A program made the position numbers and the translations under genes. A stretch of DNA of 64,000 nucleotides from Halarcobacter bivalviorum (GTDB taxonomy: Bacteria > Campylobacterota > Campylobacteria > Campylobacterales > Arcobacteraceae): NCBI RefSeq assembly GCF_003346815.1, contig NZ_CP031217.1, positions 558,001-622,000 of the forward strand, read 5' to 3'. Each line of letters begins with the position of its first letter. The stretch's first letter is position 1. The notes under the pieces are model-generated. The model was not told the DNA's origin. It did no database searches and saw nothing but the letters and a program-made list of their open reading frames with translations. This document shows positions 1 to 64,000 of the stretch, one piece after another.

Positions 1-1
1 C

Positions 2-1369
2 CTTATTATTGATGATGAGTTACTACTTTTCAAAGATTTTAATATAAAACTACAAACTACTTCAGTAAAAATCTCTTGTAAATTAAGTGATGAAATCTCA
101 GATAAATATGTACATAATTTAAGAAAAATTATAGAGCTAAATAAACTTGTATTTAAAGAGAAACTAAATGAGTTTGAAAAGAAATTTGCAACACTACTTG
201 AAGAGTTAGTTCAGTTTATTGCTGAGGTTGATTTAACAGTTTCAAATATCAAAACAGCAAAAAAATATAATTATGTTTGTCCAAAAATAGTAAAAACAAA
301 AGATGATGAAAACTTTTTAGAACTAATAGACTTAAGACATCCAATTATTGAAGCAAATGAAGAGCAGGGAATTTATGTACCAAATGATATTATCTTAGGG
401 GAGTTATCCCTTTCAAAAGATGAGTTTAAAAATAATGTAATTATTAAAAACTCAAACCCTGTAAATATTTATAATAATAAAATGCATGGAGTTTTACTTT
501 ATGGTATAAACTCTTCTGGTAAATCTTCACTTATGAAATCAATTGGTATAGCAGTTATTTTAGCTCAAGCAGGTTTTTATGTACCTTGTAAGTCAATGAG
601 ATTTTCTATTTTTGATTCTGTTTTTACAAGAATAAGTGGAGCTGATAATATAGCAAAAGGACTTTCATCTTTTGCAGTAGAGATGCTTGAACTAAAAAAT
701 ATATTTAATAGAGCTACAAAACAATCTTTAATCTTAGGAGATGAGATTTCTCATAGTACAGAAACAATGAGTGGTTTATCTATTGTTGCAAGTGCTATTT
801 TAAAGTTAGCAAAACTTGAATCAATCTTTGTTTTTGCAACACATCTTCATCAACTTCCAGAGATTAAAGAGATTGAAAATCTTAAAAATATAATTCCACT
901 TCATCTTTCTGTGATGTATCAAGATGAGGAAGATAAGCTTATTTTTGATAGAAAATTAAAATATGGAAGTGGTTCATCAATGTATGGATTAGAGTATGCT
1001 AAATCACTCCATATGGATAGAGAGTTCTTAAGCGTTGCAAATGAGATAAGAAAACGATTAACAGATGATTACGATAAGATAGAGAGACTTACTCAAAAGA
1101 AAACCTCTAAATACAATAAAGATTTATTTGCCTCTACTTGTATTATTTGTGGAAGAGCTTGTGATGATGTACACCATATCAAAGAACAAGCAAGAGCAAA
1201 TAAAGATGGTTTTATAGGTCATATAAATCAAAACCATAAATATAATCTAATACCGCTTTGTAAACTTCATCATAAAATGGTACATGAGGGTAAAATCAAT
1301 GTAAATGGTTTTGTGGCAACTTCAAAAGGGTTAGAGCTTCATTATACTATGGCTGAAGAGCAAGAGTAA
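2..1369 (+). CDS. MutS7-type MutS ATPase with C-terminal HNH nuclease (5' truncated)
   Basis: The reading frame is open from the first bases, so the gene starts upstream of the window. The visible part is the end of the MutS core, the ATPase domain and a nuclease domain. A Walker A loop (GINSSGKSS, near 503-529) is followed by a Walker B-like stretch (LILGDEIS) and the ATH motif of MutS ATPases. The last ~60 residues carry CxxC, DxHH, an Asn, then LCxxHH and a further His, an HNH endonuclease pattern. MutS fused to HNH is the MutS7 architecture, known from Campylobacterota, octocoral mitochondria and some giant viruses. A role in mismatch binding plus nicking is inferred from the family. It could not be the canonical MutS1, which lacks this domain. 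Confidence 0.9.
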   Translation, partial: LIIDDELLLFKDFNIKLQTTSVKISCKLSDEISDKYVHNLRKIIELNKLVFKEKLNEFEKKFATLLEELVQFIAEVDLTVSNIKTAKKYNYVCPKIVKTKDDENFLELIDLRHPIIEANEEQGIYVPNDIILGELSLSKDEFKNNVIIKNSNPVNIYNNKMHGVLLYGINSSGKSSLMKSIGIAVILAQAGFYVPCKSMRFSIFDSVFTRISGADNIAKGLSSFAVEMLELKNIFNRATKQSLILGDEISHSTETMSGLSIVASAILKLAKLESIFVFATHLHQLPEIKEIENLKNIIPLHLSVMYQDEEDKLIFDRKLKYGSGSSMYGLEYAKSLHMDREFLSVANEIRKRLTDDYDKIERLTQKKTSKYNKDLFASTCIICGRACDDVHHIKEQARANKDGFIGHINQNHKYNLIPLCKLHHKMVHEGKINVNGFVATSKGLELHYTMAEEQE

Positions 1370-1386
1370 AGTTTAGGCTTTACTCT
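1363..1386. terminator. Hairpin between converging genes
   Basis: A perfect 9-bp stem (AGAGTAAAG/CTTTACTCT) with a 6-nt loop overlaps the stop of the MutS7 gene and abuts the stop of the HPP gene. It probably ends transcription from both sides, although the T-run is weak. Confidence 0.5.
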
Positions 1387-1896
1387 TTATATCCAGTAGT
1401 TTGGATAGACTCTTTTTTTGTGTAAATTGTTATAAAGAACACCAACTAAAATTATAATCATAGCCCCTAAAGCAGTAGGTAAGAATAGGAAATCCCAAGA
1501 AGCACCCATTAAGAATACTATAACAGGATTTGAACCTGCTGGAGGATGAACTGTTCTAGTAAGTAACATCATGGCAACTGCAGAGGCTAAAGCTAAGGCT
1601 AAACTCCACCAATAATCTCCCACAAAATGGAAAAAGAATAATCCCATAAATGTAGAAATTACATGTCCAAAAAAGATATTTCTTGGTTGAGAGAAGGGAC
1701 TCTCACTAAATCCAAATAGTAAAACACAAGTTGCTCCAAATGAACCCATGATAAAGATATTTTCATAACTATTTGTTAAGTAAGCAACAACTGATATTGC
1801 AATAAATGCACCAATAAAAGCAAAGGCAACCTCAATAGCCTCTACTTTTGGGGGAAGTTCTGCCTTATTTCCTTTTATTTTTTTTATATAACTCAT
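1387..1896 (-). CDS. HPP family inner-membrane protein
   Basis: A 169-residue protein with about four hydrophobic membrane segments and the family motif VHPPAGSNP near residues 116-124. HPP proteins are integral membrane proteins; some plant and cyanobacterial members have been linked to nitrite transport, but the bacterial role is largely unknown. It lies 53 bp downstream of a TetR-type regulator on the same strand. The gap contains a palindrome that matches one in front of the regulator, so it is probably the regulated target. Substrate unknown. Confidence 0.85.
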   Translation of the reverse strand: MSYIKKIKGNKAELPPKVEAIEVAFAFIGAFIAISVVAYLTNSYENIFIMGSFGATCVLLFGFSESPFSQPRNIFFGHVISTFMGLFFFHFVGDYWWSLALALASAVAMMLLTRTVHPPAGSNPVIVFLMGASWDFLFLPTALGAMIIILVGVLYNNLHKKRVYPNYWI

Positions 1897-1915
1897 AAAA
1901 TTCTCCTATATCAAA

Positions 1916-1929
1916 CAAACGATTGTTTG
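1916..1929. promoter_or_regulatory. Probable TetR operator in front of the HPP gene
   Basis: Inverted repeat CAAAC-GATT-GTTTG in the 53-bp gap between the tetR-type gene and the HPP gene. It differs by one spacer base from the site at 2510-2523. Two near-identical palindromes flanking a TetR gene are the usual pattern for autoregulation plus control of a neighbour. Confidence 0.7.
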
Positions 1930-1949
1930 GTTAAAAGGGCAAAAAAAAT

Positions 1950-2501
1950 TTAAACCTTAGCTAATAGTTTTTTTCCTATTTCTAAAAGTCTATTTTTATT
2001 GTTTGTAAGATTAAACATTATAATTGAACCCTGCAGTGTACAAATATATTCATATGCTAAATCTTCAGCCTCTTTTTTAGAATATTTCTCTTCTAATATT
2101 TTGGCTAAACACTCTTCCCAAACTTTAAAATAATCAACAATAATAGCTTTATACTCTTCATTTTGACTAGAAACTTCAGTTGCTAAGTTTGCTAATAAAC
2201 AACCTCCATTACTATTTAAAAAGTACTCATCTGTTTTTGCAACTATCTTTTTTAGTTTCTCTTTTGTAGATAGTGCTTCATCTTTTATTGAAAAAATATT
2301 TTTATCAAAGTATTCACTTATATATTTAAGTGCTTCAAGTCCTATCTCATCTTTATTTTTAAAATGGTGATAGATACTTCCTTTTATTAAACCACACTCA
2401 TCTGCAATATTTGCCATTGAAGTATTGTAGAAACCTTGTGTTTTAAAAAGGCTAATTGCTTTGTTTAATATCTCTTCTTTAGATGTTTTTTTTATTGCCA
2501 T
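1950..2501 (-). CDS. TetR/AcrR family transcriptional regulator
   Basis: 183 residues. The N-terminal ~50 residues are a typical TetR helix-turn-helix (TSMANIADECGLIKGSIYHHFKNKDEI), and the rest is the helical ligand-binding and dimer domain. The C-terminal part contains Cys residues (for example in GGCLLAN), as in the TetR_C_6-like group. Palindromes lie just upstream of its own start and downstream before the HPP gene, so it probably represses both. The inducer cannot be told from sequence. Confidence 0.9.
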   Translation of the reverse strand: MAIKKTSKEEILNKAISLFKTQGFYNTSMANIADECGLIKGSIYHHFKNKDEIGLEALKYISEYFDKNIFSIKDEALSTKEKLKKIVAKTDEYFLNSNGGCLLANLATEVSSQNEEYKAIIVDYFKVWEECLAKILEEKYSKKEAEDLAYEYICTLQGSIIMFNLTNNKNRLLEIGKKLLAKV

Positions 2502-2509
2502 ATTTTTCC

Positions 2510-2523
2510 CAAACGATGGTTTG
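2510..2523. promoter_or_regulatory. Probable TetR operator (autoregulation)
   Basis: Inverted repeat CAAAC-GATG-GTTTG, 9 bp upstream of the tetR-type start codon. It matches 13 of 14 bases of the site at 1916-1929. Confidence 0.7.
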
Positions 2524-2558
2524 ATAAAATTGTATCACTTTTTGATTCTAATGTCAAA

Positions 2559-3878
2559 TCAATCTTCTTGCACTTCAGGTAATTGTTTTGCTAAATAAAT
2601 AGCTAATAGCCCTACAAGAGACAATACAAGGATTATTCCACCCAGTCCTATAAAAGAACTAAGTGTTCCAATAAGACCACTTAAAAGTAAGATAAAGCCT
2701 ATTAAAGTATTACTTACAGCAACGTAGTCTGTTCTTTTATTTCCTTCTGCTAAATCAGTAATATAAGTTTTTCTACCTATTCTAATACCTTGATATCCAA
2801 TACTTAAAATAAAATAGATAATAGGCATAATCCAAATGATAGAAAATAATTCTTTATAAAAAAAGTCAATGAAGACTACGACAAATCCAACTGTTGTTGC
2901 AATAGTTGCTCCTATAATCATAACTTTTTTACTAGATACATCAGAGAATTTACCCCAAAAGTTTGCAGATAACAGATCAGCTAAACCACTTGAAAGAATA
3001 AAAAGACCTAAAAGGTAAGCATTTGCATCACTATTTTGTTGAGCTATGATTACAAAAAAAGGTGCAGATAAAACAGAACAAAGAAACAGAGCTCTTGTAA
3101 TCACAAATAGTCTAAAAGGTTTATCAGTTTTTAAAATACCAAGTTTACTTATTGCTACAGTAAAAGCATTTCCTCCACCATCAGTTTCCCCAGGAAATTC
3201 TTTAATTTGAAGATAAATTATAGAAGCTAATATCCAAAAGAATCCTGCAAGTGAAAGTAAAACCCCAAAGTTTTGAGCTGAAAATGGTTTCTCACCATTT
3301 AATAAAAAATAGACTCCAAGTACCACAACAAGTAAACCAGCAAGCATAGCAGATAAGCCGTTTAATGCGCCACGTCTAGTTTTAGGAATAGTTTTCCCTA
3401 CTACATCTTTTGCAGCAACAGAGCATAAGCCCCTTGCTAAACTCATTGCAATAAGTAAAGCAATGATTGCAAGTCCCGCACTTAAACCTTCCATATTCCA
3501 AGCTACAAGAGCAATACCAAACATACATAAAGCTTGTAAGAAAGTCCCTAAAGACCAAACCCATTTTCTAATGGGGAGTTTTCTAACATATGCAGCTATA
3601 AACAGCTGTGGAAGTAAAGAACCTGATTCTTTTATTGGAACTAAAAAACTAATAAGAAATAATGGAACATTTAAACTCTCCATTATCCAAGGTAAGACAA
3701 CTTTTGCATTTGCAACAGCATCTGCAAGTTTATTAAAAAAGTAAGAAATAATAGTAAGAAGGAAGTTACCAGGTACTACCTTGCAAGCCCTTTCATCAAT
3801 AGCTTTACAAACTCTGGCATCTTCTTCATTTACAAGTTTATTGTAAATACTATCAGAATTGATTTTTTTTAAAGGCAT
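2559..3878 (-). CDS. MFS transporter, substrate unknown
   Basis: 439 residues with about 12 hydrophobic segments and the cytoplasmic loop signature RRGALNGLSAML after the central helices, consistent with a major facilitator superfamily permease. The N-terminal ~40 residues are charged and precede the first membrane helix. It follows hisA by 11 bp on the same strand, so it may be co-transcribed with the histidine genes, but nothing in the sequence names a substrate. The tetR gene starts 57 bp beyond its stop. Confidence 0.85.
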   Translation of the reverse strand: MPLKKINSDSIYNKLVNEEDARVCKAIDERACKVVPGNFLLTIISYFFNKLADAVANAKVVLPWIMESLNVPLFLISFLVPIKESGSLLPQLFIAAYVRKLPIRKWVWSLGTFLQALCMFGIALVAWNMEGLSAGLAIIALLIAMSLARGLCSVAAKDVVGKTIPKTRRGALNGLSAMLAGLLVVVLGVYFLLNGEKPFSAQNFGVLLSLAGFFWILASIIYLQIKEFPGETDGGGNAFTVAISKLGILKTDKPFRLFVITRALFLCSVLSAPFFVIIAQQNSDANAYLLGLFILSSGLADLLSANFWGKFSDVSSKKVMIIGATIATTVGFVVVFIDFFYKELFSIIWIMPIIYFILSIGYQGIRIGRKTYITDLAEGNKRTDYVAVSNTLIGFILLLSGLIGTLSSFIGLGGIILVLSLVGLLAIYLAKQLPEVQED

Positions 3879-3889
3879 TTTTATCCTTT

Positions 3890-4597
3890 TTATAAGGCTT
3901 TAAATCCTTCTTCTAAGTCAAGTGTACCTTCATAGAATGCTTTTCCTACAATTACACCTGCAATATTTCCATTTGCTTTACAGTTCGTGATATCATTGAT
4001 ATCTTTTACTCCACCAGAAGCTATTGTATCAACACCTGATGCAAGTGCAATCTCTTCTGTAAACTCTACATTTACCCCACAAAGCATTCCGTCTTTTGAA
4101 ATATCAGTACAAATAATTGCTTCAACACCAGCATTTGCAAACTCACGTGCTAAATCAGTTGCTTTCATAGTTGATACTTCTGCCCAACCTTCAACTGCAA
4201 CCATTCCATTCATAGCATCAATTCCAACAGCAATTGGATATTTACTTGCCATATCTTTTACAAATTGTGGATCTTTTACTGCAATTGAACCTAATATAAG
4301 TCTATCAATTCCAAGCTCAACATACATTTTGATAGTCTCTTCATCTCTGATTCCACCACCAACTTCGATTTTTAGATTACAGTTCTCTTTGATTTTTTTT
4401 ATTTGTTCTAAGTTTGCTGGTTCACCTTTAAATGCACCATTTAAATCAACAACGTGAACCCATTTACTTCCTAATTCTTCAAATCTTTTTGCAACTTGCC
4501 AAGGCTCATCTGAATAGATTTTTGCACTATCCATAAGTCCTTTACTAAGTCTTACTGCTTTTCCATCTTTAAGATCGATTGCTGGTAAAATATCCAT
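3890..4597 (-). CDS. hisA: Phosphoribosylformimino-AICAR-P isomerase HisA
   Basis: 235 residues, the normal HisA length, and a (beta/alpha)8 barrel. It catalyses the Amadori-type isomerisation of ProFAR to PRFAR in histidine synthesis. Visible signatures: [17 protein letters not shown] with the catalytic Asp near residue 8, the phosphate-binding VGGGIRD, GTDISKDG-like [11 protein letters not shown] with the second Asp, and the phosphate loop ASGGVKD. It lies 12 bp downstream of hisH, which makes the ammonia-donating subunit of the next enzyme. hisF is not in the window. Confidence 0.97.
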
Positions 4598-4609
4598 ATC
4601 TTTTCCCTA

Positions 4610-5221
4610 TTATTTAATATTCATAAAATTTTTAAGTATTTTTAATCCATTATCGTGTGATTTTTCTGGATGTGGTTGAAAACCATAGATGTTCTCTTTA
4701 TGTACCGCACTTACAAAATCATATCCATACTCTGTAGTTCCTATTACATTTTTAGGATCTGTAACTGCATGGTATGAGTGTACAAAATAAAGGTATGGAT
4801 TTGCTAATCCTTCAAATAGTGTGTGTTCATTTGAAGTTTTAATTACATTCCAACCCATATGAGGAACTTTTGTATCTTCATGCATTTTTGATTTATCAAA
4901 TTTTACAACTTTTCCATCTACTAAACCTAAACCTTTATGTTCTCCAAACTCTTCAGAGCTTTCAAAAAGAAGTTGCATACCAAGGCAAATACCAATCATT
5001 GGTTTTCCACTTTTAGCAAATTCATAAATAGCTTCTTTCATTCCAGTTTGATTAAGATGTTCCATTGCATCACCAAAAGCACCAACCCCTGGTAAAATGA
5101 TTCTGTCAAAATTTTTTAAATCATTTGGGTCTTTTACAAAAGAAGCTTTGGCATCAACTAAATGACATGCATTGTAAACGCTAGCAAGATTTCCCATATT
5201 GTAGTCGATAATTCCAACCAA
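4610..5221 (-). CDS. hisH: Imidazole glycerol phosphate synthase glutaminase subunit HisH
   Basis: 203 residues, a class I glutamine amidotransferase that supplies ammonia to HisF in histidine synthesis. The nucleophile elbow GICLGMQLLF holds the catalytic Cys, and HPEKSH near the C-terminus provides His and Glu. The oxyanion region LPGVGAFGDAM is intact. It is followed closely by hisA on the same strand. The upstream ComF-like gene ends 30 bp before its start. Confidence 0.97.
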   Translation of the reverse strand: MVGIIDYNMGNLASVYNACHLVDAKASFVKDPNDLKNFDRIILPGVGAFGDAMEHLNQTGMKEAIYEFAKSGKPMIGICLGMQLLFESSEEFGEHKGLGLVDGKVVKFDKSKMHEDTKVPHMGWNVIKTSNEHTLFEGLANPYLYFVHSYHAVTDPKNVIGTTEYGYDFVSAVHKENIYGFQPHPEKSHDNGLKILKNFMNIK

Positions 5222-5251
5222 AATTATATCCTTTAAAAAAATGAGATTATA

Positions 5252-5821
5252 CTAAATTTTTGCATCAGCTAGGGTTAAAGAAAATAAAACTTGGTTATTT
5301 TTTTCTTCACAAGCTTTTTTTGCTTCAAGAATAGTTGTTCCTGTAGTTATTAAATCATCCACCAAAATAATACTCTTATTTGACACTTTAATATCAAACT
5401 TTTTTTTGTTCTTTTTTCTAAATTTTAAATCTCTTCCTGCATATTTAACTATATTTGTTGCTTTACATTTTCCATAAAGAGGTTTTATATATTTTGATTC
5501 TAAATGTTTTGATAAAATTGCTGTCTGGGAAAATTCATGCCTTGTGTGTTCATCTATTCCTATAGAATAAATCAACTCTTTATATTTGAAATTTTTTGCA
5601 AATTTACTAAAAGATAGTTTTGCCAAAATATTAAAAACTCTATCTCCATGAAAATAGTATTTTGAAGTTAAAAACTCTTCTATCTCTGAAAAAGAGTAAA
5701 AGCAGTAATTAAAAAACCCTTTTTCTAACTCTCTTTTATAAAAAGAAGGCTTTAAGAGTTTTTTTTGACAAGTTTTACAAAAAATATTAAAACTATAACT
5801 TTCACATATAAGACATTTCAT
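5252..5821 (-). CDS. ComF family phosphoribosyltransferase-like protein
   Basis: 189 residues. The N-terminus has CxxC pairs (CLICESYSFNIFCKTCQ), the zinc-ribbon-like start of ComF proteins. The C-terminal half is a type I phosphoribosyltransferase fold with the PRPP loop IILVDDLITTGTT. ComF members take part in natural transformation in several bacteria. Here the role is inferred from the family only. It is the first gene of the leftward hisH-hisA run and lies divergent from the arsR-type gene. Confidence 0.85.
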   Translation of the reverse strand: MKCLICESYSFNIFCKTCQKKLLKPSFYKRELEKGFFNYCFYSFSEIEEFLTSKYYFHGDRVFNILAKLSFSKFAKNFKYKELIYSIGIDEHTRHEFSQTAILSKHLESKYIKPLYGKCKATNIVKYAGRDLKFRKKNKKKFDIKVSNKSIILVDDLITTGTTILEAKKACEEKNNQVLFSLTLADAKI

Positions 5822-5878
5822 AATATTTAATATTATAACTTTTTGATTTATAAACTAATAAAGTTTTAAGTTTGAATA

Positions 5879-5902
5879 ACATATGATTACTTATTCATAT
5901 GT
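5879..5902. promoter_or_regulatory. ArsR/SmtB-type operator
   Basis: Perfect inverted repeat with 8-bp arms ACATATGA and TCATATGT around an 8-bp spacer, 20 bp upstream of the arsR-type start codon. The ATATGA...TCATAT core matches the known operator pattern of SmtB/CadC/ZiaR repressors. It probably controls the arsR-cadA pair. Confidence 0.8.
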
Positions 5903-5922
5903 ACATATAAAAAGGAATTAAT

Positions 5923-6264
5923 ATGAGTAATAAGTGTTGTGATCATTCAAACGAAGTAGAAAAAGTAAAAAAGACATTAATAGAAGAAGAGACTCTATAC
6001 GATGTAGCGGAGCTTTTTAAAGCTTTTGCAGATACAACAAGAATAAAAATCATCTCAGTATTAAAAGAAGAAGAGTTATGTGTAGGAGCTATAAGTGAAC
6101 TTATAAATGTAAGTCAATCAGCAGTTTCTCATCAATTAAGAGTATTAAAAAATTCTAAAATTGTTAAACCTAGACGTGAAGGAAAACAGATTTATTATTC
6201 TCTTGATGATGAACACATTAAAAAAATCTATGATATGGGATTAGAACATATCATAAAAGGCTAA
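5923..6264 (+). CDS. ArsR/SmtB family metal-responsive repressor
   Basis: 113 residues with a winged helix: SELINVSQSAVSHQLRVLKNSKIV is the recognition region. Metal ligands are suggested by the N-terminal CCDH (residues 5-8), by ELCVGA in alpha-3, and by DxH plus a later His in the last helix (SLDDEHIKKIYDMGLEH), the alpha-5 zinc site of SmtB. The fourth alpha-5 ligand (Glu in SmtB) appears to be Lys here. Typical RBS (AAGGA). It starts the operon with the P-type ATPase 12 bp downstream, and a perfect operator palindrome lies just upstream. It is most likely a Zn/Cd/Pb sensor that represses the pump. Confidence 0.9.
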   Translation: MSNKCCDHSNEVEKVKKTLIEEETLYDVAELFKAFADTTRIKIISVLKEEELCVGAISELINVSQSAVSHQLRVLKNSKIVKPRREGKQIYYSLDDEHIKKIYDMGLEHIIKG

Positions 6265-6276
6265 GAGGAATAATCT

Positions 6277-8469
6277 ATGCAAAAAGTCAAATTACAAAAC
6301 TTAGATTGTGCAAATTGTGCAGGAAAGATAGAAAAAAGATTAAATGAATTAGATGAATTATCAAATGTAAGGCTAAACTTCTCAACATCAACTTTGAGTT
6401 TTGAACAAAATACAGATGATGATTTATTAGACAAGATAGAAAAAGAGATTCAAAATATTGAAAGAGAAGTGTTTATAATAAAAGATGAAAATAGAACTCA
6501 AAGAACTTTTTGGCAACTACTTGATAAAAAGTTATTGTTTATAACAATAGTATCTATTGTAGTAACCTATATTTCATATAACTATATTCAAAATGCTAAT
6601 TTACAACTAGCTGTTTATCTAATAGCATACTTTTTAGTTGGATGGGATGTTTTATATAAAGCAGGAAAAAATCTACTAAGTGGAAAACTATTTGATGAAC
6701 ACTTTTTAATGTCAATTGCAACAATTGGTGCATTTGGGCTAGGGGAGTATGTTGAAGGTATTGCTGTAATGATATTTTATCAAGTAGGAGAGATGTTCCA
6801 AGCAGTTGCAGTAAATAATTCAAGAGATAGTATAAATTCACTTATAGATATAAAGCCAGAGTTTGCAAATGTTAAAGAGGGGGAAACAGTTGTCCAAAAA
6901 TCTCCCGATGAAGTTAAAATAGGTGACACTATATTAGTAAAAGTAGGAGAAAAAGTTCCAGTTGATGGAGTACTTTTAGATAAAACTTGCTCTTTTGATA
7001 CAAGTGCTATTACAGGGGAATTTAAACCTAAAACTGTAAAACAAGATGATGAAGTATTAAGTGGTTTTATCAATCTTTCAAATGCTACTTATATAAAAGT
7101 GCAATCTTTATATAAAGACTCAACTGTTGCAAAGATTATTGAGATGATAGAAGGGGCTAGTTCTAAAAAAGCAAAAGCAGAAAAGTTTATAACAAAATTT
7201 GCTTCAAGATATACTCCTATTGTAGTAATCCTTGCAGTGATGTTAGCTTTTATTCCACCTATGCTTATAGAAGGAGCTTTATACGCTGATTGGATTGAAA
7301 GAGCATTGGTATTTTTAGTTATCTCTTGTCCTTGTGCCTTAGTTGTATCTATTCCTCTGTCATTTTTCTCTGCTATTGGAGCAGTATCAAAAAGAGGTGT
7401 TTTAGTTAAAGGTGCAAACTACATAGAAAAACTAACAGAGATAGAAAATATTATCTTTGATAAAACAGGAACACTTACTCATGGTGTATTTGAAGTAACA
7501 AAAGTAAAAGCTTTTGGTATAGACGAAGATGAGCTTTTAAAAGTAGCTGCTTATGTAGAGAGTTTTTCAACTCATCCAATTGCAAAATCAATTGTCTCTT
7601 CATATGGTAAAGAGATTGATTCAAAAGCAATAGCTTTGCATGAAGAGTTAAGTGGTTTAGGAATAAAAGCACAAATAGATTCAAAAGAGGTTCTAGTAGG
7701 AAATGATAGATTACTAGAAAAATTTGGTGTAAAAATAGATGAGAATATAGAAGAAGAGTTAAATGTAGTATTTATCTCTATTAACTCAAAATTTGCAGGT
7801 TATATTGTAGTAAGTGATATTATAAAAGTAGAAGCAAAAGAGGTAATAGCTGAACTTAAAAATTTAGGTATTGAAAAGACATATATGCTTACAGGAGATA
7901 AAAAAGAGGTTGCCCTTAATGTGGCAAACTATTTAGGTATAGATGAAGTTAAATATGAACTTTTACCACAAGATAAGTTATCAAACTTTGAAATTATAAA
8001 AAAAGATACAAACAAGGTTACTGCTTTTGTAGGTGATGGTATCAATGATGCTCCAACACTTGCTAATTCTGATGTAGGTTTTGCTATGGGTGGCGTTGGT
8101 AGTGATATTGCTGTTAAGTCTGCTGATGTTGTAATTTTAAATGATAATATCAAATCAATAAGTGATGCAATTAAAATTGCTAAAAAAACAAAAGTAGTTG
8201 TGTACCAAAATATTGTATTTATCATGGCTATTAAAGTTGCTTTCTTAGTACTTGGAGCTGGAGCAATGATTAGTATGAAAGAGGCAATTTTTGCTGATGT
8301 GGGAGTTGCATTATTGGCAATTTTCAATTCAATGAGAATACTTAGAACTATAAAAGATAAACCAAAAGAATCAGTATGTGAAGATAACTCTTGTTCTACT
8401 GAAGTAAAAAGTGAGAAGAAGAAAGAAGAGGCTACAAGTTGTTGTAGTGGAAGTTCTTGTTGTTCTTAG
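6277..8469 (+). CDS. Zn/Cd/Pb-type P1B ATPase (CadA/ZntA-like efflux pump)
   Basis: 730 residues. Order: heavy-metal-associated domain (1-67) with DCANC at 10-14; membrane helices; actuator motif near DTSAITGE; membrane CPC at 351-353; phosphorylation motif DKTGT with Asp395; the HP motif in STHPIAKS; TGD and GDGINDAP hinge motifs; final helices with Lys in MAIKVAF and Asp in ADVG. CPC plus these Lys and Asp is the P1B-2 (Zn/Cd/Pb) signature, and Cu pumps differ there. The last ~30 residues form a Cys-rich tail (CEDNSCS...SCCSGSSCCS). It sits behind the ArsR-type repressor and is probably derepressed by metal. Confidence 0.93.
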   Translation: MQKVKLQNLDCANCAGKIEKRLNELDELSNVRLNFSTSTLSFEQNTDDDLLDKIEKEIQNIEREVFIIKDENRTQRTFWQLLDKKLLFITIVSIVVTYISYNYIQNANLQLAVYLIAYFLVGWDVLYKAGKNLLSGKLFDEHFLMSIATIGAFGLGEYVEGIAVMIFYQVGEMFQAVAVNNSRDSINSLIDIKPEFANVKEGETVVQKSPDEVKIGDTILVKVGEKVPVDGVLLDKTCSFDTSAITGEFKPKTVKQDDEVLSGFINLSNATYIKVQSLYKDSTVAKIIEMIEGASSKKAKAEKFITKFASRYTPIVVILAVMLAFIPPMLIEGALYADWIERALVFLVISCPCALVVSIPLSFFSAIGAVSKRGVLVKGANYIEKLTEIENIIFDKTGTLTHGVFEVTKVKAFGIDEDELLKVAAYVESFSTHPIAKSIVSSYGKEIDSKAIALHEELSGLGIKAQIDSKEVLVGNDRLLEKFGVKIDENIEEELNVVFISINSKFAGYIVVSDIIKVEAKEVIAELKNLGIEKTYMLTGDKKEVALNVANYLGIDEVKYELLPQDKLSNFEIIKKDTNKVTAFVGDGINDAPTLANSDVGFAMGGVGSDIAVKSADVVILNDNIKSISDAIKIAKKTKVVVYQNIVFIMAIKVAFLVLGAGAMISMKEAIFADVGVALLAIFNSMRILRTIKDKPKESVCEDNSCSTEVKSEKKKEEATSCCSGSSCCS

Positions 8470-8475
8470 AGGTAT

Positions 8476-8499
8476 GATACTTTTTTTATAAAAAGTATC
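8476..8499 (+). terminator. Terminator after the P-type ATPase
   Basis: 10-bp stem GATACTTTTT/AAAAAGTATC with a 4-nt loop, 6 bp past the stop codon. The T-run lies inside the stem, so its strength is uncertain. Confidence 0.5.
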
Positions 8500-8509
8500 G
8501 CAAAAAAGC

Positions 8510-8644
8510 GTGAGCAGAGATAAAAATGACGCTATAAAAATTTTAAAATATAGAAATTAAAAAACTCAGCCTAAAGGCTTCGAACAGTTTTAATTTCTTA
8601 TATATTTTATGCATTTTTAATTAACGCTATTTTTAAATGCTCAC
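8510..8644. repeat. Nested inverted repeat, function unknown
   Basis: Outer arms GTGAGCA (8510-8516) and TGCTCAC (8638-8644) enclose a second stem, GAAATTAAAA-A-ACT (8553-8566) with AGTTTTAATTTC (8586-8597). That stem in turn encloses AGCC-TAAA-GGCT (8568-8579). No convincing ORF. It could fold as RNA on either strand or be a copy of a dispersed repeat. Confidence 0.5.
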
Positions 8645-8732
8645 AATTCAAGATAGTTTGGATTTTTAGATTTTATTTGTTGAGATTGATATTTAAAAAG
8701 TAAAAATTTAAGATTTTATGTAGATTCAAGGT

Positions 8733-8811
8733 GAAGAGGGTTGTTGAGTATAGAAGCTTAGTAAACTAAGTGACTATACGAAACCGTTCCTCTTCAACGC
8801 AGAAGATGCGT
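8733..8811. repeat. Compound hairpin downstream of lepA
   Basis: Arms GAAGAGG (8733-8739) and CCTCTTC (8789-8795) enclose GTATAG-aag-CTTAGT-aa-ACTAAG-tga-CTATAC (8748-8779), a symmetric stem with an internal loop. A second small hairpin, ACGCA-GAAGA-TGCGT, sits at 8797-8811, right after the lepA stop. On the minus strand this is the lepA 3' untranslated region. It could be a terminator/processing element or a dispersed repeat. Confidence 0.5.
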
Positions 8812-8817
8812 TAAATA

Positions 8818-10605
8818 TTAGATTTTAAGAACTGCCATGAAAGCCTCTTGCGGCACATTTACTTTACCAATTGCCTTCATTCTTTTCTTACCAGCTTTTT
8901 GTTTCTCTAAAAGCTTTCTTTTTCTTGTAATATCCCCACCATAACATTTAGCAGTAACATTTTTACCCATAGACTTAACAGTCTCCCTAGCAATAATAGT
9001 ATTACCAATAGAAGCTTGTACTGAAACTTCAAAAAGCTGTCTAGGGATTAGTTCTTTAAGTGCTTTAATAAACTCTCTACCTCTAGATACTGCTTTTTCT
9101 TCAGGTACAATAATAGAAAGTGCATCAACAACTTCTCCAGCAACTCTAACATCAAGTTTTTTAAGGTTTCCAGGTCTAAATCCAACTGGCTCATAATCAA
9201 ATGAAGCATAACCTTTTGTAGTAGATTTTAATTTATCATAAAAATCCATTACAATTTCATTCATTGGAATATCATATTCAAGTAAAACTCTTTTACCTAG
9301 ATAATCCATTTTATTTTGAATACCTCTTTTATCATTTAAAAGCTTAATTACATTTCCTAAAAATTCATCAGGAACTAAAATTGTAGCTTTTACATATGGT
9401 TCAAAAATAGTTTGAATATAGTTTGGCTCAGGAAGTTCTGAAGGATTTTGAATAATAACTCTTTCTCCATCAGTTTTTTCCACTTCATATACAACTGTTG
9501 GTGCTGTTGCAATTAAATCAAGGTTAAACTCTCTTTCTAGTCTCTCTTTGATAACTTCCATGTGAAGCATTCCTAAGAAACCTGTTCTAAATCCACTTCC
9601 AAGTGCAGCTGAAGATTCTGGCTCAAAAGAGATTGAAGAATCATTTAGTTGTAACTTAATTAAAGCTTCTCTTAAATCTTCAAATTTATCTGTTTCAATT
9701 GGATAAATTCCTGCAAATACAAATGGTTTAGCAGGTTCAAATCCATCAATTATTTCTGAAGTAGGATTTTTTGCATCTGTCATTGTATCACCAACAGCAA
9801 TCCCATCAAGTGTTTTAAGTCCAAGAACTACAATTCCAATTTCACCAGTTTTTATTTCAGTTGTTTTTTCTCTTTTAATTGGGTGTGGATACATTAAGTC
9901 TAATACTGGATGTTCAACTTTTGTATTCATCATCTTTAGTACTTGACCTTTTTTAATAGAACCATCATAAACTCTTACAAGTGCTAAAGCTCCAAGATAG
10001 TTATCAAACCATGAATCATAAATAAGAGCTTTTGTAGGAGCATTCTCATCTCCTGTAGGAGCTGGAATTCTATCAACAATTGAATCTATTAACTCTTTTA
10101 CTCCAAGACCAGTTTTAGCTGAAATTAGATTATGTTCTGTACAGTCAAGCCCAATAGCTTCTTCTGTCTCTTCTAAAACTCTCATTGGGTCAGCACTTGG
10201 TAAATCAATTTTATTTACAACTGGTAATAATTCTAAATCATTATCTAAAGCAATATATACATTTGCAATAGTTTGTGCTTCAACACCTTGAGTTGAGTCT
10301 ACAATTAATAAAGCACCTTCTGATGAAGCTAAAGACCTACTTACTTCATATGAGAAGTCAACGTGACCTGGAGTGTCAATAAGATTTAAGACATACTCTT
10401 GTCCATCTTTCATATATTTTAATCTTACACTTTGAGCTTTAATAGTAATACCACGTTCTTGTTCAATATCCATAGTATCCATCATCTGAGAAGACATTTC
10501 TCTATCTGTAACAGCTCCACACTCTTGGATAATTCTATCAGCTAATGTAGACTTACCATGATCAATATGGGCAATAATACTAAAGTTTCTAATATTTTTT
10601 TGCAA
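8818..10605 (-). CDS. lepA: Elongation factor 4 (LepA), ribosomal back-translocase
   Basis: 595 residues, standard LepA length. The GTPase domain begins at once: HIDHGKST (P-loop), RGITIKAQ (switch I Thr), DTPGH and NKID. Then domain II, two alpha/beta domains and the LepA-specific C-terminal domain ending in [16 protein letters not shown]. LepA acts on the ribosome and helps translation under stress or in initiation. It is transcribed alone, and about 120 bp separate it from ompA upstream. Confidence 0.98.
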
Positions 10606-10690
10606 AATTAAATTCCTATGTTTATATTAAATTCCGCGATTATATCTAAAAATTTGTTAGTTAGTAGTTAAGTTTTAAATTTAGGAGGTA

Positions 10691-10716
10691 AAGTATAGGG
10701 ATTAAACCCTATACTT
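10691..10716 (-). terminator. Terminator after the OmpA-like gene
   Basis: 10-bp stem AAGTATAGGG/CCCTATACTT with a 6-nt loop, 11 bp past the OmpA-like stop. The T-run is modest. Confidence 0.6.
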
Positions 10717-10726
10717 AAAGTAGAAA

Positions 10727-11734
10727 TTATCTTTGAATTGAACCTTCAACTCTTCTGTTTTCAGCTCTACCTTCAGCAGTTTCATTTGTTGCTTTAGGTT
10801 TAGATTCACCATATCCTGTAGAGTTAAGTCTTGATTTATCAACACCTTGCTCTTCTAAAGCTTTAACTGTAGCAGCAGCTCTTCTTTCAGAAAGTTTTTG
10901 GTTATAATCTTCTGTACCAACTGAGTCAGTGTGTGCTTCAATTTTTCCTTTTACAGAAGGGAATTTTTTCATAAAATCAGCAAATTTTTTGATTTTTGAA
11001 TCATACTCATTATTGATTCTTGCACTGTCAAAATCAAAGTTGATGTTTAAGTTTACTTTTAAAGAACATCCATTTTCATCAACGATATCACCTTTTGGAG
11101 TATCTGGACATTTATCTTTAATATCAGGAACACCATCTCCATCTGTATCTGCAAGTTTTGCAATTGCTGGTTTTGGCTCAACTTTCTCTTCTTTTGGAGC
11201 TGGAGCAGCTTTTTCACCAAATGGAATTGCTAAACCAACAGTATAGATTAAGTTGTTATCTCTATCGTTTGTATTGATTAGGTGTCTAATATCAGTTTTT
11301 AATGCCATATCATTAGAGAACTTATATTTTAAACCAACCCCATAGTTTCCAAATAGAGAAGTTTTATTTCCTAACTCTTCATTTTCAAAATGCTCTAAAC
11401 CAACCCCAACTAAAGCATATAAAGAAGTGTTTTCAGTAAGACCATAATCTTTTACAAAGTTAGTAAATAATCTTGTAATGTTTGTATCTTCGTTAATACC
11501 GTCATAATCAACTTGCTCTAAAGAAGTTAAAATTCCAACTTCAATTTGATCATATAAAGTATCATCAAAGTTTACACCAAAACTTAAACCACCAACACCA
11601 TAATGGTCATCTAGGTTTAAGTTACCTTCAGTAATATTTCCACCAACTAAAGGTGTAATCTCATATTTGTACTCACTATTTGCCGCGAATGCAAGAGAAG
11701 CACATAATGCTGCTGATAAAATAATTTTTTTCAT
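10727..11734 (-). CDS. OmpA-family outer membrane protein with calcium-binding repeat
   Basis: 335 residues. A signal peptide (MKKIILSAALCASLAFA, cleavage near 18) is followed by an 8-stranded-barrel-like domain to about residue 175 and a Pro/Glu/Lys linker. A thrombospondin type 3-like Ca site (DTDGDGVPDIKDKCPDTPKG) then precedes a C-terminal OmpA domain. In that domain, AHTDSVG and LSERRA give the Asp and Arg that bind peptidoglycan. It anchors the outer membrane to the wall and may also act as a porin or adhesin. CadF-like proteins of Campylobacter have this layout, but the name cannot be assigned from sequence alone. A hairpin terminator follows. Confidence 0.92.
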   Translation of the reverse strand: MKKIILSAALCASLAFAANSEYKYEITPLVGGNITEGNLNLDDHYGVGGLSFGVNFDDTLYDQIEVGILTSLEQVDYDGINEDTNITRLFTNFVKDYGLTENTSLYALVGVGLEHFENEELGNKTSLFGNYGVGLKYKFSNDMALKTDIRHLINTNDRDNNLIYTVGLAIPFGEKAAPAPKEEKVEPKPAIAKLADTDGDGVPDIKDKCPDTPKGDIVDENGCSLKVNLNINFDFDSARINNEYDSKIKKFADFMKKFPSVKGKIEAHTDSVGTEDYNQKLSERRAAATVKALEEQGVDKSRLNSTGYGESKPKATNETAEGRAENRRVEGSIQR

Positions 11735-11828
11735 ATTATTTCCTTTTGTGTTTATTCATAATCATCATAACGAATAAATATTTAAACAACTATTATTTAA
11801 ATTATTTAGTTATTTAAAATTACTTTTC

Positions 11829-12761
11829 TTAGTCAATAAAAATTGAGTTTACAGACTCGTTATGAGTAATTCTTCTAATTGTTTCTCCAATAATTCTTGA
11901 AGCACTTAATACTGTAATTTTATCACTATGTCCATGAATAGGAATAGTATCTGAAACAATAAGCTCATCTAAAGTACCATTATTAATTCTATCAAATGCA
12001 GGTCCAGATAATACACCGTGTGTACAACATGCCATTACTGAATTTGCACCTTTTTTCTTTAATACTTCAGCAGCTTTAACTAATGTTCCTGCTGTATCAA
12101 CCATGTCATCTACTAAGATTACATCTTTACCTTCTACATCACCGATGATATTCATAACTTCAGCAACATTTGCTTTTTCTCTTTTTTTATCAACGATTAC
12201 TAAGTCATATCCTAATTTATCAGCATATGATCTTGCTCTTGCAACTCCACCAATATCTGGACTTGCAATAATAGGATTTTTTAAATTTTTGCTTCTTAAG
12301 TGGCTTACAAATAAAACAGAACCATATAAGTTATCAACAGGAACGTTAAAGAAACCTTGGATTTGTGCAGCATGTAAATCAATAGTAATCATTCTATCAA
12401 TTCCAGCAGCTTCTAACATATCAGCAACTAATTTAGCAGAAATTGGAACTCTTGGAGCAGCTTTTCTATCTTGTCTTGCATAACCATAATATGGAATAAC
12501 AGCAGAAATAGAAGCAGCACTTGATCTTTTAAGTGCATCAATCATAATTAATAGTTCCATTAAGTGGTCATTTGTTGGAGCACATGTAGGTTGAACAATA
12601 AATACATCTTGTCCTCTTACACTCTCTTTAATTTGAACAGAGATTTCTCCATCACTGAACTTGTTAATAGAAGCTTCTCCAACTTCAACATTAAGATATT
12701 TCCCAACTTTTTTAGCAAATTCAGGGTTAGCAGTACCACTAAAAAGCTTATATTTTGACAT
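11829..12761 (-). CDS. prs: Ribose-phosphate pyrophosphokinase
   Basis: 310 residues, usual Prs length. It makes PRPP from ribose 5-phosphate and ATP, feeding nucleotide, histidine and tryptophan synthesis. Visible: N-terminal LFSGTANPEFAKKV, ATP site YARQDRK, the metal-site stretch ITIDLHAAQIQGFF, KKRxxA in DKKREKANVAE, and the PRPP loop VILVDDMVDTAGT. It stands alone between ompA and the divergent porin gene. Confidence 0.98.
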   Translation of the reverse strand: MSKYKLFSGTANPEFAKKVGKYLNVEVGEASINKFSDGEISVQIKESVRGQDVFIVQPTCAPTNDHLMELLIMIDALKRSSAASISAVIPYYGYARQDRKAAPRVPISAKLVADMLEAAGIDRMITIDLHAAQIQGFFNVPVDNLYGSVLFVSHLRSKNLKNPIIASPDIGGVARARSYADKLGYDLVIVDKKREKANVAEVMNIIGDVEGKDVILVDDMVDTAGTLVKAAEVLKKKGANSVMACCTHGVLSGPAFDRINNGTLDELIVSDTIPIHGHSDKITVLSASRIIGETIRRITHNESVNSIFID

Positions 12762-12891
12762 TAGATATTCCTTGTTTGTGTGTAGTAAGTATTTTTTTGT
12801 GATTTTAGCTAAATACTTCTTATATTGAATTTATATATAAAAGAATAAAAAATATATATTAAAAATGATTAATAAATATACAAATAAACTG

Positions 12892-12920
12892 TTTACAAAA
12901 TTTAATTGCAGTATTAGAAT
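12892..12920 (+). promoter_or_regulatory. Promoter of the porin gene
   Basis: -35 TTTACA (12892-12897), 17-bp spacer, -10 TAGAAT (12915-12920). The porin RBS (AAGGAGAG) and ATG follow ~20 bp later. Confidence 0.65.
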
Positions 12921-12946
12921 AGTTGCATAGAAATTAAAGGAGAGTT

Positions 12947-14053
12947 ATGAAAAAGTTTAGTCTTTTTACTTGTGCTTTATTATTAAGTACATCAACAGTG
13001 TTCGCAGCTGATTCTATTGATGAAGCATTTAAAAGTGGAAAAGTAAGTGGAGATATTACTCTACACACAGTTAAATATGATAATAAAGGTGTTGTTGATT
13101 CTGGATTTACTGCTGGAACAGTTGGTTTAGCTTATGAAACAGGAAGTTTTTATGGTTTAAGTGCAAAAATGGGTTTTAGAGCAAATCATGAGTTTTCTGA
13201 AGTAGAAGAGGGTGATTATGAAAACTTTTTTGTACATGATGCACTTATGACAGAGGCTTATTTAAAATATGCAAGTGAGTCTTTTTCTATTACTGCTGGT
13301 AGACAAGCAATTGATTTAGAATGGTTAGGAGATTATAATGAAGCAATAGTTGCTGCAATAACAGCAATTCCTGATACTACTATAATATTAGGTTATACAG
13401 ATAGACAAGCAATTTCAGATGAAGATGAGAGTAGTGATTTTACTGAACTAACAAATGAAGGAGCTTATGTTTTAGATATAAAATATAAAGCTTTTGATTC
13501 TTTAGAGTTTAATCCTTATGCATACTCTGCACCTGATGCAGTTGATTTTTATGGTTTAAAAACTTCATATTCAAGTGATATTTTTTCTGCAATTGCTCAT
13601 TATGCAACTAGTAATGTTGACTCAAAGATGAAAGATATTACAACAGATGATGGAAATATTTTAAATTTAGAACTTGGAACATCATTTGCAGGAATTAGTG
13701 CTTCTTTAGGATATATTAAAACTGATAAAGATTATGGAATAGGTCTAATGGATACTTATGGAGATAATATTAATCTTATGGATTCTGGAAATCAAATCTA
13801 TTCAGCTGATGCAAAAACTGTTTATGGTTCTTTATCATATGAAATAGCAGGTGTTGAGTTAGGAGCTTTATACTCAGATACTGAATATGGTGCAGATAAT
13901 TTTGATGAAAAGGAGTTAAATTTAACTGTTTCTTATGCAATTACTGATTCTTTAAGTGTTGGCTTATTATATGCTGATATTGATACAGATAGTGATGATG
14001 CAGACTCTAATGATAGTACATATGGAAGTTTAACACTTTCATACTCATTTTAA
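12947..14053 (+). CDS. Outer membrane porin (Campylobacterota Opr/MOMP-like)
   Basis: 368 residues. A signal peptide (cleavage after VFA near 20) is followed by a sequence of alternating polar and apolar residues rich in Gly, Tyr and Asp, ending in Phe (TLSYSF), the signal for outer-membrane barrel assembly. ITAGRQAIDLEWLGDYNEA resembles the constriction-side segment of OprD-like Campylobacterota porins. Acidic overall, which suggests a cation preference, but this is inference. It has its own promoter and terminator. Confidence 0.85.
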   Translation: MKKFSLFTCALLLSTSTVFAADSIDEAFKSGKVSGDITLHTVKYDNKGVVDSGFTAGTVGLAYETGSFYGLSAKMGFRANHEFSEVEEGDYENFFVHDALMTEAYLKYASESFSITAGRQAIDLEWLGDYNEAIVAAITAIPDTTIILGYTDRQAISDEDESSDFTELTNEGAYVLDIKYKAFDSLEFNPYAYSAPDAVDFYGLKTSYSSDIFSAIAHYATSNVDSKMKDITTDDGNILNLELGTSFAGISASLGYIKTDKDYGIGLMDTYGDNINLMDSGNQIYSADAKTVYGSLSYEIAGVELGALYSDTEYGADNFDEKELNLTVSYAITDSLSVGLLYADIDTDSDDADSNDSTYGSLTLSYSF

Positions 14054-14080
14054 AAACTAAGAGGCTTACCTCTTAGTTTT
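14053..14080. terminator. Bidirectional terminator between porin and mnmA
   Basis: 12-bp perfect stem AAAACTAAGAGG/CCTCTTAGTTTT with loop CTTA, flanked by A- and T-runs. It serves the rightward porin and the leftward mnmA. Confidence 0.85.
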
Positions 14081-14082
14081 AA

Positions 14083-15117
14083 TTATGAAGTAGCTTTAAT
14101 CCAAGCACTACCAATAACTTTATCTTCTTCATAGAAAACAGCTAATTGTCCAGCTGCAACTCCAAAAGCAGGCTCTTTTAAATTAATTGTTGCTTTATCA
14201 TCTTTAATTATAACCTTACAAGGAACAGAAGTTGATCTATATCTTAATTTTACAGTACAATCAAACTCTTCTTCATCAATAAACATATTTAAGTTTTCAG
14301 CTTTTACTTGGTTTACTTCTAAGGCTTGTTTTTTACCAACAATAATTGTGTTATCTTTTGGATTTAGCTTCGTAACAAAATGAGGTTCATGTGCTCCATG
14401 AACAGTAAAGCCCCTTCTTTTACCAATTGTATAGTGCATATATCCTTTATGCTCTCCTACAACATTTCCTTGTTCATCTAAAACTTTTCCTGGAATATCA
14501 ATGTTTGCATGTCTTTTTACCACATCTGTATAAACTGTTTCAACAAAACAAATCTCTTGAGATTCATTTTTCTCTGTAATTCTTTTGTATGCAACATCAA
14601 GTTCGGCACCAAATTTTATAATATCTTCTTTTTTATATGTACTTAATGGAAACATCATAAAAGGTAAGGCTTCTTTATCTACTTGAGATAAAAAATAACT
14701 TTGGTCTTTTGTATCATCGTCTGCTTGATAGAAAAACTTACCATCTGTTTTTACATAATGGCCTGTTGCTAAATATGAAGCTTTATGCTCTTTTGCAAAA
14801 TCTAACATAGCTCCAAATTTGATTTGTCTATTACATTTAACACAAGGATTTGGTGTCGTACCTTCTAAATAAGAATTAATAAAGTAATCATATACTTCTT
14901 GTTCAAATTTTTTTGTTAAATCTAATACATGATATTTAATATTTAAGAATTTTGCTACATCTTCAATGTAAGCTAGATTTTTTTCGTGATAACCATCAGT
15001 TCTATCATGAAGTTTTAAGTAACAACCTTCAACTTCAAATCCATCTTTTTGTAGCATATAAGCAGTAACTGAAGAATCAATTCCTCCACTCATACCTACC
15101 ATTACTTTTTTTTTCAT
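14083..15117 (-). CDS. mnmA: tRNA 2-thiouridylase MnmA, Campylobacterota type
   Basis: 344 residues. It adds sulfur to U34 of tRNA Lys, Glu and Gln. The PP-loop GMSGGIDSS is at 8-16. Catalytic cysteines are in NPCVKCNRQIKFG and SQEICFVET, and GHYVK and YTIGKRRG are typical. Motifs such as EGCYLKLHDR and NPCVKCNR match the form seen in Campylobacter and relatives. The start has a good RBS (AAGGA), which lies inside the end of a decayed folK fragment. A second, clearly different mnmA lies just upstream at 15283-16380. Confidence 0.93.
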   Translation of the reverse strand: MKKKVMVGMSGGIDSSVTAYMLQKDGFEVEGCYLKLHDRTDGYHEKNLAYIEDVAKFLNIKYHVLDLTKKFEQEVYDYFINSYLEGTTPNPCVKCNRQIKFGAMLDFAKEHKASYLATGHYVKTDGKFFYQADDDTKDQSYFLSQVDKEALPFMMFPLSTYKKEDIIKFGAELDVAYKRITEKNESQEICFVETVYTDVVKRHANIDIPGKVLDEQGNVVGEHKGYMHYTIGKRRGFTVHGAHEPHFVTKLNPKDNTIIVGKKQALEVNQVKAENLNMFIDEEEFDCTVKLRYRSTSVPCKVIIKDDKATINLKEPAFGVAAGQLAVFYEEDKVIGSAWIKATS

Positions 15118-15121
15118 CTAT

Positions 15122-15245
15122 TTATCCTTTTATTAAAGGAATAATCACTGACTCTCTATTTGCCCAATATGATATTTAATCTTAGGTTTAGGCGTATCTT
15201 GAAAGGATCGCTTTCTTCCATATTTATTCTCTAATCTTTACATTA
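15122..15245 (-). pseudogene. Decayed 3' fragment of folK
   Basis: Translated on the minus strand it gives RLENKYGRKRSFQDTP and, after a frame loss, WANRESVIIPLIKG-stop. The intact folK at 16437-16922 has RLEKRFGRKRSFQDAP and WANRESVIIPL in the same order. The DNA match is 32 of 33 bases in one block (15134-15166 against 16458-16490). About 50 bases between the blocks are deleted here. The AAGGA at its end serves as RBS for the mnmA at 14083-15117. It is a relic of a second folK copy. Confidence 0.9.
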
Positions 15246-15260
15246 TTCTGCAAAGATTAG
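15231..15260. repeat. Inverted repeat at the edge of the folK relic
   Basis: Perfect 9-bp arms CTAATCTTT and AAAGATTAG around 12 bases. It overlaps the upstream edge of the folK relic and may be a hairpin terminator for mnmA2 or a scar of the rearrangement. Confidence 0.45.
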
Positions 15261-15282
15261 TAGAAAACGGGATTATATCATA

Positions 15283-16380
15283 TTAATGGTAATCACTTAT
15301 AAAACCACCACCTAAGCAGTAGTTTCCTTCATATAAAACAAGACTTTGTCCTAAAGTTACAGCTCTTTGAGGTTTATCAAATTTAACTAAAACTTTAGTT
15401 TCATCTGCTCTTATAACTGTACAAGCTTGTTTTTGTTGCCTATATCTTACTTGTGCCATTAGTTTATCCCCAACCTTTGGTGCTTCTTCTAGTACCCAAT
15501 GCATATGAGAAGCTTCTACTATTTCACTCATTAGTAAGGGATGATTAGTATCTTGAACAACAGTTAAAGTATTGTTTTTAATATCTTTTTTGGCTGCATA
15601 CCAAGGTTTATGGATATTATTATCCCCTTCTGTCTCTTTTAATCCACCAAGACCTATACCTTTTCTTTGTCCTAATGTATAGCAGATAAGACCCTTGTGT
15701 TTACCAATTACTTTTCCTGTATCATCAATAATATCACCTGGAATTGCTTTTAAGTGTTGAGTAATAAAATCATCAAATCTTTGGTTACCAATAAAACAAA
15801 TTCCTGTACTATCTTTTTTATCACTTACAGGTAAATTATGTTCTCTTGCTATTTCTCTCACTTCTGTTTTAGTTAAATCACCAAGTGGAAACATAGCATG
15901 AGAAAGTTGTTCACTTGAAAGAGCATGTAAAAAATAACTTTGGTCTTTTGAACTATCTTTTGGAGTATCTAATACAAAATGGTCTTTATACTTTGCTATT
16001 TTTGCATAATGACCAGTTGCAATCATATCAGCACCCATTTTTTTTGCTTCATTTAAAAATACATTAAATTTAATTTCTTTATTACAAAGAATATCTGGAT
16101 TAGGAGTAAGACCTTTTTTTAAACCTTCCAAGAATACATCAAATACTTTATTTCTATATTCTTCTACGAAGTCTTTACCTTTTACTTCAATTCCTATTAA
16201 TTCTCCAACTTTTTTTGCATCTTCAAACTCAATACGATTAGGACATTGACTCCCTTTGATTCCATATTCCCAATTTCGCATGAATAAACCTACTACATCA
16301 TAACCTTGCTGTTTTAAGAGCAATGCAGTAACTGAAGAGTCAACACCACCAGACATTCCAACAACTACTTTTTTCTTCAT
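15283..16380 (-). CDS. mnmA: Second tRNA 2-thiouridylase MnmA, gammaproteobacterial type
   Basis: 365 residues. PP-loop GMSGGVDSS; catalytic Cys in NPDILCNKEIKF and in DSTGICFIG; YTLGQRKGIGLGG; C-terminal CLGGGFI. VGLFMRNWE, NPDILCNKEIKF and DSTGICFIG are the wording of E. coli-type MnmA and unlike the neighbour at 14083. All catalytic motifs are intact. It follows folK on the same strand after a 56-bp gap. Two MnmA enzymes of different lineages in tandem suggest that one was acquired. They could split the tRNA substrates or differ in sulfur donor. Confidence 0.92.
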   Translation of the reverse strand: MKKKVVVGMSGGVDSSVTALLLKQQGYDVVGLFMRNWEYGIKGSQCPNRIEFEDAKKVGELIGIEVKGKDFVEEYRNKVFDVFLEGLKKGLTPNPDILCNKEIKFNVFLNEAKKMGADMIATGHYAKIAKYKDHFVLDTPKDSSKDQSYFLHALSSEQLSHAMFPLGDLTKTEVREIAREHNLPVSDKKDSTGICFIGNQRFDDFITQHLKAIPGDIIDDTGKVIGKHKGLICYTLGQRKGIGLGGLKETEGDNNIHKPWYAAKKDIKNNTLTVVQDTNHPLLMSEIVEASHMHWVLEEAPKVGDKLMAQVRYRQQKQACTVIRADETKVLVKFDKPQRAVTLGQSLVLYEGNYCLGGGFISDYH

Positions 16381-16436
16381 TCTCTAGCCTTATAAATTTT
16401 TATATATTTGATTTGTATTTTATTTTAAAAGAACAA

Positions 16437-16922
16437 TTAAATGTTCATCATATAGTTTAAAGGAATAATCACTGATTCTCTATTTGCCCAGTCTTTGTGA
16501 GGAATAATAAGTTTTTTTGTACTTATTTTTTTGTTATCAAAAAATATTATATCAATATCTAAGGTTCTAGGCGCATCTTGAAAGGACCGCTTTCTTCCAA
16601 ATCTTTTTTCCAATCTTTGTGTAATTTTAAAAAATTCATTTACACTAAGGTTTGTACTAAGTTTGATTATACCATTTAAAAATGGTTTTTGTTCAAGATA
16701 TCCAAAAGGAGGATTTAAAAGTAGGGGTGAAGTCATAAGTAAATCAAATTTATGATTTTTATTTAAAGATAAGACTAACTTATCAAATAGTTTTTTTGTA
16801 TCTCCTATATTCCCCCCAATACCTATAGTTACAATATATTTTTTATTTGTAGAGGTATTAAAAGTTTTTGGAAAATTTGAAGTATAAAATAGTGTTAAAT
16901 CTTTGCTTAGAATTTTTTTCAT
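16437..16922 (-). CDS. folK: 6-hydroxymethyl-dihydropterin pyrophosphokinase FolK
   Basis: 161 residues, normal for FolK. It transfers pyrophosphate from ATP to 6-hydroxymethyl-7,8-dihydropterin in folate synthesis. Visible: GIGGNIGDTKKLFDKL, the pterin-side NPPFGYLEQKPFLNG and the ATP/Mg motif GRKRSFQDAPRTLDIDIIFFD, with the two Asp of DIDI. It lies between the M24 peptidase gene and mnmA2. A broken second copy of its 3' part lies at 15122-15245. Confidence 0.95.
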   Translation of the reverse strand: MKKILSKDLTLFYTSNFPKTFNTSTNKKYIVTIGIGGNIGDTKKLFDKLVLSLNKNHKFDLLMTSPLLLNPPFGYLEQKPFLNGIIKLSTNLSVNEFFKITQRLEKRFGRKRSFQDAPRTLDIDIIFFDNKKISTKKLIIPHKDWANRESVIIPLNYMMNI

Positions 16923-16978
16923 AATTTCCTTTTATTATATAAAACTAATTAAGTTAGTCAAGATTATTTTTTAATTTT

Positions 16979-18004
16979 TTAAAGAATTTCTACTTTTCCA
17001 TTTTTCATTACAACAGTATCTTCTATTCTTACTCCAAATTTATTTGGAAGATAAATACCTGGTTCAATTGTAAAAACCATATTGTCTTCAATAATTACAT
17101 CAGATTTACTATTTATATTTGGAAACTCATGGATATCTAATCCTACACCATGTCCAGTACTATGAACAAAATATTTCCCATAGCCTGCTTTTTCAATTAT
17201 ATCTCTAGTAAGTTTATCAACTTCACTTGCTTTCATTCCCACTCTTGCTTTTGAAATAGCATTTAATTGAGCTTTTAATACAATATCATAGATTTTTTGA
17301 TACTTTTTATTTTTAAAGTTTTGTTCTCTTTTAAAGTTAAAAGTCTCAAAGTTTACATTTGCAGTACAAGTTCTATCTGAACAATATCTTTTATATTTTA
17401 CTCCTGCATCAACAAGAAGTAAATCATTTAGTTTTAGTTTTTTATTTGTAGGAAGAGCATGGGGTTTTGCTGCATTTTCATTTATTGCAATAATTGGGTC
17501 AAAACTTAAATCATATTTTCCAAAAGAGCTTAGTTTTTCAATAGCTTTAAAATGTAAAAAAGTCTCTTTTTGTTCAAAACCATTTTTTCTAATATATTTA
17601 GCTAATTGTTTAAAACCTTTTTTTCCTATTTTAGAAGCTTTTCTTAGAAATTCAATCTCTTCATCTGTTTTGATTATTCTTTTTAATTTTGAGAAATTCT
17701 CTTTTTTTATAAACTCAGTTTTTAAACCAAAAGTTAATTTTTCATATAAAGAGTAAGTGAAATCATTTGGGTCAAAATCAATTTTTTTGATTTTAGATTT
17801 TTTTAGAATTCTTTGAGCCTCTTCTACTAGATTTGAGCTTTCAATAACTTTACAATTTTGAGTATATTGTTTTGCTTCAATCGTATATCTAGCATCTGTA
17901 ATAAAAAAGCTCTCTTTTCCAAGTTTAATAAATATTACATTGTCACATGAAAATCCACATTCATAGTAGATAGCGTTTTCATTTAATAGTATATAATTTT
18001 GCAT
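16979..18004 (-). CDS. M24 metallopeptidase (Xaa-Pro aminopeptidase-like)
   Basis: 341 residues. The N-terminal creatinase-like domain (~1-115) is followed by the pita-bread catalytic domain. The five metal ligands can be placed: Asp in LLVDAG, Asp in CSDRTC, His in STGHGVG, Glu in TIEPGIY and Glu in VRIEDT. The family removes an N-terminal residue before proline. Its start lies back to back with aroQ, as in many Campylobacterota, and its 3' end leads into folK. PepP and PepQ forms cannot be separated here. Confidence 0.92.
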   Translation of the reverse strand: MQNYILLNENAIYYECGFSCDNVIFIKLGKESFFITDARYTIEAKQYTQNCKVIESSNLVEEAQRILKKSKIKKIDFDPNDFTYSLYEKLTFGLKTEFIKKENFSKLKRIIKTDEEIEFLRKASKIGKKGFKQLAKYIRKNGFEQKETFLHFKAIEKLSSFGKYDLSFDPIIAINENAAKPHALPTNKKLKLNDLLLVDAGVKYKRYCSDRTCTANVNFETFNFKREQNFKNKKYQKIYDIVLKAQLNAISKARVGMKASEVDKLTRDIIEKAGYGKYFVHSTGHGVGLDIHEFPNINSKSDVIIEDNMVFTIEPGIYLPNKFGVRIEDTVVMKNGKVEIL

Positions 18005-18069
18005 AACTCATCTTTCATTAACTAAAATTTGAATATAATCTTACCCAAAATTTATAAAAGGAATATAAT

Positions 18070-18570
18070 ATGAAAATTGCAGTTATTCAAGGTCCAAACT
18101 TAAATATGTTAGGTGTTAGAGAACAACATATTTATGGTCCAATGACTTTAGATCAAATCCATGAGCAAATGAAAGCAAGTGCAGCACAAAATGAGGTTGA
18201 ATTAGAGTTTTTTCAATCAAATTTAGAAGGTGAAATTGTAGATAGAATTCAAGAGTGTTTAGGTACAGTTGATGGTATTTTAATTAATCCTGCAGCATTT
18301 TCTCACACATCAATTGCTATCAAAGATGCCTTAAGTGCAGTTAATCTTCCAACTGTAGAAGTACATATTTCAAATATTTATAAAAGAGAAGAGTTTAGAC
18401 AAAAATCAATTACTGCTGGTGCATCAACAGGTGTTATTACAGGTTTTGGTCCTTTCTCTTATCATTTAGGACTTATCTCTTTAACTCAAATTATTGCAGA
18501 AGTTAAAGCAGCACAGCAAGCTCAACAAGATGCTTTAGCAAAAGCTCAAGCACAAAAAGAAGAGAACTAA
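18070..18570 (+). CDS. aroQ: Type II 3-dehydroquinate dehydratase
   Basis: 166 residues. It is a dodecameric enzyme of the shikimate pathway. Motifs: [13 protein letters not shown], the catalytic Tyr in [17 protein letters not shown] and the catalytic His in [15 protein letters not shown]. The last ~20 residues are an Ala/Gln-rich tail beyond the usual end. Good RBS (AAGGA). Three bases separate it from the amidohydrolase gene, so the two are one operon. Confidence 0.97.
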
Positions 18571-18573
18571 TTA

Positions 18574-19803
18574 ATGAAAATTCTAAGTGCCTCATGGATA
18601 ATAACTTGCAATGAAGATAGTGCCATCATAAAAGATGGTGCTATTGTTTTTGATGAAAAAATTATTGATGTTGGTACAAAAGAATTTATTTCTGAAAAAT
18701 ATAAGGGTGTAGAAATTGAGTCTTTAGGTCAAAACTCAGTTTTAATGCCTGGGCTTATTAATTCTCATGTACATTTAGAATTCTCTTCTAACTCAACAAC
18801 TTTAAAATATGGAAACTTTATGCAATGGTTAAATTCTGTTATTGCATCAAGAGAAGAGTTAGTTGAAAAAGCAAGCTCAAAACTAATTAGTAAAAAGTTA
18901 TCAAAGATGCTAAAGAGTGGTACTACTACAATAGGAGCTATCTCTTCTTATTCTTTAGATATGGAAGCTTGTATTAATTCTGCTATAAATACTGTATATT
19001 TTACAGAAGTAATAGGAAGTAAGGCTGATATGATTGATACTTTGTTTGCAGATTTTAAAGCACGATTAAATAGTGCAAAAAGTAAAGCAAATAAAAGTTT
19101 TATTCCAGCAATTGCAATTCACTCTCCTTATTCAGTACATCCTTTTTTAGTAAGAGAAACTTTAAATTTAGCACGTGAAGAAAATTTAAGTGTGAGTTCT
19201 CATTTTTTAGAATCTCCTGAAGAGTTTGAGTGGTTACATCGCAATGAAGGTGGTTTTTTAGAATTCTTTAAAAACTTTTTAGGGCAAGAGAAAAGTGTTA
19301 CAGAGCCAATGGAGTTTTTGAATCAATTTACAGGTTTAAAGAATCTATCTTTTACACACTGTGTAGAAGCAAGTGATAATGATTTATTAAAAATTAAAGA
19401 GTTAAAGGCTTTTGTAAATCATTGTGTAACTTCAAATAGGTTACTAAACAATACAAAACTAAATATAGATAAATTAATTGATTTAAAAGTACCATTTACA
19501 ATTGGTACAGATGGACTTAGTTCAAATAATTCATTATCAATGTTTGATGAGTTAAGAAACTGTTTAATGATACATCTACATAAAAATCCTATCTCTTTTT
19601 CAAAAACTTTACTACAAGCAGCAACTTTAAATGGTGCAAAAGCTTTAGGTTTAGAAAAAGGTGAGTTATCAAAAGATAAAGATGCAGATATTATTGCTAT
19701 TACTTTACCTGATAAAGTAAAAGAGAAAGAGGATTTATGTATGAATGTTATTTTACATACTAAGTTTGTAAATAAAGTATATATTGGAGGAAATGATGTT
19801 TGA
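18574..19803 (+). CDS. Amidohydrolase, probable aminodeoxyfutalosine deaminase
   Basis: 409 residues, TrzA/AtzA-like amidohydrolase. Metal ligands: HxH in NSHVHLEF, His in AIHSPYSVHP, His in SSHFLESPEE and Asp in TIGTDGLSSNN. Family members in Campylobacterota deaminate 6-amino-6-deoxyfutalosine in the futalosine route to menaquinone. That assignment is from family knowledge and not certain; other adenosine-like or melamine-like substrates are possible. It is coupled to aroQ upstream and overlaps sppA downstream by 8 bases. Confidence 0.8.
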   Translation: MKILSASWIITCNEDSAIIKDGAIVFDEKIIDVGTKEFISEKYKGVEIESLGQNSVLMPGLINSHVHLEFSSNSTTLKYGNFMQWLNSVIASREELVEKASSKLISKKLSKMLKSGTTTIGAISSYSLDMEACINSAINTVYFTEVIGSKADMIDTLFADFKARLNSAKSKANKSFIPAIAIHSPYSVHPFLVRETLNLAREENLSVSSHFLESPEEFEWLHRNEGGFLEFFKNFLGQEKSVTEPMEFLNQFTGLKNLSFTHCVEASDNDLLKIKELKAFVNHCVTSNRLLNNTKLNIDKLIDLKVPFTIGTDGLSSNNSLSMFDELRNCLMIHLHKNPISFSKTLLQAATLNGAKALGLEKGELSKDKDADIIAITLPDKVKEKEDLCMNVILHTKFVNKVYIGGNDV

Positions 19804-20686
19804 TTTTTTTAAAAAACTATTTTATCCTATTATTGCTATTTTAGATTTTATTACTAAATATTTTAAAACAATAGTTTTTTTAACAATTGTTTACTATTTT
19901 GTATCAACATCAGAAGATGTAGCAATGAAAGAAGGAAGTTTTGAAACAGCAAATCTACAAAAAATTGAGCTATTTGGTCCTATTTTAGACTCTCAAAAAG
20001 TATTAGCTCAAATAGATGAAGCAAAAAAGAATAATAATATAAAAGGTGTATTACTTGATGTAAACTCTCCTGGTGGAGCAGTAGCACCCTCTGTTGAGTT
20101 AGCTTATGCAATAAAAGAGTTAAATGAATTAAAACCAGTTGTAGTATATGCAAGTGGAGTAATGGCAAGTGGAAGTTATTATGCTTCTATTTGGGCTAAA
20201 GAGATTATTGCAAATCCAGGAGCTATGGTAGGTTCTATTGGAGTTATTTTCCAAGGAACTAATTTAGAAGAGCTAATGGACAAAATTGGTGTAAAAACTC
20301 AAACTATAAAAGCAGGAAAGTTTAAAGAGTCTGGAACACCTACAAGACAGTGGAATGATTATGAGAAGCAAGAGTTAGAAAAAGTTATAAATGATACATA
20401 TAATATGTTTATAACTGATGTAGCTAAGGCAAGAGGTTTAAAAGTAGAAAATCACACACAATTTGCTGATGCTCATATTTTTACATCTTCTCAGGCAAAA
20501 GAGGTTGGATTAGTTGATGAGGTTAATACTTTAAGTTTTGCAAAAAATAGAATTGTAAAATTATCTAATGTTTCAAATCCAGTTTGGAAAAAAGAAGATA
20601 AATTTGATAAGTTCTTAGATAGAATAATCCAAGAAACAGTAAGTAATTTCTCTGTATTATTTGAGGGTGGACTAAAAGCTTACTAA
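19796..20686 (+). CDS. sppA: Signal peptide peptidase SppA (short form)
   Basis: 296 residues from the chosen ATG. GGAGG lies 5 bases before this ATG, which is why it is preferred to a TTG at 19784 or the ATG at 19793. One N-terminal membrane helix (IIAILDFITKYFKTIVFLTIVYYF) puts the serine peptidase in the periplasm. Catalytic Ser is in MASGSYYAS and Lys in IKAGKFKESG. It degrades leftover signal peptides in the membrane. Last gene of the aroQ operon, followed by a terminator. Confidence 0.93.
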   Translation: MFDFFKKLFYPIIAILDFITKYFKTIVFLTIVYYFVSTSEDVAMKEGSFETANLQKIELFGPILDSQKVLAQIDEAKKNNNIKGVLLDVNSPGGAVAPSVELAYAIKELNELKPVVVYASGVMASGSYYASIWAKEIIANPGAMVGSIGVIFQGTNLEELMDKIGVKTQTIKAGKFKESGTPTRQWNDYEKQELEKVINDTYNMFITDVAKARGLKVENHTQFADAHIFTSSQAKEVGLVDEVNTLSFAKNRIVKLSNVSNPVWKKEDKFDKFLDRIIQETVSNFSVLFEGGLKAY

Positions 20687-20687
20687 A

Positions 20688-20711
20688 AGATAGAATTTTT
20701 TAATTCTATCT
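20688..20711 (+). terminator. Terminator after sppA
   Basis: 10-bp stem AGATAGAATT/AATTCTATCT, 4-nt loop, then a run of T. Confidence 0.9.
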
Positions 20712-20842
20712 TTTTTTCTCTTTTTTTTATTACTTTTTAAAAATTGTGTTATAATACGAAAAAATTATAGTAAAAATCTGCATATTCTTCATTAATCACG
20801 AATTACTTTTTTAGACTACTAATATATGAAAGGTCATATAAT

Positions 20843-22225
20843 ATGTCATTTATAAAATTAGGATTAAATTCTAATATTTTAAAAGCGATTGAAGAGCAAG
20901 GTTATACAAAACCTACTTTAATCCAAGAGCAAGCTATTCCAAAAATTTTGGAAAAAAAAGATTTACTTGCAGCAGCACAAACAGGAACGGGTAAAACAGC
21001 AGCTTTTACTTTACCTCTTTTAGAGTTTATGAGCTCAAAATCTCATAAAAAAGAGCAAAAAGCTTATATTAAAGCACTTATTTTGGTTCCAACAAGAGAA
21101 CTAGCACTTCAAGTTTTTGAAAATATTCAATCTTATAGTAAATATCTTCATTTAAAAACAGCAGTAATTTTTGGTGGAGTTGGAATAAATCCACAAAAAG
21201 CTAGCTTAAGAAAAGGTGTTGATATTGTAATTGCAACACCAGGAAGATTGATAGATCACATGTCCCAAAATACTATAGACTTATCAAGGGTAGATTTTTT
21301 AGTTCTTGATGAAGCAGATAGAATGTTAGATATGGGATTTATTCATGATATAAAAAGAGTTGTATCAAAAGTTCCAAGCCAACGACAAACATTACTTTTC
21401 TCAGCTACTTTTTCTGATGAAATAAAGAAGCTATCTAATTCATTTTTAACTAATCCCCAAACTGTAGAAGTTGCTAGAAGTAATACTTTATCTGAACAGG
21501 TTTCACAAGCTGTTCATTATGTAACAAAAGAGAAAAAGAAGAATCTTCTAGCCTTTTTAATACATACTCAAGAATGGAATCAAGTTTTAGTTTTCACTCG
21601 TACTAAACATGGAGCAAATAGACTAAGTGAGTTTTTAAATAAAAGCAATATTTCCTCTTTAGCAATTCATGGAAATAAATCACAAGGTGCAAGAACAACA
21701 GCTTTAAAAGATTTTAAAGCAAAGAAAATTAGAGTACTTGTGGCAACTGATATTGCTGCAAGGGGTATTGATATTGAACTTTTACCCCATGTAATTAATT
21801 ATGAATTACCAAATGTACCTGAAGATTATGTTCATAGAATAGGAAGAACAGGTAGAGCAGGAAATATTGGAGAAGCCTTATCTTTAGTTTGTGATGAGGA
21901 AGCTCAATTTTTAGAAGATATTGAAAAGTTAACAAAAACAACTATTCCAGTAAGAGATATAGAAGGTTTTACAATTAGTTCATTAAAAAAGCCAATGAAA
22001 ACTTCAAATGCAAAGAATAAAAGTACTAAAAGAAACTCTTCTAAAACAAATGAGAGAAGAGCAAAACCAAGTTCAAATAAAAGAGTTAAAAATAGCGATA
22101 AAAAAGATTTTAAAAAAGAAATAGATGAGTTTATTAATAATAGAAAAGAACAGCCTTCTAAAAGAAATTCAAACAGAAAAATTACAGGTAATTATAGAAA
22201 AGGTTTAGGCAGTAAAAGTAAATAA
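20843..22225 (+). CDS. DEAD-box ATP-dependent RNA helicase (RhlE-like)
   Basis: 460 residues. Q motif ([14 protein letters not shown]), Walker [19 protein letters not shown], and HRIGRTGR in the second RecA domain near 330. After ~375 comes a basic, Lys/Ser/Arg/Asn-rich tail ([16 protein letters not shown]...) that should bind RNA, as in RhlE and CsdA. It may work in ribosome assembly or RNA decay in the cold. It stands alone with its own terminator. Confidence 0.93.
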
Positions 22226-22258
22226 AAAAAGGCAAGGTGTGTGATCCTTGCCTTTTTT
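22225..22258. terminator. Bidirectional terminator between helicase and ackA
   Basis: 13-bp stem AAAAAAGGCAAGG/CCTTGCCTTTTTT, 8-nt loop. It serves the converging helicase and ackA genes. Confidence 0.92.
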
Positions 22259-22289
22259 CTTTTCCCTAGATAAAGTATTAAGTAAATTC

Positions 22290-23489
22290 TTACTCAATAC
22301 CCTTAACGATTTTATAAGTATCGTTTGCAATAACATATTCCTCATTTGTAGGAATAACGAAAATTCTTCCAGCAGAACCATTAGTAGAGATATCTCTTGC
22401 TTCTCCTGATCTTTTATTATTTTTAACTGGGTCAATATTTAATCCCATGTAATCTAAACCAGCACATACTTTCTCTCTAATAATTGCTGCATTTTCACCG
22501 ATTCCTCCAGTGAAACATAAAGCATCAACACCATCAAGTGCAGCTGCATAAGAACCAACATATTGTTTAATTCTATAAGCAATCATATCTACTGCTAATC
22601 TACATCTTTCATCTCCAGCTTCCATACCTTCAAGAACTTCTCTTAAGTCAGAAGATTTTCCAGAGATTCCTACAATACCAGATTTCTTATTAAGTACATC
22701 TAGCATCTCTTTAATATCCCAACCTTCAGTTTCCATCATGTATTGAATAGCACCAGCACCAATATCACCAGCTCTTGTTCCCATCATAAGACCTTGAACA
22801 GGAGTTAAACCCATTGATGTATCAATACATTTACCATCAAATACAGCAGAAACAGAAGAACCATTTCCTAAGTGACATACGATAATTCTTGTATTGTGTT
22901 TCTTATCTAATCTTTTTGCAGCTTCATTAGATACAAAGAAGTGAGATGTTCCATGGAAACCATATTTTCTTACACCGTTTTTAGTATATTGGTCATATGG
23001 TAAAGCATACATATATGCATAATCAGGCATAGTTTGGTGGAATGCTGTATCAAATACTGCTACATTTGGTTTACCAGGCATTAATTCTTGGCAGATTTCC
23101 ATACCCATAATATTTGCTGGGTTATGTAAAGGTGCTAATGGAATTAACTCTTTCATTTTATTAATTACTTTTTCACTAACCATTACTGAACCTGCGAATT
23201 CTTCTCCACCGTGTACTGCTCTGTGTCCGATTGCTTCAATATCATCTATTGAATCGATTACTTTTCCTTCACCTTCAGTTAATGTTTTAAGTACTAATTC
23301 AATTGCTTCTTTATGAGTTGGTAAATCAGACTCAATTTTTAACTTTTTATCATCTCCATACTCATGTTTTAGTGCACCATCAATACCAATTCTTTCACAA
23401 ATACCTACAGCTAAAGTTTCTTTGTTTACTGGGTTCATTAATTGGTACTTTAATGATGAACTTCCTGCGTTTAAAATGAATACTAACAT
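22290..23489 (-). CDS. ackA: Acetate kinase (first copy)
   Basis: 399 residues. It interconverts acetyl phosphate and ADP with acetate and ATP. Motifs: LVFILNAGSSSLKYQL, AVFDTAFHQTMP, GFHGTSH, the phosphate loop HLGNGSSVSA, GTRAGDIG and FTGGIGENA. It follows pta by 36 bp on the same strand, so pta-ackA is one unit. A second, diverged acetate kinase gene lies on the other side of pta. The pta promoter region carries three TGCTA boxes. Confidence 0.98.
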   Translation of the reverse strand: MLVFILNAGSSSLKYQLMNPVNKETLAVGICERIGIDGALKHEYGDDKKLKIESDLPTHKEAIELVLKTLTEGEGKVIDSIDDIEAIGHRAVHGGEEFAGSVMVSEKVINKMKELIPLAPLHNPANIMGMEICQELMPGKPNVAVFDTAFHQTMPDYAYMYALPYDQYTKNGVRKYGFHGTSHFFVSNEAAKRLDKKHNTRIIVCHLGNGSSVSAVFDGKCIDTSMGLTPVQGLMMGTRAGDIGAGAIQYMMETEGWDIKEMLDVLNKKSGIVGISGKSSDLREVLEGMEAGDERCRLAVDMIAYRIKQYVGSYAAALDGVDALCFTGGIGENAAIIREKVCAGLDYMGLNIDPVKNNKRSGEARDISTNGSAGRIFVIPTNEEYVIANDTYKIVKGIE

Positions 23490-23525
23490 ATTATCTTTTC
23501 CCTCTCTTTTTATGTTTGTTTTAAC

Positions 23526-24518
23526 TTAGCATTGTGTTGCAGTAATAGCAACTAAATTTGCAATATCATCTACTGAACAACCTCTTGATAAGTCATTAAC
23601 TGGTTTTGCTAAACCTTGAACAACTGGACCATGAGCAGCAGCTCCTGCAAATCTTTGAACTAATTTATATCCAATATTTCCTGATTGTAAATCTGGGAAT
23701 ACAAGTACATTAGCTTTCCCTGCAACTTTTGAGTCTGGTGCTTTTTTAGCTCCAATAGCTTCAACAATTGCAGCGTCTGCTTGCATTTCACCATCAAAAG
23801 AGAAATCAACATTTCTTTCTTCTAGTAAGTCAACCGCATATTGTACTTTGTCAACTAAAGGATGATTAGCACTTCCTTTTGTTGAGAAAGATAACATAGC
23901 AACTCTTGGGTCTAACCCAACAACAGATTTAGCCGTAGCAGCAGTAGCACACGCAATATCAGCTAATTGCTCTGCATTTGGCTCAGGTATAACTGCACAA
24001 TCTGCAAATAAAATTAATCCATTATCTCCAAATTTTCCATCAGCCGTTTCCATAATAAATGCAGATGAAACTGTATTTATACCAGGTGCAGTTTTAATTA
24101 CTTGAATAGCAGCTCTTAATACGTCTGCAGTAGGTGAGTTAGAACCAGCAACAAGTCCATCAGCTTCACCAAGTCTAACCATCATACAACCAAAAAATCT
24201 TGGCTCAGTAGTCATAATCTCAGCTGCTTCTTCTTTAGATAAGTTTTTAGATTTTCTTAGTTCAACTAATTCATCAATATATCTGTCAATCCCATCAAAT
24301 TTCTTAGGATCAATGATTGTAGCACCTTCGATTGAAGCACCACATGCAGCTGCATCAGCTTTAATTTGTTCTTCATTTCCAATTAAAACTACTTTTGCAG
24401 TTTTTTCTTCTAGAACCTTTTGAGTAGCTTGTAATACTCTTTCATCTTCAGATTCTGGAAGAACAATTGTTTTAAGTTCTTTTTTAGCATTCTCTTTGAT
24501 ACTTTCAATTAAACCCAT
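23526..24518 (-). CDS. pta: Phosphate acetyltransferase
   Basis: 330 residues from the ATG at 24518 (AAGGA 6 bases before it; a TTG one codon upstream is less likely). This is the short form, catalytic domain only. Motifs: KTIVLPESEDERVL, the stretch VRLGEADGLVAGS near the middle, and ANVLVFPDLQSGNIGYKLVQR. It links acetyl-CoA and acetyl phosphate. With ackA it allows either acetate activation or overflow. Its promoter has three TGCTA repeats over the -35 position. Confidence 0.97.
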   Translation of the reverse strand: MGLIESIKENAKKELKTIVLPESEDERVLQATQKVLEEKTAKVVLIGNEEQIKADAAACGASIEGATIIDPKKFDGIDRYIDELVELRKSKNLSKEEAAEIMTTEPRFFGCMMVRLGEADGLVAGSNSPTADVLRAAIQVIKTAPGINTVSSAFIMETADGKFGDNGLILFADCAVIPEPNAEQLADIACATAATAKSVVGLDPRVAMLSFSTKGSANHPLVDKVQYAVDLLEERNVDFSFDGEMQADAAIVEAIGAKKAPDSKVAGKANVLVFPDLQSGNIGYKLVQRFAGAAAHGPVVQGLAKPVNDLSRGCSVDDIANLVAITATQC

Positions 24519-24548
24519 CAAGCGTCCTTTTTTATAAAATCAGTAAAA

Positions 24549-24592
24549 ATTATAATATTCAAGCGTAGCATTAAAATAGCATTAGCCTAGCA
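24549..24592 (-). promoter_or_regulatory. pta promoter with three TGCTA boxes at 11-bp period
   Basis: Written on the + strand: GTAGCA at 24565, ATAGCA at 24576, CTAGCA at 24587, each exactly 11 bp apart. A -10 TATAAT lies at 24549-24554 on the minus strand, 10 bp from the nearest box, so the boxes cover the -35 position. This is the layout of a PhoB/OmpR-type activator site. Confidence 0.75.
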
Positions 24593-24699
24593 GAAATGAA
24601 AAAGTTTTATACATATTTATTATGTGTGTATAAAAGTAGTACATCTGTTTTATATAAAGATAAATTTTTGTGTATTTTTTTGTTTAGTGGTTATAAGTG

Positions 24700-24728
24700 G
24701 TTAGTAAAAGCATTATGCTTTTACTAAC
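24700..24728 (-). terminator. Hairpin at the end of the second ackA
   Basis: 13-bp perfect stem GTTAGTAAAAGCA/TGCTTTTACTAAC with a 3-nt loop, overlapping the stop codon of ackA2. Without a long T-run it may be only a partial terminator. Confidence 0.6.
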
Positions 24729-25906
24729 TGATATGTATCTTGTGCAATAATAAGTTCTTCATTTGTAGGAATAACAAATATTTTAGTTTTTGATGTATCT
24801 TTGTGAATCTCTTTTATTCCAGAATTAGCTTTTGCTTTGTTTTTATTAATATCAACTTCAACACCCATAAATTCAAGTCCTGAACAAACTTTTTCACGGA
24901 TTAAATCAGCATTTTCTCCAATTCCTGCTGTAAAACAGATGGCATCTACTCCTTCAAGTATTCCAGCATATGAGCAAATATATTTTTTAATTCTATTACA
25001 TAACATATCTATAGAAAGTTTTGCTCTATGGTCTCCATCTTTTGCAGCTTTAATTACTTCTCTTAAATCAGATGAAACACCTGAAACACCAAGAATACCT
25101 GACTTTTTATTTAAATAATCAACTATTTCATGAGAGTTCATATTCTTTTTATCCATTAAATATGGAATAACTCCAGCATCAATATCTCCACTTCTTGTAC
25201 CCATAATAAGTCCTTCTAAAGGAGTCAATCCCATAGTAGTATCAATAGAGTTACCTTCTTTTACTGCACAAATAGATGAACCATTTCCTAAATGACATAC
25301 AATTATCTTTGAGTCTTTTTTATTTAATAATTTAATTGTTTCATTTGATACATAGTAGTGAGATGTTCCATGAAATCCATATTTTCTTAGTTGATGTTTT
25401 GTATAATCTTCATGTGGAACTGCGTAAAGATAGTTTTCTTCTGGCATAGTTTGATGAAATGCTGTATCAAATACTGCTACGTTAGGTTTCTCTGGCATAA
25501 GCTCTTGGCAAATTTTAATACCTAAAATATGTGCAGGGTTATGAAGAGGTGCTAAAGGAATAAGCTCTTCAATCTTTTTTATTACATCACTATTTATTAG
25601 TGTAGATTTTTTAAAGTATTCTCCCCCATGAACAACTCTATGTCCAATTGCTGAGATTTCATCAATATTTGAGATAGCTTGAGTATCTCCTTTTGTTAAA
25701 ATATCTAATACAAATTCAATAGCTTCTTTATGAGTTGGAAGAGGATGTTGTATTTCTAACTTTCTATTTTCTGCTATTTCATGTTTTATAACACCATCAA
25801 TACCAATTCTTTCACAAAGTCCTGTTGCCTTTATTTCAGCTGTTTCTGGATTTATTAGTTGATATTTTAAAGAAGAACTTCCCGCATTTAGTACAAGAAC
25901 TAACAT
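24713..25906 (-). CDS. ackA: Acetate kinase paralog (second copy)
   Basis: 397 residues from the ATG at 25906; a GTG two codons upstream is less likely given RBS spacing. All acetate kinase motifs are present: LNAGSSSLKYQL, FDTAFHQTMP, KYGFHGTSHYYVS, HLGNGSSICAV, GTRSGDID and FTAGIGENA. It aligns with the other copy throughout but differs at many residues and is more Lys/Ile-rich. It is separated from pta by a hairpin and the pta promoter, so it is expressed on its own. It could be a propionate or butyrate kinase variant, but the motifs fit AckA best. Confidence 0.92.
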   Translation of the reverse strand: MLVLVLNAGSSSLKYQLINPETAEIKATGLCERIGIDGVIKHEIAENRKLEIQHPLPTHKEAIEFVLDILTKGDTQAISNIDEISAIGHRVVHGGEYFKKSTLINSDVIKKIEELIPLAPLHNPAHILGIKICQELMPEKPNVAVFDTAFHQTMPEENYLYAVPHEDYTKHQLRKYGFHGTSHYYVSNETIKLLNKKDSKIIVCHLGNGSSICAVKEGNSIDTTMGLTPLEGLIMGTRSGDIDAGVIPYLMDKKNMNSHEIVDYLNKKSGILGVSGVSSDLREVIKAAKDGDHRAKLSIDMLCNRIKKYICSYAGILEGVDAICFTAGIGENADLIREKVCSGLEFMGVEVDINKNKAKANSGIKEIHKDTSKTKIFVIPTNEELIIAQDTYQLVKA

Positions 25907-25966
25907 TATCACACCTTTTTAAAAATTTTATTCATTATATCAAAAAGATGTGTCAATGATATGTAA

Positions 25967-26587
25967 TTATTTTATTTTAACCTTAGGCTGATTTTTTAGT
26001 TTTAGAAACATCATAGCTGTCATAATAGCATCATTATATGCATCATGTTTCCCTAAAGATGGGATTTTTAGCTCTTTTAAAATTGTGTCAAATCTTAAGT
26101 CTATATTACTTTGTGGGATAGCTTCTATTTTCCAGTCATGATAAATAGCTGAAACCTCATAGGCTTTATTAGGAAGTTTTATTCCTAATTTTGGTTTTAA
26201 ATACTTATTTATCATTGCAATATCAAACTCTAAGTAGTAACCTACTAATTTTCTATTTCCAATAAAATATAAAAACTCTTCAATTACTTTATTTATATTA
26301 TCTGCATTTATTAAATCACATTCTCTTATATGATGAACTTTAATAGCATCGACTTGAAGTTTTGTTTCTGGTTTTATAAATCTAACAAATTTTTTACTAG
26401 ATACAATAGTATTATTTTTTATAATAACTGCACCAATAGAGATAATATCATCTTTTAAAGGATTTAATCCTGTTGTTTCACAATCAAAACAGACAAATTC
26501 ATCTTCTGTATGCTTATCAAAAAGAAAAGAGAATTTCTCATCTTTTAAATTCTTTTTATTAAAGTAATTTTTTAGTGAATTAAACAT
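25967..26587 (-). CDS. DnaQ-like 3'-5' exonuclease (copy 1)
   Basis: 206 residues, RNase T/DnaQ fold with an intact DEDDh set: FDCETTGL (D and E), YYLEFDIAM (D) and HDAYNDA (H and D). It overlaps the end of the DUF294 gene by 8 bases, so the two are translationally coupled. The same pair occurs again at 33008-35457. It is not the replicative epsilon subunit by context; such genes often sit beside acetate permeases. Substrate unknown. Confidence 0.85.
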   Translation of the reverse strand: MFNSLKNYFNKKNLKDEKFSFLFDKHTEDEFVCFDCETTGLNPLKDDIISIGAVIIKNNTIVSSKKFVRFIKPETKLQVDAIKVHHIRECDLINADNINKVIEEFLYFIGNRKLVGYYLEFDIAMINKYLKPKLGIKLPNKAYEVSAIYHDWKIEAIPQSNIDLRFDTILKELKIPSLGKHDAYNDAIMTAMMFLKLKNQPKVKIK

Positions 26588-28424
26588 AGTTCAACTTATA
26601 ATGGTTTTCCAGTTTTTTCTTTAACTTATTTACAATTTTAAAACTATCTTTTAATAAATCTTTTTCCATTGTAGTTAAAGTATCAGGGTCAATATAATTA
26701 TCAATCACTTGTCCAGAATCCAGTTTCTCTATATTTGATTTTAGTTTTAATGTACAAAGGTAGTTAAAGGCTTCAGTTAACTCTTCTGAAAATTCTGTAG
26801 TAAATACTTTTTTATCTGTTAGCTCTTTAATTCTTTTTAAAGTATTTGCTCTCATTAGTTTATGTTCTAATGAAAGTGCTCTTATTCCTTGAACAACAAT
26901 AAAGATACCACCTCTTTTTATATCTAATTCATGTTGATGTTCTTTATTTTTTGAATCAAAAACAAAACCATCAAAAAATCCAAGTGGTACATCAAAATCC
27001 ATAACTATTTTTGCAAAATGCATATAAAAGCTTTTTGAGTCAGAACATACATTAAATAAGTGTTGTTTTAATTCATCTAATAATTTTCTATTTCCTGAAG
27101 CACAAATTGCATCATAGAAAATCGCAAGATTCATATAACTATCTTTTTCTGGTTTGTTAATCCAGTTATAGATTAAATCTTTAAACTCTTTTTGAGTTCT
27201 ACACCAATAAGGATTTGAAAGCATAATATTACCTTCACATCTTGGGAAACCAAAATCAACTAATGTTTCAGTATATAACCTTGTAAAGTTTTCTAAATCC
27301 TCTTTTGAAATAGTGCAATCATTTGAGATAATTAAGGCATTATCTTGGTCTGTTTTAAGAATCTGCTCTCCTCTTCCTTCACTTCCCATAACAATAAGCG
27401 CAGAATTTCCAATAAGTTCTTTTGGAGCTAACATATTAAATAGTTTGTCCATAACTTTTCTATTTAATTGATTTATCAATTTAGAAATAAATGAAACTTT
27501 TACCCCTTTTGCATATAAAGATTTGATAATTTTTAATAAGGCTTGACTTGCTACTTTTAACTCTTCTACATTATTTGCACGAGTTATCTCGTTTGATACA
27601 GAAAAAGTATGTGTTGCAAAAAATGAAGATAGTGAGATTTGATCTAAGATTCCTACTATTTTTTCATCATTATTTTTTACTACTAATCTTTTTAATCCAT
27701 GTTTAGTCATTAGAAGTTGTGCATTAAATAAAAAGTCATTTTCATTTACATATTTTAAACCCGAATTAGAAATTTTTCCAACACTTTCATCAAAATCCAT
27801 ACGGTTTAAAATAACTTTTTCTCTGAAATCAGAGTCAGTAACAATATGAATCTCTTTATTTTCATCTTCAAGTAAAAGTGTAGGAACTTTTGCCTCTTTT
27901 AATTTTGTAACTGCTTCAAAAATTGTAGTTTCAAAAGGTAAAATTAGAGCTTCATGTACTCTTGCATCTTTAACTTTTGCAATCATTAGGTTTGCTAATT
28001 CTTTATTTTTTTCGTGGTGAATATTTCCATTTAATTTTTGAGAAATTGATTGGAAGAAAAAGCTTTCTAAAGTAGGGTTTTCATGTAAAACTTTGATAAA
28101 AATTTCTCTTGGTAAGCTATAACAAATAGTCTCTTCTTTTGTAACAAAACGATTTTTAGAAAAATTTTCTATTAAAGAAACTGAATCAAAAAACTCTAAA
28201 GTAGAGTAAAAAGATAAAACCTCTTTCTCTTCATTTTTCTCTTGCACAATACCTTTTATAATAAAATATAAGTTTTGAGGTTCTTGTGAAAAATCTTGAA
28301 TTATCTCATCTTTTTTTAAATATACAATATCAAGATTATCTGAAAAATATTCAAGCTGAGATTTTGTTAGTTTGTCAAAGGGATGAATTGATTTTAAAAA
28401 GTTTATTTGTTCTAATATGCTCAT
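26580..28424 (-). CDS. DUF294 nucleotidyltransferase with cNMP-binding and CBS domains (copy 1)
   Basis: 614 residues. Order: cyclic-nucleotide-binding-like domain (~15-130), a CBS pair (~150-275), the DUF294 nucleotidyltransferase region with MGSEGRGEQILKTDQDNALI (GS, Arg and DxD-type catalytic pattern), then a helical DUF294_C part (~450-600). The architecture suggests a nucleotide-sensing protein that modifies a partner, related to the GlnD head domain. It is coupled to a DnaQ-like exonuclease and lies next to the acetate symporters. Target unknown. Confidence 0.85.
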   Translation of the reverse strand: MSILEQINFLKSIHPFDKLTKSQLEYFSDNLDIVYLKKDEIIQDFSQEPQNLYFIIKGIVQEKNEEKEVLSFYSTLEFFDSVSLIENFSKNRFVTKEETICYSLPREIFIKVLHENPTLESFFFQSISQKLNGNIHHEKNKELANLMIAKVKDARVHEALILPFETTIFEAVTKLKEAKVPTLLLEDENKEIHIVTDSDFREKVILNRMDFDESVGKISNSGLKYVNENDFLFNAQLLMTKHGLKRLVVKNNDEKIVGILDQISLSSFFATHTFSVSNEITRANNVEELKVASQALLKIIKSLYAKGVKVSFISKLINQLNRKVMDKLFNMLAPKELIGNSALIVMGSEGRGEQILKTDQDNALIISNDCTISKEDLENFTRLYTETLVDFGFPRCEGNIMLSNPYWCRTQKEFKDLIYNWINKPEKDSYMNLAIFYDAICASGNRKLLDELKQHLFNVCSDSKSFYMHFAKIVMDFDVPLGFFDGFVFDSKNKEHQHELDIKRGGIFIVVQGIRALSLEHKLMRANTLKRIKELTDKKVFTTEFSEELTEAFNYLCTLKLKSNIEKLDSGQVIDNYIDPDTLTTMEKDLLKDSFKIVNKLKKKLENHYKLNYV

Positions 28425-28482
28425 TTTAGATCTCTATTATTAATTTATTAATTTATTATATTAAAATTAATAAAAGAAATCT

Positions 28483-28515
28483 TTAAAATCAAAGAGAAAT
28501 TCTCTTTGATTTTAA
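28483..28515 (-). terminator. Terminator after actP copy 1
   Basis: 15-bp perfect stem TTAAAATCAAAGAGA/TCTCTTTGATTTTAA with a 3-nt loop, directly downstream of the symporter stop. Confidence 0.85.
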
Positions 28516-28518
28516 GTT

Positions 28519-30168
28519 TTAGTGATCAACTGCTCCTGATGCACCAATACCTGTGTTTGCTCTAATATTTTGAGCTCTAAATAATTCTTTCTCTGTTTTT
28601 CCTCTTTCTGAGTTATCAACTTTAGAGAAGAACCAAATTGCAACAAATGCAATAGTTACTGAGAATAAAGCAGGGTGTTTATAAGGGAATAATGCTTCTG
28701 CATTTCCTAAAATCTGTACCCATACAATTGGTCCAATAATAACTAGTGTTACAGCAGTAACAAGACCTGTTAATCCTCCTAAGAAAGCACCTCTTGTAGT
28801 TAAACCTCTCCAGTAAATTGATAAGAAAAGAATTGGGAAGTTTGCAGAAGCTGCAATACCAAATGCTAATCCTACCATATATGCAATATTTTGTTGTTCA
28901 AACGCAATACCTAAAATAACACCTACAAAACCAACAACTACAACAGTAATTCTTGAAATTTTTACAACTTGCTCATCAGTTGCATTAGGATTAATTACAT
29001 TTGAATAAAGGTCATGTGAAATTGCAGATGCACCACTTAGTGTAAGACCAGAAACAACTGCTAAAATTGTAGCAAATGCAACAGCTGAAATAAATCCTAA
29101 GAATGCATTTCCACCTAACATATGTGATAAGTGAATAGATGCCATGTTATTTCCACCAAACAGTTTACCATCTACAAAATAAGCAGCTCCTGCATCAGAG
29201 TTTAAGAATGCAATTGCTCCAAATCCAACGATAGTAATGATAATCCAAAAATATCCAACAAAACCAGTTGCATAAACAACAGATTTTCTAGCTTCTTTTG
29301 CATTTCCAACAGTAAAGAATCTCATAAGAACGTGTGGTAAACCAGCAGTACCCAACATTAATGCCATACCTAAAGAAATAGCAGAAATTGGATCAGAAAT
29401 AAATCCACCTGGTGCAAGAATTGCTTCTCCATCATTGTGTCTTTCCGCAGCTGTTACAGCTAAACTTTCGAAGTTGAAATCGAAGTGGTATAAAACCATA
29501 ACTGCCATAAAAGTTACCCCTGAAAGAAGTAAACAAGCTTTGATAATTTGTACCCAAGTAGTTGCAAGCATACCACCAAAAGTTACATAAATAATCATCA
29601 TTACACCAACTAAGATTACAGCAAACTCATACTCCATACCAAATAATACTTGGATAAGTTTTCCTGCACCAACCATTTGTGCAATTAGATATAAAACAAC
29701 AACTGATAGTGTCCCGAATGCAGCTAGTGTTCTAATCTCTTTTTGACCTAATCTATATGCAGCAATATCAGCAAAAGTAAATTTACCTAGATTTCTTAAC
29801 TTTTCAGCCATAAAGAAAAGAATAATAGGCCAACCAACTAAGAATGATACTGCATAGATAACACCGTCATAACCTTTTAAATAGATTAAACCTGAAACTC
29901 CAAGGAATGCAGCAGCAGACATATAATCACCTGCGATTGCAAGACCATTTTGAAAACCTGTAATTCCCCCACCAGCAGTATAGAAATCACTTGCTGATTT
30001 AGTTTTCTTTGCAGCCCAATATGTTAAAGCTAAAGTACCCATAATAAAAATAAAGAACATAATAATAGCAGGAATATTAAGTTCTCTTTTTGAGGCTTCA
30101 AAACTTGCATCACCTGCAGCAAATGCAGAAAGTGCAATGATAGAAATTAGTGCTAATACTCTTAACAT
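28519..30168 (-). CDS. actP: Cation:acetate symporter ActP (copy 1)
   Basis: 549 residues with about 13 membrane segments, sodium:solute symporter family. The first ~20 residues are a cleavable-looking signal ([14 protein letters not shown]), as in E. coli ActP. The [12 protein letters not shown] and [11 protein letters not shown] stretches and [13 protein letters not shown]-like [14 protein letters not shown] are typical. Its start overlaps the DUF485 stop (TAATG), which is the conserved yjcH-actP pair. It takes up acetate and perhaps other short acids with a cation. A near-identical paralog follows at 30794. Confidence 0.92.
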
Positions 30169-30482
30169 TACATTATATCCTTTACATCATCTTTTATATC
30201 ATTTACTAAGTCTTCATACTCACCATTTGCTTTTCTTACATAGATAACAGTAGTTAAGAAACTTATGATTAAAATTGCTAATGCAATAGGAAATGCTATT
30301 GTAGTAACACCATCACCAATTTTTGTTGCAAGTACTTCTTTGTTAAATGCAATAGTTAAGATATATGCATAAAACATTACTAGAACAAAAAACCCTAATT
30401 TAATACCTAGGCTGTTCTTTTTAGATAGCAGCTCGTTGTATTTAGGATTGTTTTCAATCCTTTCAACTAATTCGTCCTTCAT
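30168..30482 (-). CDS. DUF485 membrane protein, ActP partner (copy 1)
   Basis: 104 residues from the ATG at 30482, which has a strong RBS (GAAGGGGAAAAG) and lines up with the paralog at 32443-32757; an upstream in-frame start would add 13 residues without support. Two membrane helices and short charged ends. DUF485 proteins (YjcH in E. coli) are encoded just before actP and probably assist it. Two pairs of TGCTA boxes lie upstream. Confidence 0.9.
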
Positions 30483-30571
30483 CTTTTCCCCTTCTATCAA
30501 TCTACTCTTATTTACTAACAAATAAGATAAATTAATATTTATAATTTGTTTAGTAATAAGCTATACAAATA

Positions 30572-30588
30572 GTAGCATTGGCATAGCA
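30572..30588 (-). promoter_or_regulatory. TGCTA box pair upstream of DUF485-actP copy 1
   Basis: On the + strand GTAGCA (30572) and ATAGCA (30583), an 11-bp period. On the sense strand this reads TGCTA-N6-TGCTA, 90 bp upstream of the start codon. No strong -10 follows at the spacing seen at pta. Confidence 0.65.
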
Positions 30589-30679
30589 TAATAAAACAAT
30601 TACAATTATACATGGGAAAAAATTAATTTTAACAAAAACTGTACAATAAAAATTAAAAAAGTTAAAAGTTTGTAAAAAA

Positions 30680-30696
30680 GTAGCAACAATGTAGCA
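30680..30696 (-). promoter_or_regulatory. Second, distal TGCTA box pair upstream of DUF485-actP copy 1
   Basis: On the + strand GTAGCA (30680) and GTAGCA (30691), an 11-bp period. It lies 198 bp upstream of the DUF485 start and downstream of the actP copy 2 terminator, in a ~310-bp gap that holds no gene. Confidence 0.65.
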
Positions 30697-30740
30697 GATA
30701 AAAATGCCTATAAATAGGGGAATATAGAGTTTTTTTGTTC

Positions 30741-30764
30741 AAAGAGAGTATTTAAACTCTCCTT
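30741..30764 (-). terminator. Hairpin after actP copy 2
   Basis: On the minus strand AAGGAGAGT and ACTCTCTT form a stem with a 6-nt loop, followed within ~10 bases by a T-rich run. One bulge. Confidence 0.6.
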
Positions 30765-30793
30765 GATGTACTAAAATTGTACATAGTGTACTT

Positions 30794-32443
30794 TTAGTGA
30801 TCAACTGCTCCTGCAGCTCCAAAACCAGTTTCAGCTCTAATATTTTGAGCTTCAAAAGCTTTTTCTTCATCTTTTGCTCTTTGAGATTTATCAGTAACTG
30901 AGAAGAACCAAATAGCAACAAATGCAGCAGTAACAGAGAATAGTGCAGGGTGTTTATAAGGGAATAATGCCTCTTTATTTCCTAAGATATCAACCCAAAC
31001 AATTGGACCAACAACAACTAAAATAACAGCAGTAGCTAAACCAACAATACCACCTAAGAAAGCACCTCTAGTTGTTAATTTTCTCCAGTAAATTGATAAG
31101 AATAGAATTGGGAAGTTAGCAGAAGCTGCAATAGCAAATGCAAGACCAACCATAAATGCAATATTTTGTTGTTCAAACGCAATACCTAGTACAACACCTA
31201 TAATACCAATAATAATTACAGCAATTTTTGAAACTCTAATCTCTTGCTCTTCAGTAGCATTAGGATTAATAACAGATGCATAAAGGTCATGAGAAATTGC
31301 AGATGCCCCAGCAAGTGTTAATCCAGCAACAACTGCTAAAATTGTAGCAAATGCAACAGCTGAAATAAATCCTAGGAAAATATTTCCACCTACAATATGT
31401 GATAAGTGAATTGCAGCCATATTATTTCCACCAAATAGTTTACCATCTACAAAGTAAGCTTGCCCTTCTGGAGAGTTTAAGAAAACAATTGCTCCAAGAC
31501 CAATTACTGCAATAACTAAATAGAAGTACCCAATAAATCCAGTTGCATAAACAACAGATTTTCTAGCTTCTTTTGCATTTCCCACAGTAAAGAATCTCAT
31601 AAGAACGTGAGGAAGTCCTGCTGTACCAAGCATTAAAGCAAGACCAAGAGAAATAGCAGAAATAGGATCAGAAATAAATCCACCTGGCTCCATAATTGCT
31701 TGACCTTTTTCATGTGTTTCAACTGCTTTTGTTGCTAATGCTTCAAAAGAGAATCCAAAATGGCTTAATACCATGAATCCCATAAATGAAACCCCAGAAA
31801 GTAGTAAAATAGCTTTGATAATTTGTACCCAAGTAGTTGCAAGCATACCACCAAAAGTTACATAAATAATCATCATTACACCAACAAGTAGTACTGCATA
31901 TTCATACTCTAAACCAAATAATACTTGAATCAGTTTACCTGAACCAACCATTTGTGCAATTAAATATAAAGTTACAACAGCTAATGAACCAAATGCAGCA
32001 AGAGTTCTAATCTCTTTTTGCCCAAGTCTATAAGCAGCAATATCTGTAAAAGTAAATTTACCTAAATTTCTTAATTTTTCAGCAAGTAAGAATAAAATTA
32101 CAGGCCACCCAACTAAGAATCCAACAGCATAAATTAATCCATCATATCCACTTAAGTATACAAGTCCTGAAATACCAAGGAATGATGCTGCTGACATATA
32201 ATCTCCAGCAATTGCCATACCATTTTGGAATCCTGAAATTCCTCCACCTGCAGTATAGAAATCACTTGCAGATTTTGTTTTTTTAGCTGCCCAATAAGTA
32301 ATACCTAATGTACCACCAACAAAAATAAAGAACATAATAATAGCTGCAATATTAAGTTCACTTTTTGATGCTTCAAAAGTAGCATCACCTGCTGCAAATA
32401 GTGCAACGGCAAAGATTGATAAAAGTGCTAATACTCTAAACAT
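30794..32443 (-). CDS. actP: Cation:acetate symporter ActP (copy 2)
   Basis: 549 residues, the same length as copy 1 and alignable end to end, with changes mostly in membrane residues and in the periplasmic loop ([20 protein letters not shown]). Signal-like start [27 protein letters not shown]. It overlaps the DUF485 stop by one base. Two full copies of the pair in tandem point to a local duplication, with conservation suggesting both are used. They may differ in affinity or substrate. Confidence 0.92.
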
Positions 32444-32757
32444 TATAATTCATCCTTTACATCTTCTCTAACTTTTTCGATTAATTCCTCAAATTCACCA
32501 TTTGCTTTTTTTACATAAACAAGTGTAGTTAAGAAACTGATGATAATAATTGCTGCCGCAATAGGGAAAGCAATTGTCATAACTCCATCTCCAGTTCTAA
32601 TTCCTAAAAGTGATGGTTCAAATGCAATAGTAAGAATAAATGCATAAAACAGTACAAGTACAAAGATAGCAAGTTTAACTGCTATACTAGATCTTTTTTC
32701 TACTAATTCTTGGTAATTAGGATTAGCTTTAATTTTCGCTACTAATTGATCATTCAT
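32443..32757 (-). CDS. DUF485 membrane protein, ActP partner (copy 2)
   Basis: 104 residues, starting [22 protein letters not shown], with two membrane helices. It lines up with copy 1 over its whole length. The start has AAGGACG upstream. The ~250-bp leader up to 33007 holds seven TGCTA boxes. Confidence 0.9.
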
Positions 32758-32940
32758 AGTCGTCCTTTCTAAAGTAATATTTTTATGTAATTTATTTTAA
32801 TAATATATAATTAAAATAATAATTCATAAAAAACATTTGAATATTATACATGAGATTATTAATTAAATCATTTTTAAGTTGACTATTAAGTCAAGTTTAA
32901 GTGAAGAAAGTCCCTAAGTAACGAATAGTTACAAGGAAAA

Positions 32941-33007
32941 ATAGCATTAAAATAGCATGCTATTTTAATGCTATGTTGGTGCTATTTTAATGCTACGAAA
33001 CTGCTAT
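32941..33007. promoter_or_regulatory. Array of seven TGCTA boxes, two facing left and five facing right
   Basis: On the + strand TAGCA boxes start at 32941 and 32952 (as ATAGCA). They are followed without a gap by TGCTA at 32958, 32969, 32980, 32991 and 33002. Every step within each orientation is exactly 11 bp. The junction forms a perfect 32-bp palindrome (about 32942-32973). It ends at the stop codon of the DnaQ-like gene. It is probably the main operator for DUF485-actP copy 2. Confidence 0.75.
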
Positions 33008-33640
33008 TTATCCAGTATAAAAAGTTGAATTTGCAGGAGATAAATCTCTTAATTTTAAAAATATCATAGATGTCATAATTGCATCATTTAGTGCATCATG
33101 TTTTCCAAGTTCAGGAATATCTAACTCTTTTAAAATCGTGTCAAATTTTAAGTCAACAAACTCATAATCAGAACTTCTTTTTTTAGTTTTAAAATACATT
33201 GATGAAACTTCAACTTGTCTATTTGGTAAAGAAACACCAATTATTTTTTTTGTATATTTTGAAATCATTGCAATATCAAATTTGATGTAATAACCTACAA
33301 TAGGTCTATTTCCAATGAATTCAAGTAATTCTAATATTGCTTCATTTGGGTCTTTCCCATTTTGTAAATCTACAGGTCTAATTTGGTGAATTTTAATTGA
33401 TTCTTCTGTAATTTTTTTTGAAGGTTTTACAAAAATATTTAGAGTCTTTCTCATCATAATTTTATTTTTCTTGATATGAACTGCTGCAATTGATAAGATT
33501 TCATCTTTTCTTGGATTTAAACCAGTTGTTTCACAATCAAGACAAACATATTCATCTTTAGGTGGAGTATCAAATAGATATTCATATTTTTTATCTATAA
33601 GATTCTTTTTTCGCCATGAGTTAATTAGATTTTTAAACAT
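33008..33640 (-). CDS. DnaQ-like 3'-5' exonuclease (copy 2)
   Basis: 210 residues with the DEDDh set intact: LDCETTGL, YYIKFDIAM and HDALNDA. It matches copy 1 at 25967 over its length. Its start overlaps the stop of the DUF294 gene by one base. The stop codon abuts the TGCTA array. Same coupling as in the first pair, so the exonuclease and the nucleotidyltransferase probably act together. Confidence 0.85.
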   Translation of the reverse strand: MFKNLINSWRKKNLIDKKYEYLFDTPPKDEYVCLDCETTGLNPRKDEILSIAAVHIKKNKIMMRKTLNIFVKPSKKITEESIKIHQIRPVDLQNGKDPNEAILELLEFIGNRPIVGYYIKFDIAMISKYTKKIIGVSLPNRQVEVSSMYFKTKKRSSDYEFVDLKFDTILKELDIPELGKHDALNDAIMTSMIFLKLRDLSPANSTFYTG

Positions 33641-35457
33641 TATGAAATCTTATCAATTTTAAATGTATAGACAATAAACTTTTTAAAATTATTAACAATT
33701 TTGAAACTATCTTTTAATAAATCCCTTTCAATTTTACCTAAAGCATGGGTATCTATTTCATTATTGATTTTTTTACCATCTTGTATTTTTTGTAAATGTG
33801 CTTTTAATCTTAAAGTATTTAATACATCAAAAGCTTCAAGTAATTCATTTGCTGTTTCATTCTCTAAAACTTTCATCTCTTGTAAAATTTTAATTCTTTT
33901 TACTGTTGTTGTCTCTCTAATTCTTTCTCTAAGACTTAAACTTCTAATACCTTGAACAATAGGGAATACACCAGTTTTTTTCACATCAATATTATATGTT
34001 TTAGTCATAAAATTTGCTACTGTACTTGGTGTATCAAAAGTAAGTGTTGCTTTTGCAAAATATGCCATAAAAACATCTTTATCATGAAGTTTATTAAATA
34101 AATCATCTTTTAAATTAATTAATAACTCTTTATCTCCTGCAACTGCAAAAGAGTCAAAAAAGATTGCTAAATCCATATAATTTTGCATATCAGGTGCTTC
34201 AATCCATCTAGCAGTCTCTCTTTTATATTCATTTACAGTTTTACACCAAAATGGATTTGATACCATAATATTACCTTCACATGGAGGATAACCAAAATCA
34301 ATTAATGTTTCAGTAATCTCCTTCATATAAGGTCTATATTGTTCCACATCAACACCATCTTTTACAACAAGAGCATTATCTTGGTCTGTTTTAATTATCT
34401 GCTCATTTCTTCCTTCACTTCCCATAACTATAAGACAAGCATCTTTTTGTAACTCTTCAGGCACTATAAATTTATAGATTTTTCTATAAACTTTTGTATT
34501 TAATTGACCAATTAAATTAGAGATATGATTTACTTTTACACCCTTTGCATTAAGAGTTTTAACAGTATCTACAAGTTCTGTACTGGCTTCTTTTAAATCT
34601 TCTAGATTTTTTGCATTTTTGATTTTTGAATCAACCACATAAGTATGGTTTGCAAAGTGAGAAAGAACATCTATTTGTTCTAAAATCCCTACCATCTCTC
34701 CTTGAGAATTTACAACACCAACTCTTTTTATATTTTTCTTAATAAGTAAAGTAAGTGCTTCAAAAAGATAGTCATCAAGATTAACACTTAAAATAGGATA
34801 AATAGCTATCTCTTCAACTGGAATGTTTAAGTCTCTACCTTCTAATAAAACTTTTATTTTAAGTAAAGAATCTGTGATAATTCCATACTCATTATTTTCA
34901 CCTTTTACAATAATTGTAGAAGTGTTTTGTTTCATTGATTTATCGATTGCATCAATAAGTTTTGTTCCTTTTTCTACAGAACAAGGAGGGTGTAAAATAG
35001 TATCTTCAACTTTTGCAATCATAAATGAAGATAATTCAGAAGCATACTCTTTATCTTTTAGAGTTTGAAATTTATTTACAAGATTATTTAAAAAGAAATC
35101 TTTAAAACCATCATTTTTTTCAATAAGTTCTAAAAATATATCTTTTTCAATTTCATAACAGATTAAATCTTCATAGACTCTAAATGAATTATCAGTTTTA
35201 CTATAAATAAGTGAGTTTGCATCAAATGAGTCTTGATAATGGTAGTCCATTAATACTTCATCTTCTTTATATTCATGAACAATTCCTTTAATAATTACAA
35301 AAAAGTGTTCGGGTATTTTTTCAGGTGTTATTAGAATCTCATCTTTTGCATAATAAGCAATATCCATATGTCTAATACACTTATCCATTTGTTCTTCAGT
35401 TAATAACTCAAAGGGATGGATATTTGAAAGAAAGGCTTTTTGGTCTCGAAGACTCAT
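33640..35457 (-). CDS. DUF294 nucleotidyltransferase with cNMP-binding and CBS domains (copy 2)
   Basis: 605 residues, same domain order as copy 1: cNMP-like (~15-130), CBS pair (~150-270), nucleotidyltransferase with MGSEGRNEQIIKTDQDNALV, helical C-terminal part. The catalytic GS, Arg and DxD-type residues are present in both copies, so both are probably active. The ~120-bp leader has no TGCTA box. It lies between the two actP pairs and the third symporter. Confidence 0.85.
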   Translation of the reverse strand: MSLRDQKAFLSNIHPFELLTEEQMDKCIRHMDIAYYAKDEILITPEKIPEHFFVIIKGIVHEYKEDEVLMDYHYQDSFDANSLIYSKTDNSFRVYEDLICYEIEKDIFLELIEKNDGFKDFFLNNLVNKFQTLKDKEYASELSSFMIAKVEDTILHPPCSVEKGTKLIDAIDKSMKQNTSTIIVKGENNEYGIITDSLLKIKVLLEGRDLNIPVEEIAIYPILSVNLDDYLFEALTLLIKKNIKRVGVVNSQGEMVGILEQIDVLSHFANHTYVVDSKIKNAKNLEDLKEASTELVDTVKTLNAKGVKVNHISNLIGQLNTKVYRKIYKFIVPEELQKDACLIVMGSEGRNEQIIKTDQDNALVVKDGVDVEQYRPYMKEITETLIDFGYPPCEGNIMVSNPFWCKTVNEYKRETARWIEAPDMQNYMDLAIFFDSFAVAGDKELLINLKDDLFNKLHDKDVFMAYFAKATLTFDTPSTVANFMTKTYNIDVKKTGVFPIVQGIRSLSLRERIRETTTVKRIKILQEMKVLENETANELLEAFDVLNTLRLKAHLQKIQDGKKINNEIDTHALGKIERDLLKDSFKIVNNFKKFIVYTFKIDKIS

Positions 35458-35550
35458 AAGAGAATCCTTTATAATATTTTTTTACATTATTATATTCTAT
35501 GACACAAATTCTTATAGTAATGTAAAAAAATATTTTATTTTAAAAGTAAA

Positions 35551-35574
35551 AAAGCCAACCCGAGGGTTGACTTT
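35551..35574 (-). terminator. Terminator after the third symporter
   Basis: On the minus strand AAGTCAACC and GGTTGGCTT (one G-T pair) form a stem with a 6-nt centre, followed by six T. Confidence 0.9.
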
Positions 35575-35578
35575 AGTT

Positions 35579-37456
35579 TTAGTGGTCGTGAGCTTCACCA
35601 GCGTTATTCGGAAGTCTAATTTGCTCAACTAGATCTTGAATTTCTTGTGGTGGCTCTGGAGTCATTCTAGATACTACAATCGCAACGATTAAGTGTAGAA
35701 TTGTACCAATTGTACCAATACCAGTTGGGTGAATTCCTAAGAAATAATCTTCTGGTTTTCCACCTAAGAATACGAAGTATACAATGTATCCAAATGTGAA
35801 GATTAAACCAGTTAAAATACCAGCAATTGCACCTTCTTTGTTCATTCTCTTATCAAATACCCCAAGGATAATTGTTGGGAAGAATGCTGCTGCTGCAAGT
35901 CCGAATGCGAAAGCAACAACTTGTGCAACGAAACCTGGAGGGTTAATTCCTAAGTAACCTGCAATACAAATTGCAACTACCGCTGAAATTCTTGCCCACA
36001 TTAACTCTGATTTCTCAGTTAATTTAGATTTTCCAGTTTCTGGATCTCTAAAAATTACTTGTCCCATTAAATCGTGAGAAATTGCAGAAGCAATAACAAG
36101 TAATAAACCTGCTGCTGTAGATAATGCTGCTGCAAGACCCCCAGCTGCGATGAATGCAATTACCCAGTTAGGTAAGTTAGCAATCTCTGGATTTGCAAGT
36201 ACCATGATATCTCTATCTACATAAAGCTCATTTTCAATTTTACCAGTGTTTGCAGATGGTTTACCATTAGTAGTAACTCTCTCACCATGCTCACCAACTT
36301 TATCACCATCAAATGTAGGTTTACCACCTTTACCTTCGAAAGCAGCTCCTGGAGCATATTGAATTTTACCATCACCATTTCTATCAGTCCACGCTAATAA
36401 TCCACCATGCTCCCAAGTTTTAAACCAAGAACCATTATTTGGAGTTCCATCCGCATGCTTTAACTCACCGTTTACAAATGCTGCATATTCAACATTTTGA
36501 ACGTTTTTGATTAAGTTTAATCTTGAGAAAGCAGAAACAGCAGAAATAGTTGTATACATAATAGCAATGAATACTAATGCCCAACCAGCTGAAATTCTAG
36601 CATCTTGTACAGTTGGAACTGTAAAGAATCTAACAATAACGTGTGGTAAACCAGCAGTACCAAGCATTAATGCAGTTGTTAACATGAACATATTCCATAA
36701 GTTACCTGGCTCACTATATGCTTTAAATCCTAAATCTGTAACAGCTGTATCAAGAGCATGTAGCAGATAGGTTCCTTCAGGAATTGTTTTTACCCCATCA
36801 TGGAATTCAAAAGATGTAGTACCAAAAATACCTAATTGAGGTAAAAATGTATCAGTAACTTGTAATGATAAGAAAATTGCAGGAATCATGTATGCAAAAA
36901 TCATAACAACATATTGTGCAACTTGAGTATAAGTAATACCTTTCATACCTCCAAGTACAGAGTAAATAAATACGATTGCCATACCAATAACAACACCTGT
37001 ATTTACATCAACTTGTAAGAATCTAGAGAATACAATACCAACCCCTCTCATTTGTCCCGCAACATATGTAAATGATACGAAGATAACTGAGATAACTGCA
37101 ACAGTTCTTGCAACGTTTGAGTAATATCTATCACCAACGAAATCTGGAACTGTAAATTTACCAAACTTTCTTAAATAAGGAGCTAATAGCATAGCAAGTA
37201 GAACGTATCCACCTGTCCATCCCATTAAATAAGCACCACCATCAGAACCTTTGAATGCAATAATACCTGCTAACGAAATAAATGAAGCAGCTGACATCCA
37301 GTCTGCAGCAGTTGCCATACCATTTGCTACTGGGTGAACACCTCCACCAGCTACGTAGAAATCTTTAGTAGATCCTGCTTTTGCCCAAAGTGCAATACCA
37401 ATATATACTGCAAATGAAATACCTACAAATAGGTAAATTAATGATTGTAATTCCAT
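35579..37456 (-). CDS. Sodium:solute symporter, ActP-related with a large loop insertion
   Basis: 625 residues, about 13 membrane segments. It shares AGGGVHPVANGMATAADWMSAASF and TAGLPHVIVRFFTVP with ActP. Compared with ActP it has ~90 extra residues in one loop (about 310-420). That loop carries DRNGDGKIQYAP, an EF-hand-like calcium loop with Pro at position 12. Such symporters (VC_2705 type) pair with DUF4212, as here 11 bp upstream. Probably an acetate or other short-acid carrier. Confidence 0.9.
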   Translation of the reverse strand: MELQSLIYLFVGISFAVYIGIALWAKAGSTKDFYVAGGGVHPVANGMATAADWMSAASFISLAGIIAFKGSDGGAYLMGWTGGYVLLAMLLAPYLRKFGKFTVPDFVGDRYYSNVARTVAVISVIFVSFTYVAGQMRGVGIVFSRFLQVDVNTGVVIGMAIVFIYSVLGGMKGITYTQVAQYVVMIFAYMIPAIFLSLQVTDTFLPQLGIFGTTSFEFHDGVKTIPEGTYLLHALDTAVTDLGFKAYSEPGNLWNMFMLTTALMLGTAGLPHVIVRFFTVPTVQDARISAGWALVFIAIMYTTISAVSAFSRLNLIKNVQNVEYAAFVNGELKHADGTPNNGSWFKTWEHGGLLAWTDRNGDGKIQYAPGAAFEGKGGKPTFDGDKVGEHGERVTTNGKPSANTGKIENELYVDRDIMVLANPEIANLPNWVIAFIAAGGLAAALSTAAGLLLVIASAISHDLMGQVIFRDPETGKSKLTEKSELMWARISAVVAICIAGYLGINPPGFVAQVVAFAFGLAAAAFFPTIILGVFDKRMNKEGAIAGILTGLIFTFGYIVYFVFLGGKPEDYFLGIHPTGIGTIGTILHLIVAIVVSRMTPEPPQEIQDLVEQIRLPNNAGEAHDH

Positions 37457-37467
37457 CTTAATAACTC

Positions 37468-37722
37468 CTATTCGTGTACGCCATATTTTTCATCAATCGC
37501 TGTCATTTTTGCAACGTATACAAAAATAAGGATTACGAAAACATAGATAGACCCTTGTTGGGCAAACCAGAAACCTAATTTAACACCACTAATTTCAATA
37601 GTATTAAGTTCATTTATGAATAAAATTCCACAACCAAAAGAAACAACAAACCATACTACTAATAACTTAAGAATAGTAGAAATGTTTTCTTTCCAATAAG
37701 CTTGAGCTTTTTCTGGACTCAT
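37468..37722 (-). CDS. DUF4212 small membrane protein, symporter partner
   Basis: 84 residues with two membrane helices (residues ~17-39 and ~49-70) and the motif YWKENISTILKLLVVWFVVSFGCGILF typical of DUF4212. It always accompanies a symporter of the type encoded next to it, much as DUF485 accompanies ActP. RBS AAGGAG. TGCTA boxes and a -10 lie upstream. Confidence 0.92.
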   Translation of the reverse strand: MSPEKAQAYWKENISTILKLLVVWFVVSFGCGILFINELNTIEISGVKLGFWFAQQGSIYVFVILIFVYVAKMTAIDEKYGVHE

Positions 37723-37783
37723 AAGTACTCCTTTTTAAGTTTTACTAAAAAGAATAAATCTTTTTCAGTAATTCAACATTGTA

Positions 37784-37816
37784 AGTATAATAGTTGATTG
37801 TAGCAAAAGGGTAGCA
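37784..37816 (-). promoter_or_regulatory. Promoter of DUF4212-symporter with two TGCTA boxes
   Basis: On the + strand GTAGCA at 37800 and 37811 (11-bp period). On the minus strand a -10 TATACT lies at 37784-37789, exactly 10 bp from the nearest box, the same geometry as at pta. Confidence 0.75.
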
Positions 37817-37849
37817 ATTAAAAAAAAATTATAAAAAAATTTATATTTC

Positions 37850-37866
37850 GTAGGATGAACGTAGCA
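37850..37866 (-). promoter_or_regulatory. Distal, imperfect TGCTA box pair
   Basis: On the + strand GTAGGA (37850, one mismatch) and GTAGCA (37861), again 11 bp apart. It sits between the DUF4212 promoter and the stop of the response regulator gene. Confidence 0.5.
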
Positions 37867-37868
37867 TT

Positions 37869-37887
37869 TAGGCTCTCAAAGAGCCTA
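37869..37887 (-). terminator. Hairpin after the response regulator gene
   Basis: 7-bp stem TAGGCTC/GAGCCTA with a 5-nt loop, 14 bp past the stop. No T-run follows on the minus strand, so it may act only as an RNA end stabiliser. Confidence 0.4.
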
Positions 37888-37900
37888 TTTAAGGGATTTT

Positions 37901-38563
37901 TTAAACAGAATAATATCTGTCAATTTTATAGCCTAAACCTCTGATATTTTTAATAAAATCCTCTTTTAGAGCTTTTTTTAATCTTGAAATTTCTGCTCTT
38001 ATAGTAGGATTATCAATATTTTCCCCTCCCCAAATGTCAACTCTAAATCTTTCAAAGTCAACAATCATATTGATATTTAGGGCTAAGATATGAATAATAT
38101 CTAATTGTTTTTTTGTTAGTGTTTGTGGTTCACCATTAAAATATAGAGTTTTTTCAGTTTTAGAGTAAGAGTAATTTTCTGAAAATCTAATATGAGTGGT
38201 ATTGCTTTGGTCTTTTTTTAGGATTTGATTTATTTTAATTCCTAACTCTTCTAAATGAAAAGGTTTCTTAATATACTCTCTACAGCCTAAGTCATATGCT
38301 TTTGTAATATCTTCAATATCTAAAAGTGCAGAAATGTATATTGTTGGAATATATATTTTTTTGCTATTTAGTTCTTGTAAGATTTCAAATCCATCTTTTT
38401 TTGGTACATTTATATCAAGCACTAAAAGATCAAAAGAGGAATCAACATTGTCAATTACATCTTCACCATTTGTGTAACTTTCAACCATATGCCCAATATC
38501 TTTTAAATACTCAGATATTGCATTGTTTAACATTATTTCATCTTCAAGAAGTAGTATTTTCAT
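37901..38563 (-). CDS. OmpR/PhoB-family response regulator
   Basis: 220 residues. Receiver domain (1-~118): acidic pair DE near 7-8, phospho-acceptor Asp in LLVLDINVPKKDG (~52), Thr/Ser in YISALLD and Lys in IKKPFHLEEL. The C-terminal winged helix (~125-215) has TLTKKQLDIIHIL, the recognition helix NPTIRAEISRLKKALK and RGLGYKI. Its ATG lies inside the end of the histidine kinase gene (20-bp overlap). OmpR-type regulators bind direct repeats with a ~11-bp period, matching the TGCTA boxes in front of the neighbouring acetate genes. Confidence 0.93.
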   Translation of the reverse strand: MKILLLEDEIMLNNAISEYLKDIGHMVESYTNGEDVIDNVDSSFDLLVLDINVPKKDGFEILQELNSKKIYIPTIYISALLDIEDITKAYDLGCREYIKKPFHLEELGIKINQILKKDQSNTTHIRFSENYSYSKTEKTLYFNGEPQTLTKKQLDIIHILALNINMIVDFERFRVDIWGGENIDNPTIRAEISRLKKALKEDFIKNIRGLGYKIDRYYSV

Positions 38564-40127
38564 TTATTCTAAACCTATACGTAAATTTTGTATCTCTATC
38601 GTTTGAATCAAGATTAATTATAACTAAATTTTTATCACATATTTCTTTTACTATTCTAAGTCCTAATCCAAAGCCACCACGAGAATTATTCTCTCTATAG
38701 AAGTCACTAAAGATTTTATCTTTATTCTCAATTTTGTCTGAATTTGTTTTTACAGAGAAATCGACAATATCGTCATTAAAGTAAGTAAGTTTTATATAAA
38801 TAGGTGATTTAGCTTTTGAATATTTTATAGCATTTGAAATGTTATTATCAACAATTCTTTGCAGTTCTGTTTTATTAAATTTAATATATATCTCTTCATC
38901 AATATTGTTTATAAAATATAAGTTATTTGCAGTTGCTATACTATCAAAAAAGTTTAATCTTTCATTTAAGTATTCTGAAAAATTAATATACTCTTTTGGG
39001 TAGTCAACTCTATCTTTTTTAATTAAATATGATAAGTCATCATATATATATTGAATAATCTTTGCGCCACTTTCAATATTAGATATATATTTATTTGTAG
39101 GAGTATGTCTTTTTAAAAGGTCTATGTTTGTTCTAATAATAGATAAAGGAGTATTAACTTCATGAACAGAGTTCTTTAAAAATCTTTTTTGAGAATCAAG
39201 AAGATTACTTAACTCTTTTGTTTGTTCATTTACTTTCTCTTCAAGATGTTTATTGATACCTTCTAGCATTTGGTTTTTGTCTTTAATATTATGCATAGCA
39301 TCATAAGCGTAGTTCGCAATTACTTTAAACTCTCCAAAGATAAGCCTATTTTGACTAATTCTTGTATCTGATTTTTGTGTCTCTTTAAAATATTTTCCAA
39401 TCTCTTTAACATCATTTACAATTAAAATAGTTGCATTTTTATAAATAAAAATAGAGTAAAGAACAAGCATTATTGTTAAAGACATAATTTGAAGAATATA
39501 ATTAGAGATTTTTTCATCATGCTCTTGTCTTTTCTCTTTGATTAAAGTATCAATTTCATCTAAATAGATACCTTTGCCTATTGTCCAATTCCAAGGTGAA
39601 TATGATAGGGCATAAGAGATTTTAAGAGCTTCGTCTTTTAATTCAGGTTTATACCAGATATATTTTACAAAACCACCTTTTTTATTTTGAGAAATATCAA
39701 TTAACTCTTTTATTACTCTTTTGCCTGTTGGGTCTGTGAATTCATAAAGATTTTTCCCTATATTATTTCTTGAAATAGGGTAGTATATAGAAGTTCCTTC
39801 AAAATTGTAGATGAAAACATAGTCATTTATATTTTCATCTTCTCTCATCATCTCTATTGCATGAAGAACATCATTTTTTATCTCTTCTTCACTTTTTGTA
39901 CCCTTATATTTATTATGATAATAATCTATAAATTTAACGGTTTTTTTTATATCGGCTTCTATTAAATCTTTTTGTTTACTAAAATAATCACTTTTCATGA
40001 TTTGTATTTTTTCATTAAAATCATCAAAAGCATTGTCAATAATAATAAAAGTAAATGATGATGTTAAGAAGATAATAAAGATAATACTATAAAGAATTAG
40101 GTGGTATAAAGATTTTGCACGAATCAT
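38544..40127 (-). CDS. Cache-domain sensor histidine kinase
   Basis: 527 residues from the ATG at 40127 (MIRAKSLYHL). An open frame runs further upstream but only through the antisense of tRNA genes. Two membrane helices (~8-30 and ~240-260) bracket a periplasmic Cache domain of ~200 residues with YVFIYNFEGTSIYYP, GGFVKYIWYKPE and WNWTIGKGIYLDEI, a fold that binds small organic acids. After a coiled coil comes the H-box SVHEVNTPLSIIRT, then the N box (DNNISNAIKYS) and GFGLGLRIV. It overlaps the response regulator gene, its partner. The ligand may be acetate or a related acid, judged by location only. Confidence 0.92.
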   Translation of the reverse strand: MIRAKSLYHLILYSIIFIIFLTSSFTFIIIDNAFDDFNEKIQIMKSDYFSKQKDLIEADIKKTVKFIDYYHNKYKGTKSEEEIKNDVLHAIEMMREDENINDYVFIYNFEGTSIYYPISRNNIGKNLYEFTDPTGKRVIKELIDISQNKKGGFVKYIWYKPELKDEALKISYALSYSPWNWTIGKGIYLDEIDTLIKEKRQEHDEKISNYILQIMSLTIMLVLYSIFIYKNATILIVNDVKEIGKYFKETQKSDTRISQNRLIFGEFKVIANYAYDAMHNIKDKNQMLEGINKHLEEKVNEQTKELSNLLDSQKRFLKNSVHEVNTPLSIIRTNIDLLKRHTPTNKYISNIESGAKIIQYIYDDLSYLIKKDRVDYPKEYINFSEYLNERLNFFDSIATANNLYFINNIDEEIYIKFNKTELQRIVDNNISNAIKYSKAKSPIYIKLTYFNDDIVDFSVKTNSDKIENKDKIFSDFYRENNSRGGFGLGLRIVKEICDKNLVIINLDSNDRDTKFTYRFRINENTTS

Positions 40128-40221
40128 TGCGAGTATATTCCTTGATTTAAATAACAAAAAAGAATATCTGAAATAAAATAAATAAATGATAAAAAATGTA
40201 AGAAATGTGTAAATAAAAAAG

Positions 40222-40298
40222 TGGCGCGGCTGACGAGACTCGAACTCGCGACCTCCTGCGTGACAGGCAGGCATTCTAACCAACTAAACTACAGCCGC
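40222..40298 (-). tRNA. tRNA-Asp (GTC), copy A
   Basis: 77 bases including an encoded CCA. The cloverleaf is complete and the anticodon loop reads CTGTCAC. Acceptor GCGGCTG pairs with CAGCCGC. It lies after a small hairpin with a T-run, so it may be expressed less than the other genes. Confidence 0.97.
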
Positions 40299-40309
40299 TC
40301 ACTAAAAGC

Positions 40310-40330
40310 AAAAAAAAAGCGCCTTAGCGC
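40310..40330 (-). terminator. Possible terminator inside the tRNA cluster
   Basis: On the minus strand GCGC-TAAG-GCGC followed by nine T, between tRNA-Val and tRNA-Asp of the distal block. The stem is only 4 bp. Confidence 0.55.
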
Positions 40331-40335
40331 AATAA

Positions 40336-40411
40336 TGGTGGTCGATAGTGGACTCGAACCACTGACATCTACCTTGTAAGGGTAGCGCTCTACCAACTGA
40401 GCTAATCGACC
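40336..40411 (-). tRNA. tRNA-Val (TAC), copy A
   Basis: 76 bases with encoded CCA. Anticodon loop CTTACAA; acceptor GGTCGAT pairs with ATCGACC. Confidence 0.97.
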
Positions 40412-40442
40412 AATTGATATTTAAAATGGATTTGCCATTAAA

Positions 40443-40517
40443 TGGTGACCCCTAGGAGACTCGAACTCCTGTGGCATGGATGAAAACCATGAATCCTAAC
40501 CGCTAGATGAAGGGGCC
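40443..40517 (-). tRNA. tRNA-Glu (TTC), copy A
   Basis: 75 bases with encoded CCA. Anticodon loop TTTTCAT; acceptor GGCCCCT pairs with AGGGGTC with one G-T pair. A likely substrate of the MnmA enzymes in this window. Confidence 0.97.
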
Positions 40518-40533
40518 AATTTAAATATCGAAA

Positions 40534-40609
40534 TGGTGACCCGTGAAGGATTCGAACCTTCGGCCACCTCCTTAAAAGGGAGATGCTCTACCAGCTGAGC
40601 TAACGGGTC
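40534..40609 (-). tRNA. tRNA-Lys (TTT), copy A
   Basis: 76 bases with encoded CCA. Anticodon loop CTTTTAA; acceptor GACCCGT pairs with ACGGGTC. A likely MnmA substrate. Confidence 0.97.
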
Positions 40610-40625
40610 AAATATTATAAAAAAA

Positions 40626-40702
40626 TGGCGCGGCTGACGAGACTCGAACTCGCGACCTCCTGCGTGACAGGCAGGCATTCTAACCAACTAAACTACAGCC
40701 GC
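40626..40702 (-). tRNA. tRNA-Asp (GTC), copy B
   Basis: 77 bases, reads the same as copy A at 40222-40298. Confidence 0.97.
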
Positions 40703-40714
40703 AACATTTATAAA

Positions 40715-40790
40715 TGGTGGTCGATAGTGGACTCGAACCACTGACATCTACCTTGTAAGGGTAGCGCTCTACCAACTGAGCTAATCGACC
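40715..40790 (-). tRNA. tRNA-Val (TAC), copy B
   Basis: 76 bases, reads the same as copy A at 40336-40411. Confidence 0.97.
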
Positions 40791-40798
40791 TTATTTTA

Positions 40799-40873
40799 TG
40801 GTGACCCCTAGGAGACTCGAACTCCTGTGGCATGGATGAAAACCATGAATCCTAACCGCTAGATGAAGGGGCC
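40799..40873 (-). tRNA. tRNA-Glu (TTC), copy B
   Basis: 75 bases, reads the same as copy A at 40443-40517. Confidence 0.97.
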
Positions 40874-40889
40874 ATAAATAAAATAAAAC

Positions 40890-40965
40890 TGGTGACCCGT
40901 GAAGGATTCGAACCTTCGGCCACCTCCTTAAAAGGGAGATGCTCTACCAGCTGAGCTAACGGGTC
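40890..40965 (-). tRNA. tRNA-Lys (TTT), copy B
   Basis: 76 bases, reads the same as copy A at 40534-40609. First gene of the cluster in the direction of transcription, ~40 bp from a consensus promoter. Confidence 0.97.
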
Positions 40966-41005
40966 AAACGCATTTTAGAAGTTGTTCTTCTTAAAATGGA
41001 CTGGA

Positions 41006-41034
41006 ATTATAATAGGTTTTTTTTTATTTGTCAA
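41006..41034 (-). promoter_or_regulatory. Perfect consensus promoter of the tRNA cluster
   Basis: On the minus strand TTGACA (41029-41034), 17-bp spacer, TATAAT (41006-41011). The -35 lies inside the last codons of pncC. Confidence 0.9.
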
Positions 41035-41530
41035 GGGTTTTTTGAAAAAATTTCGAAATTTTTTTCAAACTTTTCTCTGCCGCTTGAATTTGAACTTCAT
41101 TTCTACTTCCTGAAAAGTGACAAATTTCGATATCTTTACCTTCTTTAGCTCCCATAATACCGATAACTACTGTTCCTACTGGTTTGTTTTTTGTTCCACC
41201 ATCTGGTCCTGCTATCCCACTTACTGCAATTGCATAATCAGCATTAAATTTTTTTATTACACCCTCTAACATCTCTTCTACAACTTGAATACTAACAGCA
41301 CCAAATTTGTTTAGAGTCTCTTCTTTTACATTTAATTCTTGTGATTTTATTTCATTAGAGTAAGTAACAACTGCACCATTGAATATATTTGATGATCCTG
41401 CAATCTCAGTTATTTTTGAGGCAATTAATCCTCCTGTGCAACTCTCTGCTGTTGTGATTGTTTTTTTGTGGGTTTTTAATAGATTTTGAAAATCTATCAT
41501 ATCTTTTTGAGTGAATAGATTTGTATACAT
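41024..41530 (-). CDS. pncC: CinA C-terminal domain protein, NMN amidohydrolase (PncC-like)
   Basis: 168 residues, only the amidohydrolase domain and no N-terminal MoaB-like part. Motifs: TTAESCTGGLIASKITEIAGSS, FNGAVVTYSNEIKSQ, AIAVSGIAGPDGGTKNKPVGTV. It turns nicotinamide mononucleotide into nicotinate mononucleotide in NAD recycling. Lies 43 bp downstream of mqo. Its 3' end carries the -35 of the tRNA promoter. Confidence 0.93.
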   Translation of the reverse strand: MYTNLFTQKDMIDFQNLLKTHKKTITTAESCTGGLIASKITEIAGSSNIFNGAVVTYSNEIKSQELNVKEETLNKFGAVSIQVVEEMLEGVIKKFNADYAIAVSGIAGPDGGTKNKPVGTVVIGIMGAKEGKDIEICHFSGSRNEVQIQAAEKSLKKISKFFQKTLDK

Positions 41531-41573
41531 TATATATAGTTATAAATATGAGTAACTAATAGGAAAAATCCTA

Positions 41574-42932
41574 TTAGTCTTCTTTATCAGTTAATTCATC
41601 TAAGAACTTATCTTCATCAAATGTTAAGTTAAGATACTCAGCAACAATTTTAATATCTCTTTCTGCATTTCCTAAACAAGATGTAGCACCTGGAGATGGA
41701 GTCATATTAAATAAGATTCCTCCACCTGGGTTAATAGAAGCTTCACCTAACATTAGTTTTTGCTCTTTTTTATCTAAAACCTGTGGTCTAACTCCACCAA
41801 ATCCTTTTGCATATTCAATATCTTCTGTAGATAATGAAGGAACGATTTTTCTTGCATCTTTAACAAATAAACCTTTGTTGATACCAGGAACCTCAAATAA
41901 GAAGTTTCTGAATACATAGTTTCTAATATCAGAATCTTTTAATAAATCCCAGAAAATCTTGATAGTATCTCCACCAATATTCATAGTTTTTAAACATTCG
42001 AAGAAAGATTTACCACCTTTATATCTTTCAAGAACTGCTAATGCTAAAGCAGTAGGTCCAAATCTTGTTTTTCCATCACAAAGAATATCAGGATCTCCAT
42101 GAAGTGCAGCAAATGGAAGTTTTGGATTTTGAACCATATAAACTTTACCATTTAAATATGTACCATTTGTAATATAGAAAGACCCAGCCATAGATAAAGA
42201 TCCCATATGTTTTCCATATCCCATTTTGTGTGCAAGGTGTAGAGAGTGAGCACCAGCATTAACTACAACGAAGTCAGCAGTAAATACTGAACCACTTGTT
42301 GTTGTAAGTTTATACTTATCACCTACTTTTTCAATCTCATCTACTCTAGCGTTGAAATAAACGTCAGTTTCAACATCTTCTTGCTCTTTTGCAGCTTTTA
42401 CTAATTCTTTTGTCATTTCACCAAAATCAACAGTTGTATATTCACTTTGTGTACCCATTGCTAAAATTGGTTCAGGTCTATCTTTTGTTCTTTCTTTATC
42501 AGCATAAACTAATAAAGGCTCTAATTCTCTTAGTTTTTCTTTGTCCCATAACTCTAAATAAGGGAATAATTCTTTGAATTCTTCATATCTATTTTTAATA
42601 AATTCAACTTCTTTTTCACCTACACCTAAAGCCATTTTTTGGTGAGCAAACATAATTTTATCTTGAAGTCCATACTGTAAACAGAACTTCTCAATCATTT
42701 TTGCAGTTCTTTTAGTGATTTTAGCTTTTTCTAAAGTATAGTTTGTTTCAATATCTCCAACGTGAATAGTTTGAGAGTTACTTGTTCCTTTAGAGTTCAA
42801 TGTTGCTAAATCGTCATATTTCTCTAAGATACATACACTTTTTGCATCTGTATATCTAGCGATTTCATAGAAAAGTGCAGCACCAGAGATACCACCACCT
42901 ATAATTGCAACCTGATAATGTTTTGTACTCAT
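41574..42932 (-). CDS. mqo: Malate:quinone oxidoreductase (Campylobacterota type)
   Basis: 452 residues. FAD-binding GxGxxG at the N-terminus (VAIIGGGISGAALFYEIAR), an ADP-ribose acidic end in CILEKYDDLATLNS, a second FAD segment DFVVVNAGAHSLHLA and a C-terminal PSPGATSCLGNAERD. It oxidises malate to oxaloacetate and passes electrons to menaquinone at the inner membrane. This ~450-residue type replaces NAD-dependent malate dehydrogenase in several relatives. No membrane helix, so it is peripheral. Confidence 0.9.
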   Translation of the reverse strand: MSTKHYQVAIIGGGISGAALFYEIARYTDAKSVCILEKYDDLATLNSKGTSNSQTIHVGDIETNYTLEKAKITKRTAKMIEKFCLQYGLQDKIMFAHQKMALGVGEKEVEFIKNRYEEFKELFPYLELWDKEKLRELEPLLVYADKERTKDRPEPILAMGTQSEYTTVDFGEMTKELVKAAKEQEDVETDVYFNARVDEIEKVGDKYKLTTTSGSVFTADFVVVNAGAHSLHLAHKMGYGKHMGSLSMAGSFYITNGTYLNGKVYMVQNPKLPFAALHGDPDILCDGKTRFGPTALALAVLERYKGGKSFFECLKTMNIGGDTIKIFWDLLKDSDIRNYVFRNFLFEVPGINKGLFVKDARKIVPSLSTEDIEYAKGFGGVRPQVLDKKEQKLMLGEASINPGGGILFNMTPSPGATSCLGNAERDIKIVAEYLNLTFDEDKFLDELTDKED

Positions 42933-43316
42933 AATAATTTATTCCTATCATAGTTTATTTTTGCAAAAAATATTAACACATTTAACTTGAGTTTGTATTA
43001 TAATTTTGGCAAAGAGACTTTCCATTAAAGAAAATATGCGTAATAGTAACATTTTATTGTTTTTTCTTCAATTTTTTCTGTACTCAATAAATGTACATAT
43101 GATATCTAAAAAAGCTTACAATGTTTAATAAATTTTTTTAATGTACACTTTTTGTACAAAAAAGCATTTTTAATAGATTTATAACTATAAATTATAAAAA
43201 GAGTAATTCTTTATTATTTTTGTAGTTTTATTGACTTATACAAAATTAAATATCCTTTGGATATAATCGGCGATTTATATAAAGACTATAGAAATTGAGT
43301 TAATTAAGGTATGAAA
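42933..43316. other. Intergenic region between mqo and ileS
   Basis: About 380 bp between divergent genes with no convincing ORF. A -10 TATAAT for ileS lies at 43262-43267. Three TGTAC words occur (from 43092, 43142 and within 43149-43162), the last in a perfect 14-bp palindrome TTTTTGTACAAAAA. I see no T-box-like leader. Confidence 0.6.
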
Positions 43317-46046
43317 ATGGATTATAAAGAGAGTTTACTATTACCAAATACTAAGTTTCCAATGAGAGGAAACTTACCACAGAATGAACCTAAAAGATAT
43401 AAATTTTGGGATGATTCAAAAGTTTATGACAGAATGAAAGAGAATAGAAAAGGTGCTCCTTCATTTACACTACATGATGGACCTCCATATGCAAATGGAC
43501 ATATTCATATTGGACATGCATTAAATAAAGTATTAAAAGACATTATTGTTAAATTTCACTATTTTGATGGAAAATCTGTTAGATATGTTCCAGGTTGGGA
43601 CTGTCATGGTTTACCAATTGAACAAAAAGTTGAAGAAAAAATTGGTAGTTCAAAGAAAAAAGAGTTACCTAAATCAAAAATTAGAGAGTTATGTAGAGAA
43701 CATGCTTCAAGATTTATTGATATTCAAAGAGATGAGTTTAAACAATTAGGTGTAATTGGGGATTGGGATAATCCTTATTTAACAATGGACTTTAAATTTG
43801 AAGCTAATATTTATAGAGAGCTTTGTGCAATTGCAAAACAAGGTTTATTAGTTCAAAGAAGCAAACCTGTATATTGGTCATGGGCAGCTCAAACTGCATT
43901 AGCTGAAGCAGAAGTAGAGTATGAAGATAAAACATCTCCTTCTATTTATGTTGCATTTAAACATGAAGAATTAGACGTAAGTGTAATTATTTGGACAACA
44001 ACACCTTGGACACTTCCTGCAAATACAGGAATTGCTTTAAATGGTGAAGAAGAGTATGTTTTAACAAGTGATAAATTCATTGTAGCTAAAAAATTATATA
44101 ACTCATTAATAGAAAATGAAGTAATAAAAGGTGATATTGTAGATTCTGTAAATCCAAAAGATTTAGAAAACTCTCATGCAATTAATCCATTAAACGGAAG
44201 AGAATCTAAAATTATCCTTGGTGAACACGTTGAGATGGATGCTGGTACAGGAGCAGTACATACAGCCCCTGGACATGGAGAGGATGACTACAAAGTAGGT
44301 CTTAAATATGGTCTTGATGTTCTTATGCCTGTTGATGCATATGGTAAATATGATGAAACAATTGTAAGAGAAAAATTATTTAATGATACAGAAAAATATT
44401 TAGGTCTTCATGTATTTAAAGCAAATGAACTAATTTTAGAAGAGTTAGGTGAAGCTTTATTAAAACATACAGATATTAGACACTCATATCCACATTGTTG
44501 GAGAACACATAAACCTATTATTTTTAGAGCAACTAAGCAGTGGTTTATCTCTATTGATGATGAGTATGGACAACAAAATAAAACACTTAGACAAAATGCT
44601 TTAGAAGTTGTAGAGAATCTAAAATTCTATCCAGAGTGGGGAAGAAATAGATTAAAATCTATGCTTGATGGAAGACCTGATTGGTGTATCTCTAGACAAA
44701 GAGATTGGGGTGTACCTATTGCCTTCTTTGTGAGTAAAAAAACTGGTGAAGTTATATTTGATGAGAAAGTATTAAATTATACTGCAATGATTTTTGAACA
44801 AAAAGGTTGTGATGCTTGGTATGACCTTTCAATTGAAGAGTTATTATATCCAGGAAGTGGATTAAATCCTGAGGATTTAGAAAAAACTATGGATATTTTA
44901 GATGTATGGTTTGATTCTGGTTCTACTCAAAATGCAGTTTTAAGATCTAGAAACTATGATGCAGGAACATTCCCCGCAGATATGTATTTAGAAGGAAGTG
45001 ATCAGCATAGAGGTTGGTTCCAATCTTCACTTTTAACAACTCTTGCTTCAAGTGAAGTAGCACCGTATAAATCGATTTTAACACATGGATTCACTGTTGA
45101 TGAAAAAGGTGAAAAGATGTCTAAATCAAAAGGAAATGTTGTTGCTCCTGATAAGGTTATGAAACAGTATGGTTCTGAAATCTTAAGAGTTTGGGTTGCA
45201 ATGAGTGATTATCAATCAGATTTAAAAATCTCTGATAATATCTTAAAACAAAATGCTGAACTTTATAGAAAAATTAGAAATACAGCAAGATTCCTTTTAG
45301 CAAATATTGATGATTTAGATGCAATTGTTGATGTTGAAAAAATGGGTGAATTAGATAAATGGGTTTTAAATAAAGCTAAAAAAGTTTTTGATGAAATTGA
45401 AGATTCTTTCTCATCTTATGAGTTCTCTAAAGGTTTAAATAAATTAAATAACTTCTTAGTTGTTGATTTATCAGGTATCTATTTAGATGTTTGTAAAGAT
45501 AGACTATATTGTGATGATAAAAATGATATTCATAGAAGAAGCTCTCAAAGTGCAATGGCAATTATTGCGAAAAAACTAATTTCAACATTAGCTTGTATTT
45601 TAACTTATACAATGGATGAGTTATTAGAGTATGCACCTGAATTTATAAAAGGTGATGCAAAAGATATCTTTGATTTTGAAAAACAAATTTTACCAGTAGT
45701 TGAAACTAATCTTAATGAAGAAGTTTTATTAAAAGCTAAAGAAAAATTTTCTGAAGCAATTGATACACTTAAAAAAGATAAAATTATCAAGTCTACATTA
45801 GAGCTACAAATTGTTACTGATTCAAGTGACATTTTATCTTTAGATGCAATAGAAGCAAGTGATTGGTTTTTAGTAAGTTCTGTATCTAAAGAAGCTTCAG
45901 TTAGTGAAGCTTTAGCTAATTTTGAGATTGATGGTTCTTCATTTACTATTTCAAGAGCTAATAAAGCAAAATGTCCAAGATGTTGGAAGTTTACTTCAGA
46001 AAGTGAAGATACACTTTGTTCAAGATGTGAAAGTGTGTTAAGTTAA
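43317..46046 (+). CDS. ileS: Isoleucyl-tRNA synthetase
   Basis: 909 residues from the second ATG ([12 protein letters not shown]), which has AAGG at a proper distance; an ATG two codons earlier is too close to it. Class I synthetase: HIGHALNK near 58-65, editing domain with [14 protein letters not shown] and [24 protein letters not shown] near 600, anticodon-binding helices, and a C-terminal zinc finger CPRCWKF...CSRC. Bacterial type 1 (mupirocin-sensitive) form by these features. The stop overlaps the start of a 36-codon ORF. Confidence 0.97.
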
Positions 46047-46156
46047 TGTTTGAATCTGAAGTAACATTAAACTTTATATTCTCGACAATAGCAGTAATTA
46101 TATTTTTTACTGCTATGGGAATAGTTTATGTTAATAAAAAGAGTAAAGGTAAGTAG
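46046..46156 (+). CDS. Small single-helix membrane protein, unknown
   Basis: 36 codons. The ATG overlaps the ileS stop (TAATG), so it should be translated by coupling. One membrane helix (LNFIFSTIAVIIFFTAMGIVYV, residues ~8-29) with a basic end KKSKGK gives an N-out, C-in layout. It lies in a tight run between ileS and the nifU-like gene. I do not recognise a family. The overlap and clear hydrophobic segment argue for a real gene. Confidence 0.6.
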   Translation: MFESEVTLNFIFSTIAVIIFFTAMGIVYVNKKSKGK

Positions 46157-46158
46157 AT

Positions 46159-46437
46159 ATGATGCCATTTTCTGATGAAGACTTAAGACCACCAGTAAGT
46201 AATATTATTGAAACAAGAATTGCTCCAATGCTTGCAAGAGATGGTGGCGCTATAGAGTTATTAGATATAATAGGTGGAAGAGTATTTGTACAGTTACAAG
46301 GTGCATGTGTAGGATGTAGTGCAAGTGGAAGTACACTAAAATTCATTGTAGAAAAAGAGTTAAAAGCTGCAATTCATCCTGACCTTCAAATTGTAAATGT
46401 ACCACAAGGTATGGAAAATAATTTACAGGAGCTTTAA
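46159..46437 (+). CDS. NifU-like C-terminal domain Fe-S scaffold (Nfu)
   Basis: 92 residues. LARDGGAIELLDIIGGRVFVQLQGACVGCSASGSTLKFIVEKEL holds the CxxC that carries a 4Fe-4S cluster between two subunits. Such short Nfu proteins deliver clusters to target enzymes in the cytoplasm. It is followed with a one-base overlap by the next gene, so it is in the operon that ends with murE. Confidence 0.93.
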   Translation: MMPFSDEDLRPPVSNIIETRIAPMLARDGGAIELLDIIGGRVFVQLQGACVGCSASGSTLKFIVEKELKAAIHPDLQIVNVPQGMENNLQEL

Positions 46438-47030
46438 TGATAAATGAGAATAGATTATTTAATGAAGCAAATAGATATTTTTTAGATAAAAATTTTGAAA
46501 AAGCATTATTTATATATTCACAACTATCATCAAACTTTCCAGAGAATAAAGAGTATCCTATTTATGCTCTTTTTTGTGATATTGCAAGTGAAGATGAACA
46601 AAAAGCAATGTCCTTATATGACTATTTTTCAATAGCAAAAGATGAAAATATTGAAGAAGCTATCGCTTATGTAGAAGATGTAATTAATGCATATGATGGT
46701 GATATGGATAAGATGATGGAGATACTTAAGGATTTAAGTTCTTCAACTATAGATTCTCTTGATGCTATTAAATATGAAGATTTTAAAAGACTTATTGAAT
46801 CAAGAGGTTCTTTTAGAATAGCTTTTGAAGATATTATGTTTTCTACAAAAGTTGCAATTGAATCAAAAGAGGATTTTTTTGATTTTGTAGATAAGCTAAT
46901 AGAGAATGATTTTAATAGTACTGCTTATTCATATTTAGATGGCTTTAATGAATATTTTTCATATGATTCTAAAATAGAAGAACTTTATAAAAAACTAGAA
47001 GAGAAAAAACTTGCAATTAATCATAAATAA
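46437..47030 (+). CDS. Helical TPR-like protein of unknown function
   Basis: 197 residues, nearly all helical, acidic, without membrane segments. The first 60 residues (NEANRYFLDKNFEKALFIYSQLSSNFPENKEYPIYALFCDIA) read like a tetratricopeptide hairpin, so it may be a protein-binding adaptor. It is wedged between the nifU-like gene and murE with overlaps at both ends. The same order (nifU-like, unknown, murE) occurs in Campylobacter as I recall. Function unknown. Confidence 0.75.
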   Translation: MINENRLFNEANRYFLDKNFEKALFIYSQLSSNFPENKEYPIYALFCDIASEDEQKAMSLYDYFSIAKDENIEEAIAYVEDVINAYDGDMDKMMEILKDLSSSTIDSLDAIKYEDFKRLIESRGSFRIAFEDIMFSTKVAIESKEDFFDFVDKLIENDFNSTAYSYLDGFNEYFSYDSKIEELYKKLEEKKLAINHK

Positions 47031-48294
47031 TAAAATTTTCACAGATAATTCAAATGAAGCAGTAAAAGGAACAGTTTTTGTTCTTTCAAAACAAAATGAA
47101 AAGTTTAAAGAGGCTGCTATAGCAAATGGTTGTGAAAAGATAATTAAAGCAGATGAATTAAAAAACTATTTTGATATGAGTTCTATTAAAGTAATCGGTA
47201 TTACTGGAACAAATGGTAAAACTACAACAGCGGCTGCTATTTATTCTATCCTTTTAGATTTAGGGTATAAAGTTGCCCTACAAGGAACAAGAGGATTTTT
47301 TATAAATGATGAGAGAGTAGAAGAGTACTCTTTAACAACTCCTGTTCAGCTTGGAAATTTTGCTCATATTCAAAAAGCAATTGAAAATGAGTGTCAGTTT
47401 TTTGTAATGGAAGTAAGTTCTCATGCTATTGAACAAAAAAGAATTGAGGGCTTAGAGTTTGAATTAAAAATTCATACAAATATTACAAGAGACCATTTAG
47501 ATTATCACAAAACAATTGAAGAGTATATCAATGTTAAAAACTCTTTCTTTGATGATAATAGTAAAAAACTAATAAACAAAGATGATAAGGTAGTTAAGTT
47601 TAATCCAACAAATGCTTTAACTTACTCTTTAGATAATCCTTCAACTTATAAAGTAAATGCCTACTCTTTTAAAAATGGAACAAATGTAATGTTCTCTAAA
47701 ATAGAAGAGATGTATTCGTATTCTTCTACTTTAATGGGTATTTTTAATATCTATAATTTAACAGCAGCAATTGCCGCAGTTGATATGGTTACAAGTAATA
47801 GTTTAGATGAGATATGTGCAGTTGTTGAAAATTTTGCGGGAGTTAGTGGAAGAATGGAAACAATTAGTACCAAGCCTTTTGTAATAGTTGATTTTGCACA
47901 TACTCCTGATGGAATGAAAGAAGTATATGAAAGCTTCAATCATAAGAATATAATAACAGTATTTGGAGCAGGTGGGAATAGAGATAAAGAGAAAAGAGCA
48001 CTTATGGGACAAATAGCTTCAAAGTTTGCAAAAACTATTATTGTAACTAGCGATAATCCTAGATTTGAAGACCCTGATTTAATTATTGAAGATATTTGTA
48101 AGGGTATTAACAATAAAAATAATCTTTATATTGAGGTAAATAGAAAAGAGGCTATTAAAAAAGGTATTGAACTTGCAAGACAAGATGAAGATTCAGTACT
48201 TTTAATCTTAGGAAAAGGTGATGAACCTTATCAAATTATTTATGACCAAAAAATGCCTTTAAGTGATAAAGAAGAGGTTTTAAAATATCTTTAA
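47011..48294 (+). CDS. murE: UDP-MurNAc-L-Ala-D-Glu:meso-diaminopimelate ligase MurE
   Basis: 427 residues with a TTG start 20 bp inside the upstream gene (MQLIINNKIFTDNS). ATP loop GITGTNGKTTTAA, HTNITRDHLDYH, VVDFAHTPDGMKEV, GAGGNRDKEKR and the DNPR motif (DNPRFEDP) that selects meso-diaminopimelate. Shorter than E. coli MurE because the N-terminal UDP-binding domain is reduced, as in other Campylobacterota. Cytoplasmic step of peptidoglycan precursor synthesis. Confidence 0.95.
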   Translation: MQLIINNKIFTDNSNEAVKGTVFVLSKQNEKFKEAAIANGCEKIIKADELKNYFDMSSIKVIGITGTNGKTTTAAAIYSILLDLGYKVALQGTRGFFINDERVEEYSLTTPVQLGNFAHIQKAIENECQFFVMEVSSHAIEQKRIEGLEFELKIHTNITRDHLDYHKTIEEYINVKNSFFDDNSKKLINKDDKVVKFNPTNALTYSLDNPSTYKVNAYSFKNGTNVMFSKIEEMYSYSSTLMGIFNIYNLTAAIAAVDMVTSNSLDEICAVVENFAGVSGRMETISTKPFVIVDFAHTPDGMKEVYESFNHKNIITVFGAGGNRDKEKRALMGQIASKFAKTIIVTSDNPRFEDPDLIIEDICKGINNKNNLYIEVNRKEAIKKGIELARQDEDSVLLILGKGDEPYQIIYDQKMPLSDKEEVLKYL

Positions 48295-48297
48295 GAG

Positions 48298-48326
48298 ACT
48301 AAAAGTAGAGTTTATCTACTTTTAGT
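48298..48326. terminator. Terminator between murE and the iron operon
   Basis: 12-bp perfect stem ACTAAAAGTAGA/TCTACTTTTAGT with a 5-nt loop. It overlaps the 3' end of the leftward gene. Confidence 0.85.
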
Positions 48327-48812
48327 TTGAAGTTCATTCATTAATCTATTTGTATTTCTTATACTTATAAAAATAGTTGCTAAAAGTAGAATAAAAGCAA
48401 CTATTATTGAAATAGTTACTGCCTTACTACTTGAAAGTTCAGCACTCATTTTAGAAGTTTTATCTTTTTTCTTCTCTTTAACAACTTCAACTTTTTCAAA
48501 ACCACCTTTTGGAGGAATTCCTTCTTTTATAACAATATGTCCTGGACCTCCATCAAGTAAAACTTGATAGTTTACTTTAGGTATTTTTATTGTAAGTTCA
48601 TTTGAGTCAGGTAATCTTTGTTCAAAAAGTATTTCTCCTGATTCAATTGCTTGTAGTTTTACAAATGCTCCAGCAGCACTCTCTCCTGTATTAAATACTC
48701 CTTCTACTGTAATCGTTCCATCTTGATTATCAAAGATATTTAATAATAAAGAGTGTGAATATAAAGTAGCTGGAATTAAAAATATTAATATTGTTTTTAA
48801 AAGTTTATTCAT
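48312..48812 (-). CDS. Secreted and membrane-anchored protein of an iron-uptake operon, unknown
   Basis: 166 residues from the ATG at 48812, which overlaps the stop of the upstream gene (ATGA); a TTG further upstream is less likely. Signal peptide (LLKTILIFLIPATLYSHS), a beta-rich periplasmic domain (SLLLNIFDNQDGTITVEGVFNTGESAAGAFVKL), a Lys-rich linker and a C-terminal membrane helix (AVTISIIVAFILLLATIFISI). The periplasmic part recalls DUF4198- or carboxypeptidase-regulatory-like beta folds, but I cannot name the family. Last gene of the TonB-receptor operon. Confidence 0.7.
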   Translation of the reverse strand: MNKLLKTILIFLIPATLYSHSLLLNIFDNQDGTITVEGVFNTGESAAGAFVKLQAIESGEILFEQRLPDSNELTIKIPKVNYQVLLDGGPGHIVIKEGIPPKGGFEKVEVVKEKKKDKTSKMSAELSSSKAVTISIIVAFILLLATIFISIRNTNRLMNELQTKSR

Positions 48813-50383
48813 TGTTTTGCCTTTATTTTCCAAAATTGTTTTGCTTCTTCTCTTTCTTTAGGAAGTTTTTTAGATATATATATTAAAAGAGTTCCAAATA
48901 ATAATAGTCCGATATTTACTCCTAAAATATTTCCCATACCATTAATATATAAATCACTAGGACTAAAATTAGAATTTATAGTATGAAAAAAAGTAGAGAG
49001 TATAAATAAGATACCTCCTAGGAATAAAAACTCCTTTGAAGCTTTATATGAGTTTATTCTAAAAAATGACCAAAATAGGGTAAACAACCACACATTATAG
49101 AAAATTCCTTGTTGCCATAAAACTCTATCTTGTAAATCAAAAGGTAGAGCCCATTGTAATACAAAAAGAGAAGCAGTTGCTGGAATAACTCCTATCATAC
49201 TAGCTAAGCATAATTTTCCAAGCCAATGATAAAAAGTGATTTTCCCATCATATTTTTTAGCTTTCTTTTCTAAATAAAGCATTACCCCAAAGCCAATAGC
49301 AAGAGCACAAAAAGACATAATAATTGCAACTGCAAGTCTTGAAAAAATATCTATTCCAAAAAGAAAGTGTAAGAAAAATAGTCCTTCTGCAACAAAAACA
49401 GGCCAAATCTTATCCATAACTTTTTGTTCTTTTATTAATTCAGCAGTAGTTGCACTTAAAGTTATAGAGGGTTTATTAAAGATTCCACCATTTAAAAAGG
49501 GTTTATAAGGGTTATAACCAATAATTTCAACTTGAGCTGTTTTATCATTCCAATTGATTAATCTTACTTGTTTTAAATCTAATTGAGGGTTAATCTTTTT
49601 AGCTTTTATTAAGAGTTCACTTATTGGAAGCATTGGCTGGTTTATCTCTGCTTTTTTTAGAGGTTTTGCTTGAGGGAATAAAATAGTTCCTACTACACCA
49701 TCTATAGCATTTGCTTCACCTTTAGTTAATATTTTTGCCATAGGAGCTGAACTTATTAACCCTACATTCATCACTGCACCGCTTAGAGTAATTAAGAAAA
49801 AGGGAATAAATGCCCAAGTAAAAACTTTCACATGGATTTTAGAGAAAACTGCTTGTTGGGTTTTCCCTTGATTTTTAAATTTCATTATAGTAATAAGTAT
49901 AAGTCCAGTTATAATTAAAACCATAGTTCCAACTGCAACTAAACCAAAAGAGACTCTTCCTATTACTTTTAAAGGTTGCCCATAATGTAACTCATTTAAA
50001 AACTCTGCTAAATGAGTCTGCTCTTTTGTTTCATTATTTAGTTTCTCATTTGTTTTAGGATTAAATGCAAGAGGTTTTGCAAATCTATGTGTAATAACAA
50101 CAGCTGGGTCTTCCATATTTCCGGGAAGATTTATCATTAGATTGTTTTTTGGATAATTTGGCTCTTTTAAAGCCTCTTTAATCATGTAGTTATAATCAAT
50201 TTTTGTAATATCAACCTTTTCAATATGTCTTGAGGGTTTTTCCCAAGTTTTAATATAAGGAAGTAAGATAGCAAATACTCCAAAAAAGATTGCAATATAC
50301 ATAAGTATAGAAAAAGTTACTCCAGCTGCTATATGGATTCTAAATAGTCTTTGTTTAAATAATTTTGATTTTGATTCTTCCAT
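48809..50383 (-). CDS. PepSY-associated membrane protein, probable siderophore/ferric reductase component
   Basis: 524 residues. N-terminal helix (LFRIHIAAGVTFSILMYIAIFFGVFAILLPYI) with IHxxxG, periplasmic PepSY domain, then more helices with His residues (WAFIPFFLITLSG, FLHFLFGIDIFSRL). PepSY_TM proteins (PiuB/FegB-like) are found in siderophore operons and may reduce or release iron in the periplasm. It follows the 100-residue protein by 9 bp and overlaps the next gene, so it belongs to the TonB receptor operon. Confidence 0.85.
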   Translation of the reverse strand: MEESKSKLFKQRLFRIHIAAGVTFSILMYIAIFFGVFAILLPYIKTWEKPSRHIEKVDITKIDYNYMIKEALKEPNYPKNNLMINLPGNMEDPAVVITHRFAKPLAFNPKTNEKLNNETKEQTHLAEFLNELHYGQPLKVIGRVSFGLVAVGTMVLIITGLILITIMKFKNQGKTQQAVFSKIHVKVFTWAFIPFFLITLSGAVMNVGLISSAPMAKILTKGEANAIDGVVGTILFPQAKPLKKAEINQPMLPISELLIKAKKINPQLDLKQVRLINWNDKTAQVEIIGYNPYKPFLNGGIFNKPSITLSATTAELIKEQKVMDKIWPVFVAEGLFFLHFLFGIDIFSRLAVAIIMSFCALAIGFGVMLYLEKKAKKYDGKITFYHWLGKLCLASMIGVIPATASLFVLQWALPFDLQDRVLWQQGIFYNVWLFTLFWSFFRINSYKASKEFLFLGGILFILSTFFHTINSNFSPSDLYINGMGNILGVNIGLLLFGTLLIYISKKLPKEREEAKQFWKIKAKQ

Positions 50384-50392
50384 TTTGATACC

Positions 50393-50695
50393 TTAATATA
50401 AAATAATTAGTGCTATAGAAAATAGGCTTGTAGGTATAATAAATCTATATAGTGCTTGAAGTTTAGATATTGAAAGAGCTATCCAAGTAGTTGCACATGC
50501 CCAAACAAAAGTATTAAACATAATTGATAAAATAGCAGCCTCCTTTACTTCCATAAAAGGAAGTAGGGCAAAAAGAGTCATTCCCAAATAAGCAAGAAGC
50601 AAGCCTCCAATAATAGAAAGGACTCCTCTAAATAAACCAATTTTTTTTCCATCTTTTTCAGGGCTATTCAAGTAAGTGTATATATTTTTTAACAT
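50393..50695 (-). CDS. Small membrane protein, DUF3649-like iron-uptake accessory
   Basis: 100 residues with three membrane helices (GVLSIIGGLLLAYLGMTLFALLPF, AAILSIMFNTFVWACATTWIAL, FIIPTSLFSIALIIL). Position between a TonB receptor and a PepSY membrane protein and the helix layout recall DUF3649 iron-uptake proteins; the match is by pattern only. A terminator hairpin lies between it and the receptor gene, which may lower its expression. Confidence 0.7.
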   Translation of the reverse strand: MLKNIYTYLNSPEKDGKKIGLFRGVLSIIGGLLLAYLGMTLFALLPFMEVKEAAILSIMFNTFVWACATTWIALSISKLQALYRFIIPTSLFSIALIILY

Positions 50696-50708
50696 TTTTT
50701 ACCTTTTA

Positions 50709-50734
50709 TTTTCAAAGAGAAAACTCTTTGAAAA
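50709..50734 (-). terminator. Hairpin after the TonB receptor
   Basis: 11-bp perfect stem TTTTCAAAGAG/CTCTTTGAAAA with loop AAAA, 5 bp past the receptor stop, with T-rich sequence on the minus strand. It may attenuate the downstream genes. Confidence 0.75.
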
Positions 50735-50739
50735 TATAA

Positions 50740-52809
50740 TTAGAATTTATAGCTTATTGTTGCCATAATTGTTCTTGGCGTACCCGTATATACTCTTGGA
50801 GATAGAATAGCTCCTTCTACATACTCTTCATCTGTTAAGTTTTGTACATTTAAACTTGCTTTCCAATTTCCTTTTTTATATCCAAGTGTTGCGTTATAAA
50901 TAATTTCAGAATCAAGTTTTAAATCATTTGCATCAGTTGTATATCTACTTCCTAAAAATCTAGCACCACCACCTATATATGTGTTTGGAAGATTAAATGA
51001 ACTTAGATGATATGTTGTAAAAATATTTGCAGTATGTGTTGGAATATTTTTCAGTCTATTATTATCATTATCTAAGTCTTTAGTTTTTGTATAACCATAT
51101 GAAGCAACAATTGCCCAATCAGAAGTAATTTGTCCTGTTAGGTCAAATTCTATACCTTGAGACTCTTGTTTTCCACTTGCTTTATAATATGTATTTGGAG
51201 CAAGACCTTGTACTAAAGGAACATTCTCTTTTTCAATTTTAAAAATTGCAGCAGTAAGATTTAGTTTGTCATTTAAGAACTTTTGTTTAATACCTATTTC
51301 ATAACCTTTCCCCTCTTCAGGGTCAAGAATTTTGTCATTTTCATCCATATTTGTATTTGGAGTAAATGATTCAGAATAGTTTGCATAAACTGATGTACTA
51401 GGAGTAACTTTATATACTAAACCTAATGAAGGTGTTAAGGCATCACTTTTCTGTCCATCTTTTGGTTTTGATTCACTATATCTTACTCCCGCATTAAGGA
51501 TTAAATTATCACTTAAATGAATACTATCTTGTAAGAAAATACCCCAAGATTTGTTATATATTTTTTCACTTGTCATATCTCTAGCTGTTGGATGGTCAGA
51601 TAAAGAAGTTAGGTCTTCATAATCTGGATTACTTAAGTCAAGATTATAAGCAGTAAATGGGTCAAAATGCATAAAAGTTCTTGAATAAGCTTTATTATAA
51701 TCAGCACCTAAACTAATATTATTTTTTACATTAAAAATATTTAACTCTTTGTTTAAAGTATATTGTAGGGCATGCTCTGAAAACTCTTGTCGTTGATAAG
51801 CATAAACTCTTTTTACCTTATCAGTAGCTTCATTATAAGCAAAGGGCATATGAACATCACCATTAAATCCCACATAATCAATATATCTATATTTGAAATT
51901 AGAGTTCCAAGTATCAAAATTACTATCTAAATCAAAACCTATTATCTTTTGAGTTTTTTTGAATTCTTCATCTGGGTTTGAGCTAATATTCTCAATAGGA
52001 GCTATAAGTTTTCCTTTGCTAGTTATATATGTACCAAAAGAAGAGGGTGATTTCTCTTTTAAATATTCAGCCATAATAGAGAAACTATGATTATCATTAA
52101 TATCGTATGCAATAGTTGGAGCAATAAATAATCTATTTATATCTGTATTTGAGTTAGTATAGTCTTCTCCATGTTTTAGACTTGTTACAACTCGATATCT
52201 TAATGATGAATCATTATTTAGACCTCCTCCAAAATCTGCATTTGTAGTATATGCTGTATGTTCATCAATTTTAAGTTGAACTTCTCCATGTTCTTGTTTT
52301 TGAGGTTTTTTCTTTACTAAATTAATTAAACCACCTGGACTTGACTCTCCATACTGCAATGAGTCTGGACCTTTTAATACTTCAATAGCTTGTAAATTAT
52401 ATAGTTCTTGGTTTGCAGTACTATTTGTAATTTTCATACTATCTATTAAAATAGGAACATTTGAAAATCCTCTCATTCCTATTTCAATACTTCTTCCATG
52501 ATTGTTACCTTGATAAGTAGTGTTTGAAGACATTTTAATTATGTCATCTAGTGTTTGAGGCTGATAATCTTCAATAAAATTTTCATTGAAGATTTGAATA
52601 GATTTTGCACTATCTTCTATATCAATATTTGTTCTATTTATAGAAGGTTCATCCATACTTATATAATTTGAAGCTTGTGAACCAACAATAGTTACTGTAT
52701 CTAATTTTTTTGTCTCTTTTTCTGTATCATTTGCGAATAATGATGTACTAGCAATTAATAAACTAGAAAGGTAGATTGATATATTTCTTTTAGAAAAATA
52801 TAATTTCAT
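50740..52809 (-). CDS. TonB-dependent siderophore receptor
   Basis: 689 residues. Signal peptide to ~26 (ends LFAND), TonB box DTVTIVG, plug domain (~45-155) with NRTNIDIEDSAKSIQIFNENFIEDYQPQTLDDIIKMSSN and EVLKGPDSLQYGESSPGGLINLVKKKP, then a 22-stranded barrel ending in Phe (ATISYKF). The SIQIFNENFI wording is that of siderophore (TIGR01783-type) receptors. A Fur box overlaps its promoter and an AraC regulator lies upstream. The siderophore cannot be named. Confidence 0.93.
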   Translation of the reverse strand: MKLYFSKRNISIYLSSLLIASTSLFANDTEKETKKLDTVTIVGSQASNYISMDEPSINRTNIDIEDSAKSIQIFNENFIEDYQPQTLDDIIKMSSNTTYQGNNHGRSIEIGMRGFSNVPILIDSMKITNSTANQELYNLQAIEVLKGPDSLQYGESSPGGLINLVKKKPQKQEHGEVQLKIDEHTAYTTNADFGGGLNNDSSLRYRVVTSLKHGEDYTNSNTDINRLFIAPTIAYDINDNHSFSIMAEYLKEKSPSSFGTYITSKGKLIAPIENISSNPDEEFKKTQKIIGFDLDSNFDTWNSNFKYRYIDYVGFNGDVHMPFAYNEATDKVKRVYAYQRQEFSEHALQYTLNKELNIFNVKNNISLGADYNKAYSRTFMHFDPFTAYNLDLSNPDYEDLTSLSDHPTARDMTSEKIYNKSWGIFLQDSIHLSDNLILNAGVRYSESKPKDGQKSDALTPSLGLVYKVTPSTSVYANYSESFTPNTNMDENDKILDPEEGKGYEIGIKQKFLNDKLNLTAAIFKIEKENVPLVQGLAPNTYYKASGKQESQGIEFDLTGQITSDWAIVASYGYTKTKDLDNDNNRLKNIPTHTANIFTTYHLSSFNLPNTYIGGGARFLGSRYTTDANDLKLDSEIIYNATLGYKKGNWKASLNVQNLTDEEYVEGAILSPRVYTGTPRTIMATISYKF

Positions 52810-52835
52810 TAATATACTCCTTATTAAATTATGGA

Positions 52836-52864
52836 ATATTACTATTAATGATTATGATTATCAA
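52836..52864 (-). promoter_or_regulatory. TonB receptor promoter with embedded Fur box
   Basis: On the minus strand -35 TTGATA (52859-52864), 17-bp spacer, -10 TAATAT (52836-52841). At 52844-52862, filling the spacer, lies a 19-bp Fur box that matches 16 of 19 consensus bases. Fur with iron would block this promoter. Confidence 0.85.
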
Positions 52865-52913
52865 TATATTAAAGTCAAAAAAGGGAATTTTTTATATAAG
52901 AAAGGGAAAAATA

Positions 52914-53885
52914 TTAGTTAAATTCTTTTTTATATTTACTAGGAGAGATATTAAAATAGTGCTGAAAGAGTTTACTGAAGTTACCTAAGTGTTTATATCC
53001 AACTTTTGAGCAAACCTCTTTTACTGTAAAATCTTCTTGTAAAAGCTCTTTTGCTTTATTAAGTCTTTGTTTTTGTAACATCTCATATACAGTCATGCCA
53101 TAATACTTTTTAAAATCTTTTTTTAAATAACATTCATTTATTGCTGATTTGTATGCAATCTCTTTTATTGTAAGGTTTTCAAAATAAGATTCATTTATTA
53201 GTTTTTTTGCTTTTTCTAAAGAGTTAATTATACTTTTATCTAAATTATATGTTGAGTTTATATTTGAGATTATTTTTTTAATTGTGTATTCAATTAGATT
53301 CATTGTTTTTGATTCAAGATTTAAATCTGTAAGTAAGTATTCATCTTTAGATTTTTTAGAAAAGGCAGATAAAATCTCTTTTTGTTCAGGGTCTATTTGA
53401 CCCCCTTCAACAATTGCATAATTTTTATTTTTAGCTTCTTTCATCTTTTCATTTAAGTTTTTTAGATTATGAGCAAGTTTTAAAAATAGTTCTTCTTTAA
53501 TTCCAATTGTTAACATATTGTATTTAGCACTTTTTTTTATGCTAACATCGACAAGAAATTTATCTGAACAAAAGCCTAAAAAATAAGAGTTTTTTTTAAG
53601 TTCAAAAGTTGAGTTATCCTCAAAGGTAAAAGAGTAGTTATTCCCAAGATTAAAAATTAAAACTGCACCTGCAACATTTGATCTTTCAATTAAGATTTTG
53701 TTTTGGTTTAATAAAAAGCTACTAAGAAAAAAAGCAATACCACTTCCTGAATCATAGCCAACATAATTGCCTAACCCATATTCAGGTTTAACATTACATA
53801 TAAAGTTTTCTCTTGAAAAAGGATTTTTGATTGTTTTTATCTCTTCAAAGATATCAAAGTATTCAATTTTACTAATTTTGTCCAT
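52914..53885 (-). CDS. AraC-family regulator, probably siderophore-responsive (PchR-like)
   Basis: 323 residues. C-terminal double helix-turn-helix (~230-323): LTIKEIAYKSAINECYLKKDFKKYYGMTVYEMLQKQRLNKAKELL and FTVKEVCSKVGYKHLGNFSKLFQHYFNISPSKYKKEF. The N-terminal ~200 residues form a ligand domain typical of the PchR group, which senses ferric siderophores. It is transcribed toward the TonB receptor gene, with its stop ~100 bp before that start. It probably activates the receptor operon. Confidence 0.85.
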   Translation of the reverse strand: MDKISKIEYFDIFEEIKTIKNPFSRENFICNVKPEYGLGNYVGYDSGSGIAFFLSSFLLNQNKILIERSNVAGAVLIFNLGNNYSFTFEDNSTFELKKNSYFLGFCSDKFLVDVSIKKSAKYNMLTIGIKEELFLKLAHNLKNLNEKMKEAKNKNYAIVEGGQIDPEQKEILSAFSKKSKDEYLLTDLNLESKTMNLIEYTIKKIISNINSTYNLDKSIINSLEKAKKLINESYFENLTIKEIAYKSAINECYLKKDFKKYYGMTVYEMLQKQRLNKAKELLQEDFTVKEVCSKVGYKHLGNFSKLFQHYFNISPSKYKKEFN

Positions 53886-53985
53886 AAAATGGATTGTACA
53901 GTTATTTCTTTAAAAAAACAAATGTATATTTAAATATTATTTAATAGCTATTTATTGCTTGTTATTAAGGTTTTCAACGAAGTTA

Positions 53986-54843
53986 TTATTTACTTTCAGT
54001 TGTATAAAAACCTTTTATAATAACACCTTTATTATCTTTTGCTGATTTAACATAATAGTTTGTAGGAGTTACTACTGCATATTCGTTTAGATTGTCTCTA
54101 ATAAAAGAAGCAGTTTCAATTACTCTTTCTCTTGAGAAACCTCTTATTAAATACTCTCTAACTCTTTTTTGTACATGTTTGGGTTGATTTTGTATATCAT
54201 CTTTTATTTCATTATAAACTACATTATCTTCATCTGCAACTACTGCAATAATTTCTATTCTTGTAAGATTTTTAGTATTTTTTACAAAGTTAGTAATTCT
54301 CTCTTGGCACTCTTTTGTTAAAAGAGAACTATCTGCTTTAAAATCATAACATCTTAAAATTTTTGTTTTTTGTGTATAGTAAAACTTTCTAAAGTTTTTA
54401 TTATCTAAATCAACAACTTTTGTAACTACTTTCTCTTTTACTACTTCAACTTCTTTTATTACTTCAATCTCTTTAGGTTGTTGTTCTACAACTTTTTCAA
54501 TTATTACTTCTTTTTCTACTACTTTAGGTTCAGTTTCTAAAACCTTTTTTTCAAGAAGATAGTAGATTATAGCACTAAGAGTAATAATTATAATCAATGA
54601 TAAAGAATAAACAATATAGTTTATAAATCTGATTTTATTTGTATTTCTGATTTTAGGTTTTGCTTGTGGGCTAACTTTAGGAATAGAGTGGGCTGGGTTT
54701 ATTGTTTTTTGCTTTTTAGTGTTTGAAGAAGTCTTTGGTCTATCACTAGATTTTGTATTTTCTTTTAGCTTCTTTTCAATATTCTCTTTTGAGATAGTTT
54801 GACTTAGTACTTCTTTTAATTTTTCCGTATTCTTTTTTTCCAA
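53986..54843 (-). CDS. Single-helix membrane protein with periplasmic domain, unknown
   Basis: 285 residues from a TTG start (AAGGG at suitable distance, no nearby in-frame ATG). Lys/Ser/Pro-rich cytoplasmic part (1-~72), one membrane helix (INYIVYSLSLIIIITLSAIIYYLL), a Glu/Val/Lys repeat segment (VEKEVIIEKVVEQQPKEIEVIKEVEVVKEKVV), likely coiled, and a folded C-terminal domain with two Cys (CYDF...KECQER). It is the last gene of a MoxR/DUF58/BatA operon, 10 bp from its neighbour. I do not recognise the family. Confidence 0.75.
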   Translation of the reverse strand: MEKKNTEKLKEVLSQTISKENIEKKLKENTKSSDRPKTSSNTKKQKTINPAHSIPKVSPQAKPKIRNTNKIRFINYIVYSLSLIIIITLSAIIYYLLEKKVLETEPKVVEKEVIIEKVVEQQPKEIEVIKEVEVVKEKVVTKVVDLDNKNFRKFYYTQKTKILRCYDFKADSSLLTKECQERITNFVKNTKNLTRIEIIAVVADEDNVVYNEIKDDIQNQPKHVQKRVREYLIRGFSRERVIETASFIRDNLNEYAVVTPTNYYVKSAKDNKGVIIKGFYTTESK

Positions 54844-54853
54844 AAAAATGCCC

Positions 54854-55768
54854 TTATTCTCTGTTTTTTAAATAAATCAGAATGATTAGTGATATGATAG
54901 CTAAAAATAGTGGATAGAAAAATAAATAACTTTTAAATGTAAGCTTATTATTATCAATTTCACTTTTTTCTAGTTTATTAATCTCTTCATAAATCTCATT
55001 TAATTTATTTTTTGAATTTGCTGAAAATGATTTTCCTTCTGTCTGCATAGCAATTTGGTTAAGAATTATTTTATTTGAGTTTGCAATACTTATTGTGTAA
55101 ACTTTAATAGAATATTTTTTTAGAAGTTTAAGTGCTATTTCTAAAGGAATTGTACTTGCATTATCTGCTCCATCACTTAATAAGATGATAACTTTAGATT
55201 TAGCTTTAGAAGATTTTAGTATATTTGTTGAAGAAACAAGAGAATCAATAAGTGCAGTTTTATCTCCTACAATACCAACATCAAGATAATCAATAATTTC
55301 AAGTTGTGCATCTTTGTCAAAACTTAAAGGTGTTGCCATCATTACTGAACTTCCAAAAACTACAATTGATATATTATCTTTTACTCTTTTAGGAATAAAC
55401 TCTTTTACAATATCTTTTACAACTGTAAATCTAGTCTCCATAGGGTTTAAAGGATTAAAACCCAATTCATTCATAGAACCACTTGTATCTAAACTAAGAA
55501 CAATATCAATCCCATCATTTTTAATAATTTGAGTATCAAAATTTCTATAAGGTGAAGCCAAAGCAAAAATAGTACCTAAAATAACAAGCGCTTTTAAAAG
55601 AGTCTGCATGGCACTTGTATTTGTATGTGTTTTTGAAAATATTGTTAAATGAGGAACAATATATGTTGGAATTTTAGCTTTACAATATAAAGAGCAAATA
55701 ACAAAAAGTAATATCAAAACTAGTAAATAAGGGTATTCAAATCTTATAGAAAGTAAATAATTAAACAT
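54854..55768 (-). CDS. BatA-like von Willebrand A domain membrane protein
   Basis: 304 residues; ATG at 55768 chosen over GTG/TTG codons 3-6 bases upstream. N-terminal membrane helices (~7-25 and ~58-75), a VWA domain with an intact MIDAS (DTSGSMNE, Thr in GDKTALIDS, LLSDGAD) and a C-terminal helix. It resembles BatA of Bacteroides and Leptospira aerotolerance clusters. The MIDAS suggests protein binding through a metal in the periplasm. Overlaps the preceding gene by 8 bases. Confidence 0.85.
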   Translation of the reverse strand: MFNYLLSIRFEYPYLLVLILLFVICSLYCKAKIPTYIVPHLTIFSKTHTNTSAMQTLLKALVILGTIFALASPYRNFDTQIIKNDGIDIVLSLDTSGSMNELGFNPLNPMETRFTVVKDIVKEFIPKRVKDNISIVVFGSSVMMATPLSFDKDAQLEIIDYLDVGIVGDKTALIDSLVSSTNILKSSKAKSKVIILLSDGADNASTIPLEIALKLLKKYSIKVYTISIANSNKIILNQIAMQTEGKSFSANSKNKLNEIYEEINKLEKSEIDNNKLTFKSYLFFYPLFLAIISLIILIYLKNRE

Positions 55769-56150
55769 CAACACTATCCATAAATCTATTAAATAAGATT
55801 TTTACTTCATTATCTATAGAAGTTACTTCTTTTTTATATTTATATTTTTCGAGCTCTTCAATTAACTCTTCAATTAACTTTTTTTCTCTATCAGAACTAG
55901 CTAAAAGTTTTCCATATTTTGTAATTTCATAGGCACTTTTTTTTGCTTGCTTAAAATCAACATTTTCTAATATTTCATAATATGTTTTTCTTTCATCTTT
56001 TTTTCTATTTTTAAAAAGTTTATAAACTAAATAAATAAGAAGAACTACAATTAAGATAGCAATACTTAATAAGAGAAGATAAAGATAAAATGAGAAATCA
56101 GGAATTTCAACAAGACTCTTTATATCGTGTAGTTTAATCTCTTGATTCAT
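55761..56150 (-). CDS. DUF4381-like single-helix protein of the MoxR-Bat operon
   Basis: 129 residues: short N-terminal part, one membrane helix (FYLYLLLLSIAILIVVLLIYLVYKLF) and a basic-acidic helical tail in the cytoplasm. Size and place between DUF58 and VWA genes fit the DUF4381 group. It overlaps both neighbours by 4-8 bases, so expression is coupled. Confidence 0.75.
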   Translation of the reverse strand: MNQEIKLHDIKSLVEIPDFSFYLYLLLLSIAILIVVLLIYLVYKLFKNRKKDERKTYYEILENVDFKQAKKSAYEITKYGKLLASSDREKKLIEELIEELEKYKYKKEVTSIDNEVKILFNRFMDSVDV

Positions 56151-56980
56151 CTCATTAGCCTTAAAAGTTTTGCAAGAGGTTCTTCATGGGTATATATTTT
56201 TACAAATCTAATTGAACACTTTTGTAGATGTTCATATAAATAGTGGTCGTTTTCTTTTACTGCTTCTTCATATTTTTTTATTAAAGAGTTATTAATATTC
56301 CCATCAAAATTATAACCATTTGCAGGGTCAACTAAATTTACATTTCCTAAGTTTGCAGGTTTTTCTTCAAATTTATCCCTTATAATAATTACTATGATTT
56401 CATGTTTTTTATTTAATGTTCTTAAATCTAACTCTTTTATATCAAAAAAGTCTCCTATTAAGAATATTGTAGATCTCTTTTTTATTTTTAAAAAAAGTTC
56501 TTCACAAATAGTTTTTATTTTTTGTTGTTTTCCAATAGATTTATAATTAAAAATCTCTTCACACATTTTATTTACTGCAAAATTTCTTTTTGATTTTTTT
56601 GTAAGTAATTGAAGGTTTTCATTTGCAATATATGAACTAAAAGGGTCACTTTGTTTAATACATGAGTAAGCAAGAATTGAACAAATCTCCGTAATAAGCT
56701 CTTGTTTGAATTTTTTAGTTCCAAAATATACAGAACCACTTAAAATAGGAACAATTGAAATATTTAACTCTCTTTGTGCATGGAAAACTTTCACATATGG
56801 TTTTTTGAATTTTGCACTAATTACCCAATCAATATTTTTAATATCTTCTCCATACTCATACTCTTTTAATTCTAAAAAGTCATAACCTTCACCTTTTAGT
56901 AAAGTAGAGTTATTTCCAATATTTTCTGAAAAGACTTCTCTTTTTGTTTTAATTAGGATTTTTCTTAAATTATGATTCAT
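56147..56980 (-). CDS. DUF58 protein
   Basis: 277 residues. The family core YEYGEDIKNIDWVISAKFKKPYVKVFHAQRELNISIV is near 38-74, and a VWA-like fold follows, with IFLIGDFFD in place of a full MIDAS. No membrane helix, unlike longer DUF58 proteins. Encoded directly after moxR, as is usual, and coupled to the DUF4381-like gene. Confidence 0.88.
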   Translation of the reverse strand: MNHNLRKILIKTKREVFSENIGNNSTLLKGEGYDFLELKEYEYGEDIKNIDWVISAKFKKPYVKVFHAQRELNISIVPILSGSVYFGTKKFKQELITEICSILAYSCIKQSDPFSSYIANENLQLLTKKSKRNFAVNKMCEEIFNYKSIGKQQKIKTICEELFLKIKKRSTIFLIGDFFDIKELDLRTLNKKHEIIVIIIRDKFEEKPANLGNVNLVDPANGYNFDGNINNSLIKKYEEAVKENDHYLYEHLQKCSIRFVKIYTHEEPLAKLLRLMR

Positions 56981-57931
56981 CTAAGGGATATCTATTTTTT
57001 CCATGATTTTTTGAATTAATTCATCTGTAGTTTTTTGCATAGCTTCTGCTTCATAACTTAGAATAATTCTATGTCTTAAAATAGCTTTTACTACAAGAGC
57101 AATATCAATAGGACTTACATAATCATTTCCTCTAATGTAAGCCATTGCTTTAACTGCTTTAAACATATCTATAGTAGCTCTTGGACTTGCTCCAAATTGA
57201 ATATAATCAGCAATCTCTTCTAAACCATACTCTTTGGGTTCTCTTGTTGCACAAACAATATCTACAATATATTTTTCAAGCTCTTCATCTATATGAACTT
57301 TTGCAATTTCTTCTTTTATTAAAGATAGAGTCTCTTTATCTAAAACTTTATTTAATGAAATACTTTGTGTTGAGGTAACTCTTTTAGCTATTTCAAACTC
57401 TTCTTCCTTTGTGTTGTATCCCACAACAATTTTAAACATAAATCTATCAAGCTGTGCTTCAGGAAGTGTATATGCTCCTTCTTGTTCAATGGGGTTTTGT
57501 GTTGCTAATACTAAGAAAGGAGAATCAACTTTAAAACTATCTTCTGCTATTGTTACTTGTCTTTCTTGCATAACCTCTAAAAGTGCAGATTGTACTTTTG
57601 CAGGAGCTCTATTTATTTCATCTGCTAGTAAAAGATTTGTAAAAATAGGTCCTTTTTTTATTTTAAATTCACCTGTTTTCATATCATAAATTTGTGCACC
57701 AATAATATCACTTGGTAATAAATCAGGAGTAAATTGAACTCTTTTAAAATTAAGGTTTATAATATCTGCAAGAGCTTTTACTGTAGTTGTTTTTGCAAGA
57801 CCTGGTACTCCTTCTAAAAGGATATGACCATTTGTAAATAACCCAATAAGTAGGGCATCAATCATCTCATTTTGACCAACGATAACTTTTGATAATTCAA
57901 TTTTAATTTCTTCTATTTTACTATTAAGCAT
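56981..57931 (-). CDS. MoxR family AAA+ ATPase
   Basis: 316 residues. Walker A GVPGLAKTT with the MoxR-type Leu-Ala before Lys, Walker B LLLADEINRAPAKVQSALLEVMQE, sensor 1 LATQNPIEQEGAYTLPEAQLDRF and sensor 2 GASPRA. MoxR ATPases act as chaperones with VWA-domain partners, here the BatA-like and DUF58 proteins. First gene of the leftward five-gene operon; the target system is unknown. Confidence 0.95.
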   Translation of the reverse strand: MLNSKIEEIKIELSKVIVGQNEMIDALLIGLFTNGHILLEGVPGLAKTTTVKALADIINLNFKRVQFTPDLLPSDIIGAQIYDMKTGEFKIKKGPIFTNLLLADEINRAPAKVQSALLEVMQERQVTIAEDSFKVDSPFLVLATQNPIEQEGAYTLPEAQLDRFMFKIVVGYNTKEEEFEIAKRVTSTQSISLNKVLDKETLSLIKEEIAKVHIDEELEKYIVDIVCATREPKEYGLEEIADYIQFGASPRATIDMFKAVKAMAYIRGNDYVSPIDIALVVKAILRHRIILSYEAEAMQKTTDELIQKIMEKIDIP

Positions 57932-58007
57932 TCTTCTCTTTCATATTAAAATTGAAGTATTTTATCAAAAGTTATGTTTTTTAAACTTGAATTCTAAAAA
58001 AGGATAT

Positions 58008-58433
58008 TTATTTTTTTACTTTTACTATTTTTTCTTTAGCATCAATCCAAGCATTAATCCCACCTTCTAAATATAAGGGATAGATATATCCTTTTTTCTC
58101 ATATAATAGTTCTGCACCATGTTTTGCTTTTTCCCCATCTTCACTAATTAATACAAATTTTATATTAGTATTTCCAACTAAATTTATAAAAGAGTTTAAC
58201 CACTTTTCTTTATTAATAGTTCCATCTTTTTTATAAAAACTTAATCTATATGAACTAGGTATAATTCCCGTCTCTTTGATATCTTTTTGTTTTCTAATAT
58301 CAATAATTTTTATACCTTTTTGTTTAAGTTCTATAAGTTCTTTTACATCTATACTTTTTACTTGTGCATTTAAGAATGTGCTATTTAATAAGATAAATAA
58401 AATAGCTAGGCTTAAAAATTTAAAACTTTTCAT
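58008..58433 (-). CDS. Exported rhodanese-like protein lacking the catalytic Cys
   Basis: 141 residues with a signal peptide (FLSLAILFILLNSTFLNAQ). Rhodanese fold: IKIIDIRKQKDIKETGIIPSSYRLS and YPLYLEGGINAW are clear. The active-site loop reads LISEDGEKA where an active enzyme has a Cys; the whole protein has no Cys. It is therefore not a sulfurtransferase and may bind a partner in the periplasm. It stands alone between moxR and rpsB. Confidence 0.85.
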   Translation of the reverse strand: MKSFKFLSLAILFILLNSTFLNAQVKSIDVKELIELKQKGIKIIDIRKQKDIKETGIIPSSYRLSFYKKDGTINKEKWLNSFINLVGNTNIKFVLISEDGEKAKHGAELLYEKKGYIYPLYLEGGINAWIDAKEKIVKVKK

Positions 58434-58554
58434 TAAAAATCCTTTTTTTTATTATTTTTTAAAAGTATTATATCATAAAGATTTATGAAAAATCATTTAA
58501 AGTAGAATTAAAGATTGATTAGCTAAAATCACGACTCTATTTCTAAAATAGAAA

Positions 58555-58657
58555 GTCACATGTGTCAATCCTGGTATGGGTTGTGACAAGTTACAAACTT
58601 GCCATTAAGGGGCACAGAGGCTAAAAAACCCTAAAAAATTAAAACAAGGAAAAAACT
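58555..58657 (+). promoter_or_regulatory. Structured rpsB leader, possible S2 autoregulation site
   Basis: Stem CAATCC/GGGTTG (58566-58571 with 58578-58583, loop TGGTAT) lies within arms GTCACA (58555) and TGTGAC (58582), which are alternative partners. A second hairpin CAAGTT-ACA-AACTTG is at 58587-58601, followed by GGGGCACAGAGGC and the RBS. Ribosomal protein S2 leaders in other bacteria bind S2; here it is inferred. Confidence 0.55.
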
Positions 58658-59461
58658 ATGGTTACAATGAAAGACCTATTAGAGTGTGGTGTACACTTCG
58701 GACACCAAACAAGAAGATGGAATCCAAAAATGAAAAAATTCATTTTCGGTGTTAGAAAAAATATTTATATTATCGATTTACAAAAGACATTAAGATATTT
58801 CAGATATACTTATAATGTAGTTAGAGATGCAGCAGCAGAAGGTCAAACAATGATTTTTGTTGGTACTAAAAAACAAGCTAGTGAAGCTGTAAAACAAGCT
58901 GCTATTTCTTGTGGTATGCCATACGTTAACCATAGATGGTTAGGTGGTATGTTAACAAACTACGGAACTATTAAAAAATCAATTAGAAAATTAGAAGTTA
59001 TTAAAAAAATGAGAGAAGAAGGACAATTAGACCTTCTAACTAAAAAAGAAGCTTTAATGCTTACAAGAAAAGAAGAGAAGTTAGAGTTATACCTTGGTGG
59101 TATTAAAGAAATGAACAAACTTCCTGATATGATGTTCGTATTAGATGCTGTAAAAGAAAAAATTGCAATTAAAGAAGCTAGAAGACTTGGAATTAAAGTT
59201 GTTGCTCCTTTAGATACAAACTGTGATCCAGATGTTGTAGATTTCCCAATTCCAGGAAATGATGATGCAATCAGATCAATTCAATTATTCTGCAACGAAA
59301 TGGCAGAAGCTATGAATGAAGGTAGAGCTGCTTTAGCTGATGAAACTGGTGAAGAAGTTGCTCCAGTATCTGCTGAAGAAGCACAAGAAGTAGTTGCTGA
59401 AGCTGTAGCAGAAGGTGAAGCTGAAGCAGTAGAAACTGAAGAAACTACAAAGGAAGCATAA
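58658..59461 (+). CDS. rpsB: 30S ribosomal protein S2
   Basis: 267 residues. [41 protein letters not shown] and the later [12 protein letters not shown] and [10 protein letters not shown] are invariant S2 features. The last ~40 residues are a Glu/Ala-rich tail ([20 protein letters not shown]) beyond the core, typical of Campylobacterota. One base separates it from tsf. A structured leader precedes it. Confidence 0.99.
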
Positions 59462-59462
59462 T

Positions 59463-60506
59463 ATGGCAGGAGCAACTCCAAAACTAATTAAAGAGTTAAG
59501 AGAAAAATCTGGTGCAGGAATGCTTGATTGTAAAAATGCATTAAATGAGTGTGATGGAAACATTGAAGAAGCAATGAAATTTCTTAGAGAAGCTGGTTTA
59601 GCAAAAGCAGCTAAGAAAAGTGGAAATGTTGCAGCAGAAGGTTTAATCACTATCTTAATTAATGAAGATAATACAAAAGCTTCAATGACTGAGGTTAACT
59701 CTCAAACTGACTTCGTTGCTAAAAATGATCAGTTTATTGCATTAACTAATCAAATTACAACTCACGTTCAAGATAATAATTTAAATGATGCAGAAGCTTT
59801 AGCTAACTCTTCAATTGAAGGTCAAGAGTTTACTACATTTTTAAATGAAAAAATTGCAGTTATCGGTGAAAACTTAGTTGCAAGAAAAGTTATTACAGTT
59901 GAAGGTACTGTTGTAAATGGATATGTTCACATGGGGAAAGTAGGGGTTATCCTTGCTGCTAAATGTGATGATGCTGCAAAAGAAAAAACTGCTGATTTAC
60001 TAAAAAAAGTTGCAATGCACGCAGCTTCAATGAAACCATCTGTAATCTCTTATACTGATTTAGATGCTGAATTTATTGAATCAGAAAACAAAGCAATTAT
60101 TGCTGATATTGAAAAAGAGAATGAAGAGTTAGTAAGACTTGGAAAGCCTTTAAAAAATATCCCTCAATTTGTTTCTAAACAACAATTAACTGATGATGCA
60201 GTAGAAGCTGCAAGAAATGAGATGAGAGAAGAGTTAATCGCTCAAGGTAAACCAGAAAAAATTATTGACAACATCGTTGCTGGTAAAATTTCTAGATGGA
60301 TTGAAGATAACTCTCAATTAGATAGAACTCATGCATTATTATCACAAACTTACGTTATGGATGATTCAATGACTGTTGAAGAAGCTATTAAAGCTGTTGA
60401 TGCATCAATTGAAATCGTTGAGTATGTAAGATTTGAGCTTGGTGAAGGTATCGAGAAAAAAGAAGAAGATTTCGCTGCTGAAGTAGCTGCTCAAATGGGT
60501 AACTAA
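59463..60506 (+). CDS. tsf: Elongation factor Ts
   Basis: 347 residues. It exchanges GDP for GTP on EF-Tu. N-terminal UBA-like domain (LIKELREKSGAGMLDCKNALNECDGNIEEAMKFLRE), then TDFVAKN in the core and two dimerisation-type repeats. Longer than E. coli EF-Ts because of an insertion in the C-terminal half, as in relatives. In the usual rpsB-tsf operon. Confidence 0.98.
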   Translation: MAGATPKLIKELREKSGAGMLDCKNALNECDGNIEEAMKFLREAGLAKAAKKSGNVAAEGLITILINEDNTKASMTEVNSQTDFVAKNDQFIALTNQITTHVQDNNLNDAEALANSSIEGQEFTTFLNEKIAVIGENLVARKVITVEGTVVNGYVHMGKVGVILAAKCDDAAKEKTADLLKKVAMHAASMKPSVISYTDLDAEFIESENKAIIADIEKENEELVRLGKPLKNIPQFVSKQQLTDDAVEAARNEMREELIAQGKPEKIIDNIVAGKISRWIEDNSQLDRTHALLSQTYVMDDSMTVEEAIKAVDASIEIVEYVRFELGEGIEKKEEDFAAEVAAQMGN

Positions 60507-60541
60507 TTACTATTTTAGTAAATAATAATGAAGATGAAGTA

Positions 60542-61228
60542 ATGGGTGAACAATTAGATAATATATCACCCATTACGGAACATACTACTTTGCTAGAAGC
60601 AAAAAATTTATCTCACGAATTTGATTACAAACTTTTTGAAAATATTAACTTTAAAGTAAAAACTCAAGAATCAATCTCTATAATTGGAATGAGTGGAAGT
60701 GGTAAATCAACTCTACTTAATATTTTATCCTCTTTATTAAAACCTAAATCAGGTGAAATAATCTATAATAATAAAGACTTATATGAATTAAAGAAAAAAG
60801 AACTTTTAAATATAAGAAGAGAAGATTTTGGTATAATATTTCAAGCACATTATCTATTTCGTGGTTTTTCTGCAAGTGATAATTTAAAGATTGCAACACT
60901 ATTAAGTCAAGAAGAAGTTGATAATGAACTTCTAAAAAAACTTAATATTGAATTTGTATTAAATCAAGGAGTTGGAGAACTAAGTGGAGGACAACAGCAA
61001 AGATTGTCTATTGCTAGAGTTCTTACAAAAAAACCCAAAATTATATTTGCAGATGAACCAACTGGTAATTTAGATAAAGATACAGCTCAAATAGTTATGG
61101 ATACACTATTTGACTATATTAAAAAGAATGATGCAGCATTAATATTAGTAACACATGAAACTGATTTAGCTAATCAGTGTAATAAAGTATATAAATTAGA
61201 AAACCTTCAATTAAAGGAGTTGAAATAA
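60542..61228 (+). CDS. ABC transporter ATPase, LolD/MacB type
   Basis: 228 residues. Walker A GMSGSGKST, Q loop IIFQAHYL, signature LSGGQQQR, Walker B IIFADEPTGNLD, H loop VTHE. The length and the GNLD wording fit the LolD/FtsE/MacB branch. No permease gene adjoins it; a lipoprotein-release role (LolCDE) is possible, with LolC/E elsewhere. The start is weakly supported by its RBS; ~15 N-terminal residues look non-conserved. Confidence 0.88.
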   Translation: MGEQLDNISPITEHTTLLEAKNLSHEFDYKLFENINFKVKTQESISIIGMSGSGKSTLLNILSSLLKPKSGEIIYNNKDLYELKKKELLNIRREDFGIIFQAHYLFRGFSASDNLKIATLLSQEEVDNELLKKLNIEFVLNQGVGELSGGQQQRLSIARVLTKKPKIIFADEPTGNLDKDTAQIVMDTLFDYIKKNDAALILVTHETDLANQCNKVYKLENLQLKELK

Positions 61229-61230
61229 AT

Positions 61231-62013
61231 ATGGACTTGATACTAATTACAAAGACTCCAATAATTGAAAAAATATTTAAACTTGTATGTAAAAAACTAG
61301 ATTTAGAAGTTATTATAAAAGATAGTACTTCTTTTGAAAAAGAGGAAGTATATGATCTTATCATTGTTGATGAAGAGTTTATTAATGATGATTTTAATAG
61401 TTTAAAAAGACATACAAAAAAACTTGCTGCAATTACAAGTGAAGAGCTTCCTTTTGAAAAATCAAGAGATTTTATAATCAATAGACCTTTTTTACCAACT
61501 ACACTAGAAGAGTTACTTTCAGAACAAATTGAGTATATAAAAGAAGATGATACTACTAAACAAGACATAAAAAACGCTGCAAATGAAGAAGAAGTTGTAG
61601 CAAATTATGTCGAATCCTTAGCCGATGATATTGCTTATAATATAGAAGAAGAGAATGATGAATCAATAGTAAGTATTGCCTCTTTAAATCAAGGTGGAAT
61701 CCTAGATAATAGTGAATTAAGTAAAATTAGTGATATTCTACATGATGAAGAGATTGAAAGAGAAGTATTAGTTACTGAAAATGATTGGAAAGATATCAAT
61801 GAAATTATTGATGATGCTTTAAGTGAAGTAAGTGAATATGAATTTAATTTAGATAATAGTGATGATAAAGAGCAACCTATCAAAGTATTATTAAATAATT
61901 ACTCAATTGAAGAGCTTAAACCATTTTTACAAAAGTTTAATCAAAATGTAATTGATAGACTTTCTAATGGTGAAGATATAGATGTTAGATTAAGTTTAAA
62001 GGTAGATAACTAA
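61231..62013 (+). CDS. Acidic protein with receiver-like N-terminus, probable ChePep ortholog
   Basis: 260 residues, strongly acidic. The first ~90 residues look like a degenerate receiver (LILITKTPIIEKIFKLV, then DLIIVDEEF). An Asp/Glu-rich middle follows, then a C-terminal segment (VLLNNYSIEELKPFLQKFNQNVIDRLSNGEDIDVRLSLKV). In Helicobacter the poly-E protein ChePep, encoded next to gmk, has this plan and helps control chemotaxis. Here gmk starts on the last base. The orthology rests on position and layout, not on alignment. Confidence 0.6.
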   Translation: MDLILITKTPIIEKIFKLVCKKLDLEVIIKDSTSFEKEEVYDLIIVDEEFINDDFNSLKRHTKKLAAITSEELPFEKSRDFIINRPFLPTTLEELLSEQIEYIKEDDTTKQDIKNAANEEEVVANYVESLADDIAYNIEEENDESIVSIASLNQGGILDNSELSKISDILHDEEIEREVLVTENDWKDINEIIDDALSEVSEYEFNLDNSDDKEQPIKVLLNNYSIEELKPFLQKFNQNVIDRLSNGEDIDVRLSLKVDN

Positions 62014-62630
62014 TGGATAAAAAAGGTGCTATTTTAATTCTTTCAGGACCTAGTGGTTGTGGAAAGTCAACACTTTTAAAAAAAGTTTATGAAAATATTG
62101 AAGATTACTATTTCTCTATTTCTACAACAACAAGAGAACCAAGAGAGGGTGAACAAAATGGTGTTGACTATTTCTTTGTAAGAAAAGAGGATTTTGAAGA
62201 AGATATTAAAAATGGTCAATTTTTAGAGTGGGCAGAAGTTCATGGAAATTACTATGGAACTTCGTTAAAACCAATAAAAGAGGCTTTATCAGAAGGTAAA
62301 TTAGTGATTTTTGATATTGATGTTCAAGGACATGAAATAGTAAGAAAAAAACTAGAAAAAGTAGTTACCTCTGTATTTATTACAACACCATCTTTAGATG
62401 AGTTAGAAAGAAGATTAACTAATAGAGATACAGATACAAGTGCTGTAATTGCTAGAAGAATTGAAAATGCAAAATATGAAATCAAATCATTTCAAAAGTA
62501 TGATTATTTTATTGAAAATGATGATTTAGAAAAAGCAAGTAATGAGCTAATCTCTATTGCAAAAATAGCTAGAATAAAATCTAAGCTATTTGACAAAGAT
62601 GAGTTAATTAAGAACTGGTTAGGAAACTAG
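62013..62630 (+). CDS. gmk: Guanylate kinase
   Basis: 205 residues. It phosphorylates GMP to GDP. P-loop SGPSGCGKSTL at the N-terminus, GMP site FSISTTTREPREGEQNGVDYFF, GTS loop NYYGTSLKPI and VIFDIDVQGHEIVR, a lid RRLTNRDTDTSAVIARRIENA. Starts on the last base of the ChePep-like gene. Confidence 0.98.
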   Translation: MDKKGAILILSGPSGCGKSTLLKKVYENIEDYYFSISTTTREPREGEQNGVDYFFVRKEDFEEDIKNGQFLEWAEVHGNYYGTSLKPIKEALSEGKLVIFDIDVQGHEIVRKKLEKVVTSVFITTPSLDELERRLTNRDTDTSAVIARRIENAKYEIKSFQKYDYFIENDDLEKASNELISIAKIARIKSKLFDKDELIKNWLGN

Positions 62631-62632
62631 TC

Positions 62633-64000
62633 TTAATTAATCTGATCAAAACTTAAAGGTGCATCGAAGTAGTACCCTTGGCAGTAATCAACTCCAATTT
62701 CTTTAATTTGATTATAAATTTCTTCACTTGAAACAAACTCTGCAACTGTTGCAAAACCGAATCTCTTAGCAAATTCTGTAATTGTTTTTACAATAATTTT
62801 TTGATTTTCTGATGAATCAATATTTTTAATTAAACTACCATCTATTTTTACATATGAAATTTTTAAATTTACTAGCATATTAAAGTTTGAGTATCCAGCT
62901 CCAAAGTCATCAACCCCAACATTACAACCATAAGATTTTACTTTTTCAATAAATTTAAATACTTCAGAAAAATCTGAAATCTCTTCTGATTCTAAAATTT
63001 CAAATTCTAAAAGATGTGCATGTTCTTTATTCTCTTCTATAACAGAGTAAATATAAGACATAGTATTATCACTTGCAATATCTTCAAAAGAGATATTTAC
63101 AGCTACTCTTTTTGCTTTTTTAATAATTAAATTAAAAGCCTCATTAATCATAATTTTTATGATATTAGGATAAAGCTTAGCTTTTTTTGCAATATCTAAA
63201 AATTGAAATGGACTAACAACAGTTCCATCATCTTCTATATATCTTATAAGTGCTTCATATTTATATACTTCTTTTGTCTGAGTATTTACAATTGGTTGAA
63301 AATACCCTCTAAAGTTATCATTTTTAACACCATTTTTAATCTTTTTAATCCATTTGATATTCTCTTCAAATGATTCTTGAATATTAAATGAATCATCATA
63401 AATAAGAATTGGTTCAAATTTTCTTCTTGCATAAGAGACAACTCTTTGTGCATATTTATAGGCATTGGCATTTTCACTTTTTGCAATACCAATTGTGATA
63501 TTTAAATCAATCTCATGTTCATCGATATAAACAGGATCTTCTTCTATATAATTTTCAAAACTTTTACATAGTTCATATAGGTCTTGAACATCTGTATTAA
63601 ATTCATTCGCTACAACTAAAAACTTATCAGCTTCAATTCTGTAAATTCTAAAATCTTCTTTATTAAAAAACTTTCTTAATGAATCAGCAAATTCAATTAA
63701 TACTTTATCTCCATTTGTTTCACCAAAAAGGTCATTAATAGTAGAAAATTTATCTATATTAATCATTGCCATTAGACCTTGCTCTGTTATCTCAAGATCT
63801 TTTTTTAGTTTATTTCTATTAGGAAGATGAGTTAAGTTATCAACATATAAATCTTTTAATTCATGGTACAGTAATGATTGACTCATTAGTTGAAGAAGTT
63901 TTTTCATATCAATAGGTTTTAATACATATTTATCAACACCTATATCAATTGCTTCTAATAAATATTCTGTATTTGAAAAAGCAGTAGCTACGATAATTGG
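62633..64000 (-). CDS. Response-regulator GGDEF-EAL protein (5' truncated by the window edge)
   Basis: The frame is open to the right edge. Visible order: end of a receiver domain (PIIVATAFSNTEYLLEAIDIGVDKYVLKPID), a GGDEF domain and an EAL domain. The GGDEF site reads EADKF, so the cyclase is probably dead. The EAL keeps YEALIR, the Asn in VAVNIS, EILES, DDFGAGYSNF, KIDGS and QGYYFDAP, so it is likely an active c-di-GMP phosphodiesterase. It ends 3 bp past the gmk stop, converging with it. The input kinase is unknown. Confidence 0.9.
   Translation of the reverse strand, partial: PIIVATAFSNTEYLLEAIDIGVDKYVLKPIDMKKLLQLMSQSLLYHELKDLYVDNLTHLPNRNKLKKDLEITEQGLMAMINIDKFSTINDLFGETNGDKVLIEFADSLRKFFNKEDFRIYRIEADKFLVVANEFNTDVQDLYELCKSFENYIEEDPVYIDEHEIDLNITIGIAKSENANAYKYAQRVVSYARRKFEPILIYDDSFNIQESFEENIKWIKKIKNGVKNDNFRGYFQPIVNTQTKEVYKYEALIRYIEDDGTVVSPFQFLDIAKKAKLYPNIIKIMINEAFNLIIKKAKRVAVNISFEDIASDNTMSYIYSVIEENKEHAHLLEFEILESEEISDFSEVFKFIEKVKSYGCNVGVDDFGAGYSNFNMLVNLKISYVKIDGSLIKNIDSSENQKIIVKTITEFAKRFGFATVAEFVSSEEIYNQIKEIGVDYCQGYYFDAPLSFDQIN

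Follow-up and report, generated by a model that had tools for sequence, protein, structure and literature searches.

Several described systems bear on the locus considered here, an array of TGCTA boxes in a stretch of 64,000 nucleotides of Halarcobacter bivalviorum DNA (the window, meaning the whole stretch that was analysed). Sites of ArcA of Escherichia coli contain two to five direct repeats spaced 11 bp centre to centre, according to extracts of a published account (PMC3798270). The array is similar in its 11-bp direct repeats and in its putative assignment to an OmpR/PhoB-family regulator of carbon oxidation, but differs from the sites described in those extracts in that its boxes are near-identical, it is two-sided, it contains a perfect palindrome and it adjoins a stop codon; the ArcA repeats thus offer a precedent for the binding of boxes in rows by the candidate regulator of the window, an OmpR-type protein designated RR A. 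ActP, a DUF485 protein and a cNMP/CBS/nucleotidyltransferase protein all belong to the CrbS/R acetate regulon of Pseudomonas (PMC5715377, in part). CrbS/CrbR (MxtR/ErdR) resembles the present system in two-component control of acetate genes and in gene kinds that are common to the window, whereas the CrbS sensor is fused to a symporter and the window encodes an OmpR-type regulator with a Cache-domain kinase.

BumS/BumR of Campylobacter jejuni responds to short-chain fatty acids, and BumR both activates and represses (PMC11796366, in part); its likeness to the present system, as another two-component system, is taken from the description only, in which BumS is a cytoplasmic sensor phosphatase unlike the Cache-domain kinase of the window, and no binding consensus for BumR was found in the extracts of that source. 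In Neisseria and Pasteurellaceae, inverted pairs of DNA uptake words serve as terminators (extracts of PMC1852404). The present locus likewise combines a protein-recognised word, an inverted pair and a terminator-like hairpin, but its word is a putative regulator box, its stem is A+T-rich and a single locus is involved. The individual parts of the locus are of known kinds. In the open-licence literature, no published description was found of the regulon and its promoter grammar, nor of a two-sided array fused with a terminator.

Layout and rarity of the array

Two leftward and five rightward TGCTA boxes are found at 32942-33006 (Table 1), as the earlier note had claimed, with a step of 11 bp that is exact throughout each orientation; the perfect 32-bp palindrome that it described is present where the opposed boxes touch, and the rightward boxes do extend to the stop codon of the exonuclease gene, the last of them stopping one base short of it. 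The placement of the array between actP2 and dnaQ2 was accurate in that it is intergenic, but its immediate left neighbour is the DUF485 gene, not actP2 itself. The genes on either side are both encoded on the minus strand, and therefore the leftward boxes face actP2 and the rightward boxes are antisense to dnaQ2.

The window contains ten exact TGCTA-N6-TGCTA pairs versus 0.31 expected, and 200 dinucleotide shuffles of the window gave a mean of 0.28 pairs. Five of the ten make up the array itself, inside about 70 bp, whereas no shuffle placed even two pairs within about that distance. With more than two direct repeats at 11-bp spacing, the array has the form of an OmpR/PhoB-type operator.

Besides actP1 and actP2, the window encodes pta, two ackA-type genes, a third symporter with its small subunit, two DUF294/CBS/cNMP proteins and two DnaQ-like exonucleases. 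Both ActP symporters pass the cut-off set for the subfamily model NF006903 but fall below that of the equivalog model TIGR02711 (NCBIfam).

Six of 104 genomes of the family contain opposed pairs separated by a gap of 0-14, and in five of these six the pairs are at the dnaQ2-actP2 locus. In the sixth genome (G108; L101, about 1500) an inverted TGCTA array differs in its spacers, leaves a gap of 9 and is flanked by a beta-propeller-like gene and a divergent gene. Tandem runs of at least three exact boxes are present in 17 of the 104 genomes, four in G074 and five only in the reference genome (G000, the source of the window); in G004 the seven-unit layout recurs, but with mismatches. A widespread or mobile palindrome was considered and rejected: in a collection of 84,980 species, which may omit near relatives, opposed touching pairs were found in one stretch only, which corresponds to the present locus in a near relative (L083).

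Two other repeats were observed close to the array. An inverted repeat GTAAC-N5-GTTAC lies at 32918-32932, between the array and the actP2 -10 (one in the window versus 0.03 expected), and many relatives have repeats resembling it at the same place. A palindrome TGACT-N4-AGTCA lies at 32880-32893 in the actP2 promoter and recurs in the genome (six places versus 2 for the control), one copy being 5 bp from the box pair that precedes a TRAP-transporter gene (G000:C1:79146).

Table 1. Coordinates of the array, its neighbours and related sites in the window
Feature	Position	Strand	Remarks
Three boxes upstream of pta-ackA, activating form	24549..24592	-	TATAAT at spacing 11
Box pair past start of actP1 -10	30573..30588	-	30 bp past
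Box pair upstream of actP1 -10	30681..30696	-	78 bp upstream
actP2, cation/acetate symporter	30794..32443	-	NF006903, 898.9 bits, cut-off 750
DUF485 gene, first in actP2 operon	32443..32757	-	
-10 (TATAAT) of DUF485-actP2 promoter	32843..32848	-	kept in relatives compared
Terminator-like hairpin of dnaQ2 transcript	32937..32974	-	stem 32974-32941, 15 pairs, 3 G-C; five T, 32941-32937
Leftward boxes	32942-32946, 32953-32957		TAGCA on plus strand
Leftward box pair TGCTATTTTAATGCTA, proposed distal operator	32942..32957	-	centre 101 bp upstream of actP2 -10
Perfect 32-bp palindrome, two opposed pairs	32942..32973	no strand	
Five rightward TGCTA boxes, 11-bp step	32958..33006	+	starts 32958, 32969, 32980, 32991, 33002
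dnaQ2, 3'-5' exonuclease	33008..33640	-	NF006601, 278.3 bits, cut-off 189; stop codon 33008-33010
Box pair upstream of third symporter operon	37801..37816	-	TATACT at spacing 11
RR A, OmpR-type response regulator, proposed binder	37901..38563	-	domains Response_reg and Trans_reg_C
Histidine kinase ORF, Cache sensor domain	38544..40283	-	

The TGCTA regulon and its candidate regulator

The whole genome contains 26 exact box pairs, which is only about twofold the number expected, as the shuffle rate predicts about 13 pairs in 2.68 Mb; a reversed-pattern control (26 versus 0) was set aside as too lenient because the reversed pattern contains CG steps. Twenty-two pairs fall entirely outside ORFs, counting those of 80-90 aa or longer, two are inside genes (L010, L014) and two overlap a gene end (L012, L015). 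Pairs precede pta-ackA, actP1 and actP3, and others precede genes that were named from their translations alone: a putative lactate permease, an aldehyde dehydrogenase, a TRAP-transporter binding protein and an aconitase, with a putative succinate dehydrogenase, hydrogenase and cytochrome oxidase also located downstream of pairs. The boxes are part of a predicted regulon of acetate and carbon genes. Two tandem genes for near-identical proteins of about 107-110 aa were also observed beside a TGCTA pair (L009 1673-2442; G000:C1 about 9470-10240).

In 93 of the 104 family genomes, TATAAT follows a pair at a distance of 3-33 bases. The usual activating form is TGCTA-N6-TGCTA-N11-TATAAT, the spacing being exactly 11 in 124 of 150 and 9 in 3 of 150 among the matches listed. 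Such an arrangement is typical of an OmpR/PhoB-type activator that replaces the -35 element (class II).

RR A, encoded about 5 kb from the array, is likely to be its regulator, and is named as such mainly because activating sites adjoin its gene. Linkage of this kind was assessed in 34 genomes, those of other genera that possess RR A and a listed site: in 28 of them the RR A gene has a site of the activating form no more than 200 bp away, as would be expected of an OmpR-type regulator of these sites. The window's own genus was left out of the 34 because the site before its third symporter mostly lacks an exact TATAAT; within that genus, RR A and an exact pair are 78-88 bp apart in five of the six genomes listed, the exception being G009. 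Two paralogs of RR A (G000:C1:78508-79134 and 2126019-2126663) are encoded near TGCTA pairs, at distances of 30 bp and about 2 kb, which suggests that related regulators may share one box word; a helix pattern TIR(A/S)E(I/V)(S/N)R is common to RR A and one of these paralogs and absent from the other. RR A or a close paralog (E 1e-62) is missing from 16 of the 104 genomes, several of which still carry a site; this and the two paralogs near boxes count against RR A as the regulator, and the distribution of regulator and sites across the family is at most suggestive of a link between them. Taken as an OmpR-type operator array, the locus is well supported by comparison, through its 11-bp direct repeats, the regulon, the fixed activating geometry and a matching regulator gene next to such sites.

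CrbR is a LuxR/NarL-type regulator. Membership of RR A in the CrbS/CrbR system was considered and rejected, RR A having a Trans_reg_C domain and no LuxR-type domain having been found in it. The true start of the histidine kinase gene is probably internal to its ORF, because the ORF begins within a tRNA gene. Directly upstream of the kinase gene, eight tRNA genes were observed at 40222-40965, in two near-identical sets (Asp, Val, Glu and Lys, each twice).

The locus in relatives and the dnaQ2 hairpin

The locus was compared in 20 genomes that possess a dnaQ2 ortholog with 71-100% identity (L024-L043), 16 belonging to the genus and 4 to other genera of the family, paralogous dnaQ2 rows with 47-57% identity being left out. 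The interval from the dnaQ2 stop codon to the actP2 -10 contains an intact pair in 15 of the 20, and in 14 of the 16 members of the genus. Thus the array's length, which the earlier note had proposed to follow in relatives, is not conserved at seven boxes, but an intact intergenic pair is retained in 13 of 15 relatives in the genus. Both orientations are represented in five genomes (G000, G004, G006, G010, G015), only a rightward-type pair in eight (G001, G002, G003, G005, G007, G009, G011, G014) and only a leftward-type pair in two (G012, G024); no intact pair was found there in G008, G013, G017, G020 and G023, of which G013 seemingly has no DUF485 gene of the actP2 type (best match 57%).

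Distances to the promoter were compared at 29 loci less two (L069, L079). Measured from TATAAT, the centre of the leftward-type pair is at -101 in the five genomes with both orientations and at -100 in G012 and G024, so that the seven genomes of 20 with such a pair at 100-101 bp include one from another genus, whereas the centers of pairs in genomes with the rightward type only vary from -96 to -150. The five palindromic genomes form one clade (DnaQ2 tree, support 95/92), and therefore their shared distance of -101 is partly a matter of ancestry. A further pair, always leftward-type, is located just past the -10, at +29 to +34, in nine of the 20 genomes (G003, G005, G008, G009, G012, G017, G020, G023, G024), and the five palindromic genomes have no pair past the -10. 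A pair placed beyond the start point is suggestive of repression. In G005 and G008 the pair at actP1 is instead found at -23; hence roles may differ among species.

Because the arms of the array are inverted, the dnaQ2 transcript can fold into a hairpin, and the same DNA may also act as a terminator, a dual role absent from the earlier note's reading. The palindrome hairpin is the sole terminator-like site in 32400-33700 (0.2 expected), and a stretch of 91 bases folds with -19.8 kcal/mol (z -2.72; one of 200 shuffles as good). In the reference genome a stable hairpin and a T-run follow the gene, as in an intrinsic terminator; the T-run is not general in relatives, the tails of G003, G020 and G024 being T-poor (1-3 T in 8). 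The 85 bases from the dnaQ2 stop codon fold with z of -2.5 or lower in 12 of the 20 genomes, versus 1, 1 and 0 of 20 at control offsets, and no such hairpin was found in these 85 bases in the other eight. Nine of the 12 hairpins are built from boxes or decayed boxes, and three (G017, G020, G024) from unrelated sequence. In G005 the boxes of one arm are lost, yet all 16 RNA pairs are kept, three of them as G-U. The sense hairpin is more stable than the antisense hairpin in G005 (-14.0 versus -6.3), G012 (-10.0 versus -4.6) and G003 (-15.0 versus -11.5), whereas the antisense fold has a small advantage in G000, G004 and G010 and a clear one in G017. From its fold and position, the palindrome probably forms an RNA hairpin that ends the dnaQ2 transcript. 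A known RNA element was also considered, and rejected as no Rfam family matched in 32300-34000.

Function of the array

With a rough probability of 0.5, the array is best read as an OmpR-type regulator site of the acetate and carbon regulon, in which a distal operator of actP2 is fused with the terminator of dnaQ2. Phosphorylated RR A would occupy the boxes, the tandem 11-bp spacing aligning regulator subunits in rows. The leftward pair, set at a fixed distance of about 101 bp from the -10 on its upstream side, would serve the DUF485-actP2 promoter as a distal operator, and the rightward boxes would add length or affinity to this operator. At the array the dnaQ2 transcript would form a hairpin with U residues after it, so that the same DNA would be the terminator of the dnaQ2 operon. 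That the effect on actP2 would be repression is a guess.

The suggestion that the rightward boxes might drive antisense transcription into dnaQ2 is not supported, as the array lacks the activating spacing in both directions. No TATAAT-like hexamer lies 11 bp past a pair, as it would in a class II promoter; the hexamers at that spacing are AACTAT on the leftward side and TTTTAA, CGAAAC, TTTATC and TAAAAA on the rightward side. Hexamers 9-13 bp past each exact pair near the dnaQ2 stop codon were scored in the 20 genomes. Exact rightward-type pairs, present in 13 of these, would favour activation of a transcript entering the 3' end of dnaQ2, yet in all 13, including the 12 relatives, the hexamer at spacing 11 agrees with TATAAT in no more than four of six positions. 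A TATAAA does lie 9 bp beyond the last rightward box, with TAAAAT at the same spacing in G002, G007 and G011, and spacing 9 has its few examples among the sites listed (see above), but G012 and G024 carry the reverse orientation in the same stretch, and a promoter scan of 32400-33700 is at chance level (8 versus 9.6). An antisense promoter is therefore very improbable.

If the palindrome were kept only as the RNA hairpin of dnaQ2, the boxes having little or no role at actP2, then the hairpin signal in 12 of the 20 genomes, which in G017, G020 and G024 arises from unrelated sequence, and the pairing that persists in G005 through G-U changes despite the loss of boxes would be accounted for. Such a hairpin needs no five tandem boxes in register, however, and most of the eight genomes without it (G001, G002, G007, G009, G011, G014) retain an intact pair, which makes a purely terminating function unlikely. 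It is slightly less doubtful that the array is a copying accident, in which template switching and slippage made further copies of an ancestral pair and completed the palindrome, leaving extra boxes without function of their own: the array resembles one old pair with a 22-bp copy and an inverted copy, its full length is found in one of the 104 genomes (the reference), and the palindrome is confined to one clade. Matching changes in both arms of G010 and G015 argue against such an origin, as do the leftward-type pairs that G012 and G024 hold at the same distance with no palindrome. The rightward boxes alone could be explained by a copying accident.

Within the preferred reading of the array as a regulator site, a further step may be considered tentatively, although its odds are low: one element would serve both as a two-sided regulator array and as the upstream operon's terminator, and its occupancy could alter read-through from dnaQ2 into actP2 as well as set the actP2 promoter. 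If one element does both, the box word would be under selection as DNA and, via G-U pairs, as RNA. The analysis reveals, in one bacterial family, a regulon of acetate and carbon uptake with a clear promoter grammar and a likely regulator; if the double use is true, the array would be a natural test case of one word that serves both DNA binding and transcription termination, comparable to the uptake words.
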